A stretch of 64,000 nt of DNA from Bacillus sp. FSL K6-3431 (lineage in GTDB: Bacteria; Bacillota; Bacilli; Bacillales; Bacillaceae_C), in NCBI RefSeq assembly GCF_038002605.1, contig NZ_JBBOCT010000001.1, positions 2,604,001 to 2,668,000 on the forward strand. Reading direction: 5' to 3'. Under the pieces are notes generated by a model. It did no database searches. It had not been told where the DNA came from and saw only the letters and a program-made list of their open reading frames with translations. This document shows positions 1-64,000 of this stretch, piece after piece (the first letter of the stretch is position 1; every line of letters starts with the position of its first letter). The position numbers and the translations under genes were made by a program.

Positions 1-447
1 AGGTGCTTTAGCAGTTTCCTCAGGAAGTCCTGAATTGTGGAGTTTAGAACTATGACTAATCCCTATTAAACCTATTTTTCCACTATCGATATTTCAAATA
101 ACGATGAGGATTAGTTTTGGAGTAATTAATATGTCTTGTCCATTAATTGCTCTTTCTACATTTCGTTATAATAGACTCTCAAAACCCTTTATTCTATATT
201 ATATTAGTGTTATTCCTCTCTTATGTTCCAGTTATTAACTCTTTCTCGAGATTGATGTGCATCCTCTATCGAATTCATTTCATAATTAATATAATAAGAG
301 TTTTCCTTCCATTTCGAAATAACAAAGTCTAAGGGTATGGTGCCCCTACAACCTTATTTCCCGTCTCTCTTAATCGTTTATTGTTTCAACTGCCCCTTCA
401 ATTAGTTCATCATCTAATAACCGTACCATCTAGATAAAATATGAGTC
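1..447. other. intergenic start of window
   Basis: AT-rich stretch in which I can support no gene. A + strand reading at 2-52 could be the last 17 codons of a gene beginning before the window (ending ...SPELWSLEL then TGA), but it is too short to identify. The rest has many stops in all frames and no clear promoter or hairpin. Confidence 0.3.
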
Positions 448-1203
448 TTATCGTTCTCTGTACTCCTCTTCGAAAATATAGCGGCAAATTGCTTTTGCTA
501 CACCATCTTGCTCGTTCGTATCTGTCATACAATTCGCTCTTCCTTTAAGCTCTACTTCCGCGTTTCCCATTGCCACGCCAAGTCCAACCGCTTCAATTAA
601 CTTTAAATCATTGTAACTATCTCCAATAGCAATCACTTGATCCATATCAATTCCTAGGAAGTCACATATTTGTCTAACTCCGTAAGCTTTGGTCATTCCT
701 TCAAATGTAATCTCTACGTTTGAAGGACTAGATTGAGTTACTTCGATCTTTTCCCACTTTTCTATTATTCCTTTTATATCAGAAATGACGGCTATACTAT
801 CATTTCTGATACCAAACTTGATCCACTTTTTTTCAAACATTTCCTCTGTCCAATCAGATTTCCTTATTAAAGATTCGATATTATAACCCCAAAACCACGA
901 GTTTGTTTCGTACGCGATTTGATGTAATAGCTCAATACTTTTACGATCCATTATATGTCTTTCCATTAATAATCCAGGTGATTGCCAAATTTCTGCACCA
1001 TTAAGCAATACAAGCGGAGTTGTTAAACCTAATTCCAAACGAAAATTCTCTATATTTTGATGTCCTCTTCCTGTCGCAAAAGTTACAATAATACCTTTTT
1101 GCATGGCTCTTTTTATCCAAAGTTTTGTCGCTTCTGATATTTTCTTATTATCCAACAGAGTTGTACCATCTAAATCAAGTGCCAATAAACGATATTTAGA
1201 CAA
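448..1203 (-). CDS. Cof-type HAD-superfamily phosphatase
   Basis: Cytoplasmic Mg-dependent sugar-phosphate or nucleotide phosphatase of the Cof (HAD-IIB) group; the substrate cannot be read from sequence. All HAD motifs are visible: DLDGT near the N-terminus with the nucleophile Asp, ATGRG as motif II, a Lys in GMTKA, and IAIGDSYNDLKLI as motif IV near the C-terminus. About 251 residues is slightly short for Cof proteins (usually 260-290), so the cap domain is small. I start it at a TTG (1203) eight bases after AAGGGG, giving MSKYRLLALDLDGT; a GTG at 1212 lies directly on the ribosome site. It sits alone behind the terminator of the next gene upstream. Confidence 0.85.
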   Translation of the reverse strand: MSKYRLLALDLDGTTLLDNKKISEATKLWIKRAMQKGIIVTFATGRGHQNIENFRLELGLTTPLVLLNGAEIWQSPGLLMERHIMDRKSIELLHQIAYETNSWFWGYNIESLIRKSDWTEEMFEKKWIKFGIRNDSIAVISDIKGIIEKWEKIEVTQSSPSNVEITFEGMTKAYGVRQICDFLGIDMDQVIAIGDSYNDLKLIEAVGLGVAMGNAEVELKGRANCMTDTNEQDGVAKAICRYIFEEEYRER

Positions 1204-1240
1204 ACAATCCACCCCTTAATAAATATTACCTTACATAATA

Positions 1241-1293
1241 TTAAAAATCCCAGCTATGAATAAACCTTTAAAGGTTACTCTTAGCTGGGATTT
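1241..1293 (-). terminator. rho-independent terminator after the GDPD gene
   Basis: AAATCCCAGCTA pairs with TAGCTGGGATTT around a loop that itself holds AACCTTTAAAGGTT; on the minus strand it is followed by a T-rich tail. It lies just past the GDPD stop codon. Confidence 0.75.
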
Positions 1294-1325
1294 CTCTTCT
1301 TCTCTTTCCCTTGCCTAGTTTACTT

Positions 1326-2036
1326 TTATTTAAATATTGATGGCATATCGGTAATAATGCCATCAGCCATCATCTTTTCAAATTTTTCTCCCTCAGCTAA
1401 GCTATTAATCGTATATGGATATACTTTCATTCCCTTCAGATGTATTTCCTTTATTAATTCCTCTGATAAATGCAGAAAATCCGGGTGTATGCTATAAGGA
1501 TTGATGGAATTACTTTCAATAAAGGAATATACATTTATTACATTGGTGTTTGTGATAAACCCGATTTTAATTGTACTATCTAGATTACTTAATCTTTGTA
1601 AAACAATATGATCAAACGATGATACTAATACCTTATCCGCAAATTTATATTTATATATTAGCTGGAGGATTTCCTCCTCTATATTTTTTATCATGTCCGG
1701 ACCCTTTTTTATTTCTATATTTAACATTATTTCGGAATCCTGTAATAATTTCAGAACCTCCTCAAGTGTTGGAATTTGCTCATTTTTAAATTTTGGTGAG
1801 TACCATGAGCCAAAGTCATACGCTTGCATTTCCGCTAATGTTAACTCATGAACATATCCTTTCCCATCACCGGTTCTATTAATAGACCCATCATGAATGA
1901 CTACTGGAATACCATCTTTGGTTAAGCGAACGTCTAATTCGATCCCATCTGCTCCTTGTTCGATAGCTAATTTAAAAGCTGCCATGGTATTTTCAGGTGC
2001 ATAACCTGATGCCCCTCTATGTGCGATGATTAGCAT
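1326..2036 (-). CDS. glycerophosphodiester phosphodiesterase (GDPD)
   Basis: Hydrolyses glycerophosphodiesters to an alcohol and glycerol 3-phosphate. The 236-residue protein is a single GDPD TIM barrel: AHRGASGYAPENT at residues 5-17 carries the first catalytic His (H6), ELDVRLTKDG near 33-42 gives the metal-binding Glu/Asp, and VIHD holds the second His (H48). There is no signal peptide, so it should act inside the cell on imported diesters. Start ATG follows AGAAGG. Upstream lie a broken importer permease and an EEP-fold hydrolase on the same strand, suggesting a former uptake and breakdown operon for phosphodiesters. The family call is firm; the substrate is inferred. Confidence 0.93.
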   Translation of the reverse strand: MLIIAHRGASGYAPENTMAAFKLAIEQGADGIELDVRLTKDGIPVVIHDGSINRTGDGKGYVHELTLAEMQAYDFGSWYSPKFKNEQIPTLEEVLKLLQDSEIMLNIEIKKGPDMIKNIEEEILQLIYKYKFADKVLVSSFDHIVLQRLSNLDSTIKIGFITNTNVINVYSFIESNSINPYSIHPDFLHLSEELIKEIHLKGMKVYPYTINSLAEGEKFEKMMADGIITDMPSIFK

Positions 2037-2133
2037 AACAAACCTTCTTTCTAAATAATAAAATAAAATATTAATAGCTTTACTGCCCTTTACTTACTGT
2101 TAAAAAATCATTTTTTTGTAAACTTTACTATGA

Positions 2134-2600
2134 CTATTCACCGATTAAAACACCTTGTACGAAAAATCTTTGTAGGAATGGATAAACAATAAGCAAGGGC
2201 AATGATGACACGATAATGACTGCATATTTAACAAGACTGGCTGTTTTTACTTGTTCTACAAGTGATTCCATTACACCAGGTCCTCAACACCCTCTACTCC
2301 AATTTCATGAATAACAAGGATCTCTCTAAGAATAATTCGCAGTGGAAATAGTTCCTGATTTGATAAATATCGCAGGAAAAGATTGATTCCATAGACTAAC
2401 TCCATGAGATAGCGCCATTACAGCTATAATTGGTAAAGATATTTGTAAGACAATCTTTAAAAAGATATGAAAATCTGAGGCATTGTCTATTTTTGCAGCT
2501 TCAACTAATTGGTCTAGGATACTTTATTTAAAAAAAGCACGAGCTACTAGAATTGACCATGCACTAACTACATTACAAGTACAGATTGCATATTTTCACT
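2134..2600 (-). pseudogene. remnant of an LplC/YtcP-type sugar ABC permease
   Basis: On the minus strand the 3' end reads KYAVIIVSSLPLLIVYPF then LQRFFVQGVLIGE and a stop, which is the usual C-terminus of carbohydrate ABC permeases of the MalG/LplC group. Further upstream, in another frame, comes an EAA-loop-like stretch (LVEAAKIDNAS...FFKIVLQISLPIIAV). Frameshifts, stops and missing N-terminal helices show that the gene is dead. It sits between the EEP hydrolase and GDPD genes, so the locus once had its own importer. Confidence 0.75.
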
Positions 2601-2653
2601 CCTTCTATAAATAATGAAGTATCATCATCTCCTAACTCCAAGGACATATCAGC

Positions 2654-3388
2654 TCATTCTGTTGCTAAATTATTATTTTCAATGAGTAATTCCGCTACAA
2701 TTGGAAGGTGGTCAGAACCAGCATGCTGGAGTACCTTCTGATTGGAATGCTTTATTTCTGACGAGGTGAAAATATAATCAATTCTTTGCACCGGATCTAC
2801 TGCAGGAAATGTGTAGGCGTTTTTTATTTGTTGAAAACTATCTACTAGATCCGTTTGGTTCAGTAGGTATTGCAATTCTTCACTATTAGGGTCTGCGTTG
2901 AAATCTCCTAACAGCACCTTTGGACCACGATAATTTGATGTTATATTAATTAATTCTTTTACTTGTGTCATTCTACTGGTGCCATCTAGACCAAGATGGG
3001 TATTAAAAATATTTAGGGATACACCATTCACATGGATAGTTACGCTAAGTACCCCTCGTTGTTCCTGCCCATAGCTACTAAGCTCGATATTTTTGGATCC
3101 CGCAATTGGATGCTTGCTAAGAGTAGCAAGTCCATACTGTCTTTTCTCTACCTGTCCATCCAGCGGTTCTAACTGAATATTAGGACCATACGCATAATGA
3201 TAATCCAATAATTTCGCTAATCTTTTAGCCTGATCTTCAAAATTGCTTCTTTCTCCATAAAATCTGTCCACTTCTTGGATACCAATAATTTCCGCCTCTG
3301 AATCTCTCATTGTTTTAGCTATTCGTTCGAGACTTAAAATATTATCCAAGCCAACCCCATGTTGGATATTATATGACATTATTTTCAT
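2654..3388 (-). CDS. endonuclease/exonuclease/phosphatase-fold hydrolase
   Basis: A 244-residue single-domain EEP protein. MSYNIQHG (residues 4-11, metal-site Asn), IIGIQEVD (catalytic Glu), GDFNADP and the C-terminal GSDHLPI with the catalytic Asp/His pair are all present, together with RIDYIFTS. The fold covers nucleases, sphingomyelinase-like phosphodiesterases and inositol phosphatases. Lack of a signal peptide and the nearby GDPD and broken permease point to phosphodiester or phospholipid head-group breakdown in the cytoplasm, which is an inference. Start ATG is preceded by GGGGAG. Confidence 0.85.
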   Translation of the reverse strand: MKIMSYNIQHGVGLDNILSLERIAKTMRDSEAEIIGIQEVDRFYGERSNFEDQAKRLAKLLDYHYAYGPNIQLEPLDGQVEKRQYGLATLSKHPIAGSKNIELSSYGQEQRGVLSVTIHVNGVSLNIFNTHLGLDGTSRMTQVKELINITSNYRGPKVLLGDFNADPNSEELQYLLNQTDLVDSFQQIKNAYTFPAVDPVQRIDYIFTSSEIKHSNQKVLQHAGSDHLPIVAELLIENNNLATE

Positions 3389-3520
3389 AGTTAAATTCTC
3401 CCCTAGAAATACTAATATTTAGGCAAATACTTCATTACTACTATCTCCTTTTAAGCAATCCCCCTTGAATCTACTTAGTACATTCATGTAATCATATGAA
3501 GCACATCTTAAATGGAAAAT

Positions 3521-3584
3521 AAAAAACCCAAAAAATTCATAGATATAGCAAATAACCGCCTATAACTAAAAACTTTTGGGGTTC
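3521..3584 (-). terminator. possible terminator hairpin
   Basis: AACCCAAAAAATT near 3525-3537 pairs imperfectly with AACTTTTGGGGTT at 3571-3583. On the minus strand a T-rich run follows. It could end transcription from the L,D-transpeptidase gene about 430 bases upstream. The rest of 3389-4010 is AT-rich and shows no gene. Confidence 0.4.
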
Positions 3585-4010
3585 TCTTTATTCAATACCC
3601 TGTAAAGATAATATTTGATTATTAATTTCTAGGTTATATATTTTTTCACCAATTGTCAAGAGTTGGAATATTTTCAACTAAAGTAAAATTTATTTAATTA
3701 GGTCATGGTATTAACTAGATGACTTCGAAAATAAATATTATTTATTTTGGACTTATGCTTCTTATCCACCTTTTTTTGAAATACGAACGTAAAAAGAATT
3801 TATAATAATAAAATCAGGGACTACTATTAATTCCTCTAAATTGTATAGTGACCTACTTCTACAATCCTATCACCCATTTGATAATGTAATCGGAGTGTTA
3901 AAGTGCAGTTTTACATACAATAAAATAAGGGTCACATTCTTTTTCTGTCAAACGGCGATGTATCATCTCAACTTACATACCAGCATTTCCGGTAATCGTT
4001 ATCATTCCAA

Positions 4011-4343
4011 TCAATGAATCACAACTCCCGTCCCAACTGAAACCTTAGCGGAAAGTTCAAGAACATCGTGATTGTGCATTCTAATACATCCATGTGAAAC
4101 ACTTTTCCCTATCGAAGCAGGATTATTTGTACCGTGAATGCCATAGTGTGGTTTTGACAATCCCATCCACAATACGCCGAATGGCCCTCCAGGATTAGTT
4201 TGTTTATTAATAATTGTATATGACCCGTATGGTGTCGGCGTTAACATCTTTCCAATCGCCACTGGATAGGTTTTTATTAATTTACTGCCATCGAAAAGTT
4301 TTAGCTGGTGCTTTTTAGTGGAAACATCGATCCACATAACCAT
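4011..4343 (-). CDS. short L,D-transpeptidase (YkuD domain)
   Basis: Catalyses 3-3 cross-links in peptidoglycan or attaches proteins to it. The 110 residues are almost only the catalytic YkuD domain: YGIHGTNNP with the catalytic-site His, then [11 protein letters not shown] with the nucleophile Cys near residue 86, and TPYGSY before them. There is no LysM domain or signal peptide, whereas B. subtilis YkuD is about 164 residues with an N-terminal LysM; small stand-alone forms do occur in Bacillaceae. Start ATG follows GGGGAT. It is a single gene on the minus strand. Confidence 0.88.
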
Positions 4344-4590
4344 ATAATCATCCCCGATATCATTTTGGATATTGTATGAGTCAACCTAGGTTATCTGTGA
4401 ATAAAGGTTAATCGTATTATAGGAAAACTGAAGTATTTCTGCATTTTTTTAAAGTCAAGAAAGAATCCATATTGACCTACCTTCCTAGGGCTTCCCAAGT
4501 GGTAAACTGCGACAAAACAAAGTATGATAGGAAGTGTAATTGAAAGACTAATCAAACTCTTTTAAAATTTCATTTTACGGAGGGGTATGT

Positions 4591-5607
4591 ATGAAAGCTT
4601 TATTTATTGGTGGAACAGGAACGATTAGTTCCTCCATCACGAAACAGTTGTTGGAAAAAGGATGCGAACTCTATCTTCTTAATCGGGGTTCAAGAAATGA
4701 TGCTCTGCCCGCTGGTGTGAATGTTATTACAGCTGATATTAATGATGAGGATAATGTTGCTAAACTTATTGAGCACCTGGAGTTTGATGTTGTTGCTGAT
4801 TTTATCGCATTTGAGCCTACCCAGTTGGAAAGAGATTATCGATTATTTAATGGGAAAACGAAACAATTTATATTTATTAGTTCTGCCTCCGCTTATCAAA
4901 GCCCTCTTGCAGATTATAGAATTACGGAGGGAACTCCTTTATCCAATCCATATTGGGAGTATTCCAGAAACAAGATTGCCTGTGAAGATTATTTGATGAA
5001 TCAGTATCGTGAAAATGGCTTTCCAATTACAATTATTAGACCAAGTCACACCTATGACGAACGTTCCATCCCACTTGGTGTACATGGCAGCAACGGAAGC
5101 TGGCAAGTTGCTAAACGGATGCTGGAGAACAAACCGGTAATCATCCATGGAGATGGTACTTCCTTGTGGACAATGACACATAATAGTGATTTTGCTAAAG
5201 GCTTCATCGGCTTAATGGGTAATATTCATGCTATTGGCGAGTCGGTACATATCACTTCTGATGAGACCGTTACTTGGAATCAAATATACGAGATCATTGC
5301 AGATGCATTAGGAGTGAGACTCAACGCTGTTCATGTATCATCGGAATTCCTGGCTGCATGCAGTCAAGAGGATCTTACAGGCGGACTTTTAGGAGATAAA
5401 TCTAACGCAGTTGTGTTCGATAATTCAAAGTTGAAAAGACTTGTTCCAGAATTTGTTGCAACAACCCGACTTGACCAAGGCATGAAACAAACGATTCAAT
5501 ATATTTTAGATCATCCTGAACATCAGATAGAAGATCAGGAATTTGATGCTTGGTGTGATAAGGTTATCGATGCATTAAGTACGGCGCTAGTGAAAATAAA
5601 CGCATAA
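4591..5607 (+). CDS. NAD-dependent epimerase/dehydratase family protein
   Basis: Extended short-chain dehydrogenase, 338 residues. The Rossmann motif is GGTGTIS at residues 7-13 (an atypical final Ser), followed by NRG and ADIND; the usual active-site Tyr-x-x-x-Lys is seen as YSRNK near residue 131. This variant resembles the CSP41/mRNA-binding-like epimerase subgroup, so real sugar epimerase activity is uncertain. Start ATG follows GGAGGGG. It is monocistronic, ending in a strong hairpin at 5617-5660. Confidence 0.85.
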   Translation: MKALFIGGTGTISSSITKQLLEKGCELYLLNRGSRNDALPAGVNVITADINDEDNVAKLIEHLEFDVVADFIAFEPTQLERDYRLFNGKTKQFIFISSASAYQSPLADYRITEGTPLSNPYWEYSRNKIACEDYLMNQYRENGFPITIIRPSHTYDERSIPLGVHGSNGSWQVAKRMLENKPVIIHGDGTSLWTMTHNSDFAKGFIGLMGNIHAIGESVHITSDETVTWNQIYEIIADALGVRLNAVHVSSEFLAACSQEDLTGGLLGDKSNAVVFDNSKLKRLVPEFVATTRLDQGMKQTIQYILDHPEHQIEDQEFDAWCDKVIDALSTALVKINA

Positions 5608-5616
5608 TAAGAAGTT

Positions 5617-5660
5617 AACAAGCTATCGGATAAAAATACCCGATAGCTTGTTTATCGTTT
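5617..5660 (+). terminator. rho-independent terminator
   Basis: AACAAGCTATCGG pairs perfectly with CCGATAGCTTGTT around a short A-rich loop, then T-rich sequence, 10 bases after the epimerase stop codon. Confidence 0.9.
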
Positions 5661-5890
5661 TGTACACTAAGAGCAAAGTTTCACTCCATATCGCCAACGA
5701 CGATATCAGTCTTTATATCCATTTAAATTTTAATTTACTGACAATCTCAATTCATGTACCATAAATTATTGGCTTTCAGTTATCTTCACATAAACATCAT
5801 GAAGAAATTCACATACCTAATGAAAATAACCCCAACTCTTATCCATTCGATCAAACAACCCAGAAAAAGAAAAAACCACATATGATATGG

Positions 5891-5928
5891 AAAAGACGAT
5901 GATTTGATTTGTTTAGTCATCGTCCTTT
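5891..5928 (-). terminator. hairpin beyond the sigma-factor remnant
   Basis: AAAAGACGATGA and TCATCGTCCTTT form an inverted repeat; read on the minus strand it ends in TTTT, just downstream of the decayed sigma-factor gene, whose old terminator it probably is. The stretch 5661-5890 contains nothing else that I can support. Confidence 0.5.
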
Positions 5929-5944
5929 CGCACCGTTTTAAGGT

Positions 5945-6129
5945 TGAATCAATTGAGCCAACAGCGCTAAATAATGTTCCTTTATCTGGTTCGAATCATT
6001 GCTGTGCATCCCAAAGGGCGATCATACCTATTGAAAATACTCATCGATATTTTTATAAATATGCAGGTATTTAATAATATGGTAACTCATTGGTCGAAAT
6101 TCTTCGACAAGATCCTCAAACCTTTCCAT
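5945..6129 (-). pseudogene. remnant of a sigma-70 family RNA polymerase sigma factor
   Basis: From an ATG at 6129 with GGAAGA upstream, the minus strand reads MERFEDLVEEFRPMSYHIIK...YKNIDEYFQ. After a one-base frameshift it continues IGMIALWDAQQ, stop, FEPDKGTLFSA. This is a typical sigma region 2.1-2.3 (the polymerase core-binding segment; compare the usual GLxxLxxAxxxFdpxKG pattern). Regions 2.4 and 4 are missing, so it cannot work. The family assignment is mine from pattern; the + strand frames over this area are shadows. Confidence 0.65.
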
Positions 6130-6481
6130 TTATATTCTTCCTGGAAATCGCTCTTTTCAATTGTATTCCCGGGTACCCATACAATAATAAAAAATGTTTG
6201 ACTAAGCGAGTCAAGATTATAATGAAATTATTTAATAAATCGAATAAACGGGCGAAGTTGGATCGATATCATTTTTCCTTTAGAGGATAAATGACATATT
6301 GATCCATCTTCTAATTTCTAGGTATTTTTTAAAACGTCAATATACATCGTTAGGTATTTAGTACTGTATACATTGTAATTACTAAGATTCTCTCGTGCAA
6401 AGTATGATTTTCTGATAGAATTTAGGAATATATACTCAATAATAGATTCTAGGTAAATAACACCATGAATGGAGAAGAAAT

Positions 6482-7642
6482 ATGAAGAAAAAAATTAGAA
6501 TATTTGGGATTATCGCAGCATTATTTTTATCATTATTATTTGTACCCACTGGGACAAACGCTGCTTCAAAGGAGTTAATTGTCCACTATATTGATATTGG
6601 ACAAGGTGATGCCATTTATATTAAAACACCGACCGGGGAAAATATCCTCATCGATGCTGGTAATCGAGCGAAAGGACATGAGGTAGTCGCTTATTTGAAC
6701 AAGCAAAAGGTGAAAACAATTGATTTCATGATTGCGACTCATCCAGATGCAGATCATATCGGTGGACTCGATGAGGTGCTGAATGCTTTTAAAGTGAAGA
6801 ATATATATGCACCTAAAGTATCACATACAACCAAAGCATATAAAGATTTCTTGCAGGCTGTAAAAAGAAAAAAGCTAACAATTAAAACAGCTAAATCTGG
6901 CATAACGCTACCTATAAAAGATAAATCCGTTAAAGCTACATTTATTGGACCTGTTAAAAATTATGCTAACAGTGATCTGAACAATTGGAGTGCTGTTTTA
7001 CATATAAAGCATAATACCAACACATTCCTATTTACTGGTGATGCTGAGACAAAAGCAGAAAAAGATATGATTTCAAAAAGGGTATTGTCTAAAGTAGACG
7101 TGTTAAAAGTAAGTCACCATGGTGCAAAAAGCGCAACATCTAAAGCATTATTGGACATAGTAAAACCGAGATATGCTGTCATTAGTGTTGGTAAAGGGAA
7201 TACATATAAGCACCCTACTTCCGAAACACTTCAACGCTTAAAAGCTGCTAAAGCGACGATTTACAGAACAGACAAAGATGGGACGATTAAGGCTACATCT
7301 AATGGGAAGACGATAAAATTTAATATTACAGCTACGCAAAAGAAACCTGTTCCAACCGCTAGTAAACCAGCAGCGACTACTAAGTTTACGGCAAGTTTAG
7401 ATAATAATAAGCCAAAACAAAATGGAACAGTTAACCTAACTGTTAAAGGTCTCCCGAAAGGCACTAAATACAAGGCTGTATTCCGCTATAAAAGTACAAC
7501 TACAACTTACAATGGCGTAATAGACAAAAAACTACCTGTTAAAATAGGTAGAGCAGCAAAAGGATTTAAAGTTAATATTGATATTACCGCAACAGATAAA
7601 GGAAAATCCTATAAAACAAAAACTTCCTTTACTCCGAAATAA
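6482..7642 (+). CDS. secreted MBL-fold metallohydrolase, ComEC/Rec2 C-terminal type
   Basis: A 386-residue exported protein with a signal peptide (about residues 1-27, ending TNA-A). The metallo-beta-lactamase domain (30-270) shows DIGQGDAIYI, LIDAGN, ATHPDADHIGG with the metal-binding HxDxDH, LFTGDAE, and VSHHG. This is the domain found at the C-terminus of the competence protein ComEC, here on its own. Residues about 280-386 are a Lys/Thr-rich beta-type tail of unknown role. Such proteins are probably extracellular or surface nucleases or phosphodiesterases. The DUF3006 gene follows 14 bases later, a pairing often seen in Bacillaceae. Confidence 0.9.
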   Translation: MKKKIRIFGIIAALFLSLLFVPTGTNAASKELIVHYIDIGQGDAIYIKTPTGENILIDAGNRAKGHEVVAYLNKQKVKTIDFMIATHPDADHIGGLDEVLNAFKVKNIYAPKVSHTTKAYKDFLQAVKRKKLTIKTAKSGITLPIKDKSVKATFIGPVKNYANSDLNNWSAVLHIKHNTNTFLFTGDAETKAEKDMISKRVLSKVDVLKVSHHGAKSATSKALLDIVKPRYAVISVGKGNTYKHPTSETLQRLKAAKATIYRTDKDGTIKATSNGKTIKFNITATQKKPVPTASKPAATTKFTASLDNNKPKQNGTVNLTVKGLPKGTKYKAVFRYKSTTTTYNGVIDKKLPVKIGRAAKGFKVNIDITATDKGKSYKTKTSFTPK

Positions 7643-7656
7643 GGACGGTGCTCTTT

Positions 7657-7869
7657 ATGAAAGGAATTATTGATCGATTTGAAGAAGATTGGGTAGTTGT
7701 TGAAGTGAACGGTGTAACAAAAGACTTCAAAAGGACCATTTTCCCCAAGGAAGCTGTTACAGGAGATATGGTGAAAATCGAAGGGAATAAAGTTACTGTT
7801 TTAAAAAGTGAAACGGAAAAACGAAGAAAAGAAATAGAAGACTTAATGGATGATGTTTGGGAGGACTAG
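7657..7869 (+). CDS. DUF3006 domain protein
   Basis: Small 70-residue protein, MKGIIDRFEEDWVVVEV..., matching the DUF3006 pattern: an RNA/DNA-binding-like small beta barrel with no known activity. I choose ATG 7657, eight bases after AAGGACGG, over a GTG at 7648 that overlaps the ribosome site. It forms an operon with the MBL protein. Confidence 0.85.
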   Translation: MKGIIDRFEEDWVVVEVNGVTKDFKRTIFPKEAVTGDMVKIEGNKVTVLKSETEKRRKEIEDLMDDVWED

Positions 7870-7910
7870 ATTTAGTACTGTCTTTTCATCAACATACAAA
7901 ATAGATAATA

Positions 7911-7942
7911 AATAAGAGGATATATAACACTTCCTCTTATTT
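7911..7942. terminator. bidirectional terminator
   Basis: AATAAGAGG and CCTCTTATT pair around a 13-base loop. It serves the MBL/DUF3006 operon on the + strand and could also end the VanZ gene on the minus strand. Confidence 0.7.
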
Positions 7943-8010
7943 AGGCCTATTATTATTGCAGTCACAGGATACTCTCATTTCTATTCAAAAGATCATCTAA
8001 CTTAATTAAC

Positions 8011-8508
8011 TTATCCTCGCTTACTACCTTTATGACTAATTAAATAAATCGGAACATAGATTGCTAGTGCCACTACAGCTCCAGCCATATCTAAAAACAC
8101 ATCAACAACCAAAGGCGTCCTTCCACCAGTTAACAGTTGATGATATTCATCCACTGCAGCATAAATACCCGTTCCAATGAGTGCAACCAACATCGCTCGC
8201 CATACTTTCATCTTTTTCATTAACATCAGCACACTAAAGATCGCCAAGGACAACATACCAAACAAAAATAAATGGGCGAATTTCCGAATTAAAAATTCGA
8301 GAAAGTAATAATAGCCACGTGTCTCCACCGATATAGTCGAGCCCCAGTACGGGATTTGAAAGCGGGATAGAAAGCCTCCTAATGGCTCTCCTGGCAAAAG
8401 TTTTTGTAAAAATGGAACAAGTGATTGCTGTTCATATGTCTGTGAAGAAAAGGTAAATATCAAGATTGCAATCACTAGCAATAAAATAACTTTTAAAAAT
8501 TTTTTCAA
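8011..8508 (-). CDS. VanZ family membrane protein
   Basis: A 165-residue integral membrane protein of the VanZ-like family. It has an N-terminal membrane helix (about 5-22), the characteristic FSSQ after it, RKFAHLFLFG in the second helix, and DEYHQL...GRTPLVVDVFLDMAGA leading to the last helix. VanZ proteins are tied to glycopeptide resistance in some hosts, but most Bacillaceae copies have no known role. The start is TTG 8508 after AAGGTG. It is next to the LCP gene but separated from it by a terminator. Confidence 0.88.
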   Translation of the reverse strand: MKKFLKVILLLVIAILIFTFSSQTYEQQSLVPFLQKLLPGEPLGGFLSRFQIPYWGSTISVETRGYYYFLEFLIRKFAHLFLFGMLSLAIFSVLMLMKKMKVWRAMLVALIGTGIYAAVDEYHQLLTGGRTPLVVDVFLDMAGAVVALAIYVPIYLISHKGSKRG

Positions 8509-8617
8509 TCAAAACACCTTCATTTTAATTTGGCTTTACTCGTCTATTATACGCACTATATTTCTAACAAGATAAATATGAATAAAATTGAAGAATCGTT
8601 CGCTACTACAGTCCTAA

Positions 8618-8661
8618 AAATCAAAATCGCCCAGAGCCAAATCTAGCCCCGAGCGACTTTT
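8618..8661 (-). terminator. terminator after the LCP gene
   Basis: Imperfect GC-rich inverted repeat (AAGTCGCTCGGGGC with GCTCTGGGCGATTTT on the minus strand) followed by T-rich sequence, directly after the LCP stop codon. Confidence 0.7.
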
Positions 8662-8664
8662 CAA

Positions 8665-9594
8665 TTATTGTAATTTCAAGTGTTCTTTTAAGCGAGCTTG
8701 TACTTTATCACGTTCATCTTGCGAAACAATATAGTACCAGACACCACCAATTGTCGAGCCATTACCCGCAATTTCCATTTGCTCTATATTATGGCGGGCA
8801 GAACTATAATTTTTTTGGATGTCTTTCATTTCATCAAAAGAAATATTCGTTTCTACGTTATTACTTAACGCTTTAAGAATATCATCATATTTCCAAAGCG
8901 CAGAGACGTTGGCGCCTTTATTCATTACGCCTTGAATCACTTGGCGTTGGCGCATTTGCCTGCCGAAGTCTCCTCGTGAATCATTCTTACGCATACGTGC
9001 ATAGCTTAATGCTTCCTTACCATTTAAGTTTAACTGGCCTTTTGCAAAATGATGACCACCTTCAGAAAAATCAAAATCATTATTCACTGTAATGCCACCC
9101 ACAGAGTCAACAATATCCTTGAAACCTTCCATATTCATCTTCACATAATAATCAATTGGAATATCTAGGAATTTCTCGACAGTATTCATCGACATCTCGA
9201 CTCCACCAAATGCATAAGAATGGTTAATTTTATCATCTATGCCTTTTCCAACTATTTCTACACGTGTATCACGTGGGATGCTCAGCATCTCCATCGATTG
9301 CTTCTCAGGATTTACTGTCATTACGATCATCGTATCAGACCGTCCTTTATCCCCTTCACGCTGATCTACCCCGAGCATAAGCACGGAAAAAGGTTCTTTT
9401 TTATTTAGTGCTAGGTCAGTCGGCCTCTTAACTGCAGGTGTCCGATCTATCGGACTATGAACCGTATTAGCTGCGTTATTCAAATTGCTATATATTGAAT
9501 AACCATAAGCGACAATACCCGCTACAAAAACAAGTAGGATAATTAAGAATATTTTTAGCGCTTTTTTCTTCTTTTTTGGTTTATATCGTTCCAT
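8665..9594 (-). CDS. LytR-CpsA-Psr (LCP) cell-wall ligase
   Basis: Transfers polyprenyl-linked anionic polymers such as wall teichoic acid to peptidoglycan, outside the membrane. Residues 10-32 form an N-terminal anchor helix after a basic stretch (KPKKKKKALK). The LCP domain from about 68 shows VLMLGVDQREGDKGRSDTM, LSIPRDTRV, DKINHSYAFGG, and the Arg-rich YARMRKNDSRGDFGRQMRQR that binds the pyrophosphate. The length of 309 residues fits TagT/TagU-like proteins; I do not assign which paralogue it is. Start ATG follows AAAGGAG. Confidence 0.95.
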   Translation of the reverse strand: MERYKPKKKKKALKIFLIILLVFVAGIVAYGYSIYSNLNNAANTVHSPIDRTPAVKRPTDLALNKKEPFSVLMLGVDQREGDKGRSDTMIVMTVNPEKQSMEMLSIPRDTRVEIVGKGIDDKINHSYAFGGVEMSMNTVEKFLDIPIDYYVKMNMEGFKDIVDSVGGITVNNDFDFSEGGHHFAKGQLNLNGKEALSYARMRKNDSRGDFGRQMRQRQVIQGVMNKGANVSALWKYDDILKALSNNVETNISFDEMKDIQKNYSSARHNIEQMEIAGNGSTIGGVWYYIVSQDERDKVQARLKEHLKLQ

Positions 9595-9630
9595 TTCATA
9601 ATTCTCCTTTTCTAAGAGTCTAGCTTTTTA

Positions 9631-9843
9631 TTAACGGGCTTGGACATTCACATATGGCTCCAGCAATTCCGTCATTTCATGTAATAATTCATTCAATGAA
9701 ATATTCTCATCGTTACCTTTATCATAAGCAATATGTAAAATCTGCTTTAACTGTTCCTGATTTAAGTTTATATTTTTAATCTGATCCATCTCCTTAGTCA
9801 CCAACGACGTAATCATAGAATAATATCCCAATAGCAAACTCAT
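9631..9843 (-). CDS. small hypothetical protein
   Basis: A 70-residue acidic helical protein (MSLLLGYYSMITSL... ending EPYVNVQAR) just upstream of the LCP gene and on the same strand, with a 36-base gap. I do not recognise a family. Leu/Glu/Asn-rich composition and heptad-like spacing suggest a small helical bundle. The ribosome site is weak, and an internal ATG at codon 9 is an alternative start. Confidence 0.5.
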   Translation of the reverse strand: MSLLLGYYSMITSLVTKEMDQIKNINLNQEQLKQILHIAYDKGNDENISLNELLHEMTELLEPYVNVQAR

Positions 9844-9917
9844 ACAACCTATTATAACCTATAATCTAGAAAAATCGATACTTTTTTACAAGAGCCGACT
9901 TTTCTTTCAAAAAACTT

Positions 9918-9947
9918 GGTGCCAGGCACCCAAACAATTTGATTCAC
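9918..9947. repeat. REP palindrome, left end of RAYT element
   Basis: GGTGCCAGGCACC is a perfect palindrome with one central base. The adjoining bases to 9947, reverse-complemented, give GTGAATCA...TTTGGGTGCC, which matches the copy at 10722-10745. The two therefore form the inverted ends of the transposase element. Confidence 0.75.
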
Positions 9948-10056
9948 TACATTCTCTGTGTAGATTGCCATTTTCACTATGCCTTAGGGTTAGCTTTTAT
10001 GTTTTTACCAATTTGCGGATGAAGATTGAATTTATTATAATGTGGAAAAGTGTTTG

Positions 10057-10069
10057 AGTGCCTGGCACT
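10057..10069. repeat. REP palindrome upstream of RAYT gene
   Basis: AGTGCCTGGCACT core (GTGCC-T-GGCAC) preceded by TGTTTG. It lies 34 bases before the transposase start, which is typical for REP copies next to their RAYT gene. Confidence 0.75.
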
Positions 10070-10102
10070 GATGAGAAAAAGAGGGAGTGAAGATAAAGCA
10101 AA

Positions 10103-10686
10103 ATGGCTAGACCGAAACGAACATGGCATTCTGCTGGCTATTACCACATCACTATTCGCGGAAACAACCGCCAAAACATCTTTCATGGAACACCGATATT
10201 AATGAATATTATCGTATCCTCATGTATGCATATGGAAAATATCGTTTTGAAATTTATGCGTTTTGTATCATGAACAACCATAACCATCTTCTGCTCCGCT
10301 CCTATGAAGTCCCCCTTGGAAAACTCATGGCGATCATCAACAAAAGATACAGTGATTACTTCCGAAAAAAGTACAACTATACCGGACAAATCTATGAAAA
10401 CAGATACTACTCCAAAGAAATTAGCTCCCCTACAGGACTATTAAACATTAGCGCCTATATTCACCGCAATCCGCTCGAAACAAAAATACCAATCGTACAA
10501 GCCATGGAGCATTACCTTTATAGTTCATATAAATACTATTACCACAACTTGCAATCCCACCATCCATTTCTCAACCTTCGTCTACTCCCTGACCTAATGC
10601 CAGTTGAAAAACAGAAAAGACTTAAAGCCTACACCCAATATTGCGTTCAATACAAATCAAAGAAAAACACAACTACGGAACAGTAA
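10103..10686 (+). pseudogene. REP-associated tyrosine transposase (RAYT), frameshifted
   Basis: Member of the IS200/IS605-like Y1 transposase group that mobilises REP palindromes through single-strand cleavage. From ATG 10103 the frame reads MARPKRTWHSAGYYH then ITIRGNNRQNIFH, the usual RAYT N-terminus. Around 10185-10200 the frame changes, and the rest (DINEYYRIL... MNNHNHLLLRS... YIHRNPLE) continues to 10686 in another frame. HNH in MNNHNHLL is the HUH metal-binding motif. One frameshift separates the halves, so the gene is probably inactive, unless this is a sequencing error or a programmed shift. REP palindromes lie on both sides. Confidence 0.85.
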
Positions 10687-10721
10687 TAGTGCATTTACCA
10701 TGTGCTAATTATGAGAATAAT

Positions 10722-10745
10722 GTGAATCATTTGGGTGCCTGGCAC
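10722..10745. repeat. REP palindrome, right end of RAYT element
   Basis: GTGAATCATTTGGGTGCC followed by TGGCAC: the palindrome GTGCCTGGCAC plus a flank shared, in inverted orientation, with 9918-9947. Confidence 0.75.
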
Positions 10746-10757
10746 AGAACTACTTTC

Positions 10758-11633
10758 CTAGTCAATAAAAAGTTTTTGCTCGCCATATGAGAGACGTTTA
10801 TTTTGTTTCCTAAATTGTATTGGTGCGACACCTGTCACTTTTTTGAATGATTTATTGAAATGGGCAATGGTGTGGAAACCTACATCCTCTGCAATGGTCA
10901 AAACCTTTTTATCCGATTCAATCAATTGGCGACGAGCTTCGCGCATTCGTACGGCTTGAACATATTCACTAAAATAAAAACCCGTTATTCTCTTAAAAGT
11001 GCGGCTTAAATAAGAGGGACTAATATAGTATTTATCTGCAATCTGTTTCAACGTTAATTCATCACTATAGTGTTGATCTAAATAGGTAGCAATTTCAGAT
11101 ACTTTTTCATGCATGGGATGAGTATATTCTGGCGGTGGTTGAAAGGATTGACGATAGATTTGAATTAACAGTTTGATTAGTAATGCCTTAACATAAAATA
11201 TATGTCCTACTTTTTCTTTCTTACATTCTGTCAACATTTCAAAAATAAGTTGTTCGGTATTGGGTTGCTCATTTACAGGGAAACGGATAAGTCGAGAACC
11301 GTGTTGAAAAGGAAGTAATGGTAAACCTGGTGCCGTAACGTCGGGTTGGATAAAATCGTGAGTAAAGTTAATTAAAATTCGTTCAAATTCAGGGACAGTT
11401 GAGCTTGTTGTACGGTGTACATCATGTGGATTAATGATCATAATATCACCACTCTTTGCTGTATATACCTTTCCGTTGATGAAATAAACTCGCTCACCTT
11501 TACGTAAATAATACAATTCATAAAATGCATGAGCGTGTGGCGTAGACATAGATGAAAATCCTTTTCTACGCATAAATTGCATTGAAAACGATTCATAATC
11601 TAAATAATACTTCGGACCGAAAATATCTGTCAT
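10758..11633 (-). CDS. AraC-family transcriptional regulator
   Basis: A 291-residue DNA-binding protein that likely senses a sugar. The N-terminal cupin half has PHAHAFYELYYLRKGER and GDIMIINPHDVHR; the C-terminal half (about 185-285) has two helix-turn-helix motifs (LTLKQIADKYYISPSYLSRTF and IAEDVGFHTIAHFNKSFKK, the latter with the AraC signature). It is divergent from the solute-binding protein gene that follows, so it probably controls that locus. Start ATG follows GAGGAG. Confidence 0.93.
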   Translation of the reverse strand: MTDIFGPKYYLDYESFSMQFMRRKGFSSMSTPHAHAFYELYYLRKGERVYFINGKVYTAKSGDIMIINPHDVHRTTSSTVPEFERILINFTHDFIQPDVTAPGLPLLPFQHGSRLIRFPVNEQPNTEQLIFEMLTECKKEKVGHIFYVKALLIKLLIQIYRQSFQPPPEYTHPMHEKVSEIATYLDQHYSDELTLKQIADKYYISPSYLSRTFKRITGFYFSEYVQAVRMREARRQLIESDKKVLTIAEDVGFHTIAHFNKSFKKVTGVAPIQFRKQNKRLSYGEQKLFID

Positions 11634-11733
11634 CTGACCATCTCCTCAAAAAAGGTACTAAAGACAAAAAAAGCAAAGATACAGATAAAAAGAGCATGTT
11701 TATGTATAGAGTATAGCACTATGGTGCGATATC

Positions 11734-11748
11734 ATGAAAGCGTTATCT
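11734..11748 (+). promoter_or_regulatory. cre site (CcpA operator)
   Basis: ATGAAAGCGTTATCT fits the consensus WTGNAANCGNWNNCW at every fixed position. It lies 45 bases before the start of the solute-binding protein gene, so catabolite repression of that gene is expected. Confidence 0.75.
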
Positions 11749-11792
11749 AATTTGTGGCAATTTTAAAAATAATAGAAGAAGGGGTGGTATTG

Positions 11793-13142
11793 ATGAAGCG
11801 AAGAATATGGAGTCTTCTCTTTATAATCGGAGTAATGGCATTAATCATTGGATGTAGTAGTGAAACAAAAGGAAATAATGCTGAAGAATCCCCTAAAAGT
11901 GGTGTAGCTGAAAAAAATCCTAAGACTGATGAACCTGAAGAAGCAACTGTCGCTTTGATGATTCACTGGGGGGAGAAAGATTTTGAGAAGACCTTCAATC
12001 AACATGTAAAAAAAGCTCTACCACACATAACACTAACTTATATTCAAGCTAGTGGAAAAGAGGAAATCGAAGAAAACTTTGCCAAAGGATTCGTACCTGA
12101 TATTGTCATGGGAAGTGATTTTCGAATGTTTAAAGAACTTGATTTACTTCGAGATCAGATGCCGCTAGTAGAAAAACACGGTCTTGATCTCGGTCTATAC
12201 GATCCGGGTATTATAGAATCTTTAAAAAACGCTTCCCTTGAAGGAGAGTTGAACGCCCTACCTGTTTTTCGACCTGGTTATATAATGGCTTATAATAAAG
12301 ATATTTTTGATGCTTTCGGTGTCCCATACCCGACAGATAATATGACTTGGGATGAAGTCATTGAACTAGGTAGACAATTATCTGGTGAAAGAGATGGTCA
12401 AAAATACCACGGTCTCTGGCCTGGTAGAGATCAGCTGGCACAAGTAAGTGCCACCATAATAGACCCAGAAACAAATGAGCCGAATATTCTAGATAATAAA
12501 GAATTGCGTATCTTTCTAGAACGTCAACAAACAATCTTTAATATCCCAGAGAACCTTCCAGAGATGGATTCAATGGAAGATTTAGCAGATTTTATGTATA
12601 ACGGAAATAATGCTGATCCGATATTTGATTATGCACTTTTCCCTGGACGTGATCAAACCAACGGCTTTACATATCGTGAAGCAGAAGCTGGTTTGAACTT
12701 TGATTGGGTTACATACCCTACTTGGGGTGGAGATTATCCTGATTATCTCCCTAATGAGCTATATAACAATTTGTTTGTAACAAGTCAAAGTGAAAATCCA
12801 GATGCTGCCTTCGAAGTTCTTGCATATCTAATGTCAGAGGAATATCAAAAATGGTCGGTGACAACAGGTGGATCAACTGCTTTGCTTAATAAAGAAATAT
12901 ATGATGAATTTGGAAAAGAACTAGACCACGCAGAAGTTTTGGATGATAAAAATACGCAAGCACTATTTCAATTACAAGGCGCTCCAATACCAAAGAAATC
13001 ACATTATGAAGGACCTCTTTATAAAACTTTGGTGATCAATGCTTATCAACGACTCCTTGAAGGTGAAGATATTAACACAGTCATTAGAGTGATGGATGAG
13101 GAAGCACGGAATATGATTAAGGATCTAGCAGGAAAAGAATAA
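11793..13142 (+). CDS. sugar ABC transporter solute-binding lipoprotein
   Basis: A family 1 extracellular solute-binding protein, 449 residues, held in the outer membrane leaflet by a lipid anchor: signal sequence with lipobox LIIGC near residue 21. The two-lobed fold is suggested by GYIMAYNKDIFDAFG, MTWDEVIELGRQL and the C-terminal LLEGEDINTVI region. ATG 11793 follows AAGGGGTGG; the longer in-frame start at 11754 lacks a ribosome site. No permease gene is nearby, so membrane partners must be elsewhere or lost. A damaged second copy follows directly. A perfect cre lies upstream. Confidence 0.9.
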   Translation: MKRRIWSLLFIIGVMALIIGCSSETKGNNAEESPKSGVAEKNPKTDEPEEATVALMIHWGEKDFEKTFNQHVKKALPHITLTYIQASGKEEIEENFAKGFVPDIVMGSDFRMFKELDLLRDQMPLVEKHGLDLGLYDPGIIESLKNASLEGELNALPVFRPGYIMAYNKDIFDAFGVPYPTDNMTWDEVIELGRQLSGERDGQKYHGLWPGRDQLAQVSATIIDPETNEPNILDNKELRIFLERQQTIFNIPENLPEMDSMEDLADFMYNGNNADPIFDYALFPGRDQTNGFTYREAEAGLNFDWVTYPTWGGDYPDYLPNELYNNLFVTSQSENPDAAFEVLAYLMSEEYQKWSVTTGGSTALLNKEIYDEFGKELDHAEVLDDKNTQALFQLQGAPIPKKSHYEGPLYKTLVINAYQRLLEGEDINTVIRVMDEEARNMIKDLAGKE

Positions 13143-13156
13143 TAATCAATTTGTTT

Positions 13157-13630
13157 TAAGAACGTCAACAAGAAATATTTAATATTCCCGGAAATTTACC
13201 AAAGATGGATTCAGTCGTGGAATTAGAGGAATTTATGTATAACGGGACAGGGAATGCAGACGAAATATTTGATTATGCTCTTGTACCAGGGCATGCCTTT
13301 ACAAAAGGGTATTTACAGCGCGAACAAGATGCTGCTGGTTTGAATTTTGTTTGGGTCACCTACCCAACTTGGGGCGGGAATTATCCGGAAGAAGAACCGA
13401 AAGGACTTTACCATAACATTTTCGTCACAAGCCAAAGTGAAAATCCAGATACCGCCTTTGGAGTAAATGAGTATTTGTTATCAGATGAATATCAAACATG
13501 GTGGACAAGTACAGAATATAGGGTAAGCCCATTAGTGAATATGCGTAACAATCAGAACCCCAGGAGGTCCTAGAAGACAAAAATTGGCGCGCCTTTCTCG
13601 AAATACCAGGGGCCCCTATTCACGATACTC
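13157..13630 (+). pseudogene. remnant of a second solute-binding protein (C-terminal half)
   Basis: From about 13157 the sequence repeats the intact upstream gene from its codon 257 or so: ERQQEIFNIPGNLPKMDS..., EEFMYNGTGNADEIFDYAL, NFVWVTYPTWGGNYP and FVTSQSENPDTAF all have near-identical counterparts in the intact copy. There is no N-terminal half. Frameshifts appear after 13560 (EVLEDKNWRAFLE... in another frame). It is therefore a diverged paralogue truncated at both ends, not a simple tandem duplication. Confidence 0.85.
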
Positions 13631-14177
13631 TTGGCCTTCAATGGCAATGGGAAGCTAATTATGATCTGAAGTGGTATGAGTTAAGAAAGGCAAGTGGGTT
13701 ACGCCTATTTGCCCAATCTTTTCCTCACCTTTCACAAAAAATCGTAGCTGAATTACCAAACGTCCATTGTCGAAGTTCCCAGCACCGACTTTTACGGTGA
13801 CGACTAAATTGCTCTTTCATCCTTCCTCTATCGCAGATCAAGCTGGCCTTATTATTTTAGGAAAGGAATATGAATATATGGCATTGAATGCAACTGGGCT
13901 TGTTCATGTTGCTGGAACAAGAAACGAAGCGATCCCCTTGGAAAAGGTGAAAAATTAGTTGACAGTCGATGCATCGACCGTTTATTTACGGGTCATTGTT
14001 CAAGAAGAAGCCATTTGTCAGTTCCATTACAGCCTTGACGGAGAAGACTTTAATGAATGGGGTGCACCTTTTTAGGCAAAAAAGGGACATTGGGACGGAG
14101 CAAAAATAGGCTTATTCTGTTTCACAGAAGAAGCAAAACCTAGTGGCGGGTTGTGGATGCAATTGGATAAGAATTGA
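13631..14177 (+). pseudogene. remnant of a GH43 beta-xylosidase-like C-terminal domain
   Basis: Directly after the second binding-protein remnant the reading becomes LGLQWQWEANYDLKWYELR, ASGLRLFAQSFPHLS, LSKFPAPTFTVTTKL, AGLIILGKEYEYMAL, CQFHYSLDGEDFNEWG, GHWDGAKIGLFCFT. This is the beta-sandwich C-terminal domain of GH43 xylosidases/arabinofuranosidases (GH43_C2). Frame changes and a stop interrupt it, and the catalytic five-blade propeller is missing. A deletion apparently joined two neighbouring genes of a hemicellulose locus near 13620-13640. Confidence 0.8.
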
Positions 14178-14237
14178 TTAATGAAGTTCGATTTACCGAG
14201 GATTAGGCGAAAATGTATAGAATTAGGGAGTGTAATG

Positions 14238-15533
14238 ATGAAAAGATATGCTATTTGTGGAGTGAGTAACCGCGCGATTGGGATGTATATCCGTCCGATT
14301 GTACAACAATTTTCATTAGAACATAAGGTCGTTGCTTTATTAGATGCCGATCCACGGCGTTTTGAAGTATGTAAGCAGGCTCATTCAGAAATTAGCCATG
14401 TACCAGAGTATCTTCCGAAACAATTTGATCAGATGGTAAAAGAAACAAATCCGGATGTTATCATTGTGGCTAGTAGAGATGATACACATGTTGATTATAT
14501 CCTACAAGGTCTAAATAAAAACTTAGATATTATTGTTGAAAAACCAATGGCCACAACAGCAGAAGATTGTAAAAGAATTATCGAAGCCGAGGCTGCAAGC
14601 AACGGAAAAGTAACGGTAACATTTAATTATCGCTATAGTCCTATTCATATGAAAATTAAGGAATTAATAATATCAAACAAAATCGGAAAAATAACATCAA
14701 TTGATCTTAATTGGTATATTGACACATATCATGGTTCAAGCTATTTTCAACGCTGGAATCGAATGAGGGAATTTTCTGGTGGACTATCCGTTCATAAAAG
14801 CTCCCATCATTTTGATTTAGTTAATTGGTGGACGAATCAAAAACCTGTAGAGGTATTTGCTTTCGGAGATCTCAATTATTACGGAGAAAACGGTCCCTTA
14901 AACCCATTAAAAGAAGATGGGAGACATTGCGATACCTGCACTGTTAAACAAAATTGTCTCTATCATACAAGATGGACAACAAGAACAAAATCAGAAAAAG
15001 TAAAGGACGATCATTTAGGTAGCGTGGATGTCAAAATATCGCAAGGAAATTATACCAGTTACCGTCCCGACCAATGTATTTTTGACTCTAACATTGAAAT
15101 TGAAGACACCTATACAGCAACGGTTCGTTATGACAAAGGAGCTTTATTAAGTTATTCTGTTAATTTTTCTCTCCCATATGAAGGCTACCGTTTAGCGATT
15201 AATGGCACTAAAGGAAGGATTGAAACAACAGAATATCACGCACCAAAAAGAACTCCATTTCCTACACCACAGCAGACGATTGACTATTATCCGTTATTTG
15301 GTTCAAAGGAAACGATTCATGTCGTCCATAAAGAAGGAGGACATGGTGGAGGAGATCCGGTTCTTTTAGAAGATGTGTTTCTTGGCGTCGATCCGCTTCG
15401 ACCGTATCCGATATTATCCGGATCAATCGATGGTGCATATGCCGTATCCACAGGGGAAGCAGTTTGGCGTTCCGTTAAAGAAAAGCGCCCTATCCAAATC
15501 AATGACTTGTTAAATGTTCATGCAACCCTATAA
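14238..15533 (+). CDS. Gfo/Idh/MocA family oxidoreductase
   Basis: NAD(P)-dependent dehydrogenase acting on a sugar, inositol or sugar acid; 431 residues. N-terminal Rossmann fold: YAICGVSNRAIGMYIRP (an unusual GVSNR instead of GxGxxG), ALLDADPRR, then VEKPMATT with the conserved EKP at about residue 98. The C-terminal domain carries a long insertion with CDTCTVKQNC, four Cys that might bind a metal. ATG 14238 follows GGGAG with seven bases; the longer frame from 14181 has no ribosome site. It closes the AraC-regulated sugar locus and probably acted after hydrolysis by the now lost GH43 enzyme. Confidence 0.9.
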   Translation: MKRYAICGVSNRAIGMYIRPIVQQFSLEHKVVALLDADPRRFEVCKQAHSEISHVPEYLPKQFDQMVKETNPDVIIVASRDDTHVDYILQGLNKNLDIIVEKPMATTAEDCKRIIEAEAASNGKVTVTFNYRYSPIHMKIKELIISNKIGKITSIDLNWYIDTYHGSSYFQRWNRMREFSGGLSVHKSSHHFDLVNWWTNQKPVEVFAFGDLNYYGENGPLNPLKEDGRHCDTCTVKQNCLYHTRWTTRTKSEKVKDDHLGSVDVKISQGNYTSYRPDQCIFDSNIEIEDTYTATVRYDKGALLSYSVNFSLPYEGYRLAINGTKGRIETTEYHAPKRTPFPTPQQTIDYYPLFGSKETIHVVHKEGGHGGGDPVLLEDVFLGVDPLRPYPILSGSIDGAYAVSTGEAVWRSVKEKRPIQINDLLNVHATL

Positions 15534-15798
15534 TTTTGAAACAGAATAATTCATGAAATGCGCAGGCTTCTGTTGTTCATAGGAATTCTAAAAGCTAAAA
15601 ACCTATGGTAAATAGTCTTAAAAGATTGAATACAATTTCGCGACTCTGTTGTTAGCAGCTATATTTCTTCACCTGCAGCAGCTGAACATCATCTTAGTTG
15701 CTCTTTTAGCTGTTGAAACCCGAGACTCATGAAAAGGTACTAATTTATTGAGCATTGTAGATCAGGCAATAAATGCCCACAATGGTTAAATTAAACTA

Positions 15799-15827
15799 TT
15801 GATAAATCGATGAAAAAGCTTTATGAT
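15799..15827 (+). promoter_or_regulatory. sigma-A promoter of the candidate small RNA
   Basis: TTGATA (15799-15804), a 17-base spacer, then TATGAT (15822-15827). Transcription should start near 15834. No start codon with a ribosome site follows. The stretch 15534-15798 holds nothing that I can support. Confidence 0.7.
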
Positions 15828-15833
15828 GGTTAT

Positions 15834-16063
15834 AGAAGCTGCGATGTCCGTATGGCATTAAGTTTTAACTCTAACCTTATAATAGGGAGTTTTAATTGAA
15901 ACGATAATGTCAGGCCTTCTTCGAAAGGAAGACAGGATAGTTTCTGCGAACACCCACTTGGAGAAGTGGTGGTTTAAAACTTTTTATAACGAGTACGGCA
16001 TATGTGGCTCTTAACACTAAATTAACCAAGACCAGTCTTTTATTATTAGACTGGTCTTTTTAT
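15834..16063 (+). ncRNA. candidate structured small RNA, family not recognised
   Basis: A self-contained unit of about 230 bases: promoter, structure, terminator, no reading frame. A closing stem joins the 5' end to 15994-16012 (ATG-CCGTA with TACGG-CAT, extended by AGA-GC with GC-TCT) and is prolonged by AGTTTTAA (15861-15868) with TTAAAACT (15974-15981). Three hairpins lie inside: ACTC/CCT with AGG/GAGT around a TATAAT loop (15867-15890); GAAAC-AT-TGTC with GACA-AT-GTTTC (15898-15944); CCACTT with AAGTGG and a GGAG loop (15954-15969). AGTTTTAA occurs a second time at 15888-15895 and could compete for the same partner, suggesting two folds. It does not match any 6S, SRP, RNase P or tmRNA pattern I know. 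Confidence 0.6.
16028..16061 (+). terminator. strong terminator of the candidate small RNA
   Basis: AAGACCAGTC pairs with GACTGGTCTT around TTTTATTATTA, followed by TTTTT. Confidence 0.92.
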
Positions 16064-16400
16064 TATGTAAGAAATAAACTGAATCAGATTTCTGGAGTAG
16101 GAATTGTATGGATGCCGAGCACAGATACCTTCTTATTCAGACAGCGAAATATGATTATCAACACTAAAACATAAGCTTTTTAATCTGTTCCCAAGGAACT
16201 TTTGTAACCAAATGTGCCGTGTTTCTAATCCTCAATTCCACACCAAGTTCCTTTTGATCCTAGATATTGCTTGGTAAAAAAACAAAAAATCCAAATCGAA
16301 GCTTTTTTAGGTTAGCTCTAAGCCCTTTTCATTGGTTTCCCGATTCTTCTTGAACTTCCGGGATTACTATATCCCCTATTTCCTTTTCATCTTCAGCTAT

Positions 16401-17033
16401 TTAGGGTTCTTTAGGTTCTTCCAGATCAGGTGCAGGTTGTATAGGAATTGCTGGACTCTTTGATGTATCCTCGAGTTCTTTCGAATCAGTAACAGATTTT
16501 TCAATATCATCGGGTTGTTTTGGTGTATTCGACTCCTGCGGAGGCTCTATAGGTTTGTTAGCTTTATCAGGATTATCGGGGTTATTAGCTTCATTATTAC
16601 TTTCGTCTGATTTATCTTTTGGTTTATAATCTGTTTTATCTTTTTCATTATTCTTTGATACTTGTCCCCTCTTCTTAACAGGGCTGTAAGTGGAGTGATT
16701 ATTAAATCGCGATACCGAATTATCACTGTAAACTTCAGTTGTTACTGATTGGTCCGTAAATGGATCAGTTACGGACTCCTCTATATCTTCACTTATTTCC
16801 TCTTCCTTACTGTCCTTAGCTTCCTCTTCATCATCGTCGTTTATTTCAGGGATTTGTTTATTTGATAATAGTGCTACAGATAAGGTTTTTCCTTTATGAT
16901 TTTCTACCTTCCAACTAGTAGTACCTACTTTATCCAGTAAATGTTTTTCCCAATAAATATAACCACCTATGATAAAAGCACTAACTAAAACAATTGTGAG
17001 TAAAATTGCTACATTCCCTTTTTTCTCATGCAA
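16401..17033 (-). CDS. membrane-anchored acidic, Pro/Lys-rich protein of unknown function
   Basis: A 210-residue protein with one N-terminal membrane helix (KGNVAILLTIVLVSAFIIG, about residues 5-24) and a short folded part around KVGTTSWKVENHKGKTLSVALL. The rest is low complexity: runs of Asp/Glu (about 60-80), then Ser/Asp/Lys/Asn/Pro repeats to the end. I start it at TTG 17033, eight bases after GGAGG; a GTG at 17042 overlaps the ribosome site. The helix has a faint likeness to TadE/TadG-type pseudopilin anchors, but I do not assign a family. The outside tail probably spans the cell wall. Confidence 0.6.
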   Translation of the reverse strand: MHEKKGNVAILLTIVLVSAFIIGGYIYWEKHLLDKVGTTSWKVENHKGKTLSVALLSNKQIPEINDDDEEEAKDSKEEEISEDIEESVTDPFTDQSVTTEVYSDNSVSRFNNHSTYSPVKKRGQVSKNNEKDKTDYKPKDKSDESNNEANNPDNPDKANKPIEPPQESNTPKQPDDIEKSVTDSKELEDTSKSPAIPIQPAPDLEEPKEP

Positions 17034-17042
17034 TAATTTCAC

Positions 17043-17595
17043 CTCCAGCTTTTTATATTCCTGTAATGCCCGCTATCTCATAAAAATAATATTACTATAT
17101 AGGAAGGAAAACAACCACAATACAAAATCACAAATGGTAAAATGATATAACTTTTCACCCATTTTAAAACATTTTTCAGTATGCCTAATTTCTCCGCCTT
17201 ACTTTTCTCTAATCTGAATGAAGAAATTGTTGGTAATGTAATTATTTCAGCCACTTTATGTCCTTAAGACGGGCAAAAACTGATGGTTTTTTAAAAAAAT
17301 CACTGAATATATATCAGGGAGGTAGAAATCTGAAATTGCATTCACTTCATATGAAAAAGTTGCGTAGACACATTGCTACAAAAGTGTTGTTTCCGATTTG
17401 ATAATCTTTTTAGTGAGCTACTAAATTTTCAATTTTAACTATCTCTTTTGATTAGGAAGGAACTAAGCTATCTATATATGGGAAGGAAATAAACCTGATA
17501 GAATTATGCCTGTACTAATGCAACGAGAATGGCCAATGATCAACTATAAAAAGTAATGCTATTTTGTGGTACACCTTGAATAACTTTTGAAATCT
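17043..17595. other. intergenic region without recognisable feature
   Basis: AT-rich, many stops in all frames. It lies upstream of the acidic membrane protein and downstream of the FAD oxidoreductase gene, and should hold the promoter of the former, which I could not place. Confidence 0.3.
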
Positions 17596-17632
17596 GAAAA
17601 GCTATCCCTCGTTTGACAAGGGATAGCCTTTA
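17596..17632 (-). terminator. terminator of the importer/oxidase operon
   Basis: GGCTATCCCT pairs with AGGGATAGCT on the minus strand around TGTCAAACG and is followed by TTTTC. It lies 76 bases beyond the FAD oxidoreductase stop codon. Confidence 0.75.
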
Positions 17633-17707
17633 TAGAATTGCCAGTACTGGATAACCACCTTCGTGTATTTTAAATACTGATATAATACTCCATTCATTTT
17701 GATTAAA

Positions 17708-19945
17708 TTAGTAAACCCTTATTGCTACTATCTCTGCGCTGGATGCTCCATTTGTATTTTCTACGACTATTCTTAATGTATTCGATTCGATATCATTACT
17801 AAAGAGATGGTGTTGCTTTCGTTTCCGATTACCTTTTTCTTCATGGATCACCACCCGTTTTCCATCCCTTTTTATTTCCAATCTATAGTCTTTTACAAGT
17901 TCAGGGATAATATCAAATGGTGTCTTGTGATGGTGTAAGTTTATTAGATCCTCATTAACATCATCATTAAAAATTACTTGCACTTCTTTAATGGTTATAG
18001 GTTGATTCCATCCCAACTCTGCCCATTCTTCCGTCCCATCCGTCATTTCACCAGATACCCACATATGTGGTCCCCCATATGGACGGTTATATCCATCAAT
18101 TAATTTTCCTGCTGAAAATGCATTCGTTTCTGGGTATACTTTTATACAAAAAGCTTTTCGGACAAACGGGCTCATATTCCAACGAGTAACCTCTTGTTTC
18201 GGCAGTTGATGTGACTCTTTTTCATTATTCTTGTCCTTCAAATAGGCTAATATCCCAGTTGTTGATTGATTAGAAACATGTAATCTTATATCTTTATTTT
18301 CTTTTATAATAATAAAAGCGTTTTGAGCATCTGCCGGGTGCCAAGGAAGATTAACTGAAACCCATTGGTGGGCACCTTTTTCGATTGATACTCTTTCACT
18401 CAATTGTTTCACCGCCGGTATATAATTCTCCATTTTCCCAGTATCCCATAGCTCTACTTCAAGAATTGTATCCGCTTCTGCGTCTAACAATAACTCAATT
18501 TGATCCAAAGTTGGTTCGATTGGAATATGCAAACCAACATCAGCTGTTAATGCATATGTCTGACTGGAATCAGCAACGATCAATTGCTTTCTTTCGCTTG
18601 AAGAACGTAATATAGCCTTTTGAGCAAGATCATTCTCATCTGTATTACTAATTCCAATTAAGGAAGCATCTTGCTTTAATAACACTTGCTGCAGCTCCTT
18701 TAAATGGTTTTCGTATAACCCTCTCGGAGATGTTCCTTTTTGAAAAGAAAGAGCTGCACCTGTTCCTGCCGCTTCACCAATGACCGCACAAGTTGCCATT
18801 ACTCGCGTTGTCCCAAAAGCGACATGGGAGGCGCTAATATTCCTTCCAGCAAATAAGAGATTAGATACATTTTGTGAATATAACGAACGAAATGGAATAT
18901 GATAAACTCCGTCCATGTGTAAATGTTTCGCTCCGCCCTCTTCCGCGTACATCCCTTGAGGTGGATGAAGGTCTATGGACCAGCCTCCAAATGCGACATC
19001 ATCTTCATATCGTCTTTGATTCAATATATCATTTTGATTGATAATATAATCGCCTATGAATCTTCTATATTCCCTTTTCCCTGGTAATGCCCCAATCCAC
19101 TCTAAAGTGAGATGATCGGCATCAAACTTTCCGGAGTTTTTAATATAATCCCACACACCGTATATGGCAGACCATAATTCGTCTCTGATTTTCTCATTAT
19201 CATAAACAGTATCAACCTCTCCTCCCCACTCAATCCACCAATATGCACATCCATTATCGCCACTACGTATAACTCTTTTAAGCGGTATAGATGTTTTCGT
19301 GATGTCCTTTGCAAAACTCGGAGGAACGTATTTAACTGGATAACCAATATCCTTTGTGTAAAATAATATGGAGCTTCCTAACGTGATATCATCCGCCTCT
19401 TCTGGAGCCCAGTCCTCGTTGAATTCACTTTTGGCCTCTCTACCAATACGATACTTTGCCCCAGCCAAAAATCCGACTAATCCATCTCCAGTGCAATCTA
19501 AGAAAACATTACTTTCAAAGCGAATGTGACGCTCTGATCCCATCATCCAACCCGTGACAGCTGTAATTTTGCGGTTATCTTCCTTTCCTTCTGAATCCAC
19601 TTCACGCACATCCGTATTCAGGAATAATTGAATGTTTTTTTCTGCCTTCACCTTTTCTAATATAGCTAAATCCCAGTAATAAGGATTGCCTTCTGGATTC
19701 ATATACTGATTTTCAACAAATAATTCTCCCATAATACCAGTTTCTCTCGCATACCGATGAACACCATGTGCTGTTGCTCCACATACCCATACCCTTACTT
19801 CACTACTTGAGTTGCCACCGAGTACAGGTCGATTTTGAATCAGTGATACAGTTTGGCCCATTCTTGCAGCAGCAATTGCTGCACATACACCTGCTAAACC
19901 ACCACCAACAACTGTAATATCAGTTTGCACCGTTTCTTTTCTCAT
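17708..19945 (-). CDS. FAD-dependent oxidoreductase with C-terminal sugar-binding-like domain
   Basis: A 745-residue protein of the FAD_oxidored (PF12831) group. Residues 7-30 hold the dinucleotide motif VVGGGLAGVCAAIAAARMG, then PVLGGNSSSEVRVW; a second flavin motif, LFAGRNISASHVAFGTTRVM, lies near 390 with AAGTGAAL after it. Residues about 480-745 are not part of the enzyme core; the last 130 (WAELGWNQPITIKEVQVIF ... NTLRIVVENTNG) resemble an F5/8-type C beta-sandwich. No export signal is present. Start ATG overlaps the stop of the PhyH gene by one base (TAATG), so the two are translationally coupled. It probably oxidises a compound brought in by the linked importer; the substrate is unknown. 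Confidence 0.88.
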   Translation of the reverse strand: MRKETVQTDITVVGGGLAGVCAAIAAARMGQTVSLIQNRPVLGGNSSSEVRVWVCGATAHGVHRYARETGIMGELFVENQYMNPEGNPYYWDLAILEKVKAEKNIQLFLNTDVREVDSEGKEDNRKITAVTGWMMGSERHIRFESNVFLDCTGDGLVGFLAGAKYRIGREAKSEFNEDWAPEEADDITLGSSILFYTKDIGYPVKYVPPSFAKDITKTSIPLKRVIRSGDNGCAYWWIEWGGEVDTVYDNEKIRDELWSAIYGVWDYIKNSGKFDADHLTLEWIGALPGKREYRRFIGDYIINQNDILNQRRYEDDVAFGGWSIDLHPPQGMYAEEGGAKHLHMDGVYHIPFRSLYSQNVSNLLFAGRNISASHVAFGTTRVMATCAVIGEAAGTGAALSFQKGTSPRGLYENHLKELQQVLLKQDASLIGISNTDENDLAQKAILRSSSERKQLIVADSSQTYALTADVGLHIPIEPTLDQIELLLDAEADTILEVELWDTGKMENYIPAVKQLSERVSIEKGAHQWVSVNLPWHPADAQNAFIIIKENKDIRLHVSNQSTTGILAYLKDKNNEKESHQLPKQEVTRWNMSPFVRKAFCIKVYPETNAFSAGKLIDGYNRPYGGPHMWVSGEMTDGTEEWAELGWNQPITIKEVQVIFNDDVNEDLINLHHHKTPFDIIPELVKDYRLEIKRDGKRVVIHEEKGNRKRKQHHLFSNDIESNTLRIVVENTNGASSAEIVAIRVY

Positions 19946-20772
19946 TATTTATAAACTCCTTCACCGACACTTCCGTTAAACAAAGATTTTAGTGGTACCA
20001 TACTATCGTCCGGTACGTAATATTTAAACGGATTATCGTCAATTCCTCCGAGTAATTGCTTTCGAATGGGTGAAGCGTCTTTCAATAAATGATCAGGTGC
20101 GACATGATAATCAATTGGACGCATCCAAATAGGACTGTAACCCATAAATACTTGCCTCCTTATGAATTCCGAATTATTTGGAGCGCCAGCATGCCAAATG
20201 TTTTGTGGAAAAATGAAAACATCACCCGGGTATCCACACACTTGTACTTCCTCTTCTATCATTTCATTCACATTCGTATTATTCGGATTGTATGGCCGGT
20301 TATGGCTCTTTGGTATAATTTTTGTATTTCCACGATCTGGTTCAGACATATCGCTAAGAATATAGCAAGCCTTTATATAGTAGGTAGAGGTCAATCCGTT
20401 TATTTTTGGAAATGAAGGATGCGGCCCATCTTGATGCCAGTCAATAAAACTATTTGTTTTTGTTTTCTCGTTGTTCGGGTTTGGTTTACGAACGGTTAAA
20501 TGAGAAATGTGTAATTGTATATTATGTCCTAGTAAATTCACAATTAGTGGAAGAATCGTTGGTTCATCGATTAAATTAGCAATTTCTGGATGCCTTGCTA
20601 CACTATTGTAAACATTGTAGGCTAATGATTCCTCCTCTTCTAATAGAATCTCATCTATACCACCATTCAATCGCTTCACTTTTTCTTGTGATAAAACATT
20701 CCTTAACAATAAATATCCTTGTTCCTGAAATTTGGAAATAAGTGACTGATAGTCGACCATATTTTTGCTCAT
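19945..20772 (-). CDS. phytanoyl-CoA dioxygenase (PhyH) family protein
   Basis: Fe(II)/2-oxoglutarate-dependent hydroxylase fold, 275 residues. The iron ligands are visible: H113 and D115 in DWHQDGPHPS and H194 in QNIWHAGAPNN, with an Arg pair (R205-R206) in place to bind 2-oxoglutarate. Bacterial PhyH proteins hydroxylate many small molecules, so phytanoyl-CoA itself is unlikely. It sits between a solute-binding lipoprotein and an FAD oxidoreductase, which suggests stepwise oxidation of an imported compound. A ribosome site AGGAGGAAT precedes ATG 20772. Confidence 0.9.
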   Translation of the reverse strand: MSKNMVDYQSLISKFQEQGYLLLRNVLSQEKVKRLNGGIDEILLEEEESLAYNVYNSVARHPEIANLIDEPTILPLIVNLLGHNIQLHISHLTVRKPNPNNEKTKTNSFIDWHQDGPHPSFPKINGLTSTYYIKACYILSDMSEPDRGNTKIIPKSHNRPYNPNNTNVNEMIEEEVQVCGYPGDVFIFPQNIWHAGAPNNSEFIRRQVFMGYSPIWMRPIDYHVAPDHLLKDASPIRKQLLGGIDDNPFKYYVPDDSMVPLKSLFNGSVGEGVYK

Positions 20773-20812
20773 TTAATTATTCCTCCTAGCATTTAAGTTG
20801 ATTATAAAATAG

Positions 20813-20847
20813 GGTGCGAAGGAAGCTATTTTTTCCTTCTTCGCATC
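20813..20847 (-). terminator. intercistronic hairpin after the lipoprotein gene
   Basis: GCGAAGAAGGAA pairs with TTCCTTCGC on the minus strand, without a long T run. It lies between the solute-binding protein and PhyH genes and may partly stop transcription, or protect the abundant upstream mRNA. Confidence 0.6.
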
Positions 20848-20853
20848 TTTGGT

Positions 20854-22380
20854 TTATTTGACTAAGCCGAGAGCCTTCAACTGTTCTTCTGCAGAATTTG
20901 TATATGTTTCATAATTAAAGGTTGTATTCAACGTTTCTAGGAAATCATCATACTCATCCAATGAACGATTACCATACAAGAATTTAACAGTTTCCTCTTC
21001 TGTATACCTATCAGCATCCCCTGGATTATAACTATCTGGAATATTAATGAAACCGTTTAATGTTTCTATTCTCGGTTGATTTGCTGCAAAACCCATCTCG
21101 TCTATGGCATATTTAAAACGCCCTTCTAGGTATTCTATTTCTGGACGACCTGTAAATTGGTAGAGCCAAACATATCCCAGTTCTTGTGTTCCTAATTCTG
21201 TTAATACCGGCTTTCCATCCTCCATATTAAAATGTTCCCCCTCGATCCCATATTGAACAAGATTTGCTCCTTCATCATGAGATACATAATTAAACAGTTC
21301 AATTATTCTCTTCAATTTCTCTGGATCTTTTTCGAGTGCTTTTGGTACTCCATACATGCCCGGAGTTGCACCAATATCCCATGACCCTGTAAATTCTCCT
21401 CCTGGACCATTGAAAGCCTTAACCTGCACCCACTTTGCATCCGAATTAACTGCATACATTTGTTCAACAAACTCCGGCTTTGTCATATTGGGCCAATCAA
21501 TATAGATAATACCCGCTTGTCCCTGGAACGCCTTTTGTTGATGCTGCAAACCGGTATTTGTAATGATCTCAGGCTCCACAACACCTGCTTCAATCATTTC
21601 ATTGATTAAGCTTAGTGCCTCTTTCATTCTAGGTGCAAAATAGGAATTCATTAGTTTTTCATCTTCTATATAAAAACTCCCTGGGCTACCCATTCCATAT
21701 GCTCCAAATATCGGTTCAAATGTACTTATTCCATTCCCCGTAAATCCATACGTATCAGCCTTGCCATTACCATCCGGATCCTTTTTAGTAAATGCTTTCG
21801 CCAACTCAAATAGCTCATCTAAAGTAGCAGGAACTTCCATATTTAAAGCATCCAACCAATCTTGTCTGACCCAATATGTGCTATAAGGAATTTGCGGCGC
21901 TTTCGCAATCGCATATAGCCCCTCATCAACGGTCGCTTTCAAAATACTATCCTCACCAACAAAATCGATTGTAGGCTTCAATTCTTCTAAGTAAGGCGTC
22001 AAATCAAGTAACAAACCTTTTTTTGCGTATTCTTTCAATAAAGTACGATCCAATTGCATGAGATCTGGGTAGTCGCCTCCAGCCATCCGGATATTCAATT
22101 GGCTTTTGTAATCATCAAAGGATCCAAACAGATTCAAGTTAATATCTGTATTTAAGGCCTCATCAATTCCTGCTTTAATGAAATCACTTGCTGCATCAGG
22201 TGGTGTCGCACCTCCACCAGAACCTACTACCTCAATTTTCATTACATGAGTATTCTTATCGGTACCTGCCTCCTTTTTACTCGCACCTGTTTTTGTACTT
22301 TCTTCTCCTGTACAAGCAGACAATAAACCTAGTATTAAAAGCATAATGAAAACTATTGGAACTAAGAATTTTCTCCCCAT
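20854..22380 (-). CDS. solute-binding lipoprotein, LplA/YtcQ type
   Basis: A 508-residue substrate-binding protein of the family that pairs with LplB/LplC-type permeases. The signal peptide ends in lipobox LLSAC (Cys near residue 23) followed by a Ser/Lys-rich linker. Typical features are GGDYPDLMQLDRTLLKEYAKKG, QIPYSTYWVRQDWLDAL and DGNGKADTYGFTGNG. ATG 22380 is preceded by AAAAGGGG; in-frame ATGs at 22398 and 22386 have no such site. It should deliver an oligosaccharide or a similar ligand to the two permeases encoded directly upstream. Confidence 0.92.
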   Translation of the reverse strand: MGRKFLVPIVFIMLLILGLLSACTGEESTKTGASKKEAGTDKNTHVMKIEVVGSGGGATPPDAASDFIKAGIDEALNTDINLNLFGSFDDYKSQLNIRMAGGDYPDLMQLDRTLLKEYAKKGLLLDLTPYLEELKPTIDFVGEDSILKATVDEGLYAIAKAPQIPYSTYWVRQDWLDALNMEVPATLDELFELAKAFTKKDPDGNGKADTYGFTGNGISTFEPIFGAYGMGSPGSFYIEDEKLMNSYFAPRMKEALSLINEMIEAGVVEPEIITNTGLQHQQKAFQGQAGIIYIDWPNMTKPEFVEQMYAVNSDAKWVQVKAFNGPGGEFTGSWDIGATPGMYGVPKALEKDPEKLKRIIELFNYVSHDEGANLVQYGIEGEHFNMEDGKPVLTELGTQELGYVWLYQFTGRPEIEYLEGRFKYAIDEMGFAANQPRIETLNGFINIPDSYNPGDADRYTEEETVKFLYGNRSLDEYDDFLETLNTTFNYETYTNSAEEQLKALGLVK

Positions 22381-22437
22381 CGCCATTCCCCTTTTCATAT
22401 ATAGTTGCTAAATCAGATCTCATAATATATATATGAG

Positions 22438-23295
22438 TCATCCTTTAACCGAGCCTAACAGCATTCCTTTCGTGAAATGCTTTTGAATAAATGGGTAAAC
22501 AACAATAATAGGTATACTTGCTAATATCACTGCAGCCATCTGCATCGTAACCGTTGGCAGAGTTACATCTGGGTTATCCAATGTATTTTGCGTTTGTAGC
22601 AATATATCACGTACAACAACTTGAAGCGGGAAGAGACTAGTATCGGTTATATACATGATTGCTTGAAAAAATTCATTCCAGTGCCCAACAGCATAGAATA
22701 AACCTATGGTCATCATCACAGGTACAGACAACGGCAAAACAATTTTAAATAAGATCCTAAGTTCACCTGCTCCATCTATCCGCGCAGATTCAAAAAGGTC
22801 CTCCGGCAAATTCTCATAAAAGCTTTTCATAATCAATATATTAAATGTCCATATTGCATTTGGTATGATCATTGCCCAGACAGAATTTATCAGCCCAGTT
22901 GCCTTTACAATTAAATAAGTTGGGACAATCCCCCCGCTGAAAAGCATAGTAAAAACGACTAAAAGGAGGAAAAATGATCTACCAGGTAACTTTTTTCTAC
23001 TTAATGGATATGCCATTAATACAGTTAAGATAAGGTTTACTATTGTCCCCACAACAGTAATAAAAATTGTCACTCCGAAGGCATGGATAATATTAGAATG
23101 AAAGAGTAAATGTTTGTAAGCTTCCAATGTAATAATCTTTGGAAAAAGAACAAATCCCCCATTTTTTAATACCTCACTATAAGGTGTCAGTGATACTGCC
23201 AAAACGAACATTAATGGGAAGAAGCAAATGATGGCAACACTAGTTAAAATAATAAAAGTAACTGTATCAAATATTTTGTCATCTGTAGATTTCAC
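22438..23295 (-). CDS. ABC importer permease, LplC/YtcP type
   Basis: A 285-residue inner-membrane permease with six predicted helices. The EAA loop that contacts the ATPase is LFESARIDGAGELRILFKIVLP, and the C-terminus ends YPFIQKHFTKGMLLGSVKG, usual for this group. GTG 23295 lies six bases after GGGAGGGGG, and its GTGA overlaps the stop of the upstream permease by four bases. No ATPase gene is in the cluster; in Bacillus these importers borrow MsmX, so a shared ATPase is likely. Confidence 0.93.
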   Translation of the reverse strand: MKSTDDKIFDTVTFIILTSVAIICFFPLMFVLAVSLTPYSEVLKNGGFVLFPKIITLEAYKHLLFHSNIIHAFGVTIFITVVGTIVNLILTVLMAYPLSRKKLPGRSFFLLLVVFTMLFSGGIVPTYLIVKATGLINSVWAMIIPNAIWTFNILIMKSFYENLPEDLFESARIDGAGELRILFKIVLPLSVPVMMTIGLFYAVGHWNEFFQAIMYITDTSLFPLQVVVRDILLQTQNTLDNPDVTLPTVTMQMAAVILASIPIIVVYPFIQKHFTKGMLLGSVKG

Positions 23296-24254
23296 CAAAT
23301 ACCCCCTCCCCATTTTTTTGCTGTATTATTTGCTCCAAGGATTAGCACAAATCCAATCATAGATTTGAATAAGCCAACAGCCGCCGCAATACTGAAGTCC
23401 ATTCTTTCTAATCCCGTTCTAAACACCCAAGTATCTAAAATATCAGCAACTGGATATACATGAATATTGTACAAAATATAAATTTGATCAAATCCAGCAT
23501 CTAATATACTACCAATCCGTAATATCAATAATAGAAAGATTACATTCCTTATCCCGGGAAGTGTGATATGCCATATCATTTTCATCCTACTCGCGCCATC
23601 TATTTTCGCTGCTTCGTATAAGGAGGGATCTATCCCTGCAATGGCCGCAAGATAAATAATCGCCCCCCATCCAAGGTTTTGCCATCCATCTGATAATACT
23701 AATACCGACCGAAACCAATCTGTTGAAGTTAAAAATGGCAGAGCAGATCCGCCCAGTTCAGTAATCCAACGATTAATAAGACCTGTACTTTGTGAAAGAA
23801 AAGCATTAAGAATTCCGTAAATGATTACCCAAGATAGAAAGTGAGGCATATAGCTTAATGTTTGAACCCACCTTTTAAACCATATAACCCTACATTCATT
23901 TAATAAAATCGCTAAGATGATGGAGGGAATCATACCAACCAATAATTTATAAAAACTGATTAAAAAGGTATTAGTTAATAGTTGAGTAAAATAAGGTGAC
24001 TCATAAAACGTTTGAAAATGCTTATACCAAGGATCTGCCCAAGGGCTCTTCAAAATACCTTCAACTAAGTTGTAATCTTTAAAGGCAATAATAACCCCAT
24101 ACATCGGCAAATATTTATAGACAAAAAACCAAATAACTCCAGGTAGCAACATCACATAAAACGCTCTAAAACTCCATGCATAGGATAATTTCTTTTGAAA
24201 TGGGGTCTTGCCTTTGTAAACACTTTCATTTTGTAACACCAGCTTTTCCTTCAT
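23292..24254 (-). CDS. ABC importer permease, LplB/YteP type
   Basis: A 320-residue permease. Helices start with VMLLPGVIWFFVYKYLPMYG, the family hallmark. The EAA loop is SLYEAAKIDGASRMKMIWHI. I place the start at ATG 24254 after AAGGGGG; the frame is open to 24326, but that stretch has no ribosome site. It ends in GGGIW, overlapping the next permease by four bases. It is preceded by the bidirectional hairpin that ends the histidine kinase transcript, so its own promoter must lie in 24255-24320; TACAAT on the minus strand near 24291 is a possible -10. Confidence 0.93.
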   Translation of the reverse strand: MKEKLVLQNESVYKGKTPFQKKLSYAWSFRAFYVMLLPGVIWFFVYKYLPMYGVIIAFKDYNLVEGILKSPWADPWYKHFQTFYESPYFTQLLTNTFLISFYKLLVGMIPSIILAILLNECRVIWFKRWVQTLSYMPHFLSWVIIYGILNAFLSQSTGLINRWITELGGSALPFLTSTDWFRSVLVLSDGWQNLGWGAIIYLAAIAGIDPSLYEAAKIDGASRMKMIWHITLPGIRNVIFLLLILRIGSILDAGFDQIYILYNIHVYPVADILDTWVFRTGLERMDFSIAAAVGLFKSMIGFVLILGANNTAKKWGGGIW

Positions 24255-24318
24255 TATCATTCCCCCTTCCCTTTTACCATCTCTCACTATGTATTGTATA
24301 AAGCGAGTGAAGAAAAAA

Positions 24319-24370
24319 ATATACATAAAAAAGACAAAACTGTTTCAAATTTTGTCTTTTTTATGTATAT
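24319..24370 (-). terminator. terminator after the YesM-type kinase gene
   Basis: Perfect 21-base arms (ATATACATAAAAAAGAC... and ...GTCTTTTTTATGTATAT) around a 10-base loop, followed by a T run on the minus strand. The gene for the kinase ends at 24371. It separates the regulator genes from the importer genes. Confidence 0.9.
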
Positions 24371-26119
24371 TCAAAATATTACAGATAAGGAAACTCTTAC
24401 AACCGTTCCTACCTGACTTTTGGAAGCAATCTTTATCCCATATTCTGTACCGAAGTGAATTTGAATTCTATCATGGACATTTTTTAACCCTACATTATTA
24501 AATCCTACATATTTTTCCGTGGTTCTCTCAGTCTTTAATAATCCTTCTAATACAGATTTTTCCATTCCGATTCCATCATCTCGGATATATAGAATTAAAT
24601 CTTTTCCGGATATCCTTCCTTTGATTGATATTAACCTTTTGTCTTTACACGGTGCAACCCCATGAATAATCGCATTTTCAATGATTGGTTGGAGTGTCAA
24701 ACTCATTATTTTACACTGAAGAGCAGATGCATCTATTTGTATGTTTAAATCAAATTTATCACCAAAACGGATATGTTGAATGTATGCATATTGCTTAATT
24801 CCTTCGATTTCTTCAGCTAATGTGATAAATTCAGAACTTTTATTAAAACTAAAAGATAATAAACTGACTAAGGCTCTTATTGTTTCCCGTACTTCTGTTA
24901 TTTTATGCTGTTTTGCCAAACTACCGATGCACGCTAGTGTATTATACAAAAAATGAGGGCTTATCTGGCTTTGTAGCATCTTTAATTCATAATCTTTCTT
25001 CTTCGCTTCCATTTCTTTCAAATCTCTTACTAACCTTTTAATCCGATCCATCATCGCATTATAACTATTCGCTAAGTGGCCAAATTCATCCTCACGATTT
25101 AATGAAATACTGGGGATGTTTTCTATATCTTTCACTTTATCCATCTTAGATACTAACTGCCGAATCGGATGAGTAATAAAATATGTCATCATAATGGAGA
25201 ATAGCAATATGGTCAAAACCCATAGACCAACTGTGTTACGGAAACTTTGATAAAGCGCTTGAATATTTTTGTAAAAATACTGCTTATCAATTAAAGTGAT
25301 TAAATTCCAACGCAAACGATTGCTATTTGATTTAATGGATACTAGCGCATTAGTCGTTCCTTCAACCTCATCGATGCCAGTCTCCAATGTATATAATTCA
25401 TCAACAAATGGTGCTTTCAGTTCTTTCAAATAATTATGTTCATATGGCAAAAGTGGATGGCGTGGTTCAACAGAAATGATATTTCCTTGTTCAGATAAGA
25501 TAGTAAATGTTCTACTTTCACCTCCTAGCAGAGGGGATAACTTCCGCTCCATGGAATCTAAATTCATTTCTACTATGGCAACCCCTACCGATTCGTACTT
25601 GTTATTAGTGATTGGAATAACAAATGCAATCGTTTCTCCTGAAATAGGTGAATGGTATGGCTCACTCCAGTTTAATCCTCCATAGTTTTCCTTTGATAGT
25701 TCAACCATTGCTTTCAGATTGGGATTTCCAAGAATGTCGTAATAAACTTGTTTGCTTGAGTAAATCTTTCCATCTTCTCTTATCATATAAAATGCACTTA
25801 TTAAAGAACGATTATTATCTCCATATTCCCTTAGAAAAATTTCTGCCTCTTCTTCATTGTTTATTTCTAAAAGATAATCTTGTGACGAAAGATAAATCAG
25901 TATATTTTGAATACTCTCCAAATAGGTATCTATTAAATGATTAGCTTGTTCTATTAATAAATTCGAATCATTTATTAATTGCATTTTATACAGTCTCTCT
26001 GTTTCTGTTAAGTTTCTCCAACCTAAAGATGTAAATAAAGTGGCTGTCAAAATAAATAACGTACAAAAAACTTTAGTTGCGATGCTCCAACTTTTTATTC
26101 TCCATAGTTTACTTCTCAT
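24371..26119 (-). CDS. sensor histidine kinase, YesM/LytS type
   Basis: A 582-residue membrane sensor. Helices at about 17-33 and 297-316 bracket an extracellular dCache-like sensor (38-290); a HAMP linker follows (315-367). The His_kinase domain has QSQISPHFLYNTLACIG with the phosphorylated H389, and the ATPase domain has QPIIENAIIHG and DDGIGM. It forms a two-component pair with the response regulator encoded six bases upstream. Given the importer downstream, it probably senses that sugar or its binding protein. Confidence 0.95.
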   Translation of the reverse strand: MRSKLWRIKSWSIATKVFCTLFILTATLFTSLGWRNLTETERLYKMQLINDSNLLIEQANHLIDTYLESIQNILIYLSSQDYLLEINNEEEAEIFLREYGDNNRSLISAFYMIREDGKIYSSKQVYYDILGNPNLKAMVELSKENYGGLNWSEPYHSPISGETIAFVIPITNNKYESVGVAIVEMNLDSMERKLSPLLGGESRTFTILSEQGNIISVEPRHPLLPYEHNYLKELKAPFVDELYTLETGIDEVEGTTNALVSIKSNSNRLRWNLITLIDKQYFYKNIQALYQSFRNTVGLWVLTILLFSIMMTYFITHPIRQLVSKMDKVKDIENIPSISLNREDEFGHLANSYNAMMDRIKRLVRDLKEMEAKKKDYELKMLQSQISPHFLYNTLACIGSLAKQHKITEVRETIRALVSLLSFSFNKSSEFITLAEEIEGIKQYAYIQHIRFGDKFDLNIQIDASALQCKIMSLTLQPIIENAIIHGVAPCKDKRLISIKGRISGKDLILYIRDDGIGMEKSVLEGLLKTERTTEKYVGFNNVGLKNVHDRIQIHFGTEYGIKIASKSQVGTVVRVSLSVIF

Positions 26120-26125
26120 TTTCTT

Positions 26126-27628
26126 CTAAACCTTTTTATATTCGATTGGCGTCTTACCAGTCTTTTTCTTAAATACAACGGAAAAATAACGGTAGTTTGG
26201 TATTCCTACACAATTAGCCACTTCATATACTTTCATATTTGTTGTTTGCAGCAAGTAGATTGCTTTATCCATACGGCAACGCGTAATGTATTCATTAAAC
26301 GATTCACCCATTTCCTCCCGAAATAACCGACTTAAATAGTGCGAGCTTAAGTCAACTTTATCAGCAATAAATGTTAAGGAAAGTGGAGCCGCAATATTTT
26401 CCTTAATAAGAGATTGCGCTTGGGCGATTTCCCACCGCGTTTTTTTTACTGTCTGACCTTTATTAATTTCATGAAGCATCAATCCAATTAGTTCACTAAT
26501 AGTATATGTATTCCATAGTCTCTCAACTATATCGTTACTTTCCTCTTGAATGTTGAATTTTTTATACCAGTGAAATAACCATTTGATAGCCATTGCCTTC
26601 AATTCATCTGGCTGAATACGTGTAGTATTAGCCCATTGAAACAAGTGACCTTGAATAAATCTCTGTGTATCATCTACACTTACTTCAGAATCACTTCTTC
26701 TTAATTCGATCGTTTCAATATCCTCTTCACTGATAGAGTCATTAGGTAATCCATCTAAATAATACACATTGTCTGGTCTTTCGTAAAAACCAAAATGATC
26801 TCCCGTTTCCATTTTTTTAAATTCAGTCAAAAGGTCTTGTGGATTCAAAATTAACTTACTCACGACAGCAAAAACATGAGTCTCCCTTTCAATATAAAAC
26901 AAGTCTTCCTCTAAACAATGTTTTATTTTGTTGATTATTTCACGTATCCACTCTTCAGGTGGTTTGCTCTTTATGATCATGATATTTTCCCCTGCACTTA
27001 GTGGAAGCCATTTTATTTTCAATATACATTTTTGTTCATATTGATTAAAGACATCATGTATCTCCTGCTCTACTAAGCTTTCAATATCTTTTATATTTGT
27101 TACAAAAAATTTTACAATAAAAAATGGAAATGGTAGCAATACTTGCTCATAATAACTGCTTTCCTCTCGTACCTTCGATTTCAATTTACTATAAAATAGC
27201 GTAGCTTTCTCTTTTCTCTTTCTTTCAAAAAATGACTTTTCCCTTTCAAACGCATCTTTTGCCTTTGTTAATGCTCTCTCTAGCTCATGATCATCCACAG
27301 CTACTTTTAACAAATAATCAACTGCTCCTAATTTCAATGCATCTTGGACTAAGTGGAACTCACTATACGTTGTTAAAATAATGACCTGTGCATAGGGATG
27401 TATGTTTTTAAATCTTTGAATGAACTGTAATCCATTCATCTTAGGCATATAAATATCTGTAATAACAATATCTGGCTTATATTTAGTGCAGTATTCCAAT
27501 GCCTCTTCTCCATTTTCTGCCTCATCCATCAACCTTACTCCATAAGAACTCCAATCATACATTCTCAATTCTTCTCTAATAGGTAGCTCGTCATCTACGA
27601 TTAGTATCGAATATTCCTTTTCTATCAA
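26126..27628 (-). CDS. response regulator, YesN type (receiver plus AraC DNA-binding domain)
   Basis: A 500-residue regulator. Residues 5-120 are a receiver with D58 (PDIVITDIYMPKMNG) as the phosphorylation site; the middle section is the variable YesN linker; residues about 400-498 are an AraC-type double helix-turn-helix (PLSLTFIADKVDLSSHYLSRL and VANCVGIPNYRYFSVVFKKKTG). The start is TTG 27628 seven bases after GGAGGGGG. It should activate the neighbouring importer/PhyH/FAD operon. A cre-like site is 44 bases upstream. Confidence 0.95.
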   Translation of the reverse strand: MIEKEYSILIVDDELPIREELRMYDWSSYGVRLMDEAENGEEALEYCTKYKPDIVITDIYMPKMNGLQFIQRFKNIHPYAQVIILTTYSEFHLVQDALKLGAVDYLLKVAVDDHELERALTKAKDAFEREKSFFERKRKEKATLFYSKLKSKVREESSYYEQVLLPFPFFIVKFFVTNIKDIESLVEQEIHDVFNQYEQKCILKIKWLPLSAGENIMIIKSKPPEEWIREIINKIKHCLEEDLFYIERETHVFAVVSKLILNPQDLLTEFKKMETGDHFGFYERPDNVYYLDGLPNDSISEEDIETIELRRSDSEVSVDDTQRFIQGHLFQWANTTRIQPDELKAMAIKWLFHWYKKFNIQEESNDIVERLWNTYTISELIGLMLHEINKGQTVKKTRWEIAQAQSLIKENIAAPLSLTFIADKVDLSSHYLSRLFREEMGESFNEYITRCRMDKAIYLLQTTNMKVYEVANCVGIPNYRYFSVVFKKKTGKTPIEYKKV

Positions 27629-27671
27629 TTCTAGTCCCCCTCCAGATAGAGATGCAATTTACCTGCATTTT

Positions 27672-27686
27672 ATAAAACGCTTACAT
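27672..27686 (-). promoter_or_regulatory. cre-like site upstream of the yesN-type gene
   Basis: On the minus strand ATGTAAGCGTTTTAT matches the cre consensus except for one base (A for the late C). The rest of 27629-28062 holds only this site and the terminator at 27918. Confidence 0.5.
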
Positions 27687-27917
27687 GAATTAAATTTTCT
27701 ATTATCTAGCTTTCTTTCAGAATTCAAAGTTTTAGTTGTATGCCATTCTTGTTTACGAACTTCTATTGTTTGACCAACAATAGAATAATGCTTAATACAG
27801 TTAATGATACCTCATATATTAAATGCAAGGTTTGTTTATTTTTTATAAATAGAAAATAGTAGAAGAAGAGAAAGTTATTCTCCATGTACGATTCACCTGA
27901 GAATAACCACCGTAACC

Positions 27918-27958
27918 AAAGTAAGCCCTGAATCCAATATGAAATCAGGGCTTACTTT
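27918..27958 (-). terminator. terminator of the transglutaminase operon
   Basis: AAAGTAAGCCCTGA pairs with TCAGGGCTTACTTT around a 13-base loop, about 105 bases after the stop codon of the transglutaminase-like gene. Confidence 0.75.
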
Positions 27959-28062
27959 CATTTAATTTAAAGCTAAAACAATAGCGTGTTCATTCAGTTT
28001 CAAATATAAGAAAGAATAAAATTTGGCATGTGTTAATCTTGCCCCAGCGACTAGCAAACTTT

Positions 28063-30699
28063 CTAATGTGAAATTTGTTTGTAGACGTCTACTACTTCTC
28101 TAGATATTCCAAGTTTATAACCTTCTGAAATGTGGCGGATGCGCTTCTTTTCATCGAGAACATAAACGACGGGAAATTCTTTTCCTAATACTTTAGAAGA
28201 AGGTATATCTTTACCAATTACTAAAAGTGCGTCATAAGTAGCCTTTTCCTTAAAGAAAGTAAGGTTGTTTGGAAGGTCGCCAGCTGAATAGATGGAATGA
28301 GCAGCATCCCACTTTTCCTCACTAATAAAGCAGTTAATGCTTACATCAAGCGACTCCCATTCTTCCTTCATTTCTCGGAACTCACGTAGTAAATGTTTGG
28401 AAGGCTCTCGATCTGGCTCCATCCAGACAAAGATTGTTCCGTTTGTACCAGTATGGTTTGTGACCATCTGGCTTTGTCCTTCAATGGATTCAACTTTGCA
28501 TTCAAGATTTGCTTTCGCAATAACAGGGACATCAGATTCATATTTTGGAAATTCCAGAGGTACAGTCACTTCTTCCTCAGCCTTCACTTCAAAAAATCGA
28601 AGTAAAATAAGAGCTGTTCCATCCTTTAATCGAGTGCTAGTTGTTATACGGTAATGGCCTTTAGGTAATTCCATTTTTTTATAATCTGTTTCGTCAAATT
28701 TGTAAAATAGGTTTTGATAAGAGCCTTTTGTAAAGCGGGCAATCGTAAAATTTCTGAAATAGCTGATTGCTTCATCTTGCGTGTCATCTTTTTCCCATAA
28801 AACGGTGCCAATTTGATCCGATATTTCAGAAGTATTTATTTCCACTTTTGTTGTACTATCGCTAAACTGTACGTTTTGCCATGTTCCGTCACTGAAATAC
28901 TGTGGACGTCTATCACTTGGCTCAAGGCGTGCTGGAATACCTATACTTCTTGCTAATGCCACAAATAAAATGTCTCGAGATAGTGGGTCACCCTTTTTCA
29001 ATTTGAAGCTTCCCGCTGGTGTAGCTGAGCCTCGATAATAATTAATATCTTGAATGACTTCAATTTCATTCTCTATGGTTTCTGCCAACGAAATAGGATT
29101 AGTTAGGAACATTTGAATGTTCTCTTCCCCTAACTCTTCATGGAAATAGGCGCGATAGGCTGTAATCATTTCAGTATCAACACGAGGCCGTAAAATATAT
29201 TTTACAAATATATCATCTTCAAGTACCTTTAGGGTGCTTTCTTTCACTTTCATCGCATATTTCAGATGATCTGCTAAAGTGGGGCAAAACGTGTCAGTAA
29301 GGTCTTTATCATTTAACACTTCAAGAAGTCGTAAGCTCCACTCTCCATATACTTTGGAATATCCTTGTAAAAAAGTGGCAATCTCGTGGCTGTTTCCGCG
29401 GGCTTTCCTTAATACTTCCCATACTCTTGAAGCGGGTAATAAACATTCACGGGACAATTCTTCTGCATCATGTTCATTTAGGAATGATGCTTCATAATTT
29501 GCACGAATAGTTGCCCCTTTCTTTACACGTTTGGTATGAAGTGCTTTTTCCTCCTCCGTAACTTTTATACTTGTATCATCAGGTATGTCTGAAGGTGGAA
29601 TCATCTTGAACTCTACTTCGGTATCAGAAGGAATTTCCGTAGTTAAAGCGATCGTTATTTCATCGGTTTCCTTTACATTACATTTAGCGAAGCCCCATCC
29701 GAGAGAACCAGAAGCGGAAATATAAATATCTCCTAATCCAAGGGTTATATTGACTGTTCCGAGTTCATCTGTTTCCATCATTATAATGGTCCCGAGTGCT
29801 CCAAAGTTAAATAATTGGAATTGCAACTTAGCATTAGTCGGTTTTCCTTCACCATCAGTAATCAGGACCTTGATCGTTTTCGTGTCGGCATAGAGGCTCG
29901 TTAAGTTAAGCTCTGAATACCAAGGATGTGAAAGTGTTACTTCTTCTGGACCGTTATAATTGGCGTTAATTCGTGTATGAATAAGCATGGCGCGTTTAGC
30001 GGGTTTTTGGAACCATCCTTGATTTAATTTTGGCTCAGGCTCACATGCTCCAAAAAAGTGCCATTTGCCATCAGCCCATGCTTCTACCCATGCATGGTTT
30101 GAATCGGAATGGGCCCAAAGTGGAGTATATACCTGTCTAGCTGGAATACCGATACTTCTTAAAGCAGTAACAGCAAGGGTTGATTGTTCACCACATCTTC
30201 CAAGTGCTGTTCTAATTAGTGTTAGTGGGGAAACAGTTCGGCGGTCGTTTCCAATATAATTCGCTTTCTCATGACACCAGTGATTGGTCTCCAAGATAGC
30301 ACCTTCCATTGACATATCTTTTACACGCGGATAAATTTCTTCGAAAAGTAGGCCACGAACATCCTCTATATTTTCGTTATTCACTCTGTAAGGAAGAACA
30401 AAATCAAGAAAAATGGAAGAAGGAACACGTGCCCCCCATAATACAACGCTTTGAATATGTAAGGATTTTCTTACATGTTCTAAAAACAAAGTACCGTCAT
30501 AGTCAGCCAAATCATTTAGTGACATATAGGCATATACATATTTTAGTGCTAGTTCTTCGTCTTCTGTTAGTGTTTCATCGAAAATACCAAATAACTCCTT
30601 TTCCTTCGCCTTTGCAAGTTCTCTTTTGTATTGAAATTTCTCTTCAACTAGTAATCTTGTATTTTCATCAAGCGAAATGAATTGAGTATTGTTGACCAT
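28063..30699 (-). CDS. large transglutaminase-like protein
   Basis: An 878-residue cytoplasmic-looking protein without signal or membrane helices. The first transglutaminase-like domain has ALGRCGEQSTLAV (catalytic Cys), SDSNHAWVEAWADGKWHFFGACEPEP (His and acidic partner). After a beta-sandwich section comes a second, partial copy (FKLKKGDPLSRDILFVALARSIGIPARLE ... GTWQNVQF) that has lost the Cys. The last 130 residues resemble a thioredoxin-like fold without a CxxC. I do not know a characterised homologue. ATG 30699 follows GGGAGGAG and lies one base after the stop of the CBM9-like gene, so the pair is coupled. Confidence 0.75.
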   Translation of the reverse strand: MVNNTQFISLDENTRLLVEEKFQYKRELAKAKEKELFGIFDETLTEDEELALKYVYAYMSLNDLADYDGTLFLEHVRKSLHIQSVVLWGARVPSSIFLDFVLPYRVNNENIEDVRGLLFEEIYPRVKDMSMEGAILETNHWCHEKANYIGNDRRTVSPLTLIRTALGRCGEQSTLAVTALRSIGIPARQVYTPLWAHSDSNHAWVEAWADGKWHFFGACEPEPKLNQGWFQKPAKRAMLIHTRINANYNGPEEVTLSHPWYSELNLTSLYADTKTIKVLITDGEGKPTNAKLQFQLFNFGALGTIIMMETDELGTVNITLGLGDIYISASGSLGWGFAKCNVKETDEITIALTTEIPSDTEVEFKMIPPSDIPDDTSIKVTEEEKALHTKRVKKGATIRANYEASFLNEHDAEELSRECLLPASRVWEVLRKARGNSHEIATFLQGYSKVYGEWSLRLLEVLNDKDLTDTFCPTLADHLKYAMKVKESTLKVLEDDIFVKYILRPRVDTEMITAYRAYFHEELGEENIQMFLTNPISLAETIENEIEVIQDINYYRGSATPAGSFKLKKGDPLSRDILFVALARSIGIPARLEPSDRRPQYFSDGTWQNVQFSDSTTKVEINTSEISDQIGTVLWEKDDTQDEAISYFRNFTIARFTKGSYQNLFYKFDETDYKKMELPKGHYRITTSTRLKDGTALILLRFFEVKAEEEVTVPLEFPKYESDVPVIAKANLECKVESIEGQSQMVTNHTGTNGTIFVWMEPDREPSKHLLREFREMKEEWESLDVSINCFISEEKWDAAHSIYSAGDLPNNLTFFKEKATYDALLVIGKDIPSSKVLGKEFPVVYVLDEKKRIRHISEGYKLGISREVVDVYKQISH

Positions 30700-30700
30700 T

Positions 30701-31729
30701 TTATGACTCCTCCCATACCTTTCCATCTTCACGAATATAAATTCTCCGATTTCCTTCAGAACTTTGTAGAGATGCAAGGAACGTGCGTGATGTCGTTTCT
30801 ATCTTAAATTCTTCAGGTAGCTCTCTTTTTAGTTCCTCTCCAACATCAGTGGTAAAAGATCCATGCTCTGAAAAATGTCTTCTTTCCAAATAATAGACTT
30901 TACGAAGTTGCCACTTTTTAGATTCGTCCTCTGGTATGGCTAGAAGTTCTTTATCAGGTTTGTCAGTAAAAAATACATAGCCCCATAATTCTGGGTAGTG
31001 CATGTTAATAATCCCCATTGGGGACCAAACCCAATTATCTTCAGGAAACGGCTTACCTGTTAATGGATTAATTTTTTTAACATACTTACCATCTTTTACT
31101 TCGACCTGCCACTGTACACGTGAGAAGTTTACACGCCAAAATTCTCCTGATTTCGGTGGACGTCCTTCTTTGGCACATTCTTTCAGTATGTTCCACGGCA
31201 TCGCCACTTCAATACTCCATTTACGGTTATTTTTTTTATTAGAGGGATCATTCAGTTTCCCATCTAGGTATACGGCTGTTTTCATACCATTAATATCCCA
31301 GCCATTGACACTTGGTCCACCATCGCGATACGGTTTTACTAATAATAAATCCCAAACTGTGTTAAGAGCATTTATTTCAAATTCATAATAATTGTGAGTG
31401 TCACCATCAGGATCAATAAAGATTTCAAAGTCATTATCATGGAAGATAACAGCGTCTCTTTCTGTGAGTGTCGCCCATATTTCATCTTCTATTAACTCAG
31501 CACCGAAATAAAAGTACTCATCGTCCCATAACATTTTTACCCTAGTTTGTTTAGTAGGTATCGGCTTAGCATTGCCTTCAATATCGACGAAATTTTCACT
31601 CCAAGGGGCTTTTTCCCAAAATAGTTTGTCAAGCCTTCCATTTAGGTTTGGCTTATCGTTTGTTTTTTGGCAAAGATAACGGTTCGGTGAATATGTAGAA
31701 ATAGTTGGTTCAGGTATCGCATTTTTCAT
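30701..31729 (-). CDS. carbohydrate-binding family 9-like (CBM9-like) protein
   Basis: A 342-residue protein with the CBM9-like beta-sandwich: GRLDKLFWEKAPWSENFVD, VKMLWDDEYFYFGAELIEDEIWATLTERDAVIFHDNDFEIFIDPDGD, and WSIEVAMPWNIL. No signal peptide is present, which is unusual for a sugar-binding module. ATG 31729 fits the site AAAGGAAG; a longer frame to 31855 would run into the divergent promoter. It is co-transcribed with the transglutaminase-like gene and divergent from a GH18 gene. A role in handling imported glycans or glycopeptides is a guess. Confidence 0.8.
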   Translation of the reverse strand: MKNAIPEPTISTYSPNRYLCQKTNDKPNLNGRLDKLFWEKAPWSENFVDIEGNAKPIPTKQTRVKMLWDDEYFYFGAELIEDEIWATLTERDAVIFHDNDFEIFIDPDGDTHNYYEFEINALNTVWDLLLVKPYRDGGPSVNGWDINGMKTAVYLDGKLNDPSNKKNNRKWSIEVAMPWNILKECAKEGRPPKSGEFWRVNFSRVQWQVEVKDGKYVKKINPLTGKPFPEDNWVWSPMGIINMHYPELWGYVFFTDKPDKELLAIPEDESKKWQLRKVYYLERRHFSEHGSFTTDVGEELKRELPEEFKIETTSRTFLASLQSSEGNRRIYIREDGKVWEES

Positions 31730-31826
31730 TTTCATCACTTCCTTTAAATTAAATGTTTTAGGAATTACATAAGTTACATATATCATAACGGATATAGAAA
31801 ATAATGACTTTGATGGAAAATTTCTT

Positions 31827-31841
31827 TTGAAACCGCTTCCT
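31827..31841 (+). promoter_or_regulatory. cre site over the GH18 promoter
   Basis: TTGAAACCGCTTCCT fits WTGNAANCGNWNNCW at all fixed positions. It begins with a -35-like TTGAAA, with TATAAC shortly after, so CcpA binding would block the promoter. It may also affect the divergent CBM9-like operon. Confidence 0.65.
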
Positions 31842-31898
31842 ATATGGTATAACATAGTTTAGGATAAATGAAGACAATATGCAAAAGGGAGAGTTCAA

Positions 31899-32930
31899 AT
31901 GGAGAAAAAATATAAAGTAGTGGGGTATGCTGGAGACGGCTCTTTGCCTAGTATACGTACGGAAGATGCTTTGAAATTAACTCATTTAAATGTAGCATTT
32001 GGCCATGTAAGAAATGATGAAATTCGAATAGATCATTTGAAGAATTTAGATAGACTAGAAGAATTAAAGAAAGTAAATCCTCAGCTCTCTATATTACTTT
32101 CTATTGGTGGATGGAGTGCTGGAGGTTTCTCAGAAGCGGCTTCCACTCCAGAAGGAAGAAAGCTGATGGCAGAGAGTGCTGTCAAAATATTAAAGGATCA
32201 CCCCTTTGATGGAATTGATCTCGATTGGGAATATCCTTGCTATGGTGAAGCAGGCATTCATTCCTCACCATCTGATAAAGAAAACTTTACATACCTTTTG
32301 AAAGAAATTAGAGTGGCATTGGATGGCCTTGGTAAGGAAACAGGTAAATATTATCTTCTAACGATAGCAGCAGGTGCAGATCAGTATTATATTGATGGAA
32401 CCGAGATGAATGAGGTTCAAAAGTATTTAGATTATGTTCAGCTGATGACATACGATATGCGTGGGGGATTCCAAACATTAACAGGACATCATACTAATCT
32501 ATATACGCCAACGGGAGACCTTTTCAGAATTAGTGTAAATCAATCTGTTAACTTATTCATTCAGGCTGGTGTTCCACGTGAGAAGCTCGTGATAGGGGCT
32601 GCATTTTATTCTCGGATGTGGAAGGATGTTCCTGATAAAAATAACGGAGTACATCAAATGACTGCAGGATCAGGAGGATATGGACCAGATTATTCTCAAC
32701 TCGCAGCTAATTATATCAACGTTAATGGATTTACCCGTTTTTGGGATGACGAAGCGAAAGCACCTTATCTTTTTGATGGTAGTACTTTCATTACCTATGA
32801 TGACGAAGAATCGATCCAACATAAATGTGAATATGTAAGTAAAGAAGAACTTGGCGGAATTATGTTCTGGGAATATAAATGCGACAATACTTACAGTCTC
32901 TTAGATGCCATGCATAAGTCACTAAACTAA
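31899..32930 (+). CDS. cytoplasmic GH18 glycosidase (chitinase-like)
   Basis: Family 18 glycoside hydrolase, 343 residues, one TIM barrel. The catalytic motif DGIDLDWEYP (DxxDxDxE) is at about 107-114, with SIGGWS near 68 and QLMTYDMRG as the next strand. There is no signal peptide and no binding module, so it likely cuts short chitin or peptidoglycan-derived oligosaccharides inside the cell. Start ATG follows GGGAGAG. Control by CcpA is suggested by the cre site upstream. Confidence 0.93.
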   Translation: MEKKYKVVGYAGDGSLPSIRTEDALKLTHLNVAFGHVRNDEIRIDHLKNLDRLEELKKVNPQLSILLSIGGWSAGGFSEAASTPEGRKLMAESAVKILKDHPFDGIDLDWEYPCYGEAGIHSSPSDKENFTYLLKEIRVALDGLGKETGKYYLLTIAAGADQYYIDGTEMNEVQKYLDYVQLMTYDMRGGFQTLTGHHTNLYTPTGDLFRISVNQSVNLFIQAGVPREKLVIGAAFYSRMWKDVPDKNNGVHQMTAGSGGYGPDYSQLAANYINVNGFTRFWDDEAKAPYLFDGSTFITYDDEESIQHKCEYVSKEELGGIMFWEYKCDNTYSLLDAMHKSLN

Positions 32931-33021
32931 ATTCAAATACTGAGCTATTTTTGAATAAGTACAAAAAAGTTTCAACATTCCTTGATCTTCAACAATCGAC
33001 TGTTTTAATTGAACAAACAGC

Positions 33022-33053
33022 AAAAAGGATCTTCAATCGAGGATCCTTTTTCT
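33022..33053 (+). terminator. terminator after the GH18 gene
   Basis: AAAAAGGATC pairs with GATCCTTTTT around TTCAATCGAG; a T run follows. Confidence 0.85.
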
Positions 33054-33494
33054 TTGCCTATAATATAGCACTCTTCGAATGTTAGAGAGCGTTAACTCAC
33101 AAGTTATAATAAAGGAGTCAACAAAATGAGGTGTTAGACCTTTGTGGTGGGTAATTTCATTACTGATTTTCCGAACGACAAAGCCCATTACAGTGCACAG
33201 CACCCCCTTCATAACCCATTAGTTAGATTGGTTGATAAATGAAAGGAGTTCAGTTCATTTTGGCTTCGTGAAGGCATAGATAAATCAAGGAGTTAGCTAC
33301 CACTCCATATTTCACCATATGAACGTCTCGGGCGCATGAGTTCCCAAGCCTGTAACCATTTCTATACGGGTGGTGTTATTGCGGTTAGTAACAGAAAAAG
33401 CTAATCCATTGTTCTTTAAAGCCACATTGTTTGTCATTTTAACTATGAGTGTTAACATTTAAGAGATCCTATTAAACTGAAAGGACTGAAAATA
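33054..33494. other. intergenic region upstream of the yhfK-like gene
   Basis: I see no gene. A possible promoter -10 (TATAAT at about 33106) and ribosome site AAAGGAG at 33113 lead to a three-codon frame (ATG AGG TGT TAG) only, which looks like the start of a lost gene. The ribosome site AAAGGACTG for the next gene lies at its end. Confidence 0.3.
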
Positions 33495-34139
33495 ATGAAT
33501 GTATTTGTAGTTGGAGCAAATGGTCAAATAGGCAAACACGTTATAAGATTGATTCAAGATAAAAATAAGCATACCGCTGTGGCCATGGTTCGAAAAGAGG
33601 AACAAATGGCGCAGTTTAAAGAGCAGGGGGCAAAGACAGTGCTCCTTGACCTAGAAAGTAGCATTGATGATATCGCCGACGCAATGAAAGGTGCAGATGC
33701 TGTTGTATTTACAGCAGGTTCTGGTGGACATACTGGTGCCGATAAAACAATGATGATTGATTTGGACGGAGCTATTAAAACGATGGAAGCAGCCAAGCAA
33801 GCTCATGTGAAGCGTTTCGTCATTATTAGTGCAATTGGTGTTCATCAACGTGACAAATGGATGAGCAGTGCTCCGTACTACAGTGCAGCTAAGCATTACG
33901 CAGATGTTTGGCTAGAAAATAGCGGTCTTGATTATACGATTATCCGTCCAGGAGGACTTACCAACAATAAGGGAACCGGGAAAGTAAAAGTAGCAATTAA
34001 CCTTGAGCGCGGGGAAATTTCTCGTGAAGATGTCGCTTCAGCTATTGTCGCTGCATTGGACAATGATCATACGATCGGCAAAGCCTTTGATATGATTGGT
34101 GGGGTAATACCAATCGAAGAAGCGCTAAAAACAATATAA
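33495..34139 (+). CDS. yhfK: NAD(P)-binding protein of the YhfK type
   Basis: An atypical short-chain dehydrogenase, 214 residues, of the NmrA/BVR-B-like set to which B. subtilis YhfK belongs. Residues 3-13 carry VFVVGANGQIGKH, the GxxGxxG nucleotide site; AVVFTAGSGGH and RFVIISAIGV follow; SSAPYYSAAKHYAD holds a Tyr-x-x-x-Lys-like pair, and DYTIIRPGGL is a signature of the group. Substrate unknown; stress induction is known for YhfK relatives. It stands alone on the + strand. Confidence 0.85.
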   Translation: MNVFVVGANGQIGKHVIRLIQDKNKHTAVAMVRKEEQMAQFKEQGAKTVLLDLESSIDDIADAMKGADAVVFTAGSGGHTGADKTMMIDLDGAIKTMEAAKQAHVKRFVIISAIGVHQRDKWMSSAPYYSAAKHYADVWLENSGLDYTIIRPGGLTNNKGTGKVKVAINLERGEISREDVASAIVAALDNDHTIGKAFDMIGGVIPIEEALKTI

Positions 34140-34178
34140 GAAAAACCCGCAGGAATACCAGATCTCCATCCCTTGGGT

Positions 34179-34217
34179 CCCTATAGTGTACACCCAGCAC
34201 GGGCGAACACTATAGGG
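34179..34217. repeat. 11-base perfect inverted repeat
   Basis: CCCTATAGTGT and ACACTATAGGG with a 17-base loop, 39 bases after the yhfK-like stop codon. No T run follows, so it may be an inefficient terminator or a leftover of a mobile element. The rest of 34140-34565 shows no gene. Confidence 0.5.
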
Positions 34218-34565
34218 TGGTTATCATAACAACACCAAACATTTCAATTAACCCTGTAAAAATCAAAGAAACCCATGCCATTAGGACTCAGCTCCTTCCT
34301 CACTTTCCTCTTGATAAGGTCAGCAAGACAGAAAGGAGCATACTACATGTGGCTTCCTTTTTGTTAATACGTGAATGCGCTTCACAAATAGTGATGCGAT
34401 AAAAATCTATTAATAGCAAATGCTCTAATGAAGAACAAAACGTTTTTTATACCAACTGCCAATAATTCAGCTAATGTAGATCCTAGGATGTTTTCCAGAA
34501 ACCTATTTTGTCTACTGACCATATATCCCACCGGAAATTTCAGATAATGTCTTTGTCTTTATAAA

Positions 34566-35795
34566 TTATTTATAAACCTTGAGAGGTAGATGTGTTAATG
34601 ATTGACCGGGGGCTGAATCTGTTAAATTACTTTCTAATTCGAATGACTCCATTGATTCAATTCTAGAATACCTTTGTAGAAAGTTTGTAAGAATGACTTT
34701 TAATTCTAAACGCGCAAGTGGAGCACCCAGGCAAAAGTGAGGTCCGTTACCGAAAGTCAAATGCTTTTTATTATTTGGTCGATGAATATTATGGACAAAC
34801 GGATCACTGAACATATTTTCATCCATATTTGCTGCACTCATCCAAGCTACAATAACGTCTCCTTTTTTTAAATTTACTCCTAATAAATTATTATCTTTCT
34901 TAACGGTACGATCTCTCCTGCTCATATGGAAACGATAACGTAACATTTCTTCAACAGCAGTAGGAATGAGATCTGGATTAGTACGTAAATCTGAATACAA
35001 ATCTACGTCATCGTATAAAAGAGAATAAAAAGTAGTAGAAATCATATGACTAGTAGTTTCTATACCAGCTCCTAAGATCGCCATAGTCATTTCCACAATC
35101 TCCTGATCGGTAAGCTTTTCTCCATCAACTTCAGCATTAATCAGATCTGATATAATATCTTCTCCTGGATTTGTACGCTTTTGCATAATGATCGGAAGTA
35201 AATACGAAAAAAATTCCTGAATAGCGATGTTTTTTCTTTGATCAATTTTTTCTTGAATTTCCTTTTTATATGGTAAGAATAATATATCTACCCAGTTTTT
35301 AAATAATCCTATATCAGGTGAAGGGATTCCTAGTAAATCTGACATTACTATTGTAGGCAGAGGATTGGCTATACCACCAACAACATCAATCATTTCTTCG
35401 TCTCCCAATTGGTCTAATAGAACTTTAGCAGTTTGGTGAATGCGAGGTTCCCAATTTGCTAGACTTCGAGGTGTAAAGGCAGCTGCCAGTAACCCCCGTC
35501 CTTTTCTGTTTTTAGGTGGATCAAGTGCAAAGGAATTTACTTTACTGTCTTTCAAGTTGTCTTCACTAAATTTTACTGAGATCGTTGTACGATATCCTTC
35601 ACTTGAAAAGTATTCATAATCGCTTAATACTCTTTTGACATCATCATATCTGAATACATTCCATGTTTTCGAAGATTCGTTATAGCTCACAGGTTCATTT
35701 AATAACATATGCTTATACCAATTGAGTGGATGGAATTGTTCTGATCGCGTCGTAAATACTTTAATATCTTCAAATGATATTATTTCTTTCTTCAA
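34566..35795 (-). CDS. cytochrome P450
   Basis: Haem-thiolate monooxygenase, 409 residues, soluble bacterial class (CYP107/CYP109-like length). The I-helix oxygen motif is GAGIETTSH, the K-helix ExxR is EEMLRYR, and the haem loop is FGNGPHFCLGAPLARLE with the Cys ligand. It needs ferredoxin and a reductase, neither of which is encoded nearby. The start is TTG 35795 eight bases after GAGGAGG. A palindrome in its promoter and a PadR gene upstream suggest induction by its substrate, possibly a fatty acid or plant phenolic compound. Confidence 0.95.
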   Translation of the reverse strand: MKKEIISFEDIKVFTTRSEQFHPLNWYKHMLLNEPVSYNESSKTWNVFRYDDVKRVLSDYEYFSSEGYRTTISVKFSEDNLKDSKVNSFALDPPKNRKGRGLLAAAFTPRSLANWEPRIHQTAKVLLDQLGDEEMIDVVGGIANPLPTIVMSDLLGIPSPDIGLFKNWVDILFLPYKKEIQEKIDQRKNIAIQEFFSYLLPIIMQKRTNPGEDIISDLINAEVDGEKLTDQEIVEMTMAILGAGIETTSHMISTTFYSLLYDDVDLYSDLRTNPDLIPTAVEEMLRYRFHMSRRDRTVKKDNNLLGVNLKKGDVIVAWMSAANMDENMFSDPFVHNIHRPNNKKHLTFGNGPHFCLGAPLARLELKVILTNFLQRYSRIESMESFELESNLTDSAPGQSLTHLPLKVYK

Positions 35796-35849
35796 AATAC
35801 AATCCTCCTCATACTTTTGTTAAATTTTTTAACTTTCATTAAAATTAAA

Positions 35850-35867
35850 GTACTTTGATTAAAGTAC
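35850..35867. promoter_or_regulatory. candidate operator in the P450 promoter
   Basis: GTACTTT-GATT-AAAGTAC is a perfect inverted repeat with a 4-base gap, and on the minus strand GTACTTTAAT is repeated 14 bases later. It lies about 55 bases before the P450 start. The PadR regulator next door is the likely binder, by inference. The rest of 35868-36347 shows no gene that I can support. Confidence 0.5.
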
Positions 35868-36347
35868 ATTTTCATACTAACCCGAAAATTCACTTAAGTC
35901 AACGTGCGATAAGTATGAGCCTAAACATGAGTACTTAGGTCCATGGATTGATTGGTGAGTTAAATTAAATATATATCAGAGTCATTAAAGACTATGCACA
36001 AACGTACAAAATGATTGTCCATGGAACTTCTAGGATCAAAGCTTTGTTAACAGCTTGTTGAATTCTTCTTCTAATAAGAAGAGATTATTATTCTCTTTGG
36101 TTTTACTAAATGCTGGGTATTAAAGCTATGGTTAGATAGTTAGTTGAAATGCAACTTTTCGCATTCTTAGAGATATAAACTTTAAAACTCCTATCCTTTT
36201 ACGAAAGGGAGTTTTCTCCTTCTTATTGAAAATTTCCTTCAAAATTGATTCATAGTCTAGCCTCTGATGATTGCTCACCAAGTTTAAAAATCTCCTAAGG
36301 ACCTCTAAATCACGCATTAAACATCTTTGGGGCAACTTACAACCCCT

Positions 36348-36887
36348 TTATATTTCCCGACGTTGAATCTGTTGAATTAACTCTCCAAGCCAATAAATTG
36401 TGTGCTCAGATTTAGTTGAAAAATAACCAGCAAAAAATTTTCTAAGCCTCTCATTATCTTGGTCGATCTGAACAAACTCTTCAAAAGACTTAACTTCCTC
36501 CCAACGAGCCTTTAAATTGTTTAATTTATATTCTAGTATTTCTACTACTTTTTCACGAACTACAAACTTAATATTTGATATAGCTACTACCATATCATTA
36601 ATATCATTCCCGTTTTCAAACAACTTATAGATCTTTTTCGGCAGTTCTTCACGACCTTTAGCCGTAATCCCAAAAACTTGCTTATCAGGTCGATTTTCTT
36701 CTTTTATGATTTCTACTGTCTCAATTAAACCTTGTTTTGTTAATGAATCAAAATGGTAGTACAGTTTACTTTCTGTTAACCCACTTAATCGATCCAACGG
36801 AATGGGCTCTGAAAGCTGCTTTTTTAATTTATAAGGATAAGTGTTATCCTCCATCAGGTTACTCAATATAAAAATCTGAATGGACAT
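36348..36887 (-). CDS. PadR family transcriptional regulator
   Basis: A 179-residue regulator. The N-terminal winged helix shows the family pattern ILSNLMEDNTYPYKLKKQL then SESKLYYHFDSLTKQGLIE-like sequence and the wing KQVFGITAKGREEL. The C-terminal half (about 95-175) is helical and probably makes the dimer, as in the longer PadR subgroup. It is upstream of the P450 gene on the same strand with a 550-base gap and just downstream of the remains of a membrane protein gene. Confidence 0.9.
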   Translation of the reverse strand: MSIQIFILSNLMEDNTYPYKLKKQLSEPIPLDRLSGLTESKLYYHFDSLTKQGLIETVEIIKEENRPDKQVFGITAKGREELPKKIYKLFENGNDINDMVVAISNIKFVVREKVVEILEYKLNNLKARWEEVKSFEEFVQIDQDNERLRKFFAGYFSTKSEHTIYWLGELIQQIQRREI

Positions 36888-36922
36888 TCTCTATGCTCCT
36901 TTATCTCTTTATTTTAGCAAAG

Positions 36923-37300
36923 CTATCCTGTGACGTCAGCTTCATTTCTTACATGTTCTTTATCAGCCCTGGTTTCCAGAACTTCTACTGGCATTGGTTT
37001 GTGGATAATTAACATCGCAACAGCACCAACCGCAATCTTTGACCAAATGTATGGAATTGGACTAATACTGCCATACAGTTTTGTGTAGTACGTCCGTACC
37101 GAATAATACATTGGAGAAATGTCGCTCATCCATTCATATGGTTAGTACATCATTTCACGTGTAATTGTGGCACCTTTTGCTAATGTTTATAATAAAATTG
37201 GCAAGTTTATAATCATACTGCCTTCAACAAGTAAGAAAATTACTACTGCCGTAAAGTTAAAACATACCATATACCTGAAATATTCATAGTATTTCTTTGA
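36923..37300 (-). pseudogene. decayed integral membrane protein gene
   Basis: The minus strand reads FRYMVCFNFTAVVIFLLVEG...INLPILL, stop, TLAKGATITREMMY, stop, PYEWMSDISPMYYSVRTYY and IWSKIAVGAVAMLIIHKPM with a polar tail to 36923. The pattern of helices and an S-P-M-Y-S loop recalls the C-terminus of ABC-2/YhgE-type membrane proteins, which often neighbour PadR genes. Two stops and no start make it a remnant. The family is uncertain. The rest, to 37590, holds no gene. Confidence 0.5.
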
Positions 37301-37590
37301 TTATCCACCAAGCATTCATTTGATCTCGATTGTTCATCAGAAAATATATGATTTTGGTTTCATTTATGATCTAACTAGAAAGTATGAATAATTCAGGTCA
37401 ATTGAATCATTCTTTTATAAAAAAGTTTGATCATTTCTGTGATCCTTCCTCCATTAAGCAGCTTTTTATGAACAAAAAAAGCGTAGTTCTTTTCCCTTAT
37501 CAAATATAATTCAGGGTCTATTTCCAGTGCAAAAATGTGAATTTTGTACGCTTAGTTTGTTTAATTGTCATATAAACCAGATCTAAATAT

Positions 37591-37625
37591 AAAACAGAGC
37601 GTTTGGAGAATCAACGCTCTGTTTT
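37591..37625 (-). terminator. terminator after the metallophosphoesterase gene
   Basis: AAAACAGAGCGT pairs perfectly with ACGCTCTGTTTT around an 11-base loop; a T run follows on the minus strand, 9 bases after the stop codon. Confidence 0.92.
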
Positions 37626-37633
37626 ATTCAGAA

Positions 37634-38872
37634 TTATTTTTTGAAAATGACCTTTTGGGATAATCCATCTTCTAAATTCATTTCACCTTTATGACGCACG
37701 AATACATTTTGGTTTCCTTCGAATTTTGGAGGGTTCATTTGATCATAGTCAACCCAGTGACTTTTCCCATTAACGGAGTATTCCATGTAATCGGTAGCGC
37801 CGATTAATTCATTTTTTTCATCATCAGCTTTAACATTAGGTGGTAATTGAGCAACAGTACCATTATGCACACCAAGCTCTTTAATGACTTTATCTTTTTT
37901 ATAGTCATATGCTTTTATCTTTACATCTTTTCCGTTCACTTCAACCTGAAGTCCCTGTTTAAAATCAGAACCTGTCGCCACTTCTCCACCATTGGACCCA
38001 GCCGATGCCCAGCCCATTTGAATACCAGCTGTGTTCACTACAGTAAAACCACGCTTATCTCCACCTTCTACTACTTTTTTACCCGCCCAATCAGGAAGAT
38101 TAAGATCCCAGTGACTGTGACTTGTGAAGAGAATGACTTGAGGATAATCCTTTAAGATTGCTTCTAATTTTTCTTGGTCTAAGTAATCACCTGTATACGG
38201 TGATTGAGTGGAGCCTGAAATACTATCCTTGAGGATATGATGACTAAAGAGAAAGATTGGTTTATTTGCATCTTTCTTTGAATATTCCTCAAGATTCTGT
38301 TTTAACCAATCAAGCTGTACATCACTAAGATAAACCTCATCCCATAAAGATTTATCATGGTAGTGCATATATTTTTCTGTTCCTAGGAAAAGGAACGGAT
38401 ATCCGTCTAATTCTTTTTTATGGTAGACTTTCTCTTCGCCAGTAAAATCATAGAAATTTTGGAACATTTCTGATTCCAGCGTATTATTTGGCCATGTACT
38501 TTGTGCTAATTTATTCGGTGTAGCCCATTTCGGTTTATAAAATTCATGATTTCCTATGCTGTACCATACGTTTTCTGGATGAGGATTACTATCTAACACC
38601 TGTTGTACGGCTAGATATTCAAAGTCCCATCCCCTGTCTGTAATATCGCCATTAACAATTAATGCTTTCGAAGCAGGGTTTACCTGTTTCATATCGTTAA
38701 GTACATGCCTAAAGTCATTATAATCTCCTTGAATGTCACTAATGACATCAAAAGTAAGGTTCGGATCTTTTGAAAATAGATGCTCATCCAATTTTTCTTG
38801 AGCTGATCCTGAAAAAGTACCTACATTGAAAAGAATAGATGTTGCCATAATACCTGTTACTAGCTTTTTCAC
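37634..38872 (-). CDS. secreted metallophosphoesterase
   Basis: Calcineurin-like phosphoesterase, 412 residues, exported by a signal peptide (about 1-24, ending GSA-Q). Metal-site motifs: DIQGDYNDF (Gln where most members have His), NGDITDRG, GNHEF, FSHHIL and TSHSHWD. The last 100 residues form a separate beta-type tail. GTG 38872 follows GAGGAGG. A run of PhoP-type repeats sits before its promoter, so it probably releases phosphate from organic esters or nucleotides outside the cell under phosphate starvation. It is divergent from another secreted phosphoesterase with the same control. Confidence 0.92.
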   Translation of the reverse strand: MKKLVTGIMATSILFNVGTFSGSAQEKLDEHLFSKDPNLTFDVISDIQGDYNDFRHVLNDMKQVNPASKALIVNGDITDRGWDFEYLAVQQVLDSNPHPENVWYSIGNHEFYKPKWATPNKLAQSTWPNNTLESEMFQNFYDFTGEEKVYHKKELDGYPFLFLGTEKYMHYHDKSLWDEVYLSDVQLDWLKQNLEEYSKKDANKPIFLFSHHILKDSISGSTQSPYTGDYLDQEKLEAILKDYPQVILFTSHSHWDLNLPDWAGKKVVEGGDKRGFTVVNTAGIQMGWASAGSNGGEVATGSDFKQGLQVEVNGKDVKIKAYDYKKDKVIKELGVHNGTVAQLPPNVKADDEKNELIGATDYMEYSVNGKSHWVDYDQMNPPKFEGNQNVFVRHKGEMNLEDGLSQKVIFKK

Positions 38873-38930
38873 AATTATTCCTCCTCATTTAAAAATCTAC
38901 AAAACTTTACTTGATAAACTATACAAGTTC

Positions 38931-38994
38931 ATTATAAATAGAATATGTTAATGAAGTATGAATCTTAAGTAAATTCCACATTAAGAAAAGTAAA
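38931..38994 (-). promoter_or_regulatory. Pho box and promoter of the metallophosphoesterase gene
   Basis: On the minus strand five TT(A/C/T)ACA-like repeats start at 38994, 38984, 38973, 38962 and 38951 (TTTACT, TTAATG, TTTACT, TTCATA, TTAACA), spaced 10-11 bases. A perfect TATAAT (38936-38931) follows the last repeat start by 15 bases. This fits PhoP-activated promoters of B. subtilis, where the repeats cover about -60 to -22. Confidence 0.7.
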
Positions 38995-39436
38995 TCAAAT
39001 TAATAACACGCTTCTTTTTGTTTCTTTAATTGGTTTCAAGACACCCCATAAATTTAGAAACGAAATAAGGTGATGTCCGATTATGAAGACCAGATTCAAA
39101 ACCTATACGCTGGGAATTGGACCAAACCCTTTCAGCACATTCTCTCCATAAAACTCCCCCTTTATGATTCCATGTTTCTTGAGCACTTCAACGCTCACAT
39201 AGACACATGATTAAAAGATGAATGCACCATAATTTTAAAAAATACGTATTTTGATAATGGGGTCCACTTTAGGATTTACAAATTCTTTATGGTAAAACTT
39301 GTAACTATAACACATACACTTAGTTTTTTTACAAAACCAGTTTATTAGTTGAAAAAATGAAATGCAATCTTGAAAACAACATAAAACAAATTAATTTTAA
39401 AGATTGTAATGACTGTTCATATTGTTTGTTGTGTTT
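38995..39436. other. central part of the divergent intergenic region
   Basis: No gene that I can support. On the minus strand near 39065-39160 a short reading (WRECAERVWSNSQRIGFESG) looks coding but has no start or usable length and may be an unrecognised gene scrap. More TTTACA-like words occur at about 39275 and 39331. Confidence 0.3.
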
Positions 39437-39500
39437 TTTACCAAAGTTTAAAGAAAATTTACAAAAATCTACTCATATATTTACAATCCTCAACTACAAT
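39437..39500 (+). promoter_or_regulatory. Pho box and promoter of the LamG-phosphodiesterase gene
   Basis: Repeats TTTACC (39437), TTTAAA (39447), TTTACA (39458), TCTACT (39468) and TTTACA (39480) are spaced 10-12 bases. A -10 box TACAAT (39495-39500) begins 15 bases after the start of the last repeat, exactly as in the divergent gene. There is no good -35 box, as expected for a PhoP-activated promoter. Confidence 0.7.
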
Positions 39501-39537
39501 TTAAATGTCGGACTATTTTAAATTGGAGGGAAAATGA

Positions 39538-41592
39538 ATGAAATCTAACTTGTTTAAAAAAGTAATAGTGGGTACAACATTAACCATGGCGATGTCGTTT
39601 GCTGCAACAAACACAAATATTCCATATAATGTATTATCCAACAGTATGACTACCGTTGCATTCGCTAATGAAGAAACCGTTCTCGACTTGAAGTTTGATA
39701 ACAATACAAACGATAGCTCTTCAAGTGTCGTAACTCCTTCAGTCTTAGGCAATCCCGAATTTGTTAAAGGACGCATCGGACAAGCCATCAAATTTAAATC
39801 CCCAGGACAATATGTAGACCTGGGGAATCGCGACGAGTTCCGTTTCGGTGAAAGCACGGATTTTTCTGTTGCCTTCTGGATCAAATCGGATGGAATCAAG
39901 GGCGATCCTTCCATCATTTCGAATAAGAGCTGGAATTCCGGAAGCAACACCGGGTGGATTTTAGCCGCAAACGGTTCGGGTGAACTCATTTGGAACTACA
40001 AAACATCCGGGAGCGAGCGATTGGATTACCACATGCCTAATGTTGCGGACAATTTATGGCATCATATCGTTGTCACGCATGACCGAAAAAACGGAAGTGC
40101 ACGCTTTTATAAAGACGGAAGCTTGATTAAAACAGTGGATATCTCTGGAATGAAAGGAACGCTTGACTCCTCCTTTACAACTAAAATTGGTCAAGATGGT
40201 ACAGGAAAATACAGTTCTACTCTGAATGCACAGGTGGATGAGCTTCAGATGTATCGAAATGTCTTGAGCGAATCGGAAGTCCGCGCAATGTACGATAGCG
40301 CTCCTCCGCTTCCACCCACTTTAGTAGAATCCGTCTCACTGGACCAGACTAATGTCAACCTGAAAGCTGGTGCACCTATGCCGCTAGCAGCGACTATCTC
40401 TCCAAAAGATGCAACGGTAAAAGAGGTTGTCTGGACCTCCAGTGATGAAACAGTAGCGAAGGTAGAAATAATCAACGAACGTCCGACTATTATTGCTGGA
40501 AAGCCTGGAGACGCAACGATCACGGTCAAAACCGTCGATGGTGAAAAAACAGCCATGGCCAAGGTCCATGTATCTAACTCCATCGATGTGTCGGGAGATG
40601 GGCTGTTAACTAAAGATGATCTAAAAATCATCCTGAAAAACCAAAATAGTCGTGAAGGTGACAAGCGTTGGAAGCAAGCTCAAAAAGCGGATATTAACGA
40701 TGATAAAAAAGTGGATCGATCTGATGTGCAAATGATGAAAGATAAGTTAGCTCCTTACAAGGATGATTTTCTTTACAAGCGAGTAGTATTTGTCGGGATC
40801 GATGGAGCTGGGAACGCAGTAAAAAACCCACAAGCTAATGCAAAAAATATCCAGAAACTAATAAGCGAAGGCGCTGGAACATATGAAGCGAAAGCAATGC
40901 TACCGACGATAAGTGCAGAAAACTGGGGTGCTATGTTTCATGGAGTCGTTCCTTTAAAACATCAACTCACCAACGCTATCGTAGGTGAAAATCCTTATCC
41001 TGAGAATAATCCTTATCCGTCTTTTATGAAAATGCTGAAACAAGAGCGTCCTATGCTCCAACAAGCTTCATTCACCACATGGTCACCGATCAACAAAGGA
41101 ATCATTGAAGATTCTGCAGGTGCTTATAAAGTAAATGGTGGGAAAGATGAAACTACGACACAAAAAACTGTGGATTATATTAAAACAGAAGGTCAAAACA
41201 CCCGCAACATTTTTGTTCATTTAGATGAGGTGGATGGTGCCGGTCATGGCAATGGCTATTACACCCCAAAATTTTATGAGCAATTACAAAAAGCGGATCA
41301 GTATATTGGTCAAATTGTCCAAGCATTAGAAGAAGAAGGACTAATGGATGATACGCTAATCGTCGTTACTGCTGATCATGGTGGGACACGTAGTGGTAGT
41401 CATGGTGGAAACTCTCCTGAGGAACAGACTGTTTTTTGGGCAGCAAAAGGAAAATCAATTAAGTCTGGTACTACGTTATCCGATGTAGAAGTGGTAGACA
41501 CTGCCGCTGTCGTAGCCCATGCGCTTCGTCTGGATATCCCAGAAAATTGGGATGCACAACTCCCGGCAGGACTATTTCAAGACAAAAAATAA
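39538..41592 (+). CDS. secreted multidomain phosphodiesterase: LamG, Ig-like, dockerin-like and alkaline-phosphatase-fold domains
   Basis: A 684-residue exported protein. Domains in order: signal peptide (about 1-44), LamG/concanavalin-like domain (45-255; DLGNRDEFRFG, GWILAANGSGELIW, WHHIVVTHDR), a BIG2-type Ig domain (about 262-345; VTISPKDATVKEVVWTSSDE-like), a dockerin-type pair of Ca loops (DVSGDGLLTKDD and ADINDDKKVDRSD, 350-405), then a nucleotide pyrophosphatase/alkaline phosphatase-type domain (VVFVGIDGAG, PTISAENWGAMFHG with the nucleophile, HLDEVDGAGHG, VTADHGG). The N-terminal LamG part is more GC-rich than its surroundings, hinting at a domain gained by transfer. ATG 39538 follows GGAGGG. 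It likely releases phosphate at the cell surface or on polymers. Confidence 0.88.
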   Translation: MKSNLFKKVIVGTTLTMAMSFAATNTNIPYNVLSNSMTTVAFANEETVLDLKFDNNTNDSSSSVVTPSVLGNPEFVKGRIGQAIKFKSPGQYVDLGNRDEFRFGESTDFSVAFWIKSDGIKGDPSIISNKSWNSGSNTGWILAANGSGELIWNYKTSGSERLDYHMPNVADNLWHHIVVTHDRKNGSARFYKDGSLIKTVDISGMKGTLDSSFTTKIGQDGTGKYSSTLNAQVDELQMYRNVLSESEVRAMYDSAPPLPPTLVESVSLDQTNVNLKAGAPMPLAATISPKDATVKEVVWTSSDETVAKVEIINERPTIIAGKPGDATITVKTVDGEKTAMAKVHVSNSIDVSGDGLLTKDDLKIILKNQNSREGDKRWKQAQKADINDDKKVDRSDVQMMKDKLAPYKDDFLYKRVVFVGIDGAGNAVKNPQANAKNIQKLISEGAGTYEAKAMLPTISAENWGAMFHGVVPLKHQLTNAIVGENPYPENNPYPSFMKMLKQERPMLQQASFTTWSPINKGIIEDSAGAYKVNGGKDETTTQKTVDYIKTEGQNTRNIFVHLDEVDGAGHGNGYYTPKFYEQLQKADQYIGQIVQALEEEGLMDDTLIVVTADHGGTRSGSHGGNSPEEQTVFWAAKGKSIKSGTTLSDVEVVDTAAVVAHALRLDIPENWDAQLPAGLFQDKK

Positions 41593-41604
41593 GAACCGTT
41601 AAAA

Positions 41605-41648
41605 ACAGGTACCATTTTCTTCAAAAAGAAAAATGGTACCTGCTTTTC
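41605..41648. terminator. bidirectional terminator
   Basis: CAGGTACCATTTT pairs with AAAATGGTACCTG around a short loop, with T runs on both sides. It ends the phosphodiesterase gene and may stop reading from the RbsC side. Confidence 0.88.
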
Positions 41649-41650
41649 AT

Positions 41651-41790
41651 TAATCTTCAGGCATGTATGATGCTTTATCAAAATGCACACCATGACAAGC
41701 AAGTGCATCTCCATGGTCACTAGCTTAAATGACTAACGTGCGTTTATCAAGCCCCAATTCTTTAAGTATTTCCTGCAAAATCTATGTTTC
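41651..41790 (-). pseudogene. remnant of a sulfatase gene
   Basis: The minus strand reads ILQEILKELGLDKRTLVI, stop, ASDHGDALACHG, HFDKASYMPED, stop. This matches the segment of arylsulfatases around LxENTLVIFTSDHGDMLGxHG and the following K-x-x-M-Y-E-E region. Only about 45 codons remain, with two in-frame stops. The sulfatase nucleophile Cys/Ser region is gone. Confidence 0.65.
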
Positions 41791-41802
41791 AACCCTAAAC
41801 AA

Positions 41803-41827
41803 GAAAATTCGGGGAGTGCCATTCCCC
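41803..41827 (-). terminator. short terminator at the end of the rbsABC-type operon
   Basis: GGGGA and TCCCC flank ATGGCAC on the minus strand, followed by GAATTTTCTT; it begins at the permease stop codon. Confidence 0.5.
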
Positions 41828-42873
41828 TACGAAGTCTTCTCTTTTTTTTGCAAAAGTACTGCGCCGATTACAATAAATCCTTTAAATGCTTCTCTTAAAA
41901 AAGGTGGCACGCCAAATAGATTTAATAGATTGTTCATGACGGCGATGATTAACATGCCATACACGGTTCCAAGGATGAATCCTCTTCCGCCCATCATACT
42001 AGTTCCACCCACTACTGCCGCTGCAATTGCATCCATTTCCATTCCTCTTCCTGCATTGGAAAAATCCATCGAACCAATACGAGAAACTTGAATAATAGCA
42101 GCGATCGAAACGAGAAGTCCCATCAAAGCATACACGCGCATTTTGACTTTATCCACATGGACACCTGAAAACTTTGCTGCTCTTTCATTGGATCCTACAG
42201 CAATGATCTGCCTGCCAAAGATGGTTCTCTTAGAAACATAGTAAAGTATATACGCAATGACGGCCCAGTAAATAATTGGCATGATCATATAATTGCCAAT
42301 TTTAAAACTAGCAATCTGTAAAAATTCCATAGGTATTTTTGTATTATAACCCTGCATGAAATGCTGTGTAACACTTCTAAATATCATCATCGCACCTAGG
42401 GTTGCAATGAATGGAGGTACTTTCCCCCTAGTAACTGTTGCGCCTATTAGTAATCCTAGTAAATATCCAAATATTAGCACTAAAATGATTGTGATAATAA
42501 ATGCCGGAATTCCTACTATTCCTAACATACCCAAAATCCCCTTGTTTCCAGTGTCAAGTAGAATCATGGCAAAAGCACCTGTGGCAACCAATGTCGAACC
42601 TACTGCTAAATCAATTCCTCCCGTCATAATAACTAAAGTCATCCCCAAAGCAATAATTCCTATACCCGCATTATTCCTTAGAATGTTAATCCAGTTATTG
42701 ATCCAGGATTGTAACCAACTGCCGAATGAATCATATTCAAATCCCAAAACCAAAGTCTGTAATATAATCATGATTACGAGTGCAACAGCTATGCTAAACA
42801 ATGGTTCGCTCGTCCACTTATGTTTGAACCACACAATAACGTTTTTATTACTTTTTACAGTGGCTGTTTCCAT
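41827..42873 (-). CDS. monosaccharide ABC permease, RbsC type
   Basis: A 348-residue inner-membrane permease of the ribose/galactose group (BPD_transp_2) with about nine to ten helices. GIIALGMTLVIMTGGIDLAVGSTLV is the family hallmark, GRQIIAVGSNERAAKFSGVHVDKVKMRVYALMG the cytoplasmic coupling loop, and DAIAAAVVGGTSMMGGRG the last conserved loop. It works with the two-domain ATPase and the lipoprotein encoded upstream. A ribosome site GGGAGAGG precedes ATG 42873. The sugar cannot be told from the sequence. Confidence 0.93.
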   Translation of the reverse strand: METATVKSNKNVIVWFKHKWTSEPLFSIAVALVIMIILQTLVLGFEYDSFGSWLQSWINNWINILRNNAGIGIIALGMTLVIMTGGIDLAVGSTLVATGAFAMILLDTGNKGILGMLGIVGIPAFIITIILVLIFGYLLGLLIGATVTRGKVPPFIATLGAMMIFRSVTQHFMQGYNTKIPMEFLQIASFKIGNYMIMPIIYWAVIAYILYYVSKRTIFGRQIIAVGSNERAAKFSGVHVDKVKMRVYALMGLLVSIAAIIQVSRIGSMDFSNAGRGMEMDAIAAAVVGGTSMMGGRGFILGTVYGMLIIAVMNNLLNLFGVPPFLREAFKGFIVIGAVLLQKKEKTS

Positions 42874-42894
42874 CTTGGCATTCCTCTCCCTTGC

Positions 42895-44382
42895 TTAAGT
42901 CAGTTGCCCACCCGTAGCAAGATTCATGATATTATGCTCATTCATTGCCTCTCCAGAAACTTCTCCTTGAATCACACCATGGTACATGACAAGCGTCCGA
43001 TCACATATGCGTATGATTTCATGCGCTTCACTGGAAAGGACGACTATGGCAATATTTTCATCAGCAAGTTTCAAAATGATATCATAGATATCTTCTTTTG
43101 CTCCGACATCGACACCTTGCGTAGGGTTATCTAAAATAAGCAATTTAGGACCAGCCGCTAACCATTTAGCTAGAACTACTTTTTGTTGGTTTCCACCTGA
43201 AAGACTATTAATGCTGTCTGTAAGCTTTCCCATTTTTAAACTTAATGTTTCGCGCTGTACCGCAAAAGTTTTCTGATGTTTTCGCATGTTAATGATGCCT
43301 CGTTTTGAAAATTCTGGCCACGTAACAATCGATGCATTCTCAATGATATCCAGATCCTTAATAATTGCATTTTCTTTCCTATTCCTTGGAAGATATGCAA
43401 TTCCTTTTTTGATTGCCTGTGTCGTACTATTTATTATCACTTCTTTTCCGCTCAAATATATTTTCCCTGAGGAAACCTTATCCGCTCCAAAAATAGATTG
43501 AAAGAGTTCACTACGACCATCACCAAGAAGCCCGGTGACCCCGACGATTTCGCCCGCTTTTATAGAAAAACTAATATCTCTAAAGGCATGGTTATATGTA
43601 AGGTGTTCTACACGCAAAATCTCTCTCCCTAGACTTTTATTCCTTAATAACGGTTCCGTTCTCACATCATAACCAACCATAAAACGCGCAAGATCGTTAG
43701 TAGTTACCTCTTTGACATTTCCTTCTGCCACCAAGTTTCCGTCTCGAAGCACGAGATATCGATTGCAAACCTGCATGACCTCATTTAATTTATGAGAGAT
43801 AAAAATGATACCAACATGATGATCTTTCAACGAATTCATCATTGTGAATACGCGTTTAATTTCCCGATCCGTTAATGAAGTCGTAGGCTCATCCATGATG
43901 ATAATCGATGCATTCGTCATCATTGCTCGGCATATTTCAAAGATTTGTTTATACGAAGCATCAAGGTCGCCAACCATCATTGCAGGATCCATATCCACGT
44001 TCATTTGCTTAAAAATCCTTTCAGTTTCCCGAAACATTCTATCTAGATCAAGACTTCCACTTTTGGTTTTAACCTCCCTACCTAGGAACATATTTTCATA
44101 GATAGGCAAATCGTTGATTAAATTCAGTTCCTGATGGATAAACGCTATTCCCGCTTCCTGCGATTGTGCTGGAATACTGAATTCCACTTGCTCCCCATCT
44201 ACGGTTATCGCCCCTGAATCCATTTGATGGACGCCACCCAGTATATTCATTAATGTTGATTTCCCTGCCCCATTTTCACCTAGTAATGCGCAAATTTCAC
44301 CACCTTTTAGTGTGAACGACACATCTTTAAGTACATCATTGCTGCCAAAGGACTTTCTGATATTTTTCATCTCAATTATCAT
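42895..44382 (-). CDS. sugar ABC transporter ATPase, RbsA/MglA type
   Basis: A 495-residue protein with two ABC cassettes. The first has Walker A GENGAGKS, Walker B IIIMDEPTTSL and the ABC region DASYKQIFEICRAM; the second has GLLGDGRSELF (degenerate P loop), signature LSGGNQQKV and Walker B LLILDNPTQGVDVG. As usual in this family, the second cassette has lost the Walker A Lys. Start ATG follows GGAGGTG. It is encoded between the RbsB-like and RbsC-like proteins. Confidence 0.95.
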   Translation of the reverse strand: MIIEMKNIRKSFGSNDVLKDVSFTLKGGEICALLGENGAGKSTLMNILGGVHQMDSGAITVDGEQVEFSIPAQSQEAGIAFIHQELNLINDLPIYENMFLGREVKTKSGSLDLDRMFRETERIFKQMNVDMDPAMMVGDLDASYKQIFEICRAMMTNASIIIMDEPTTSLTDREIKRVFTMMNSLKDHHVGIIFISHKLNEVMQVCNRYLVLRDGNLVAEGNVKEVTTNDLARFMVGYDVRTEPLLRNKSLGREILRVEHLTYNHAFRDISFSIKAGEIVGVTGLLGDGRSELFQSIFGADKVSSGKIYLSGKEVIINSTTQAIKKGIAYLPRNRKENAIIKDLDIIENASIVTWPEFSKRGIINMRKHQKTFAVQRETLSLKMGKLTDSINSLSGGNQQKVVLAKWLAAGPKLLILDNPTQGVDVGAKEDIYDIILKLADENIAIVVLSSEAHEIIRICDRTLVMYHGVIQGEVSGEAMNEHNIMNLATGGQLT

Positions 44383-44406
44383 GTAGTCACCTCCACTCTT
44401 TTGAAA

Positions 44407-44440
44407 GAAGAGGCTATAGCTGTGCCATAACCCCTCTTTT
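44407..44440 (-). terminator. intercistronic hairpin between binding protein and ATPase genes
   Basis: An imperfect stem (AAAGAGGGGTTATGGC with GCTATAGCCTCTTCTTT) fills the gap between the rbsB-like and rbsA-like genes. It probably protects the binding-protein mRNA or stops part of the transcripts, giving more binding protein than ATPase. Confidence 0.5.
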
Positions 44441-44486
44441 ATCTGTTCTATGGTGGAACTGAATTTAAGATCCAGTTTTGGTTTTC

Positions 44487-45470
44487 CTAATACGGGGAAT
44501 TTCCGTCTAGGAACTCTTCATGATTCTCTCTATCTACAACCGTTGTCGGAATAATCGTCACCTGTTCCACTTCTTCTCCATTTAAAAGCTTAAGCGCCAC
44601 ATCTACGGCATCTTTCACCATAGCTGGGCTGTAAAGTGCTGACTGTATCCAGATATCTTCATTTTCTGGCATCATTTTAAAGTATTCCTGCATACCGCCA
44701 CCAGTTACCACTTGAACATCCGTTCTTCCAGCTTCACTAATAGCCTGTAGTACACCAATAGAAGTTTCATCATCCATGGAGAAAACCGCGTCAATCTTAT
44801 CATTGCTTGTTAAAATATCAGCAAAATCCTTCAATCCATCTTCTCGTGTAAACTTCGTAGCATAGGTAAGAAGATTCATATCAGGTGCAATCTTTTCCAT
44901 GGTCTCAACAAAACCTTTCTTTCTTAACCCCGAAACAGAACCGGAAGAAGGAACTTCCAGCACAACAACATTTCCTTCATTACCAATTTTTTCTACAATA
45001 TAGTTGGCTCCTTGAATACCCATGTCCTCGTTGTTTCCGGAAACGCGATAAACACCTTCCGTACCGATTTCAATATCAAAATTTACAACCTTGATACCAG
45101 CATCAAGCGCTGTCTGTATAGGAACCTCCATACCTTCCCACTGTGGAAATGCTACAATGGATTCTGCTCCCCATGTCATCAAATCATCTAATTGTGAAGT
45201 CATTTCTTCCGCATTCGTACTCGTTTGAACTTGATATTCAATCTCATCAGATAGTTCTTTTGCATGTGCTTCTGCATGATAAGCAACTGCCGCAACCCAA
45301 CCATGTGTCACGGCCGGTGCAAGAATACCAATCTTGTGCTTTTTAGTACCTGAATCCTTTTCCGAATCGTTACCTACACTATTATCCTTTATTTCTCCAC
45401 CACCGCATGCACTAAGAAGTGGGACCATAAACAACGCGAGCAACATCAATAAATTCAAAGCTTTTCTCAT
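44487..45470 (-). CDS. sugar-binding lipoprotein, RbsB type
   Basis: Periplasmic-binding-protein-like domain (family 2), 327 residues, with a lipoprotein signal MRKALNLLMLLALFMVPLLSAC (Cys at 22). The ligand domain begins KIGILAPAVTHGWVAAVAYHAE, and shows GIKVVNFDIEIG, NEDMGIQGANYIVEKIG and VFSMDDETSIGVLQAI. First gene of the importer operon. A pair of inverted REP palindromes is placed just before its ribosome site GGGGGAGG, so the REPs probably lie in the 5' untranslated RNA. Confidence 0.93.
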   Translation of the reverse strand: MRKALNLLMLLALFMVPLLSACGGGEIKDNSVGNDSEKDSGTKKHKIGILAPAVTHGWVAAVAYHAEAHAKELSDEIEYQVQTSTNAEEMTSQLDDLMTWGAESIVAFPQWEGMEVPIQTALDAGIKVVNFDIEIGTEGVYRVSGNNEDMGIQGANYIVEKIGNEGNVVVLEVPSSGSVSGLRKKGFVETMEKIAPDMNLLTYATKFTREDGLKDFADILTSNDKIDAVFSMDDETSIGVLQAISEAGRTDVQVVTGGGMQEYFKMMPENEDIWIQSALYSPAMVKDAVDVALKLLNGEEVEQVTIIPTTVVDRENHEEFLDGNSPY

Positions 45471-45490
45471 TAGACTTACCTCCCCCTAAT

Positions 45491-45570
45491 TGTGTGGGTG
45501 CCTGGTTGTGTGGGTGCCTGGCACTCACAAACTTCTATTTACAAATATTGTGTGAGTGCCAGGCACCCAC
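45491..45570. repeat. REP cluster: two inverted palindromes and one partial copy
   Basis: A partial GGGTGCCTGG (45496-45505), a full GTGCCTGGCAC (45514-45524) and, inverted, GTGCCAGGCAC (45556-45566), each with TTGTGTG-type flanks. The two full copies can form one long hairpin. The same core borders the RAYT gene at 10 kb. Confidence 0.75.
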
Positions 45571-45821
45571 AAACTTCTGAAGGAAAACTGAAGTGAAATT
45601 TGAGAGAAAATCGAATAAATTCAGTACATAATACAAGCCTTATAATAATTTATGTAGGCCCATACACACATATTCTAATAAAAAGTAATATTTCTTTTTG
45701 CGTTGATTTACACAATACTGATGTATATCAACCTCTATCAATAGAAGAACAAGCATTAACACGTCAAAAAGCAAAAGGTGCAAATCATAAAACTTCACGA
45801 GGAACCTGAAAAAAAGAAGGA

Positions 45822-46037
45822 ATGACTTTACAGATTGCTGCAGTTGCCACGCCTGTAGAAAAGAAAACTGCCTTTGGGCCAAATTATTTAATACAGGAAA
45901 CCGAATCTTATTATAAAACAAACTTAGATTTACAAAAAAAATTGCCGCCATTAGATTTTACTCACTCTTTTGAAAGATTTAACCGAGAAAATGAGAATCT
46001 TGAGATCGAATATTTAAGTGAGGAAAAACCATTTTAA
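45822..46037 (+). CDS. small hypothetical protein, possibly a gene fragment
   Basis: A 71-residue frame, IAAVATPVEKKTAFGPNYLI... ending EYLSEEKPF, with sensible composition for an expressed protein but a poor ribosome site. Just upstream, up to 45809, another frame ends LTRQKAKGANHKTSRGT, which may belong to the same decayed gene. I do not recognise a family. Confidence 0.35.
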   Translation: MTLQIAAVATPVEKKTAFGPNYLIQETESYYKTNLDLQKKLPPLDFTHSFERFNRENENLEIEYLSEEKPF

Positions 46038-46126
46038 TTACATTATAAATGTCATTCCTGCTAGAATAATTTATGTACTATTAAATAAGTAAAAGAAATA
46101 ACGAATAGGGAAAAGGGGGATTGAAA

Positions 46127-46636
46127 ATGGATGTAAGATATCCAATTGGGAAATTACAAGTTCCTGAAAAAGTAACATTAGAAAATATTCAAGAATGGCT
46201 AAAGGAAATCGAAACTTACACGATTCGATTAAGAGAAACTGTTGACTCATTAAGTGATGAGGAATTAAGCAAAACATATCGTGATGGTAGCTGGACAGTT
46301 CGTCAACTTGTTCATCACATTGCAGATTCTCAGTTGAACATGTATCAACGTTTGAAGCTGACTTTAACAGATGAGAATCCAACAGTACCAGCTTTTGACG
46401 AAGAAAAGTGGGCTATTCAACCGGATACAAAGCTTCCTGTAGAAAGTTCTATTAGAATGCTAGAAGGTTTAAATGAGCGCATCGTATCTTTAGGATATAA
46501 TTTAACTGAAGAGCAATTAGATCGAGCTTTTACTCACCAGAAAAATGGTAAAATAACAGTTGCAACAAAAGTTGCAAAATTAGCTTGGCACGAAGAGCAC
46601 CACTTAGCCCATATAAAAATCGCATTATCAAAATAA
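46127..46636 (+). CDS. yfiT: YfiT/DinB family putative metal-dependent hydrolase
   Basis: DinB-like four-helix bundle, 169 residues, of the YfiT (BstA) set: YPIGKLQVPEKVT at the N-terminus, WTVRQLVHHIADSQLNMYQR with the first metal His, and AWHEEHHLAHI near the C-terminus with the other two. YfiT of B. subtilis binds Ni/Zn; relatives transfer bacillithiol, so a thiol S-transferase role is possible. ATG 46127 follows AAGGGGGA with six bases. It has its own terminator. Confidence 0.88.
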   Translation: MDVRYPIGKLQVPEKVTLENIQEWLKEIETYTIRLRETVDSLSDEELSKTYRDGSWTVRQLVHHIADSQLNMYQRLKLTLTDENPTVPAFDEEKWAIQPDTKLPVESSIRMLEGLNERIVSLGYNLTEEQLDRAFTHQKNGKITVATKVAKLAWHEEHHLAHIKIALSK

Positions 46637-46650
46637 TACAATATGTATGG

Positions 46651-46686
46651 AATTGGCTTATCGAACTTCGATAAGCCAATTTTTTA
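46651..46686 (+). terminator. terminator after the yfiT-like gene
   Basis: AATTGGCTTATCG pairs with CGATAAGCCAATT around AACTT; TTTTT follows. Confidence 0.93.
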
Positions 46687-46730
46687 AAAAAGAAGGAATA
46701 ATTACAGAAATTTTATTCTACTAAAGGGCG

Positions 46731-46765
46731 CTTTAATTAAACAAGCAGCTAAAAGGATCTTTCAA
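46731..46765 (+). repeat. second copy of a 35-base intergenic sequence
   Basis: CTTTAATTAAACAAGCAGCT followed by AAAAGGATCTTTCAA resembles 33003-33036 (TTTTAATTGAACAAACAGCA then AAAAGGATCTTCAA). At 33 kb it contains the left arm of a terminator. The rest of 46687-46921 has no gene that I can support. Confidence 0.45.
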
Positions 46766-46921
46766 AAGTTAAATGGGGTAGGGAAAAAAGAAGCTTTTAA
46801 CTCTTTGAGTATACAATTCGTGGTGCCTTTCAAAAATTCTAGGTATTACACCTCAAATGGTACGCAGACATTGCGCTGATACTAGCTTTGGGAAGTATTC
46901 TACACTGAAGAAAAAGATAAG

Positions 46922-46961
46922 AAAAATCCTCCCTTATGCGGAACATAAGGGAGGATTTTTT
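46922..46961. terminator. bidirectional terminator downstream of ganA
   Basis: AAAAATCCTCCCTTATG pairs perfectly with CATAAGGGAGGATTTTT around CGGAA. It ends the minus-strand gan operon about 145 bases after the ganA stop codon. Confidence 0.9.
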
Positions 46962-47105
46962 GACCAAATGACAGGATTGCTACGAGTAAAACAAGAAAGG
47001 AAGTAACAGGTACTAGAATTAACGCTAAATAGTACTTGTTTACTGGTATAGTTTACAGTATTCCTCTTCAACTTAGATCAAGATTACGAATTAGATCAGA
47101 ATAGT

Positions 47106-49175
47106 TTATGCTGATATTCTTGATTTCTTAACTACTCTCACTTCATATTTTTCCAATGTAAGATCTCCTATTAACTCTTCTCCAGTGACCATATCTATAA
47201 CTGGCGAATGGAAGGTAATAGGTTGGCTTTCTTCCGTAAAATTCATCACAAAAACATAATCATTATGATCATCCTGCCTAGCTTGTACGGAGACGCCTTT
47301 TCCATGCTTTACTGGAAGTACGGGTTCTAGCGATAACTCTTTAATCAAATCTTGATAGAAGTGGCGATGAAACACTTCATCTAGTCGTGCCCCAATATAA
47401 TAGGCTTTCCCTTTTTTATACGGATGGCTCGTAACTGCAGGTGTATTCGCATAAAAGTCCTGCTGGTAAACGCCTTCTGCGGTTGCCGTATTCATCTCAA
47501 TAACTGTTGCATAATCATGCAGCGGATAAGTTTCATTTCGATAAGTGACATAGTTTACATCTTTTGGATATAATGTATCTGTTTCAATTGGTTTCATTCC
47601 AAAAACCTCTTGCAAATCTTGATGCCATCCACCTAAATACGTTAAATCCTGTTCATTCACTATACCGCTAATATAAGTCGTCACTAGTCTTCCACCATTG
47701 GCAACAAACGTTTTTAACCGTGAGATCGTTTCTTCACTCATTAAATAAAGCATAGGAACAATCAATAATTTATAGCCAGAAAAGTCATGTTCCTTCGTGA
47801 TGACATCTACTGGAATATCATTCTCCCAAAAAGTCCGATAATGCTGCTGTAAAGTTTGTGGGTATCTCTTCGTTTCCATTCCAAAGCCTTGTGCGTCATT
47901 TAAAGCCCAATTATTTTCCCAATCATAAAGAATACCCACATCAGCTGGTCGACTTGTCCCAACTACATCAGATAACTGCTCTAATGTTTTACCAACATCG
48001 GCCACATCTTGAAGCACACGATTATTTGAACTATTATCGTGATCGACAACTGCGCCATGAAATTTTTCCGATGAGCCCCGTGATTTTCGCCATTGGAAAT
48101 ACATGACACTATCAGATCCATGTGCAACCATTTGCATTGCGGAAAGCAAATGCATACCTGGTCGTTTCGCTTTATTAATATTATGCCAGTTTACAGCACT
48201 TGGAGTGGACTCCAATAATAGAAATGGTTGTTGTTTTAAGCTGCGATATAAGTCATTGATAAAGCCAACTTTTATTGCCAAATCCTCCGTCGTTTCCCAA
48301 TCATTATGCCAAGCTGGATACGCATCCCAACTAATTACATCTAAATGTTTAGCAAATTTACTATAATCTAGTGACTGGAATGGTATTAAATCAAGTGTAT
48401 CCGCCATGAAATTTGTTGTGATCGGAATATTGGGTGTTACTTCTCTTAAGGGCACAACTTCATTTTCATAGAAAGAAATGGTTTGATCCGTAACAAAACG
48501 GCGCCAGTCTAAATTTAGGCCATGGACTGCATTTTCACCTATTGGCGATGGAGACTCAATTTGTGACCAATCACTATACGTGTGACTCCAAAAAGCCGTC
48601 CACCATGAATCATTTAATGACTTGAGATCGTGATTATATTTATCTTTAAGCCACTCTCTAAATGCATCTTGGCAGTGGTCACAATGACATTCTCCACTAT
48701 ATTCATTGGAAACATGCCACATGATTAATGCAGGATGGTTACCATATCTTTCAGCTAGTAAGCAATTAATATGTTGTGTTTTTTCACGGTAAACAATCGA
48801 ACTAAAACAATGATTATGTCTTCCACCATGCAATTCTTTCGTTCTGCTCCCATTTACACGGAGAACCTCAGGATATTTCTCGGATAACCATGCAGGACGC
48901 GCCCCACTTGGAGTAGCTAATACTACACGACCACCGCTTTTATAAATATTTTCGATAATCTCATCCAGCCACTCAAAGTTAAATACTCCTTCTTCTGGTT
49001 CAAGCGCACTCCATGCAAATATTCCTACCGAAAACGCATTTGTATGCGAATGCTTCATCAATTTAATATCATCCGCTAAAATATCAGGACGATCCAACCA
49101 TTGATCTGGATTATAATCTCCCCCATGAAGCATAAAGTTAGCTGATGTCACACTTTTTTTCTGATATTTTGACAT
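47106..49175 (-). CDS. ganA: GH42 beta-galactosidase
   Basis: Splits beta-galactosides, here most likely galacto-oligosaccharides taken up by GanSPQ. The 689-residue protein is a typical GH42: MLHGGDYNPDQWLDRPDI start, WHVSNEYSGECHCDHCQ with the acid/base E158 and Cys163/165/168 for zinc (C123 is the likely fourth ligand), FLLLESTPSAVNWH with the nucleophile Glu, then the trimerisation and beta domains. No signal peptide, so it acts in the cytoplasm. Start ATG follows AGGAGGAG. Three REP-type palindromes lie between ganQ and this gene. The secreted galactanase gene ganB, which follows ganA in B. subtilis, is absent. Confidence 0.95.
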   Translation of the reverse strand: MSKYQKKSVTSANFMLHGGDYNPDQWLDRPDILADDIKLMKHSHTNAFSVGIFAWSALEPEEGVFNFEWLDEIIENIYKSGGRVVLATPSGARPAWLSEKYPEVLRVNGSRTKELHGGRHNHCFSSIVYREKTQHINCLLAERYGNHPALIMWHVSNEYSGECHCDHCQDAFREWLKDKYNHDLKSLNDSWWTAFWSHTYSDWSQIESPSPIGENAVHGLNLDWRRFVTDQTISFYENEVVPLREVTPNIPITTNFMADTLDLIPFQSLDYSKFAKHLDVISWDAYPAWHNDWETTEDLAIKVGFINDLYRSLKQQPFLLLESTPSAVNWHNINKAKRPGMHLLSAMQMVAHGSDSVMYFQWRKSRGSSEKFHGAVVDHDNSSNNRVLQDVADVGKTLEQLSDVVGTSRPADVGILYDWENNWALNDAQGFGMETKRYPQTLQQHYRTFWENDIPVDVITKEHDFSGYKLLIVPMLYLMSEETISRLKTFVANGGRLVTTYISGIVNEQDLTYLGGWHQDLQEVFGMKPIETDTLYPKDVNYVTYRNETYPLHDYATVIEMNTATAEGVYQQDFYANTPAVTSHPYKKGKAYYIGARLDEVFHRHFYQDLIKELSLEPVLPVKHGKGVSVQARQDDHNDYVFVMNFTEESQPITFHSPVIDMVTGEELIGDLTLEKYEVRVVKKSRISA

Positions 49176-49205
49176 AATACTCTCCTCCTACTATTGTTGT
49201 TGTTT

Positions 49206-49287
49206 GGGTGCCAGTTGTTTGGGTGCCAGGCACTCAAACAACTCAAACAACTCTAAAACAATTCTGAATTGTGTCGGTGCCAGGCAC
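49206..49287. repeat. REP cluster between ganQ and ganA
   Basis: A partial GGGTGCCAG (49206-49214), a full GTGCCAGGCAC (49223-49233, with a TTTGGG left flank and CTCAAA right flank) and another full copy at 49277-49287. They fill most of the 123-base gap between two co-transcribed genes. Confidence 0.75.
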
Positions 49288-49298
49288 TGCTAATACCG

Positions 49299-50150
49299 CT
49301 AGCCTTTCGTTCCACCAGATGTTAATCCGGAAACAAAGTTCTTTTGCAGCATAATAAAGATAATGGCAATTGGGATACTTATTAAAATTGCGCCAGCTGC
49401 AAATGTCGTATAGCTAGCCCCCATTGCTTGATTCACTAGATTGTATAATCCAATTGGCAATGTATAAGATTCAGGTGATCTTAGAATAGTAGATGCCAAA
49501 ATGAAATCTCCTAGTGGACCTGTAAATCCATTCATCGCCACTACTGCAATCATTGGCCTAGATAAAGGCATAATAATTTGCCAAAATATTCTTGTGTTAC
49601 TTGCCCCATCTATTTTCGCACTTTCATCTAAATCCATCGGAATCGAATCCATATAGCCTTTCATTAAGTACGTATTCATCGGAATTTGCCCGCCGATATA
49701 TAGCACTATTAAAAGCCAATGACTATTCATCAAGCCAAGGATTTGAGCTAGTACAAATAATGCGATTAAGGCGGAAAACTGTGGAATCATTTGTAGTAGC
49801 AAGAAAATCGTTAGAGCATTCTTCCTCCCCTTAAAACGAAACCGTGAAAAAGCATAAGCTGTAAAAGAAACACTTAATATTGTTCCAATCATCGTAAATA
49901 CACTAATCTTAAGTGAGTTTACATACCATTTACCGTATTGCAGACTTTCCTTTCCCGCAAATAACTCTTTATAATGCTCAAAGGTTGGGTTTTTCGGAAT
50001 AATCGATGTGCTAACCAGACTATTTCCTGGGTTAAAGCTTGCCCCAACCGTCCATAGCAAGGGATAAATAATAATGACCATCATAAACAGCAAAATCGCA
50101 TAAGAGCCAAGGAGTCGAATGAATTTCTTTCCCTTCATATCTGTCAGCAT
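49299..50150 (-). CDS. ganQ: galacto-oligosaccharide ABC permease GanQ (MalG type)
   Basis: A 283-residue permease with six helices. The EAA loop is DLDESAKIDGASNTRIFWQIIMP and the C-terminus FVSGLTSGGTKG is typical for MalG/GanQ. Start ATG 50150 is seven bases after GAGGGGG and only two bases after the GanP stop codon, so the pair is coupled. The name rests on gene order ganR-S-P-Q-A. Confidence 0.92.
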   Translation of the reverse strand: MLTDMKGKKFIRLLGSYAILLFMMVIIIYPLLWTVGASFNPGNSLVSTSIIPKNPTFEHYKELFAGKESLQYGKWYVNSLKISVFTMIGTILSVSFTAYAFSRFRFKGRKNALTIFLLLQMIPQFSALIALFVLAQILGLMNSHWLLIVLYIGGQIPMNTYLMKGYMDSIPMDLDESAKIDGASNTRIFWQIIMPLSRPMIAVVAMNGFTGPLGDFILASTILRSPESYTLPIGLYNLVNQAMGASYTTFAAGAILISIPIAIIFIMLQKNFVSGLTSGGTKG

Positions 50151-50152
50151 CC

Positions 50153-51409
50153 TTAAGCCCCCTCTTTAAATGAGTTTGTACGTCTGAATTGCCATAGTGC
50201 AATCGCAATGACAAAGACAGATAACAAAATAGTTAATGCAGCTGCTAGAGAATATTGACTTGATTGCATCGTCAATTTATAAATCCAAGATACTAATATA
50301 TCTGTACCCCCAGCTGTTGATCCAGGCATTGCAGGACCACCGCCATTGAATAGGTAAATAATATTAAAATTATTAAAGTTAAATGTAAACTGAGTAATAA
50401 TAATTGGAGCCATTGCTATTAAAATCATCGGCATTGTTATATGCTTGAATTTCGCAAAAATAGACGCGCCATCAATGGTTGCCGCTTCATACAGATCATC
50501 AGGAATAGATTGCAAAACACCTGTCGTTACGATGAATATGTATGGAAATCCTAGCCAGCCTTGCATGAGAATCAGTGCCAATCTTGACCAATTTGCATTT
50601 GTCAGCCACAGTATAGCGTCTATTCCAAAAGCTGCTAAAATATCATTATTGATTGCTCCAAAACTATCATTAAAAAGACCAGCAAAAATCAAGATTGTGA
50701 CAAAACCTGGTACAGCCCATGGTAAAACAAGAACTGTCCGGATAAGTTTCTTAAATTTAATGTCTTTTTGGTTTACGACTGTAGCCAAGAAAATCCCTAG
50801 AGAAACCTGAAGTGTAGTAGCCACAAGCGTCCATATTACAGTCCATCCTAAAACGTCAAAAAAGGTAGAACGCCAAATATCGACTGTAAATATTTGTGCA
50901 AAGGTCTTTAATCCAACCCAATCTGCCAAATTAGCAGGTGGAGAATGATATAAATCATAATTAGTAAAGGCTAACGCAAAACTAAATAAAATCGGGAAAA
51001 TCACCGCAAAAATCAAGATAAATAGCGATGGACCACTAACAACATAAGGATAACCTTGTGATATTAAGTTTTGATATTGCTCCTTCAGAGAGCTTAGTTC
51101 TCTATTGTCATCTCGTAATTCCCCATTCTTATAGGCGTCTCGTAAATTAAAATAATACAGACCTAAGCCGAAACAAAGCACAATAATAGCTATTATCCCT
51201 TCTGCTAGAAGGAAAATTGAATTATCACGTGGTACTTCCGTTCCTAGTGTGAAGAGTCCCCAAAAACCCATATTAAACAGATCTCCAAATACAGCAAAAA
51301 ACGATCCACCAATAATAAGGAGTATTAGGCCTTTTACCCATTGTTTATTATATAACTGGCCAAGACCAGGAATGATCGATAATAATAAGGCTAACTTTCG
51401 ATGTTGCAT
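50153..51409 (-). CDS. ganP: galacto-oligosaccharide ABC permease GanP (MalF type)
   Basis: A 418-residue permease. The N-terminal part (LLSIIPGLGQLYNKQWVKG, a small DUF-like hydrophobic region with three helices) is the extra section known from GanP/MdxF. The permease proper starts near 130, with the EAA loop DLYEAATIDGASIFAKFKHITMP and GGPAMPGSTAGGTDILVSW. I choose ATG 51409 after AAGAGGTG; the frame is open to 51436. MsmX is the usual ATPase for this importer and is not in the window. Confidence 0.93.
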   Translation of the reverse strand: MQHRKLALLLSIIPGLGQLYNKQWVKGLILLIIGGSFFAVFGDLFNMGFWGLFTLGTEVPRDNSIFLLAEGIIAIIVLCFGLGLYYFNLRDAYKNGELRDDNRELSSLKEQYQNLISQGYPYVVSGPSLFILIFAVIFPILFSFALAFTNYDLYHSPPANLADWVGLKTFAQIFTVDIWRSTFFDVLGWTVIWTLVATTLQVSLGIFLATVVNQKDIKFKKLIRTVLVLPWAVPGFVTILIFAGLFNDSFGAINNDILAAFGIDAILWLTNANWSRLALILMQGWLGFPYIFIVTTGVLQSIPDDLYEAATIDGASIFAKFKHITMPMILIAMAPIIITQFTFNFNNFNIIYLFNGGGPAMPGSTAGGTDILVSWIYKLTMQSSQYSLAAALTILLSVFVIAIALWQFRRTNSFKEGA

Positions 51410-51504
51410 CTTTTTCACCTCTTTTGATAACATCATTGAAAAAACTCACCAGATAATAAATGGAGTCAAACACATAAAGCGTTTGACACCAATTTGCAAA
51501 CTAA

Positions 51505-52782
51505 TTATTTCCCACTATGTTTTGCTGCAATTTGCCCCTTAATCGTTTCAGCAGCTTGGTCTAATGCTTCTTCAGGCTTTGCTTTTCCTGTTGCGATTGT
51601 TTGTAACGCCGCATCTACAGGTGTCCATACTTCATTCATTTCAGGAATATTAGGTGTTAACTCTGAAAAAATAGATTGTTCAGCAACAGCCTGAGCAGCT
51701 GCACTTTCTGTAACGACAGGATCATTTGCCAAAGCTTCTACAGCAGGAACTTCCTGTGTGATTTCATATCTTGTTTTAGAATTTTCTTCATTAGAGAGGA
51801 AAGCAACTAACTCTTGCGCCAACTCAGCGTTTTTGGAATAAGAGCTAACATTGTAACTTTTCACTCCAACAAATGCACTCATATTTTCTCCATTAGATAA
51901 TGCTGGTAGCTTCGTTACTCCAAAATCAATACCAGCTTTTGTAAATGGCTCTAAGTTCCACGGACCGGAGATGATCGCAGCAGCCTTACCTTCTGTAAAT
52001 AATGATTCTAGTACATTAATGCCTTGTTCCCCGACTATACCAGCTGGGAATAAACCATCCTGGTAAAACTTCTCTATCATTTTTGCGCCTTCTTTAGCAC
52101 CGTCGCTGTTAATACCGATATCAGTAGGATCAAAATTCCCACTTTCATCTGTACCAAAAATATATCCGCCATAGCCACCCATTACACTTTGGGCATAATA
52201 AATCTGATCAAATAAAGCGAGAAAACCGAATTTTTTCCCATCTGATACTTCTTTAGAGTATTCGTACCACTCTTCCAAAGTTTCTGGTAATTCTTCCTCT
52301 GAAATTAGGTCTTTATTATAATAAAGAATAGTTGTTTCTACTGCTTTTGGTAAACCATATATTTTTCCATCAATCGATTGTGATTGCATTGCTGCATCTG
52401 TATAAATTGATTTAACATCATCTGCTATATTTAAATCCTTAATCAGCCCCTCCGTTACCGCTGTACCAATTTGATCTCCTGCCATTGTTAGCACATCAGG
52501 TCCAGTTCCAGCAGGTCCATCGAGACGCAAATCTTCAATTTGCTTCGCATAAGGCTTTTCAACAATCTTGACTGTTACATCATGCTCTTCTTCAAACTTT
52601 GCGATGGCATCTTTGATACCATCAGATTTCTCGATGTCTTCCCAAACGACTAATTCTTTAGATTTAGGTGCATCCTTCGCCCCTTTATCATCCCCGCTAC
52701 TCTCCTTTGGACCACATGCGACTAGTGCTAAAGTCAGTGCAACACCAGTGAAAATACCTAAATATCTTTTATAACTTTTCAT
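51505..52782 (-). CDS. ganS: galacto-oligosaccharide-binding lipoprotein GanS
   Basis: A maltose-binding-protein-like receptor, 425 residues, with a lipobox LALVAC (Cys near residue 23) and a polar linker. ELVVWEDIEKSDGIKDAIAKFEEEHDVTVKIVEKP is the first beta-alpha unit in brief; YGLPKAVETTILYYNKDLI and IISGPWNL are ligand-cleft signatures of the MalE/GanS group. It is the first gene of the transport operon, with a possible cre over its leader and LacI-type operators further upstream. Confidence 0.92.
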   Translation of the reverse strand: MKSYKRYLGIFTGVALTLALVACGPKESSGDDKGAKDAPKSKELVVWEDIEKSDGIKDAIAKFEEEHDVTVKIVEKPYAKQIEDLRLDGPAGTGPDVLTMAGDQIGTAVTEGLIKDLNIADDVKSIYTDAAMQSQSIDGKIYGLPKAVETTILYYNKDLISEEELPETLEEWYEYSKEVSDGKKFGFLALFDQIYYAQSVMGGYGGYIFGTDESGNFDPTDIGINSDGAKEGAKMIEKFYQDGLFPAGIVGEQGINVLESLFTEGKAAAIISGPWNLEPFTKAGIDFGVTKLPALSNGENMSAFVGVKSYNVSSYSKNAELAQELVAFLSNEENSKTRYEITQEVPAVEALANDPVVTESAAAQAVAEQSIFSELTPNIPEMNEVWTPVDAALQTIATGKAKPEEALDQAAETIKGQIAAKHSGK

Positions 52783-52828
52783 TTAATAACTTCCTTTCAT
52801 TAATATTTCTAATCATTAGACCCATTAA

Positions 52829-52840
52829 TAAAGCGCTTTA
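52829..52840 (-). promoter_or_regulatory. palindrome in the ganS leader, possible cre
   Basis: TAAAGCGCTTTA is a perfect palindrome and shares the core AAAGCGCTTT with ideal cre sites, though the outer bases differ. It lies about 47 bases before the ganS start. Confidence 0.45.
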
Positions 52841-52871
52841 CAAAAATAATATACCACTTATAAGAAAATAT

Positions 52872-52910
52872 GTAAACAACTATTTTACTGAATAAGGTAA
52901 AATAGTTTAC
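52872..52910 (-). promoter_or_regulatory. candidate GanR operator pair upstream of ganS
   Basis: GTAAACAACTATTTTAC (52872-52888) and GTAAAATAGTTTAC (52897-52910) are inverted copies of one motif, each with GTAAA and TTTAC ends. The same 14-base pattern appears in front of ganR itself. It could also form an RNA hairpin at the end of the ganR transcript. Confidence 0.55.
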
Positions 52911-52928
52911 GAAAAAGACAAGAAATAA

Positions 52929-53957
52929 TTACTTCTTGTCTTCTTTTTGTTCTAATATGTTGTTTTCATTTGCACTCTTTCTAATGATAAGTTCTGAACC
53001 TAGATACAATGTTTTGACATACTTGCGTTTTTCCTGAACTTGCTCAAGCAATAACGCTAGACCATTACTGCATATTTCCTGCGTATCAATATGAAAAGTC
53101 GTGAGCGGTGGCGATACATATTTAGCTACACTAATATTGTTAATGCTAATAACACTTACTCTATTTGGAATGGTAATCCCTTTTTCATTCAATGCTTGAA
53201 GGCAACCAACAGCAATTGGATCAGAAGCGATAAAGAAGGCAGTAGGTAGCTGATCGCCTAGCTTTTCAATGGCATTAGCCATAATGCGATAACCATTATC
53301 TACCGAGAATCCTCTGTGGGTAAAAACATATTCATCATCCAGTAAACCCTTCTCATGCATATAACTACGAAAAGTCTCTTCACGCAAATCCATATCTTCT
53401 TCATCCGTGTTGGGATTATGATATGTCCCGCCTATAAAACCAATACTCTGATGCCCTCTTTCCATATGATAATCAATCGCTCTTTTTGTTATTTGCACCA
53501 AATCTGGTCTAACTGAATCATAATGATATGGATCAGGTGTCGAATCCAGAAAAACTCCGTTAGAAGTAATACTTCTCAAGTGAGCCAATTCTTTATCTGA
53601 AAATGTACCTACCGCTAGAAACCCCTCAATATTATCAGGAATGGCATCCATTCCGTTAGAAATTTTGTATGTTGTTAATTCAACATTAAACGCTTCTGCA
53701 AGCTTCTCTATCTCTAATCTCATTGACTTAAAATACACATCTTCTAATTCCTCTTTATCCGTTAACCAGTATAAAAAAGCAATGTTTTTAACCAATTGCT
53801 TCACTGTTTTCTTCCGATAATTCAATCTCTCGGCAACCTCGTAAATCTTTTCTCGCGTTTCCTGTGGAACAGTAAGATTTGGATCATTATTTAACACACG
53901 GGAAACAGTAGAAATTGAGTACCCAGCTACTTCTGCTACATCCTTTATTTTAGTCAT
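52929..53957 (-). CDS. ganR: LacI family repressor of the gan genes
   Basis: A 342-residue LacI/GalR repressor. The N-terminal HTH is TKIKDVAEVAGYSISTVSRVL with the hinge NYRKKTVKQLV; the ligand domain shows HQSIGFIGGTYHNP and FIASDPIAVGCLQAL. ATG 53957 follows GGAGG with eight bases; the longer frame to 53975 has no site. Its location before ganSPQA, and shared operator-like sequences in front of ganR and ganS, support a role as the galacto-oligosaccharide-responsive repressor. Confidence 0.9.
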   Translation of the reverse strand: MTKIKDVAEVAGYSISTVSRVLNNDPNLTVPQETREKIYEVAERLNYRKKTVKQLVKNIAFLYWLTDKEELEDVYFKSMRLEIEKLAEAFNVELTTYKISNGMDAIPDNIEGFLAVGTFSDKELAHLRSITSNGVFLDSTPDPYHYDSVRPDLVQITKRAIDYHMERGHQSIGFIGGTYHNPNTDEEDMDLREETFRSYMHEKGLLDDEYVFTHRGFSVDNGYRIMANAIEKLGDQLPTAFFIASDPIAVGCLQALNEKGITIPNRVSVISINNISVAKYVSPPLTTFHIDTQEICSNGLALLLEQVQEKRKYVKTLYLGSELIIRKSANENNILEQKEDKK

Positions 53958-53991
53958 TTCAATTACCTCCATCAAAAATCATAACTAACAA

Positions 53992-54005
53992 GTAAAATAC
54001 TTTAC
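53992..54005 (-). promoter_or_regulatory. candidate GanR autoregulatory operator
   Basis: GTAAAATACTTTAC, one base different from the site before ganS (GTAAAATAGTTTAC), lies 35 bases upstream of the ganR start; a half site GGTAAAATA follows at about 54010-54018. Confidence 0.55.
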
Positions 54006-54099
54006 CTTTATTTTACCATAGTTTTTACTAGCGTCAATCCTTCCTTCGTACTGTCTTATTTAGACGTGACTCACAACCTTTTTTTCAAGCCTAATTCAT

Positions 54100-54250
54100 T
54101 TGAGGAGTATCTTTTTTCATGACGGGATGAATGTTATAAGGAAGGAGCAAAAACTAAAACATACTCGGTTACGATTAAATCGACAGAGCATCTGGAACAA
54201 GAAGCCTTTCAAGAGACCGAAGCGTTTAAACTACTAGCGAAATATTGATA
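54100..54250 (+). pseudogene. 3' scrap of an unidentified gene
   Basis: From about 54139 the + strand reads KEGAKTKTYSVTIKSTEHLE then QEAFQETEAFKLLAKY and TGA at 54246-54248. The composition looks coding, but no start or upstream part remains. I do not recognise the family. Confidence 0.3.
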
Positions 54251-54393
54251 CATGATTGAAGCTAAAAATAGCGAAATAAAAAACAAACACGGGTATGATT
54301 AGGGATGCAAATCCAAGAAGCTACCACCATATTTGTGGCAAATATGAAAAGAATAATATAGTTAAAAAGCGAAAAAGAGTACGGAATAGAAGA

Positions 54394-54442
54394 AAAAAAG
54401 GAGGTTTTCAAAAAAGAGACTTTTGAAAAATCCTCCTTTTTA
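54394..54442. terminator. terminator hairpin between ganR and purF
   Basis: AAAAAGGAGG-TTTTCAAAA pairs with TTTTGAAAA-TCCTCCTTTTT; both strands end in T-rich sequence. It probably ends the purine transcript about 180 bases after purF. Confidence 0.8.
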
Positions 54443-54622
54443 ATACTACGGTTTTTCAGTGGCCTCTGAGGTACAAACAAGGAGGCTCAACGATCACCTC
54501 TAAGGTGCCGTATAGTGGTGGAAACTCACCAAATTCTATCTCAAGTTACGTCAGATTTTATAGGTTTTTTGTGTCAAAGAAACCGATCTTTTTAGAAACA
54601 CTCAATTTTTAGGCACTAATTT

Positions 54623-56032
54623 CTAGTAACTCGTATAAGGCATTTCTTTCTCATGGTCCTTTTTTACAGGATATTTCCCTGTCATACATGCCGTACATAA
54701 TCCTTGATTAATAGAACGGTCCTTTAGAATAGCTCTTTCTAATCCTTCTTCCGATAAATAGGCAATGCTTTCCGCACCAATTATTTCAGCTATTTCATTA
54801 CTTGTATGATTGCAAGCAATGAGTTCATCTCTTGTTGAAATGTCAATTCCGTAATAGCAAGGATTCTGGATAGCTGGGGATGCAATTCGAACATGGACTT
54901 CTTTAGCACCCGCATTTTTTAACATTTGTACGATTCGCTTGCTTGTTGTCCCCCGTACAATGGAATCATCAATCATAATCACGCTTTTTCCTTCAATAAT
55001 TCCGCGAACGGGGGAGAGTTTCATCTTCACACCTTGTTCACGAAGTTCCTGGGATGGTTGAATAAACGTTCTGCCAACATAGCGATTCTTAATGATTCCG
55101 ATCTCATATGGAAGACCAATTTCCTCCGCAAAACCAATTGCTGCAGAAATGCTGGAATCAGGAACCCCTATGACAATATCCGCATCGACTTTAGCTTCTT
55201 TGGCTAATTCCTTGCCCATTTGTTTGCGGGATGCATGAACATTCACATAATTAAGGTTACTATCTGGTCTAGATAAGTACACGTATTCCATTGCACACAA
55301 TTTTCGTTGCCTTCGTTGTGCAAAAGTCATTGATCGCACCCCATCATCATCGATGGTTATTAATTCACCAGGCAGTACTTCACGTAAAAAGGTTGCACCG
55401 ATTTGATCAAATGCGCATGTTTCCGATGCAATAACATAGGCATCCTCAAGCAAACCAATGGATAATGGACGAATTCCAGTTGGATCAAGGGCGGCATACA
55501 TTTTATTTTCTGTTAAAATTAAATAAGCATAAGCACCACCCAATTGATTCAATGCATCACCAATTGTTTTCTCATTGACACCTTGCCCATTTCGTTTGAT
55601 TAGATGTGCCAACACTTCGGTATCAGAAGAAGTTTGCAGGATGCTGCCCTGTCCTTCTAACTGCCCTCGTAATTCATAGGCATTCATTATGTTTCCGTTA
55701 TGTGCGAATGCCATACTGCCTGATTGTTGCTGGAACAATAATGGCTGTACATTTTCAAGTCCCTTCCCACCCTGTGTTGAGTAACGGACATGACCGATGG
55801 CAATCCGTCCTTGCAATTGGTCCATTTTTTTATTTTTAAATACATCATCTACTAAGCCTAAACCTTTATGAGCTTTTAATTCCACACCATCACTTACTGC
55901 AACACCCGCACCTTCTTGCCCGCGATGTTGCATGGAATGGAGACCATAGTACGTTAATTCAGCCGCTTTATCATGACCCCAAATTCCAAATACACCACAC
56001 TCTTCATTTATGCCTTTGATTTCAGCAAGCAT
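54623..56032 (-). CDS. purF: amidophosphoribosyltransferase PurF
   Basis: First step of purine synthesis: PRPP plus glutamine to phosphoribosylamine. The 469-residue protein begins [20 protein letters not shown]; as in B. subtilis, an 11-residue propeptide is removed to expose Cys12, the glutaminase nucleophile. Later come RYSTQGG, AHNGNI, the PRPP loop [13 protein letters not shown] and C-terminal Cys residues ([17 protein letters not shown]) that likely bind the Fe-S cluster. ATG 56032 follows GGAAGGGAG and overlaps purL by about 25 bases. It is the last gene here: purM, purN, purH and purD do not follow. Confidence 0.97.
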
Positions 56033-58236
56033 GGAATAGCTCCCTTCCAAAGACTTTCAAGCTCTTTCACGTTCTCGCAAATAACTTCCTCTTCATTCAC
56101 TAGAACCTCGAGTATCCCACTATCCGTAACCGTACCAATTGCTTTGGCATCTTCCACGACGTTTTCAAACTGTTCTTTGTTCCCCGCTTTTATAGTCACG
56201 ATGAATCTAGATTGTGTTTCACTAAATAATTCAACGGTCGTATCACCAGTAACGTTCATTTTTACTCCTAATCCCTTGTCGCCAAAGACACTTTCCGCTA
56301 ATGCCACTGCAAAGCCACCTTCAGCTATATCATGGGCAGATACTACCAAACCAGATTGAATCGCTTCTAGCAATTCCTTTTGTCTTTTTGCCTCGATATC
56401 TAAATTAATCATAGGTGCTTTGCCTTCATATTTGCCTTGAATGACATTTTGCAATTCGCTTCCGCCAAATTCGGGATCTGCTTCTCCAATAATATAAACG
56501 ATGTCTCCTGCATTTTGGAAAAAGCTTGGTGTTATATGTTCTAACGATTCATGTAAACCAACCATTCCAATAACTGTAGTTGGAAAAATCGATTTCCCCT
56601 TCGATTGATTATACAGAGAAACATTTCCACTAATGACAGGTGTTTGAAGTGTATGACATGCCGCACTCATACCTTCCACACTTTTCTCCATTTGCCAGAA
56701 AATTTCTGGATTCTTTGGATTACCAAAGTTTAGGCCATCTGTTAGTCCGAGTGGTTTTGCACCGGAGCAGACAATATTTCTCGCTGCTTCAGCTACAGCA
56801 ATTTTCCCACCTGTTTCCGGGTCTAAATAAATGTAGCGTGAATTACAATCCGTTGTTATCGCAAGTGCCTTGTCATGACCTTTGACACGAATAACCGCCG
56901 CATCCGAACCAGGAGCAACTACGGTATTGGTCTGTACCATGGAATCATAATGATCATAGACCCATTCTTTACTTGCAATCGTTGGTTGTTGTAATAATTT
57001 CTTTAGCATCTGTGCATGATTTTGAATTTCTGGAATCTCATTTTCCATACTTTGAAAATATTTAAAATAATCTGCTTCCACTGATGGCATATGATAAACT
57101 GGTGCATCATCTGCGAGAGGATCAACTGGGATATCAGCCACCACTTCACCACGATGTTTAATCCGAAATACTTTTTCTTCAATTACTTTACCAACAGGAA
57201 CAGCATGTAATGCATATTTTTCAAATACTTCGATAATTTCTTGTTCACGCCCTTGTTTTACACATAACAGCATCCGCTCTTGTGACTCAGAAAGCATCAT
57301 TTCATATGCGGTCATATCTAATTCCCGTTGCGGGACAAGATCGAGGTTCATTTCCAATCCTGTACCTGCCTTACTCGCCATTTCAGATGCGGATGAAGTT
57401 AATCCCGCTGCACCCATATCCTGCATTCCAACTAGTGCATCTGAATGGATGACTTCTAAACATGCTTCAATCATGAGTTTTTCCATGAATGGATCCCCAA
57501 CTTGAACAGATGGACGGTCTTTGAATGCATCATCTCCTAAATCATCGGATGCGAATGTTGCTCCGTGAATCCCGTCACGCCCTGTTGGTGGGCCGGCATA
57601 AAGAATGGTATTTCCTATCCCTTTCGCAAGACCTTTTTGGATGTCATCATGATGAATTAATCCGATACACATCGCATTAACGAGTGGGTTCTCTTCATAA
57701 CTATCATCAAATTGAACCTCACCACCAACTGTTGGAACACCGACACAGTTCCCATAGCCCGCAATCCCATTTACTACTTCGGTAAAAAGATATTTCGTAC
57801 GTTCGTTTTTTAAATTTCCGAAACGAAGCGAATTCATTGAAGCTACAGGTCGTGCCCCCATGGAAAAAATATCGCGTATTATTCCACCAACACCTGTTGC
57901 AGCTCCTTGATACGGTTCTACTGCAGAAGGGTGGTTATGACTTTCCACTTTAAAAACAACTGCTTGATTGTCGCCAATGTCAATAATCCCTGCGCCTTCC
58001 CCGGGACCTTGAAGAACATTTGGTGATTTAGTTGGGAACTTTTTTAACAAGACTTTAGACGTCTTATAACTACAATGTTCCGACCACATAACAGAGAAAA
58101 TTCCCGTTTCAGTAAAATTCGGAAGACGTTTCAAGATTTTTTTAATCAGATCATATTCTCCGTCACCTAAACCCATCTCTTGATAGACTTTCTTTTCCTC
58201 GATTTGCTCTGGGCTCCATTCACGCGTTTGCAACAT
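56008..58236 (-). CDS. purL: phosphoribosylformylglycinamidine synthase subunit PurL
   Basis: ATP-dependent amidation of FGAR, the fourth step of the pathway; small type of 742 residues that works with PurQ and Pur[13 protein letters not shown] and [26 protein letters not shown] are family signatures; [17 protein letters not shown] sequence, [20 protein letters not shown] and the second AIRS-like half follow. Start ATG follows GGAGG and overlaps the end of purQ by 17 bases. Intact and full length. Confidence 0.97.
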
Positions 58237-58903
58237 AGGTTTTCCTCCAATTCTTGATGATGGACTCGAATAATTTTACACCATCATCACTACCTAAAAG
58301 TACCTCCACTGCACGTTCTGGATGTGGCATCATTCCGAGAACATTTCCCTGTTTATTGATAATTCCTGCAATATCTGCTACAGAGCCATTTGGATTATTT
58401 TTATATGTGAAAACAATTTGATTGTTTGCTCGTAAATTTGCTAATGTTTCCGCATCACAGAAATAGTTTCCTTCCCCATGGGCGATTGGAAAACAAACGA
58501 CTTCCTCTTTTGCATAGCCCATTGTAAATATTGTTTCATTATTTTCTACAACTAAGCTTTCCTGATGGCACATAAATGATAGATTTTTATTCCGCATTAA
58601 GGCACCTGGAAGTAGTCCGGATTCTGTTAACACTTGGAATCCGTTACAAACGCCTAAAACGGCTTTTCCTTGTCTTGCATGCTCCTGAACCTGTTTCATC
58701 ACGTCCGATGTTGCAGCAACAGCACCAGATCGTAAGTAATCCCCATAGGAGAATCCACCTGGGAGTATAATTGCATCATAGTTTTCTAAATTACTATTCT
58801 GATACCAGACTAAATCCACTTCCTCACCAAGTATTTCATTGACTGCATGGTACATATCTCTGTCACAGTTTGAACCCGGAAAAACAATTACAGCAAATTT
58901 CAC
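58220..58903 (-). CDS. purQ: phosphoribosylformylglycinamidine synthase subunit PurQ
   Basis: Glutaminase subunit of FGAM synthase, 227 residues, class I amidotransferase. FPGSNCDRD at the start, [11 protein letters not shown] with the nucleophile Cys, and [10 protein letters not shown] with the His/Glu of the triad. It passes ammonia to PurL. Its ATG overlaps the purS stop by four bases. Confidence 0.97.
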
Positions 58904-59151
58904 GAGCGAACAGCCTCCTCCACCTCAAAACGATACTCTTCCATTACTGGATTCGCAAGCAGTTTATTACACATTTCCGTTACACGCGCTTCCAAGTCAG
59001 GACTATCCTCCACATGTAATTCAATGACCTTTCCAACTCGAGTTTCCTTTACCATTTCAAAACCTAATGAATTCAGTGACTCCCCAATCGTTTTCCCTTG
59101 TGGATCTAATACACCTGCTTTTAATGTGATATAAACGGTAACCTTCTTCAT
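58900..59151 (-). CDS. purS: phosphoribosylformylglycinamidine synthase subunit PurS
   Basis: Small 83-residue subunit that links PurL and Pur[21 protein letters not shown] and [17 protein letters not shown] are typical. Both ends overlap neighbours by four bases (purC before, purQ after), showing tight translational coupling. Confidence 0.96.
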
Positions 59152-59858
59152 ACTTTTGCCTCCAGTCGTTGTAAAATTTCCTCATATACCTCAATTAAAT
59201 CCCCTATACCTTGACGAAAAACATCTTTATCCAATTTATCTTCTGTTTCTTTATCCCACAGGCGACATGTGTCTGGTGATATTTCATCAGAAAGGACAAT
59301 GTGATCTTTTATTTTTCCAAATTCCAATTTAAAATCTACTAATATCACATTTACTTCTGAAAATAATTCCATTAACAAGTTATTAATTTGAAGTGCTTTG
59401 GATTTCATTTCCTGTAATTCTCTTGGATTAATCTTCGTTAACAATAGGGCATGGTCATCATTTATCAATGGATCACCCAGGTCATCATTTTTGTAATATA
59501 ATTCCACGAGTGGTGGATAAAATGGTGTCCTATCTTTTTTCCCCAATCGTTTGGTAATGCTTCCTGCCGCTATATTACGAACGATAACTTCTATTGGGAT
59601 CATTTCCGATTTTTTAACAAGCTGTTCGGTCTCATTTAATTGCTTAATAAAATGAGAGTCCATTCCTTTTTGGCGAAGGTATTCAAAAATCCGTGATGAG
59701 ATTTCATTATTTAAACGACCTTTTCCAATGAATGTAGCTTTCTTTTCCCCATTAAATGCAGTTGCATCATTTTTATAGGATAAAACTAGTTTCCCTGGTT
59801 GTTCAGCTGCTTTAAAAACTTTCTTTGCTTTCCCTTCATATAGGAGTTCAGCTTTCAT
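59148..59858 (-). CDS. purC: SAICAR synthetase PurC
   Basis: Joins CAIR and aspartate, a later step of purine synthesis. 236 residues: LLYEGKAKKVF at the N-terminus, KNDATAFNG, IPIEVIVRNIAAGS and LVDFKLEFG, SDEISPDTCRLWD near the end. Starts one base after the purB stop codon behind GGAG. Confidence 0.97.
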   Translation of the reverse strand: MKAELLYEGKAKKVFKAAEQPGKLVLSYKNDATAFNGEKKATFIGKGRLNNEISSRIFEYLRQKGMDSHFIKQLNETEQLVKKSEMIPIEVIVRNIAAGSITKRLGKKDRTPFYPPLVELYYKNDDLGDPLINDDHALLLTKINPRELQEMKSKALQINNLLMELFSEVNVILVDFKLEFGKIKDHIVLSDEISPDTCRLWDKETEDKLDKDVFRQGIGDLIEVYEEILQRLEAKV

Positions 59859-59859
59859 G

Positions 59860-61164
59860 TTATTCTCCTTCCGTTAGTCCGATTCTTTCAAAAATAACAT
59901 CAACATTTTTCAAATGCCATGTATAGTCAAAGCAATCATCAATCTCTTCCTGGGTAAGAGTCTGACTAATTTGTTCATCTTGTTCCAAAAGTTGTTTGAA
60001 GTGGGTTTCTGTTTCCCATGCCTCCATCGCTTTTGGCTGAACAATGTCATATGCCGTTTCCCTTGCCATTCCTTTATCAATAAATTTAAGCAATACACGT
60101 TGGGAGAAAATAACCCCATGCGTTTTATCAATGTTGCGCTTCATGTTTTCTGGGAACACAGTCAAGTTCTTCACAATATTACCGAAGCGATTCAGCATAT
60201 AGTTGAGTGCAATCGTAGCGTCTGGTAAAATCACACGTTCCGCTGATGAATGGGAAATGTCACGTTCATGCCATAAGCTAACATTTTCATAAGAAGTCAC
60301 CATGTATCCACGCAGGACACGCGCCATGCCTGTCATATTCTCTGAAACAATTGGATTACGTTTATGAGGCATTGCGGAAGATCCTTTTTGTCCTTTAGCA
60401 AAACGTTCTTCCACTTCCCAAGTTTCTGTCTTTTGCAACCCACGAATTTCAGTTGCAAACTTTTCAATAGATGTTGCTATTAATGCAAGTGTCGATATAT
60501 ATGCAGCATGACGGTCACGCTGTAAGGTTTGTGTTGAGACAGGTGCAGGTGAAATCCCGAGCTTATCACAAACATATTTTTCCACAAATGGATCAATGTT
60601 TGCATAGGTACCAACGGCTCCAGATAATTTACCAAATGCCATATTTTTAGCTGCCAATTCAAAACGCTCTAAATTACGTTTCATTTCTTCATACCAAAGT
60701 GCAAGTTTGAGGCCAAATGTGGTTGGTTCCGCGTGCACACCATGTGTCCGCCCCATCATAACTGTATGTTTATGTTCGATAGCTTTATTTTTCAAAATTT
60801 CGATGAAGTTGTGTAAGTCTTTACGAATAATTTCATTTGCTTGTTTGATAAGGTAAGAAAGGGCCGTGTCGACCACATCTGTAGAAGTTAACCCATAGTG
60901 AATCCATTTCCTTTCCTCCCCTAACGTTTCTGATACTGCACGAGTAAAAGCAACAACATCATGACGGGTTTCTTGTTCAATTTCATATATTCGATCGATA
61001 TCAAAGGATGCATTTCTACGAAGTTCTTTGATATCTTCTTTGGGAATGACTCCAAGTTCACTCCATGCTTCACATGCTAAGATTTCAACTTCTAACCATG
61101 CTTTGAACTTATTTTCTTCTGTCCAAATCTTTCCCATTTCCTCTCTAGTGTAGCGTTCAATCAA
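59860..61164 (-). CDS. purB: adenylosuccinate lyase PurB
   Basis: Cleaves SAICAR and adenylosuccinate; acts in both AICAR and AMP formation. 434 residues with [27 protein letters not shown] (catalytic His) and the fumarase-superfamily loop [11 protein letters not shown]. The start is TTG 61164 seven bases after GAGGAGG. It is now the first intact gene of the operon; purE and purK, which precede purB in B. subtilis, are reduced to a scar upstream. A short frame ending EILEEAKH runs into its start codon. Confidence 0.97.
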
Positions 61165-61167
61165 TGT

Positions 61168-61302
61168 TTTGCCTCCTCTAATATTTCAATTTCCGTTAAC
61201 ACTTGGTCCTTTGAATCACTATAATCCTGAAGAGCATTACATGTATATTGCTTAATCTTGTAATCTGATATCCTCCCCCATTATGACAACGGCACTGCCC
61301 AT
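61168..61302 (-). pseudogene. scar in the place of purEK
   Basis: An ATG at 61302 behind AAGGA opens MGSAVVIMGEDIRLQD then stops, which faintly resembles the PurE start (VxVIMGSxSD). In another frame, [18 protein letters not shown] ends at the purB ribosome site and resembles a PurK C-terminus (GHVTVLT...). Together they look like the two ends of purE-purK joined by a deletion of about 1.5 kb. Both matches are short, so this is an inference. Confidence 0.4.
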
Positions 61303-61341
61303 AAAATCCTTCTTTCTTTATGTAAATCTATATTGAATAAT

Positions 61342-61387
61342 GAAAAAGGTCTATTCCTCTTGCTCATATGAGGAAAGATGAATAGAC
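61342..61387 (-). terminator. leader hairpin or attenuator before purB
   Basis: GTCTATTC (61349-61356) and GAATAGAC (61380-61387) enclose a second palindrome CTCATATGAG; CTTTTT follows on the minus strand. It lies between the PurR box and purB, so it may be a leader terminator; it could alternatively end the purA transcript. The rest of 61430-61645 is AT-rich with no purine riboswitch that I can see. Confidence 0.55.
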
Positions 61388-61416
61388 TTCCTGAACAATT
61401 TGTTGTAGTAACACGA

Positions 61417-61429
61417 GTTTCCGAACATT
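61417..61429. promoter_or_regulatory. PurR box of the pur operon
   Basis: GTTTCCGAACATT matches AWWWCCGAACWWT at 12 of 13 positions. A weaker copy, CTTCCTGAACAAT, lies at 61387-61399 in the same direction. I could not place a sound promoter beside it. Confidence 0.55.
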
Positions 61430-61645
61430 GTTGACATCCTTTTAGGCTTTGATGATTAAATAAGTCGAAAAATAATCAAAAGTAAATAATGTTTATATAT
61501 ACATGCATCCGAAACACCATATTTTGATATAGTTCTTCTTTTAGGGATAGTCTTTACTTTTATATGCCATTACACTTCATGCTTAAACTGACAAAAATTT
61601 AAATTTAATGGACATAAAATTGCTTAAATTAACTTCTTATTTTTC

Positions 61646-62956
<1,311 letters not shown>

Positions 62957-62988
62957 CTAATATATGCTTTTAATACGTTAACTCATTC

Positions 62989-63065
62989 ATTTTATCAACA
63001 AAATAAAGCGTAGTCAATTCAAAACACGTACATTACATCGCATTTTATTATTATTGTTCGGTAAA
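62989..63065 (-). promoter_or_regulatory. purA promoter with a PurR box pair
   Basis: On the minus strand a -35 TTGACT (63017-63012), 17 bases, then -10 TAAAAT (62994-62989). Next to the -35 lies AAACACGTACATT (63022-63034, 10 of 13 to the PurR box), and 18 bases further the inverted box ATTGTTCGGTAAA (63053-63065, 12 of 13). An inverted pair with about 17 bases between is the known PurR arrangement. Confidence 0.65.
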
Positions 63066-63324
63066 TAAAATTTATGAAAACACCTAAAAAAAAGAAATTA
63101 ATCTAAAACCTAAAGAGATTAACAAACATAATAGATGTATGGTAGGAATTAAATAGAGGTGGAGAAAGATGACATATTAATGAATAAAAGAGATTTTCCA
63201 ATACCTGAAACAGATATTAATTGTGTTGGAAAAGTTTTATTGGGTGGTGTGAATTAGTAAATTCTTATTCAGGCGGAAAAACCCAACAATCCAGTGTTGT
63301 CATTTATTCGAAGGCACTTTCACA

Positions 63325-63452
63325 CCCTTGAACAACTGGCTCTTGAACTTTTCGATTATGTTCATTGGTACAACAATATCCGGATGCATAGTTCAATCGA
63401 TTATTTAAGTCCAATAGAATATAGAAACCTATCTTTTAAAAAAACTGCTTGA
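63325..63452 (+). pseudogene. IS3-family transposase remnant (OrfB C-terminus)
   Basis: LEQLALELFDYVHWYNNIR then MHSSIDYLSPIEYR and a stop at 63452: the C-terminal end of the integrase core of IS3/IS150-type OrfB, with the last catalytic Glu region missing. No intact ends are seen. It lies just before the trp promoter. Confidence 0.8.
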
Positions 63453-63506
63453 TTTAGTGTTGACATACCACCTTTTAAATTAGGAATTAGGTAAAATCAC
63501 CTTCAT

Positions 63507-63536
63507 GTTGACCACCTAACTTCATTTAGGATACAA
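63507..63536 (+). promoter_or_regulatory. sigma-A promoter of the trp leader
   Basis: TTGACC (63507-63512), an 18-base spacer, TACAAT (63531-63536). The start point should be near 63543, about a dozen bases before the first TRAP triplet. Confidence 0.65.
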
Positions 63537-63554
63537 TATAAATTGTCAGAAGAT

Positions 63555-63614
63555 TAGAAGAGTTGAGGCTAGGTATTCCTAGATTGAGAAGAGTTTAGTT
63601 GAGCTGAGTTTGAG
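63555..63614 (+). promoter_or_regulatory. TRAP (MtrB) binding site in the trp leader
   Basis: Eleven UAG/GAG triplets: 63555, 63560, 63565, 63570, 63580, 63586, 63591, 63596, 63601, 63606 and 63612, separated by two or three bases except one seven-base gap (GTATTCC). TRAP is a ring of eleven subunits that binds such triplets when loaded with tryptophan. CTAGG-TATT-CCTAG inside forms a small hairpin over the long gap. Confidence 0.85.
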
Positions 63615-63646
63615 ATTCCCCAATTTAATACACTCTAACTTTTTTT
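63607..63646 (+). terminator. attenuator terminator of the trp leader
   Basis: AGTTTGAG (63607-63614) pairs with CTCTAACT (63633-63640; one mismatch), followed by seven T. Its left arm overlaps the last TRAP triplets. The stem is weak as drawn, so the true fold may differ. Confidence 0.55.
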
Positions 63647-63681
63647 CCTCATCTCCTTTATTAATTAAGGAGGAAATTAAT

Positions 63682-64000
63682 TTGAGTATCTTATCGAGCC
63701 AAATCCCTGTTCAAGATGAAATTCATTATTTTACCAATGAAGGAATTGGAATAACACGAAGAAAGTGCCTTCTTGATGTAGAGACAGCAACTGATACGAT
63801 CCTTAAAGAGGTCGATAGTAGAAAAGGAGCTTTATTTTCTAGTCGTTACGATTATCCAGGGCGATATTCGCGTTGGGATGTTGGCTTTTATAACCCCCTA
63901 ATAGAAATTCGTGCAAATGGAAAAGAGTTTAGTATAGATGCTCAAAATCAAAGGGGAGAAATATTACTAACGCCAATCTCTAAAAAGTTAAAAATGGTAT
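63682..64000 (+). CDS. trpE: anthranilate synthase, fused TrpE(G) type, 5' part only
   Basis: First enzyme of tryptophan synthesis, chorismate to anthranilate. Only 106 codons lie in the window. GIGITRRK, DSRKGALFSSRYDYPGRYSRW and NQRGEILLTPISKKLK match the N-terminus of the long TrpE-TrpG fusion proteins known from rhizobia and some other bacteria, rather than the separate B. subtilis TrpE. The start is TTG 63682, eight bases after AAGGAGG. A TRAP-binding leader precedes it, so tryptophan should switch it off by attenuation. Whether the TrpG domain is fused must be read beyond the window. Confidence 0.85.
   Translation, partial: MSILSSQIPVQDEIHYFTNEGIGITRRKCLLDVETATDTILKEVDSRKGALFSSRYDYPGRYSRWDVGFYNPLIEIRANGKEFSIDAQNQRGEILLTPISKKLKMV

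Follow-up and report, generated by a model that had tools for sequence, protein, structure and literature searches.

We identified at 15833-16014 of a 64,000-nucleotide stretch of DNA (hereafter the window) what is almost certainly a working 6S RNA gene of the 6S-2 type, for which polymerase binding and pRNA synthesis are inferred from the family. 6S RNA is a well-known small RNA that mimics an open promoter and restrains the main RNA polymerase of bacteria; the housekeeping holoenzyme is bound and then released through synthesis of a pRNA. An Rfam scan of the whole window gave a single match, to RF00013 (6S/SsrS RNA), at 76.6 bits against a cut-off of 46.4. The match spans the complete model (positions 1-187 of 187; E 2.4e-13 for the 64 kb search), and was also the sole one at E values up to 1 in the region 15700-16150. 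An earlier note on this DNA had described an unrecognised RNA that does not fit the common housekeeping RNAs, and had itself named a significant Rfam match to a known family as evidence to the contrary. Because such a match was obtained, the word "unrecognised" fails; the element is a 6S RNA and thus a common housekeeping RNA after all. As an annotation this is routine: the RNA is a real, conserved and largely ordinary representative of its family, grouping with 6S-2 copies and sharing with them a conserved structure, promoter and terminator. The features of the locus are collected in Table 1.

Table 1. Features of the 6S RNA locus, in window coordinates.
Feature	Position	Strand	Basis
Sigma-A type promoter: TTGATA (15799-15804), 17-base spacer, TATGAT (15822-15827)	15799..15827	+	10/12 consensus matches; conserved in 6S-2 copies
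6S RNA (SsrS), 6S-2 / bsrB type	15833..16014	+	RF00013, 76.6 bits; 6S-2 clade membership
Closing stem P1, 5′ strand (3′ strand 15995-16008)	15838..15851	+	Rfam alignment, pair counts, RNAalifold
Predicted pRNA template; pRNA AGAGUUAAAACUU, start opposite U15872	15860..15872	+	Position relative to B. subtilis 6S-1; conserved A
Helix P2, 5′ strand AAGUUUUAA, includes first AGTTTTAA (15861)	15860..15868	+	35-copy alignment, pair counts, RNAalifold
Central bubble, 5′ part; small hairpin with TATAAT loop in single-sequence fold	15869..15884	+	Folds, RNAalifold
Predicted alternative (collapse-type) helix, 5′ strand; 14 contiguous pairs with 15974-15987	15882..15895	+	Duplex energy
Apical arm base GGGAGUUUU...GAAAC, includes second AGTTTTAA (15888-15895)	15885..15902	+	Alignment, pair counts, RNAalifold
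3′ central-bubble hairpin ACUU/AAGU	15956..15967	+	RNAalifold columns 144-147/154-157
Helix P2, 3′ strand UUAAAACUU, partner common to both AGTTTTAA copies	15974..15982	+	Alignment, pair counts, duplex energy
Intrinsic terminator: 11-pair stem (16028-16038/16048-16058), 9-base loop, T tail	16028..16061	+	-15.8 kcal/mol; single-sequence fold; 32/35 copies

A second 6S gene is present in this genome. It scores higher against RF00013 (108.4 bits) than the window copy, which is the more divergent of the two, and sits between aspS and a YrvM/TcdA-like gene (product names read from translations). These neighbours also flank the 6S-1 copies of 5/5 genomes examined, and in Bacillus subtilis the 6S-1 gene bsrA is flanked by aspS and yrvM (PMC11077062; this and the other papers are cited from partial texts). 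A search of 60 relatives with RF00013 returned 99 matches, with at least one 6S RNA in 59 of the 60 genomes. For a first tree and for energy tests we used 80 copies, comprising 61 of the 99 matches (all copies from the window's genus but that of G005, every lower-scoring copy elsewhere and the top copies of six genomes) and 19 of 21 further matches, the two left out being the same loci as G001. The remaining 38 RF00013 matches and the 6S-2 copy of G005 bring the set to 119. In the 119-copy tree, whose support values are rough because the bootstrap had not settled, the window copy belongs to a 36-member clade (99/99); the second copy of its own genome is in one of 66 (100/100), which is the 6S-1 clade. 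The 80-copy tree agrees, with clades of 35 (100/98) for the window copy and 28 (100/97) for the second. Nearest to the window copy are those of G008, G015 and G011, three species of the same genus, the best being 93% identical. We would call the window copy 6S-2 type, a label given by exclusion from the 6S-1 clade and by neighbourhood, since B. subtilis bsrB is not in the tree under its own name. It resembles the 6S-2 RNA (bsrB) of B. subtilis and its orthologs in being a second paralog outside the aspS-yrvM neighbourhood, in its 6S rod, and in having its own promoter and terminator. A further 17 copies are weakly placed in the 80-copy tree and lie on the 6S-2 side, outside the clade of 36, in the larger one; these (e.g. 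L119, L122 and L126) are 6S RNAs of Evansella, Salipaludibacillus and others, and possibly represent further paralog lineages. One record titled Bacillus subtilis strain DE0224 (L032, G060) has the same 6S coordinates as G001, which belongs to the window's genus, and its title may be a misidentification.

Within the window's genus, RF00013 finds a 6S RNA in 16/16 genomes, the best copy of each lying in the 6S-1 clade. A model built from 35 6S-2 copies detects 6S-2 in 10 of these 16 genomes and none in the other six; nine of the ten positive genomes had contributed to the model and the tenth, G005, had not. The G005 copy (C221, 79507-79700; L176) scores 165.4 bits with this model, is unreported by RF00013 and lies inside the 6S-2 clade. 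Weak scores are also given to the 6S-1 copies of G001 (60.1 bits) and G017 (51.9 bits). The six genomes without 6S-2 form one group within the 6S-1 portion of the tree (99/94), which suggests a single loss. One genome, G010, holds one 6S-1 and two diverged 6S-2 copies (L097 and L098). Plasmid records contained only two partial 6S matches, in Niallia and Cytobacillus.

The structure of the RNA is that of a 6S rod, and it covaries. For the counts, we transferred the base pairs assigned by Rfam to the window RNA to an alignment of 35 6S-2 copies, with that of G005 left out. In the canonical rod 82.0% of cells are paired, and sliding the partner by 1-3 columns lowers this to 39.7-51.2%. Double-sided changes occur in 20/49 pairs (74 cells), with 0/500 shuffles as high; further pair types are not clearly above shuffles, 60/500 of which match the count. 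On this point the earlier note, which had looked to covariation in relatives as a check, is upheld. Moreover, RNAalifold recovers the rod when no structure is supplied, with its closing stem, P2, an apical arm (GGG-A-GUUU/GAAC-A-CCC, GAAAC/GUUUC and an apical CCUU/AAGG) and the 3′-bubble hairpin. In the window the base of the arm pairs GGG 15885-15887 with CCC 15953-15955, GUUU 15889-15892 with GAAC 15948-15951, and GAAAC 15898-15902 with GUUUC 15940-15944. Closing stem, central bubble, apical arm and covariation, the marks of a rod by which membership in RF00013 was judged, are all found. The earlier note had also drawn attention to TATAAT in a hairpin loop. The motif is present at 15878-15883 but is not conserved, the three nearest relatives reading TAGAAT, TATTAT and TAGTAT there; as the sister copies differ at this site, we rejected it as a functional -10 mimic.

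Signals for initiation and termination flank the RNA, and both are conserved in the 6S-2 type to which the window copy belongs. By itself the promoter does not exceed chance expectation, 15 such sites being found in 4 kb with 14.9 expected. Across the 35 6S-2 copies (again leaving out G005's, here and for the terminator), a promoter with at least 9/12 matches lies just upstream of 17, compared with 5/182 control stretches. Hexamers at -34/-11 from the RNA start also occur in the sister copies G008, G015 and G011, that of G008 scoring 8 and hence falling under the 9-match threshold. A terminator hairpin of -8 kcal/mol or lower is found just downstream of 32/35 6S-2 copies versus 1/59 controls, with none detected for G015; the window stem is followed by T-rich DNA. 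The 4-kb site scan omits the window terminator, presumably because its loop has 9 bases and the scan allows 8. No ORF of at least 40 aa with an ATG, GTG or TTG start lies wholly inside the RNA, and one begins at 16004, within its 3′ end. The fold of 15840-16063, at -61.4 kcal/mol, is more stable than those of shuffled sequences, which average -45.5 (z -3.58; 0/200 as low). The earlier note was right to describe a structured small RNA that folds into a closing stem and internal hairpins, contains no reading frame and comes with a promoter and terminator of its own; the promoter, both repeats, their partner and the terminator all lie where it had put them.

Left to fold freely, the window RNA departs from the 6S-2 type, in that P2 has a predicted competitor, a local 5′ hairpin. 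Its minimum-energy fold is not the rod (-51.3 kcal/mol, versus -47.4 with P2 enforced). Instead, a long 5′ hairpin at 15852-15912 (GGCAUUA with UAAUGUC plus inner pairs) is predicted to hide the P2 5′ strand, and in such a model it would be the first to form during transcription. The hairpin is also seen in the predicted free folds of the three sister copies, for which enforcing P2 costs 6.4 (G008), 1.0 (G015) and 0.2 (G011) kcal/mol. The same four copies read AACTCTAAC where 23/35 clade members read AACCTTT, and therefore the pRNA predicted by position begins AGAGUU, not AAAGGUU. Their RNA is also shorter, at 182-184 nt compared with 189-199 in the other 31 clade members, mainly in the apical hairpin.

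A free fold that is not the rod might be taken as a sign of a pseudogene, that is, a decaying, non-functional extra 6S copy, and so might the weak P2 duplex (-6.8 kcal/mol), an Rfam score under that of the 6S-1 copy, and the 6/16 genus genomes in which the 6S-2 model has no match. However, promoter, terminator and compensated stems are maintained across the clade, and four species retain the same variant though the neighbouring genes mostly differ; we consider decay very improbable. The chance of a structured RNA of a new class, or of a riboswitch-like element switching between two folds, is negligible: two pairings are indeed possible, but the full-length RF00013 match and the conserved 6S rod rule out both; in addition, the RNA has its own terminator and the next long downstream ORF lies on the opposite strand.

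As a working 6S-2 type gene, the locus would stand beside the 6S-1 (bsrA) gene located elsewhere on the chromosome and be transcribed from its own sigma-A promoter to the intrinsic terminator. By analogy with the family, the rod and central bubble of the RNA would imitate an open promoter, bind the housekeeping holoenzyme and lower transcription from sigma-A promoters. With nucleotides in good supply, the polymerase would copy a short pRNA from 15872 towards 15860; pRNA synthesis would open P2 and free its 3′ strand, upon which the RNA would refold and the polymerase be let go. The putative template was placed by position from the pRNA of B. subtilis 6S-1 (GUUCGGUCAAAACUA; PMC12005410) and by the conserved A just upstream of pRNA starts. 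The first AGTTTTAA belongs to the P2 5′ strand and presumably serves as pRNA template, with TTAAAACT (15974) as its 3′ partner. The predicted window pRNA is without the GG reported at positions 4/5 or 5/6 in other pRNAs.

In 6S-1 of B. subtilis the 3′ strand of P2, once released, pairs with the distal 5′ bubble to form a central bubble collapse helix (CBCH), for which 5′ central-bubble bases 44/45 and 50-53 are named (PMC8876501); this helix has been supported by probing. The window RNA is similar in two respects: its putative template and the P2 5′ strand overlap, and the P2 3′ strand, when freed, is predicted to pair anew with sequence upstream; it differs in the predicted partner, which is mainly the arm base here and the 5′ central bubble in 6S-1. 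Our hypothesis for the 6S-2 clade is that, once freed, this strand can form new pairs with the second AGTTTTAA, at the base of the apical arm. In the window RNA the duplex energy of this alternative helix is -11.2 kcal/mol, versus -6.8 for P2. Among the 119 copies, for which counts are not independent because the copies are related, the alternative duplex equals or exceeds P2 in strength in 33/36 6S-2, 7/66 6S-1 and 4/17 other copies, and beats shuffles at 0.05 in 25/36, 8/66 and 1/17, respectively. When the template was kept unpaired in silico, at least 5 alternative-helix pairs were expected in 28/36 6S-2, 0/66 6S-1 and 1/17 other copies. The first 80 copies give a similar division between 6S-2 and the rest, with 30/35 versus 7/45 for duplex strength, 25/35 versus 6/45 for shuffles, and 27/35 versus 1/45 for the helix with the template blocked.

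Under the same block, at least 4 expected pairs fall on the arm base in 27/36 6S-2 and 0/66 6S-1 copies, and on the bubble part in 10/36 and 7/66. Because bubble-part pairing appears in just 7/66 6S-1 copies, this prediction is a poor detector of the published CBCH. The extension to 119 copies left the odds of re-pairing unchanged, since its stronger contrast is offset by this poor sensitivity. For the window RNA with its template blocked, the energy is -44.0 kcal/mol with the alternative helix enforced versus -44.2 for the best fold, a marginal difference; enforcing it is 2.5 (G008), 1.8 (G015) and 1.9 (G011) kcal/mol worse in the sisters. The expected number of alternative-helix pairs is 6.2 in the window, 0.5 in G008, 1.5 in G015 and 5.1 in G011. 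The helix is conserved, and 2/14 of its pairs vary on both sides; as 288/500 shuffles have as many, we rejected covariation as proof of it. This weak covariation arises because the helix hardly varies, and, as the partner of GAAC in the arm, GUUU has another reason to be conserved. In one distant copy (L168), all three strands have changed in concert so that neither pairing is lost; this is a single event. The two exclusive pairings proposed in the earlier note are both feasible and agree with the published refolding of 6S RNA upon pRNA synthesis, but the alternative helix is without clear covariation.

It is plausible, though unproven, that the alternative helix is a 6S-2-specific relative of the collapse helix. 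Our fuller proposal is tentative, and we think it more likely to fail than to hold: 6S-2 RNAs of Bacillus relatives would bear a near-copy of their own template strand (AGUUUUA) at the arm base, and once pRNA occupies the template the freed P2 strand would shift there, the resulting helix of 11-14 pairs taking the arm base apart and acting as a release switch unlike that of 6S-1; in the four-member subclade of the window, the local 5′ hairpin would further tune polymerase binding. The partial texts of PMC8876501, PMC11077062, PMC7726162, PMC12005410 and PMC8414754 contain no description of a 6S-2 arm-base helix, and an earlier description elsewhere is possible. Such a strand-exchange helix, predicted in 6S-2 copies and in 0/66 6S-1 copies, could make polymerase release differ between the two, and suggests a possible reason for the retention of two 6S RNAs in many Bacillus relatives. 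The overlap of the two pairings is testable and a worthwhile experimental lead. Deletion of 6S-2 reportedly has a biofilm phenotype. In B. subtilis, sigma-A polymerase associates with 6S-1 and, more weakly, with 6S-2, which is most highly expressed in mid-exponential phase (PMC11077062). The function of 6S-2 has been termed unclear (PMC7726162) and its bubble less structured than that of 6S-1 (PMC8876501).

Lastly, the genes adjacent to the 6S-2 copies examined mostly differ from copy to copy, and the neighbourhood therefore says little on function. The window and G015 copies share a nearby LytR-like gene, an IS200-like transposase and an unnamed small protein, while G001, G003, G006 and G012 are among the few other 6S-2 copies that share neighbours with each other. 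The IS200-like Y1 transposase domain protein is encoded upstream of the RNA at 10123-10686 and has its G015 homolog near 6S-2 (L095, 3927-4484). The small protein, at 16401-17042, is without a Pfam match, and its G015 homolog also lies near 6S-2 (L095, 1182-1847). The short ORF at 13205-13573, which follows a solute-binding protein gene at 11754-13142, is homologous to part of that gene and probably represents a truncated duplicate.
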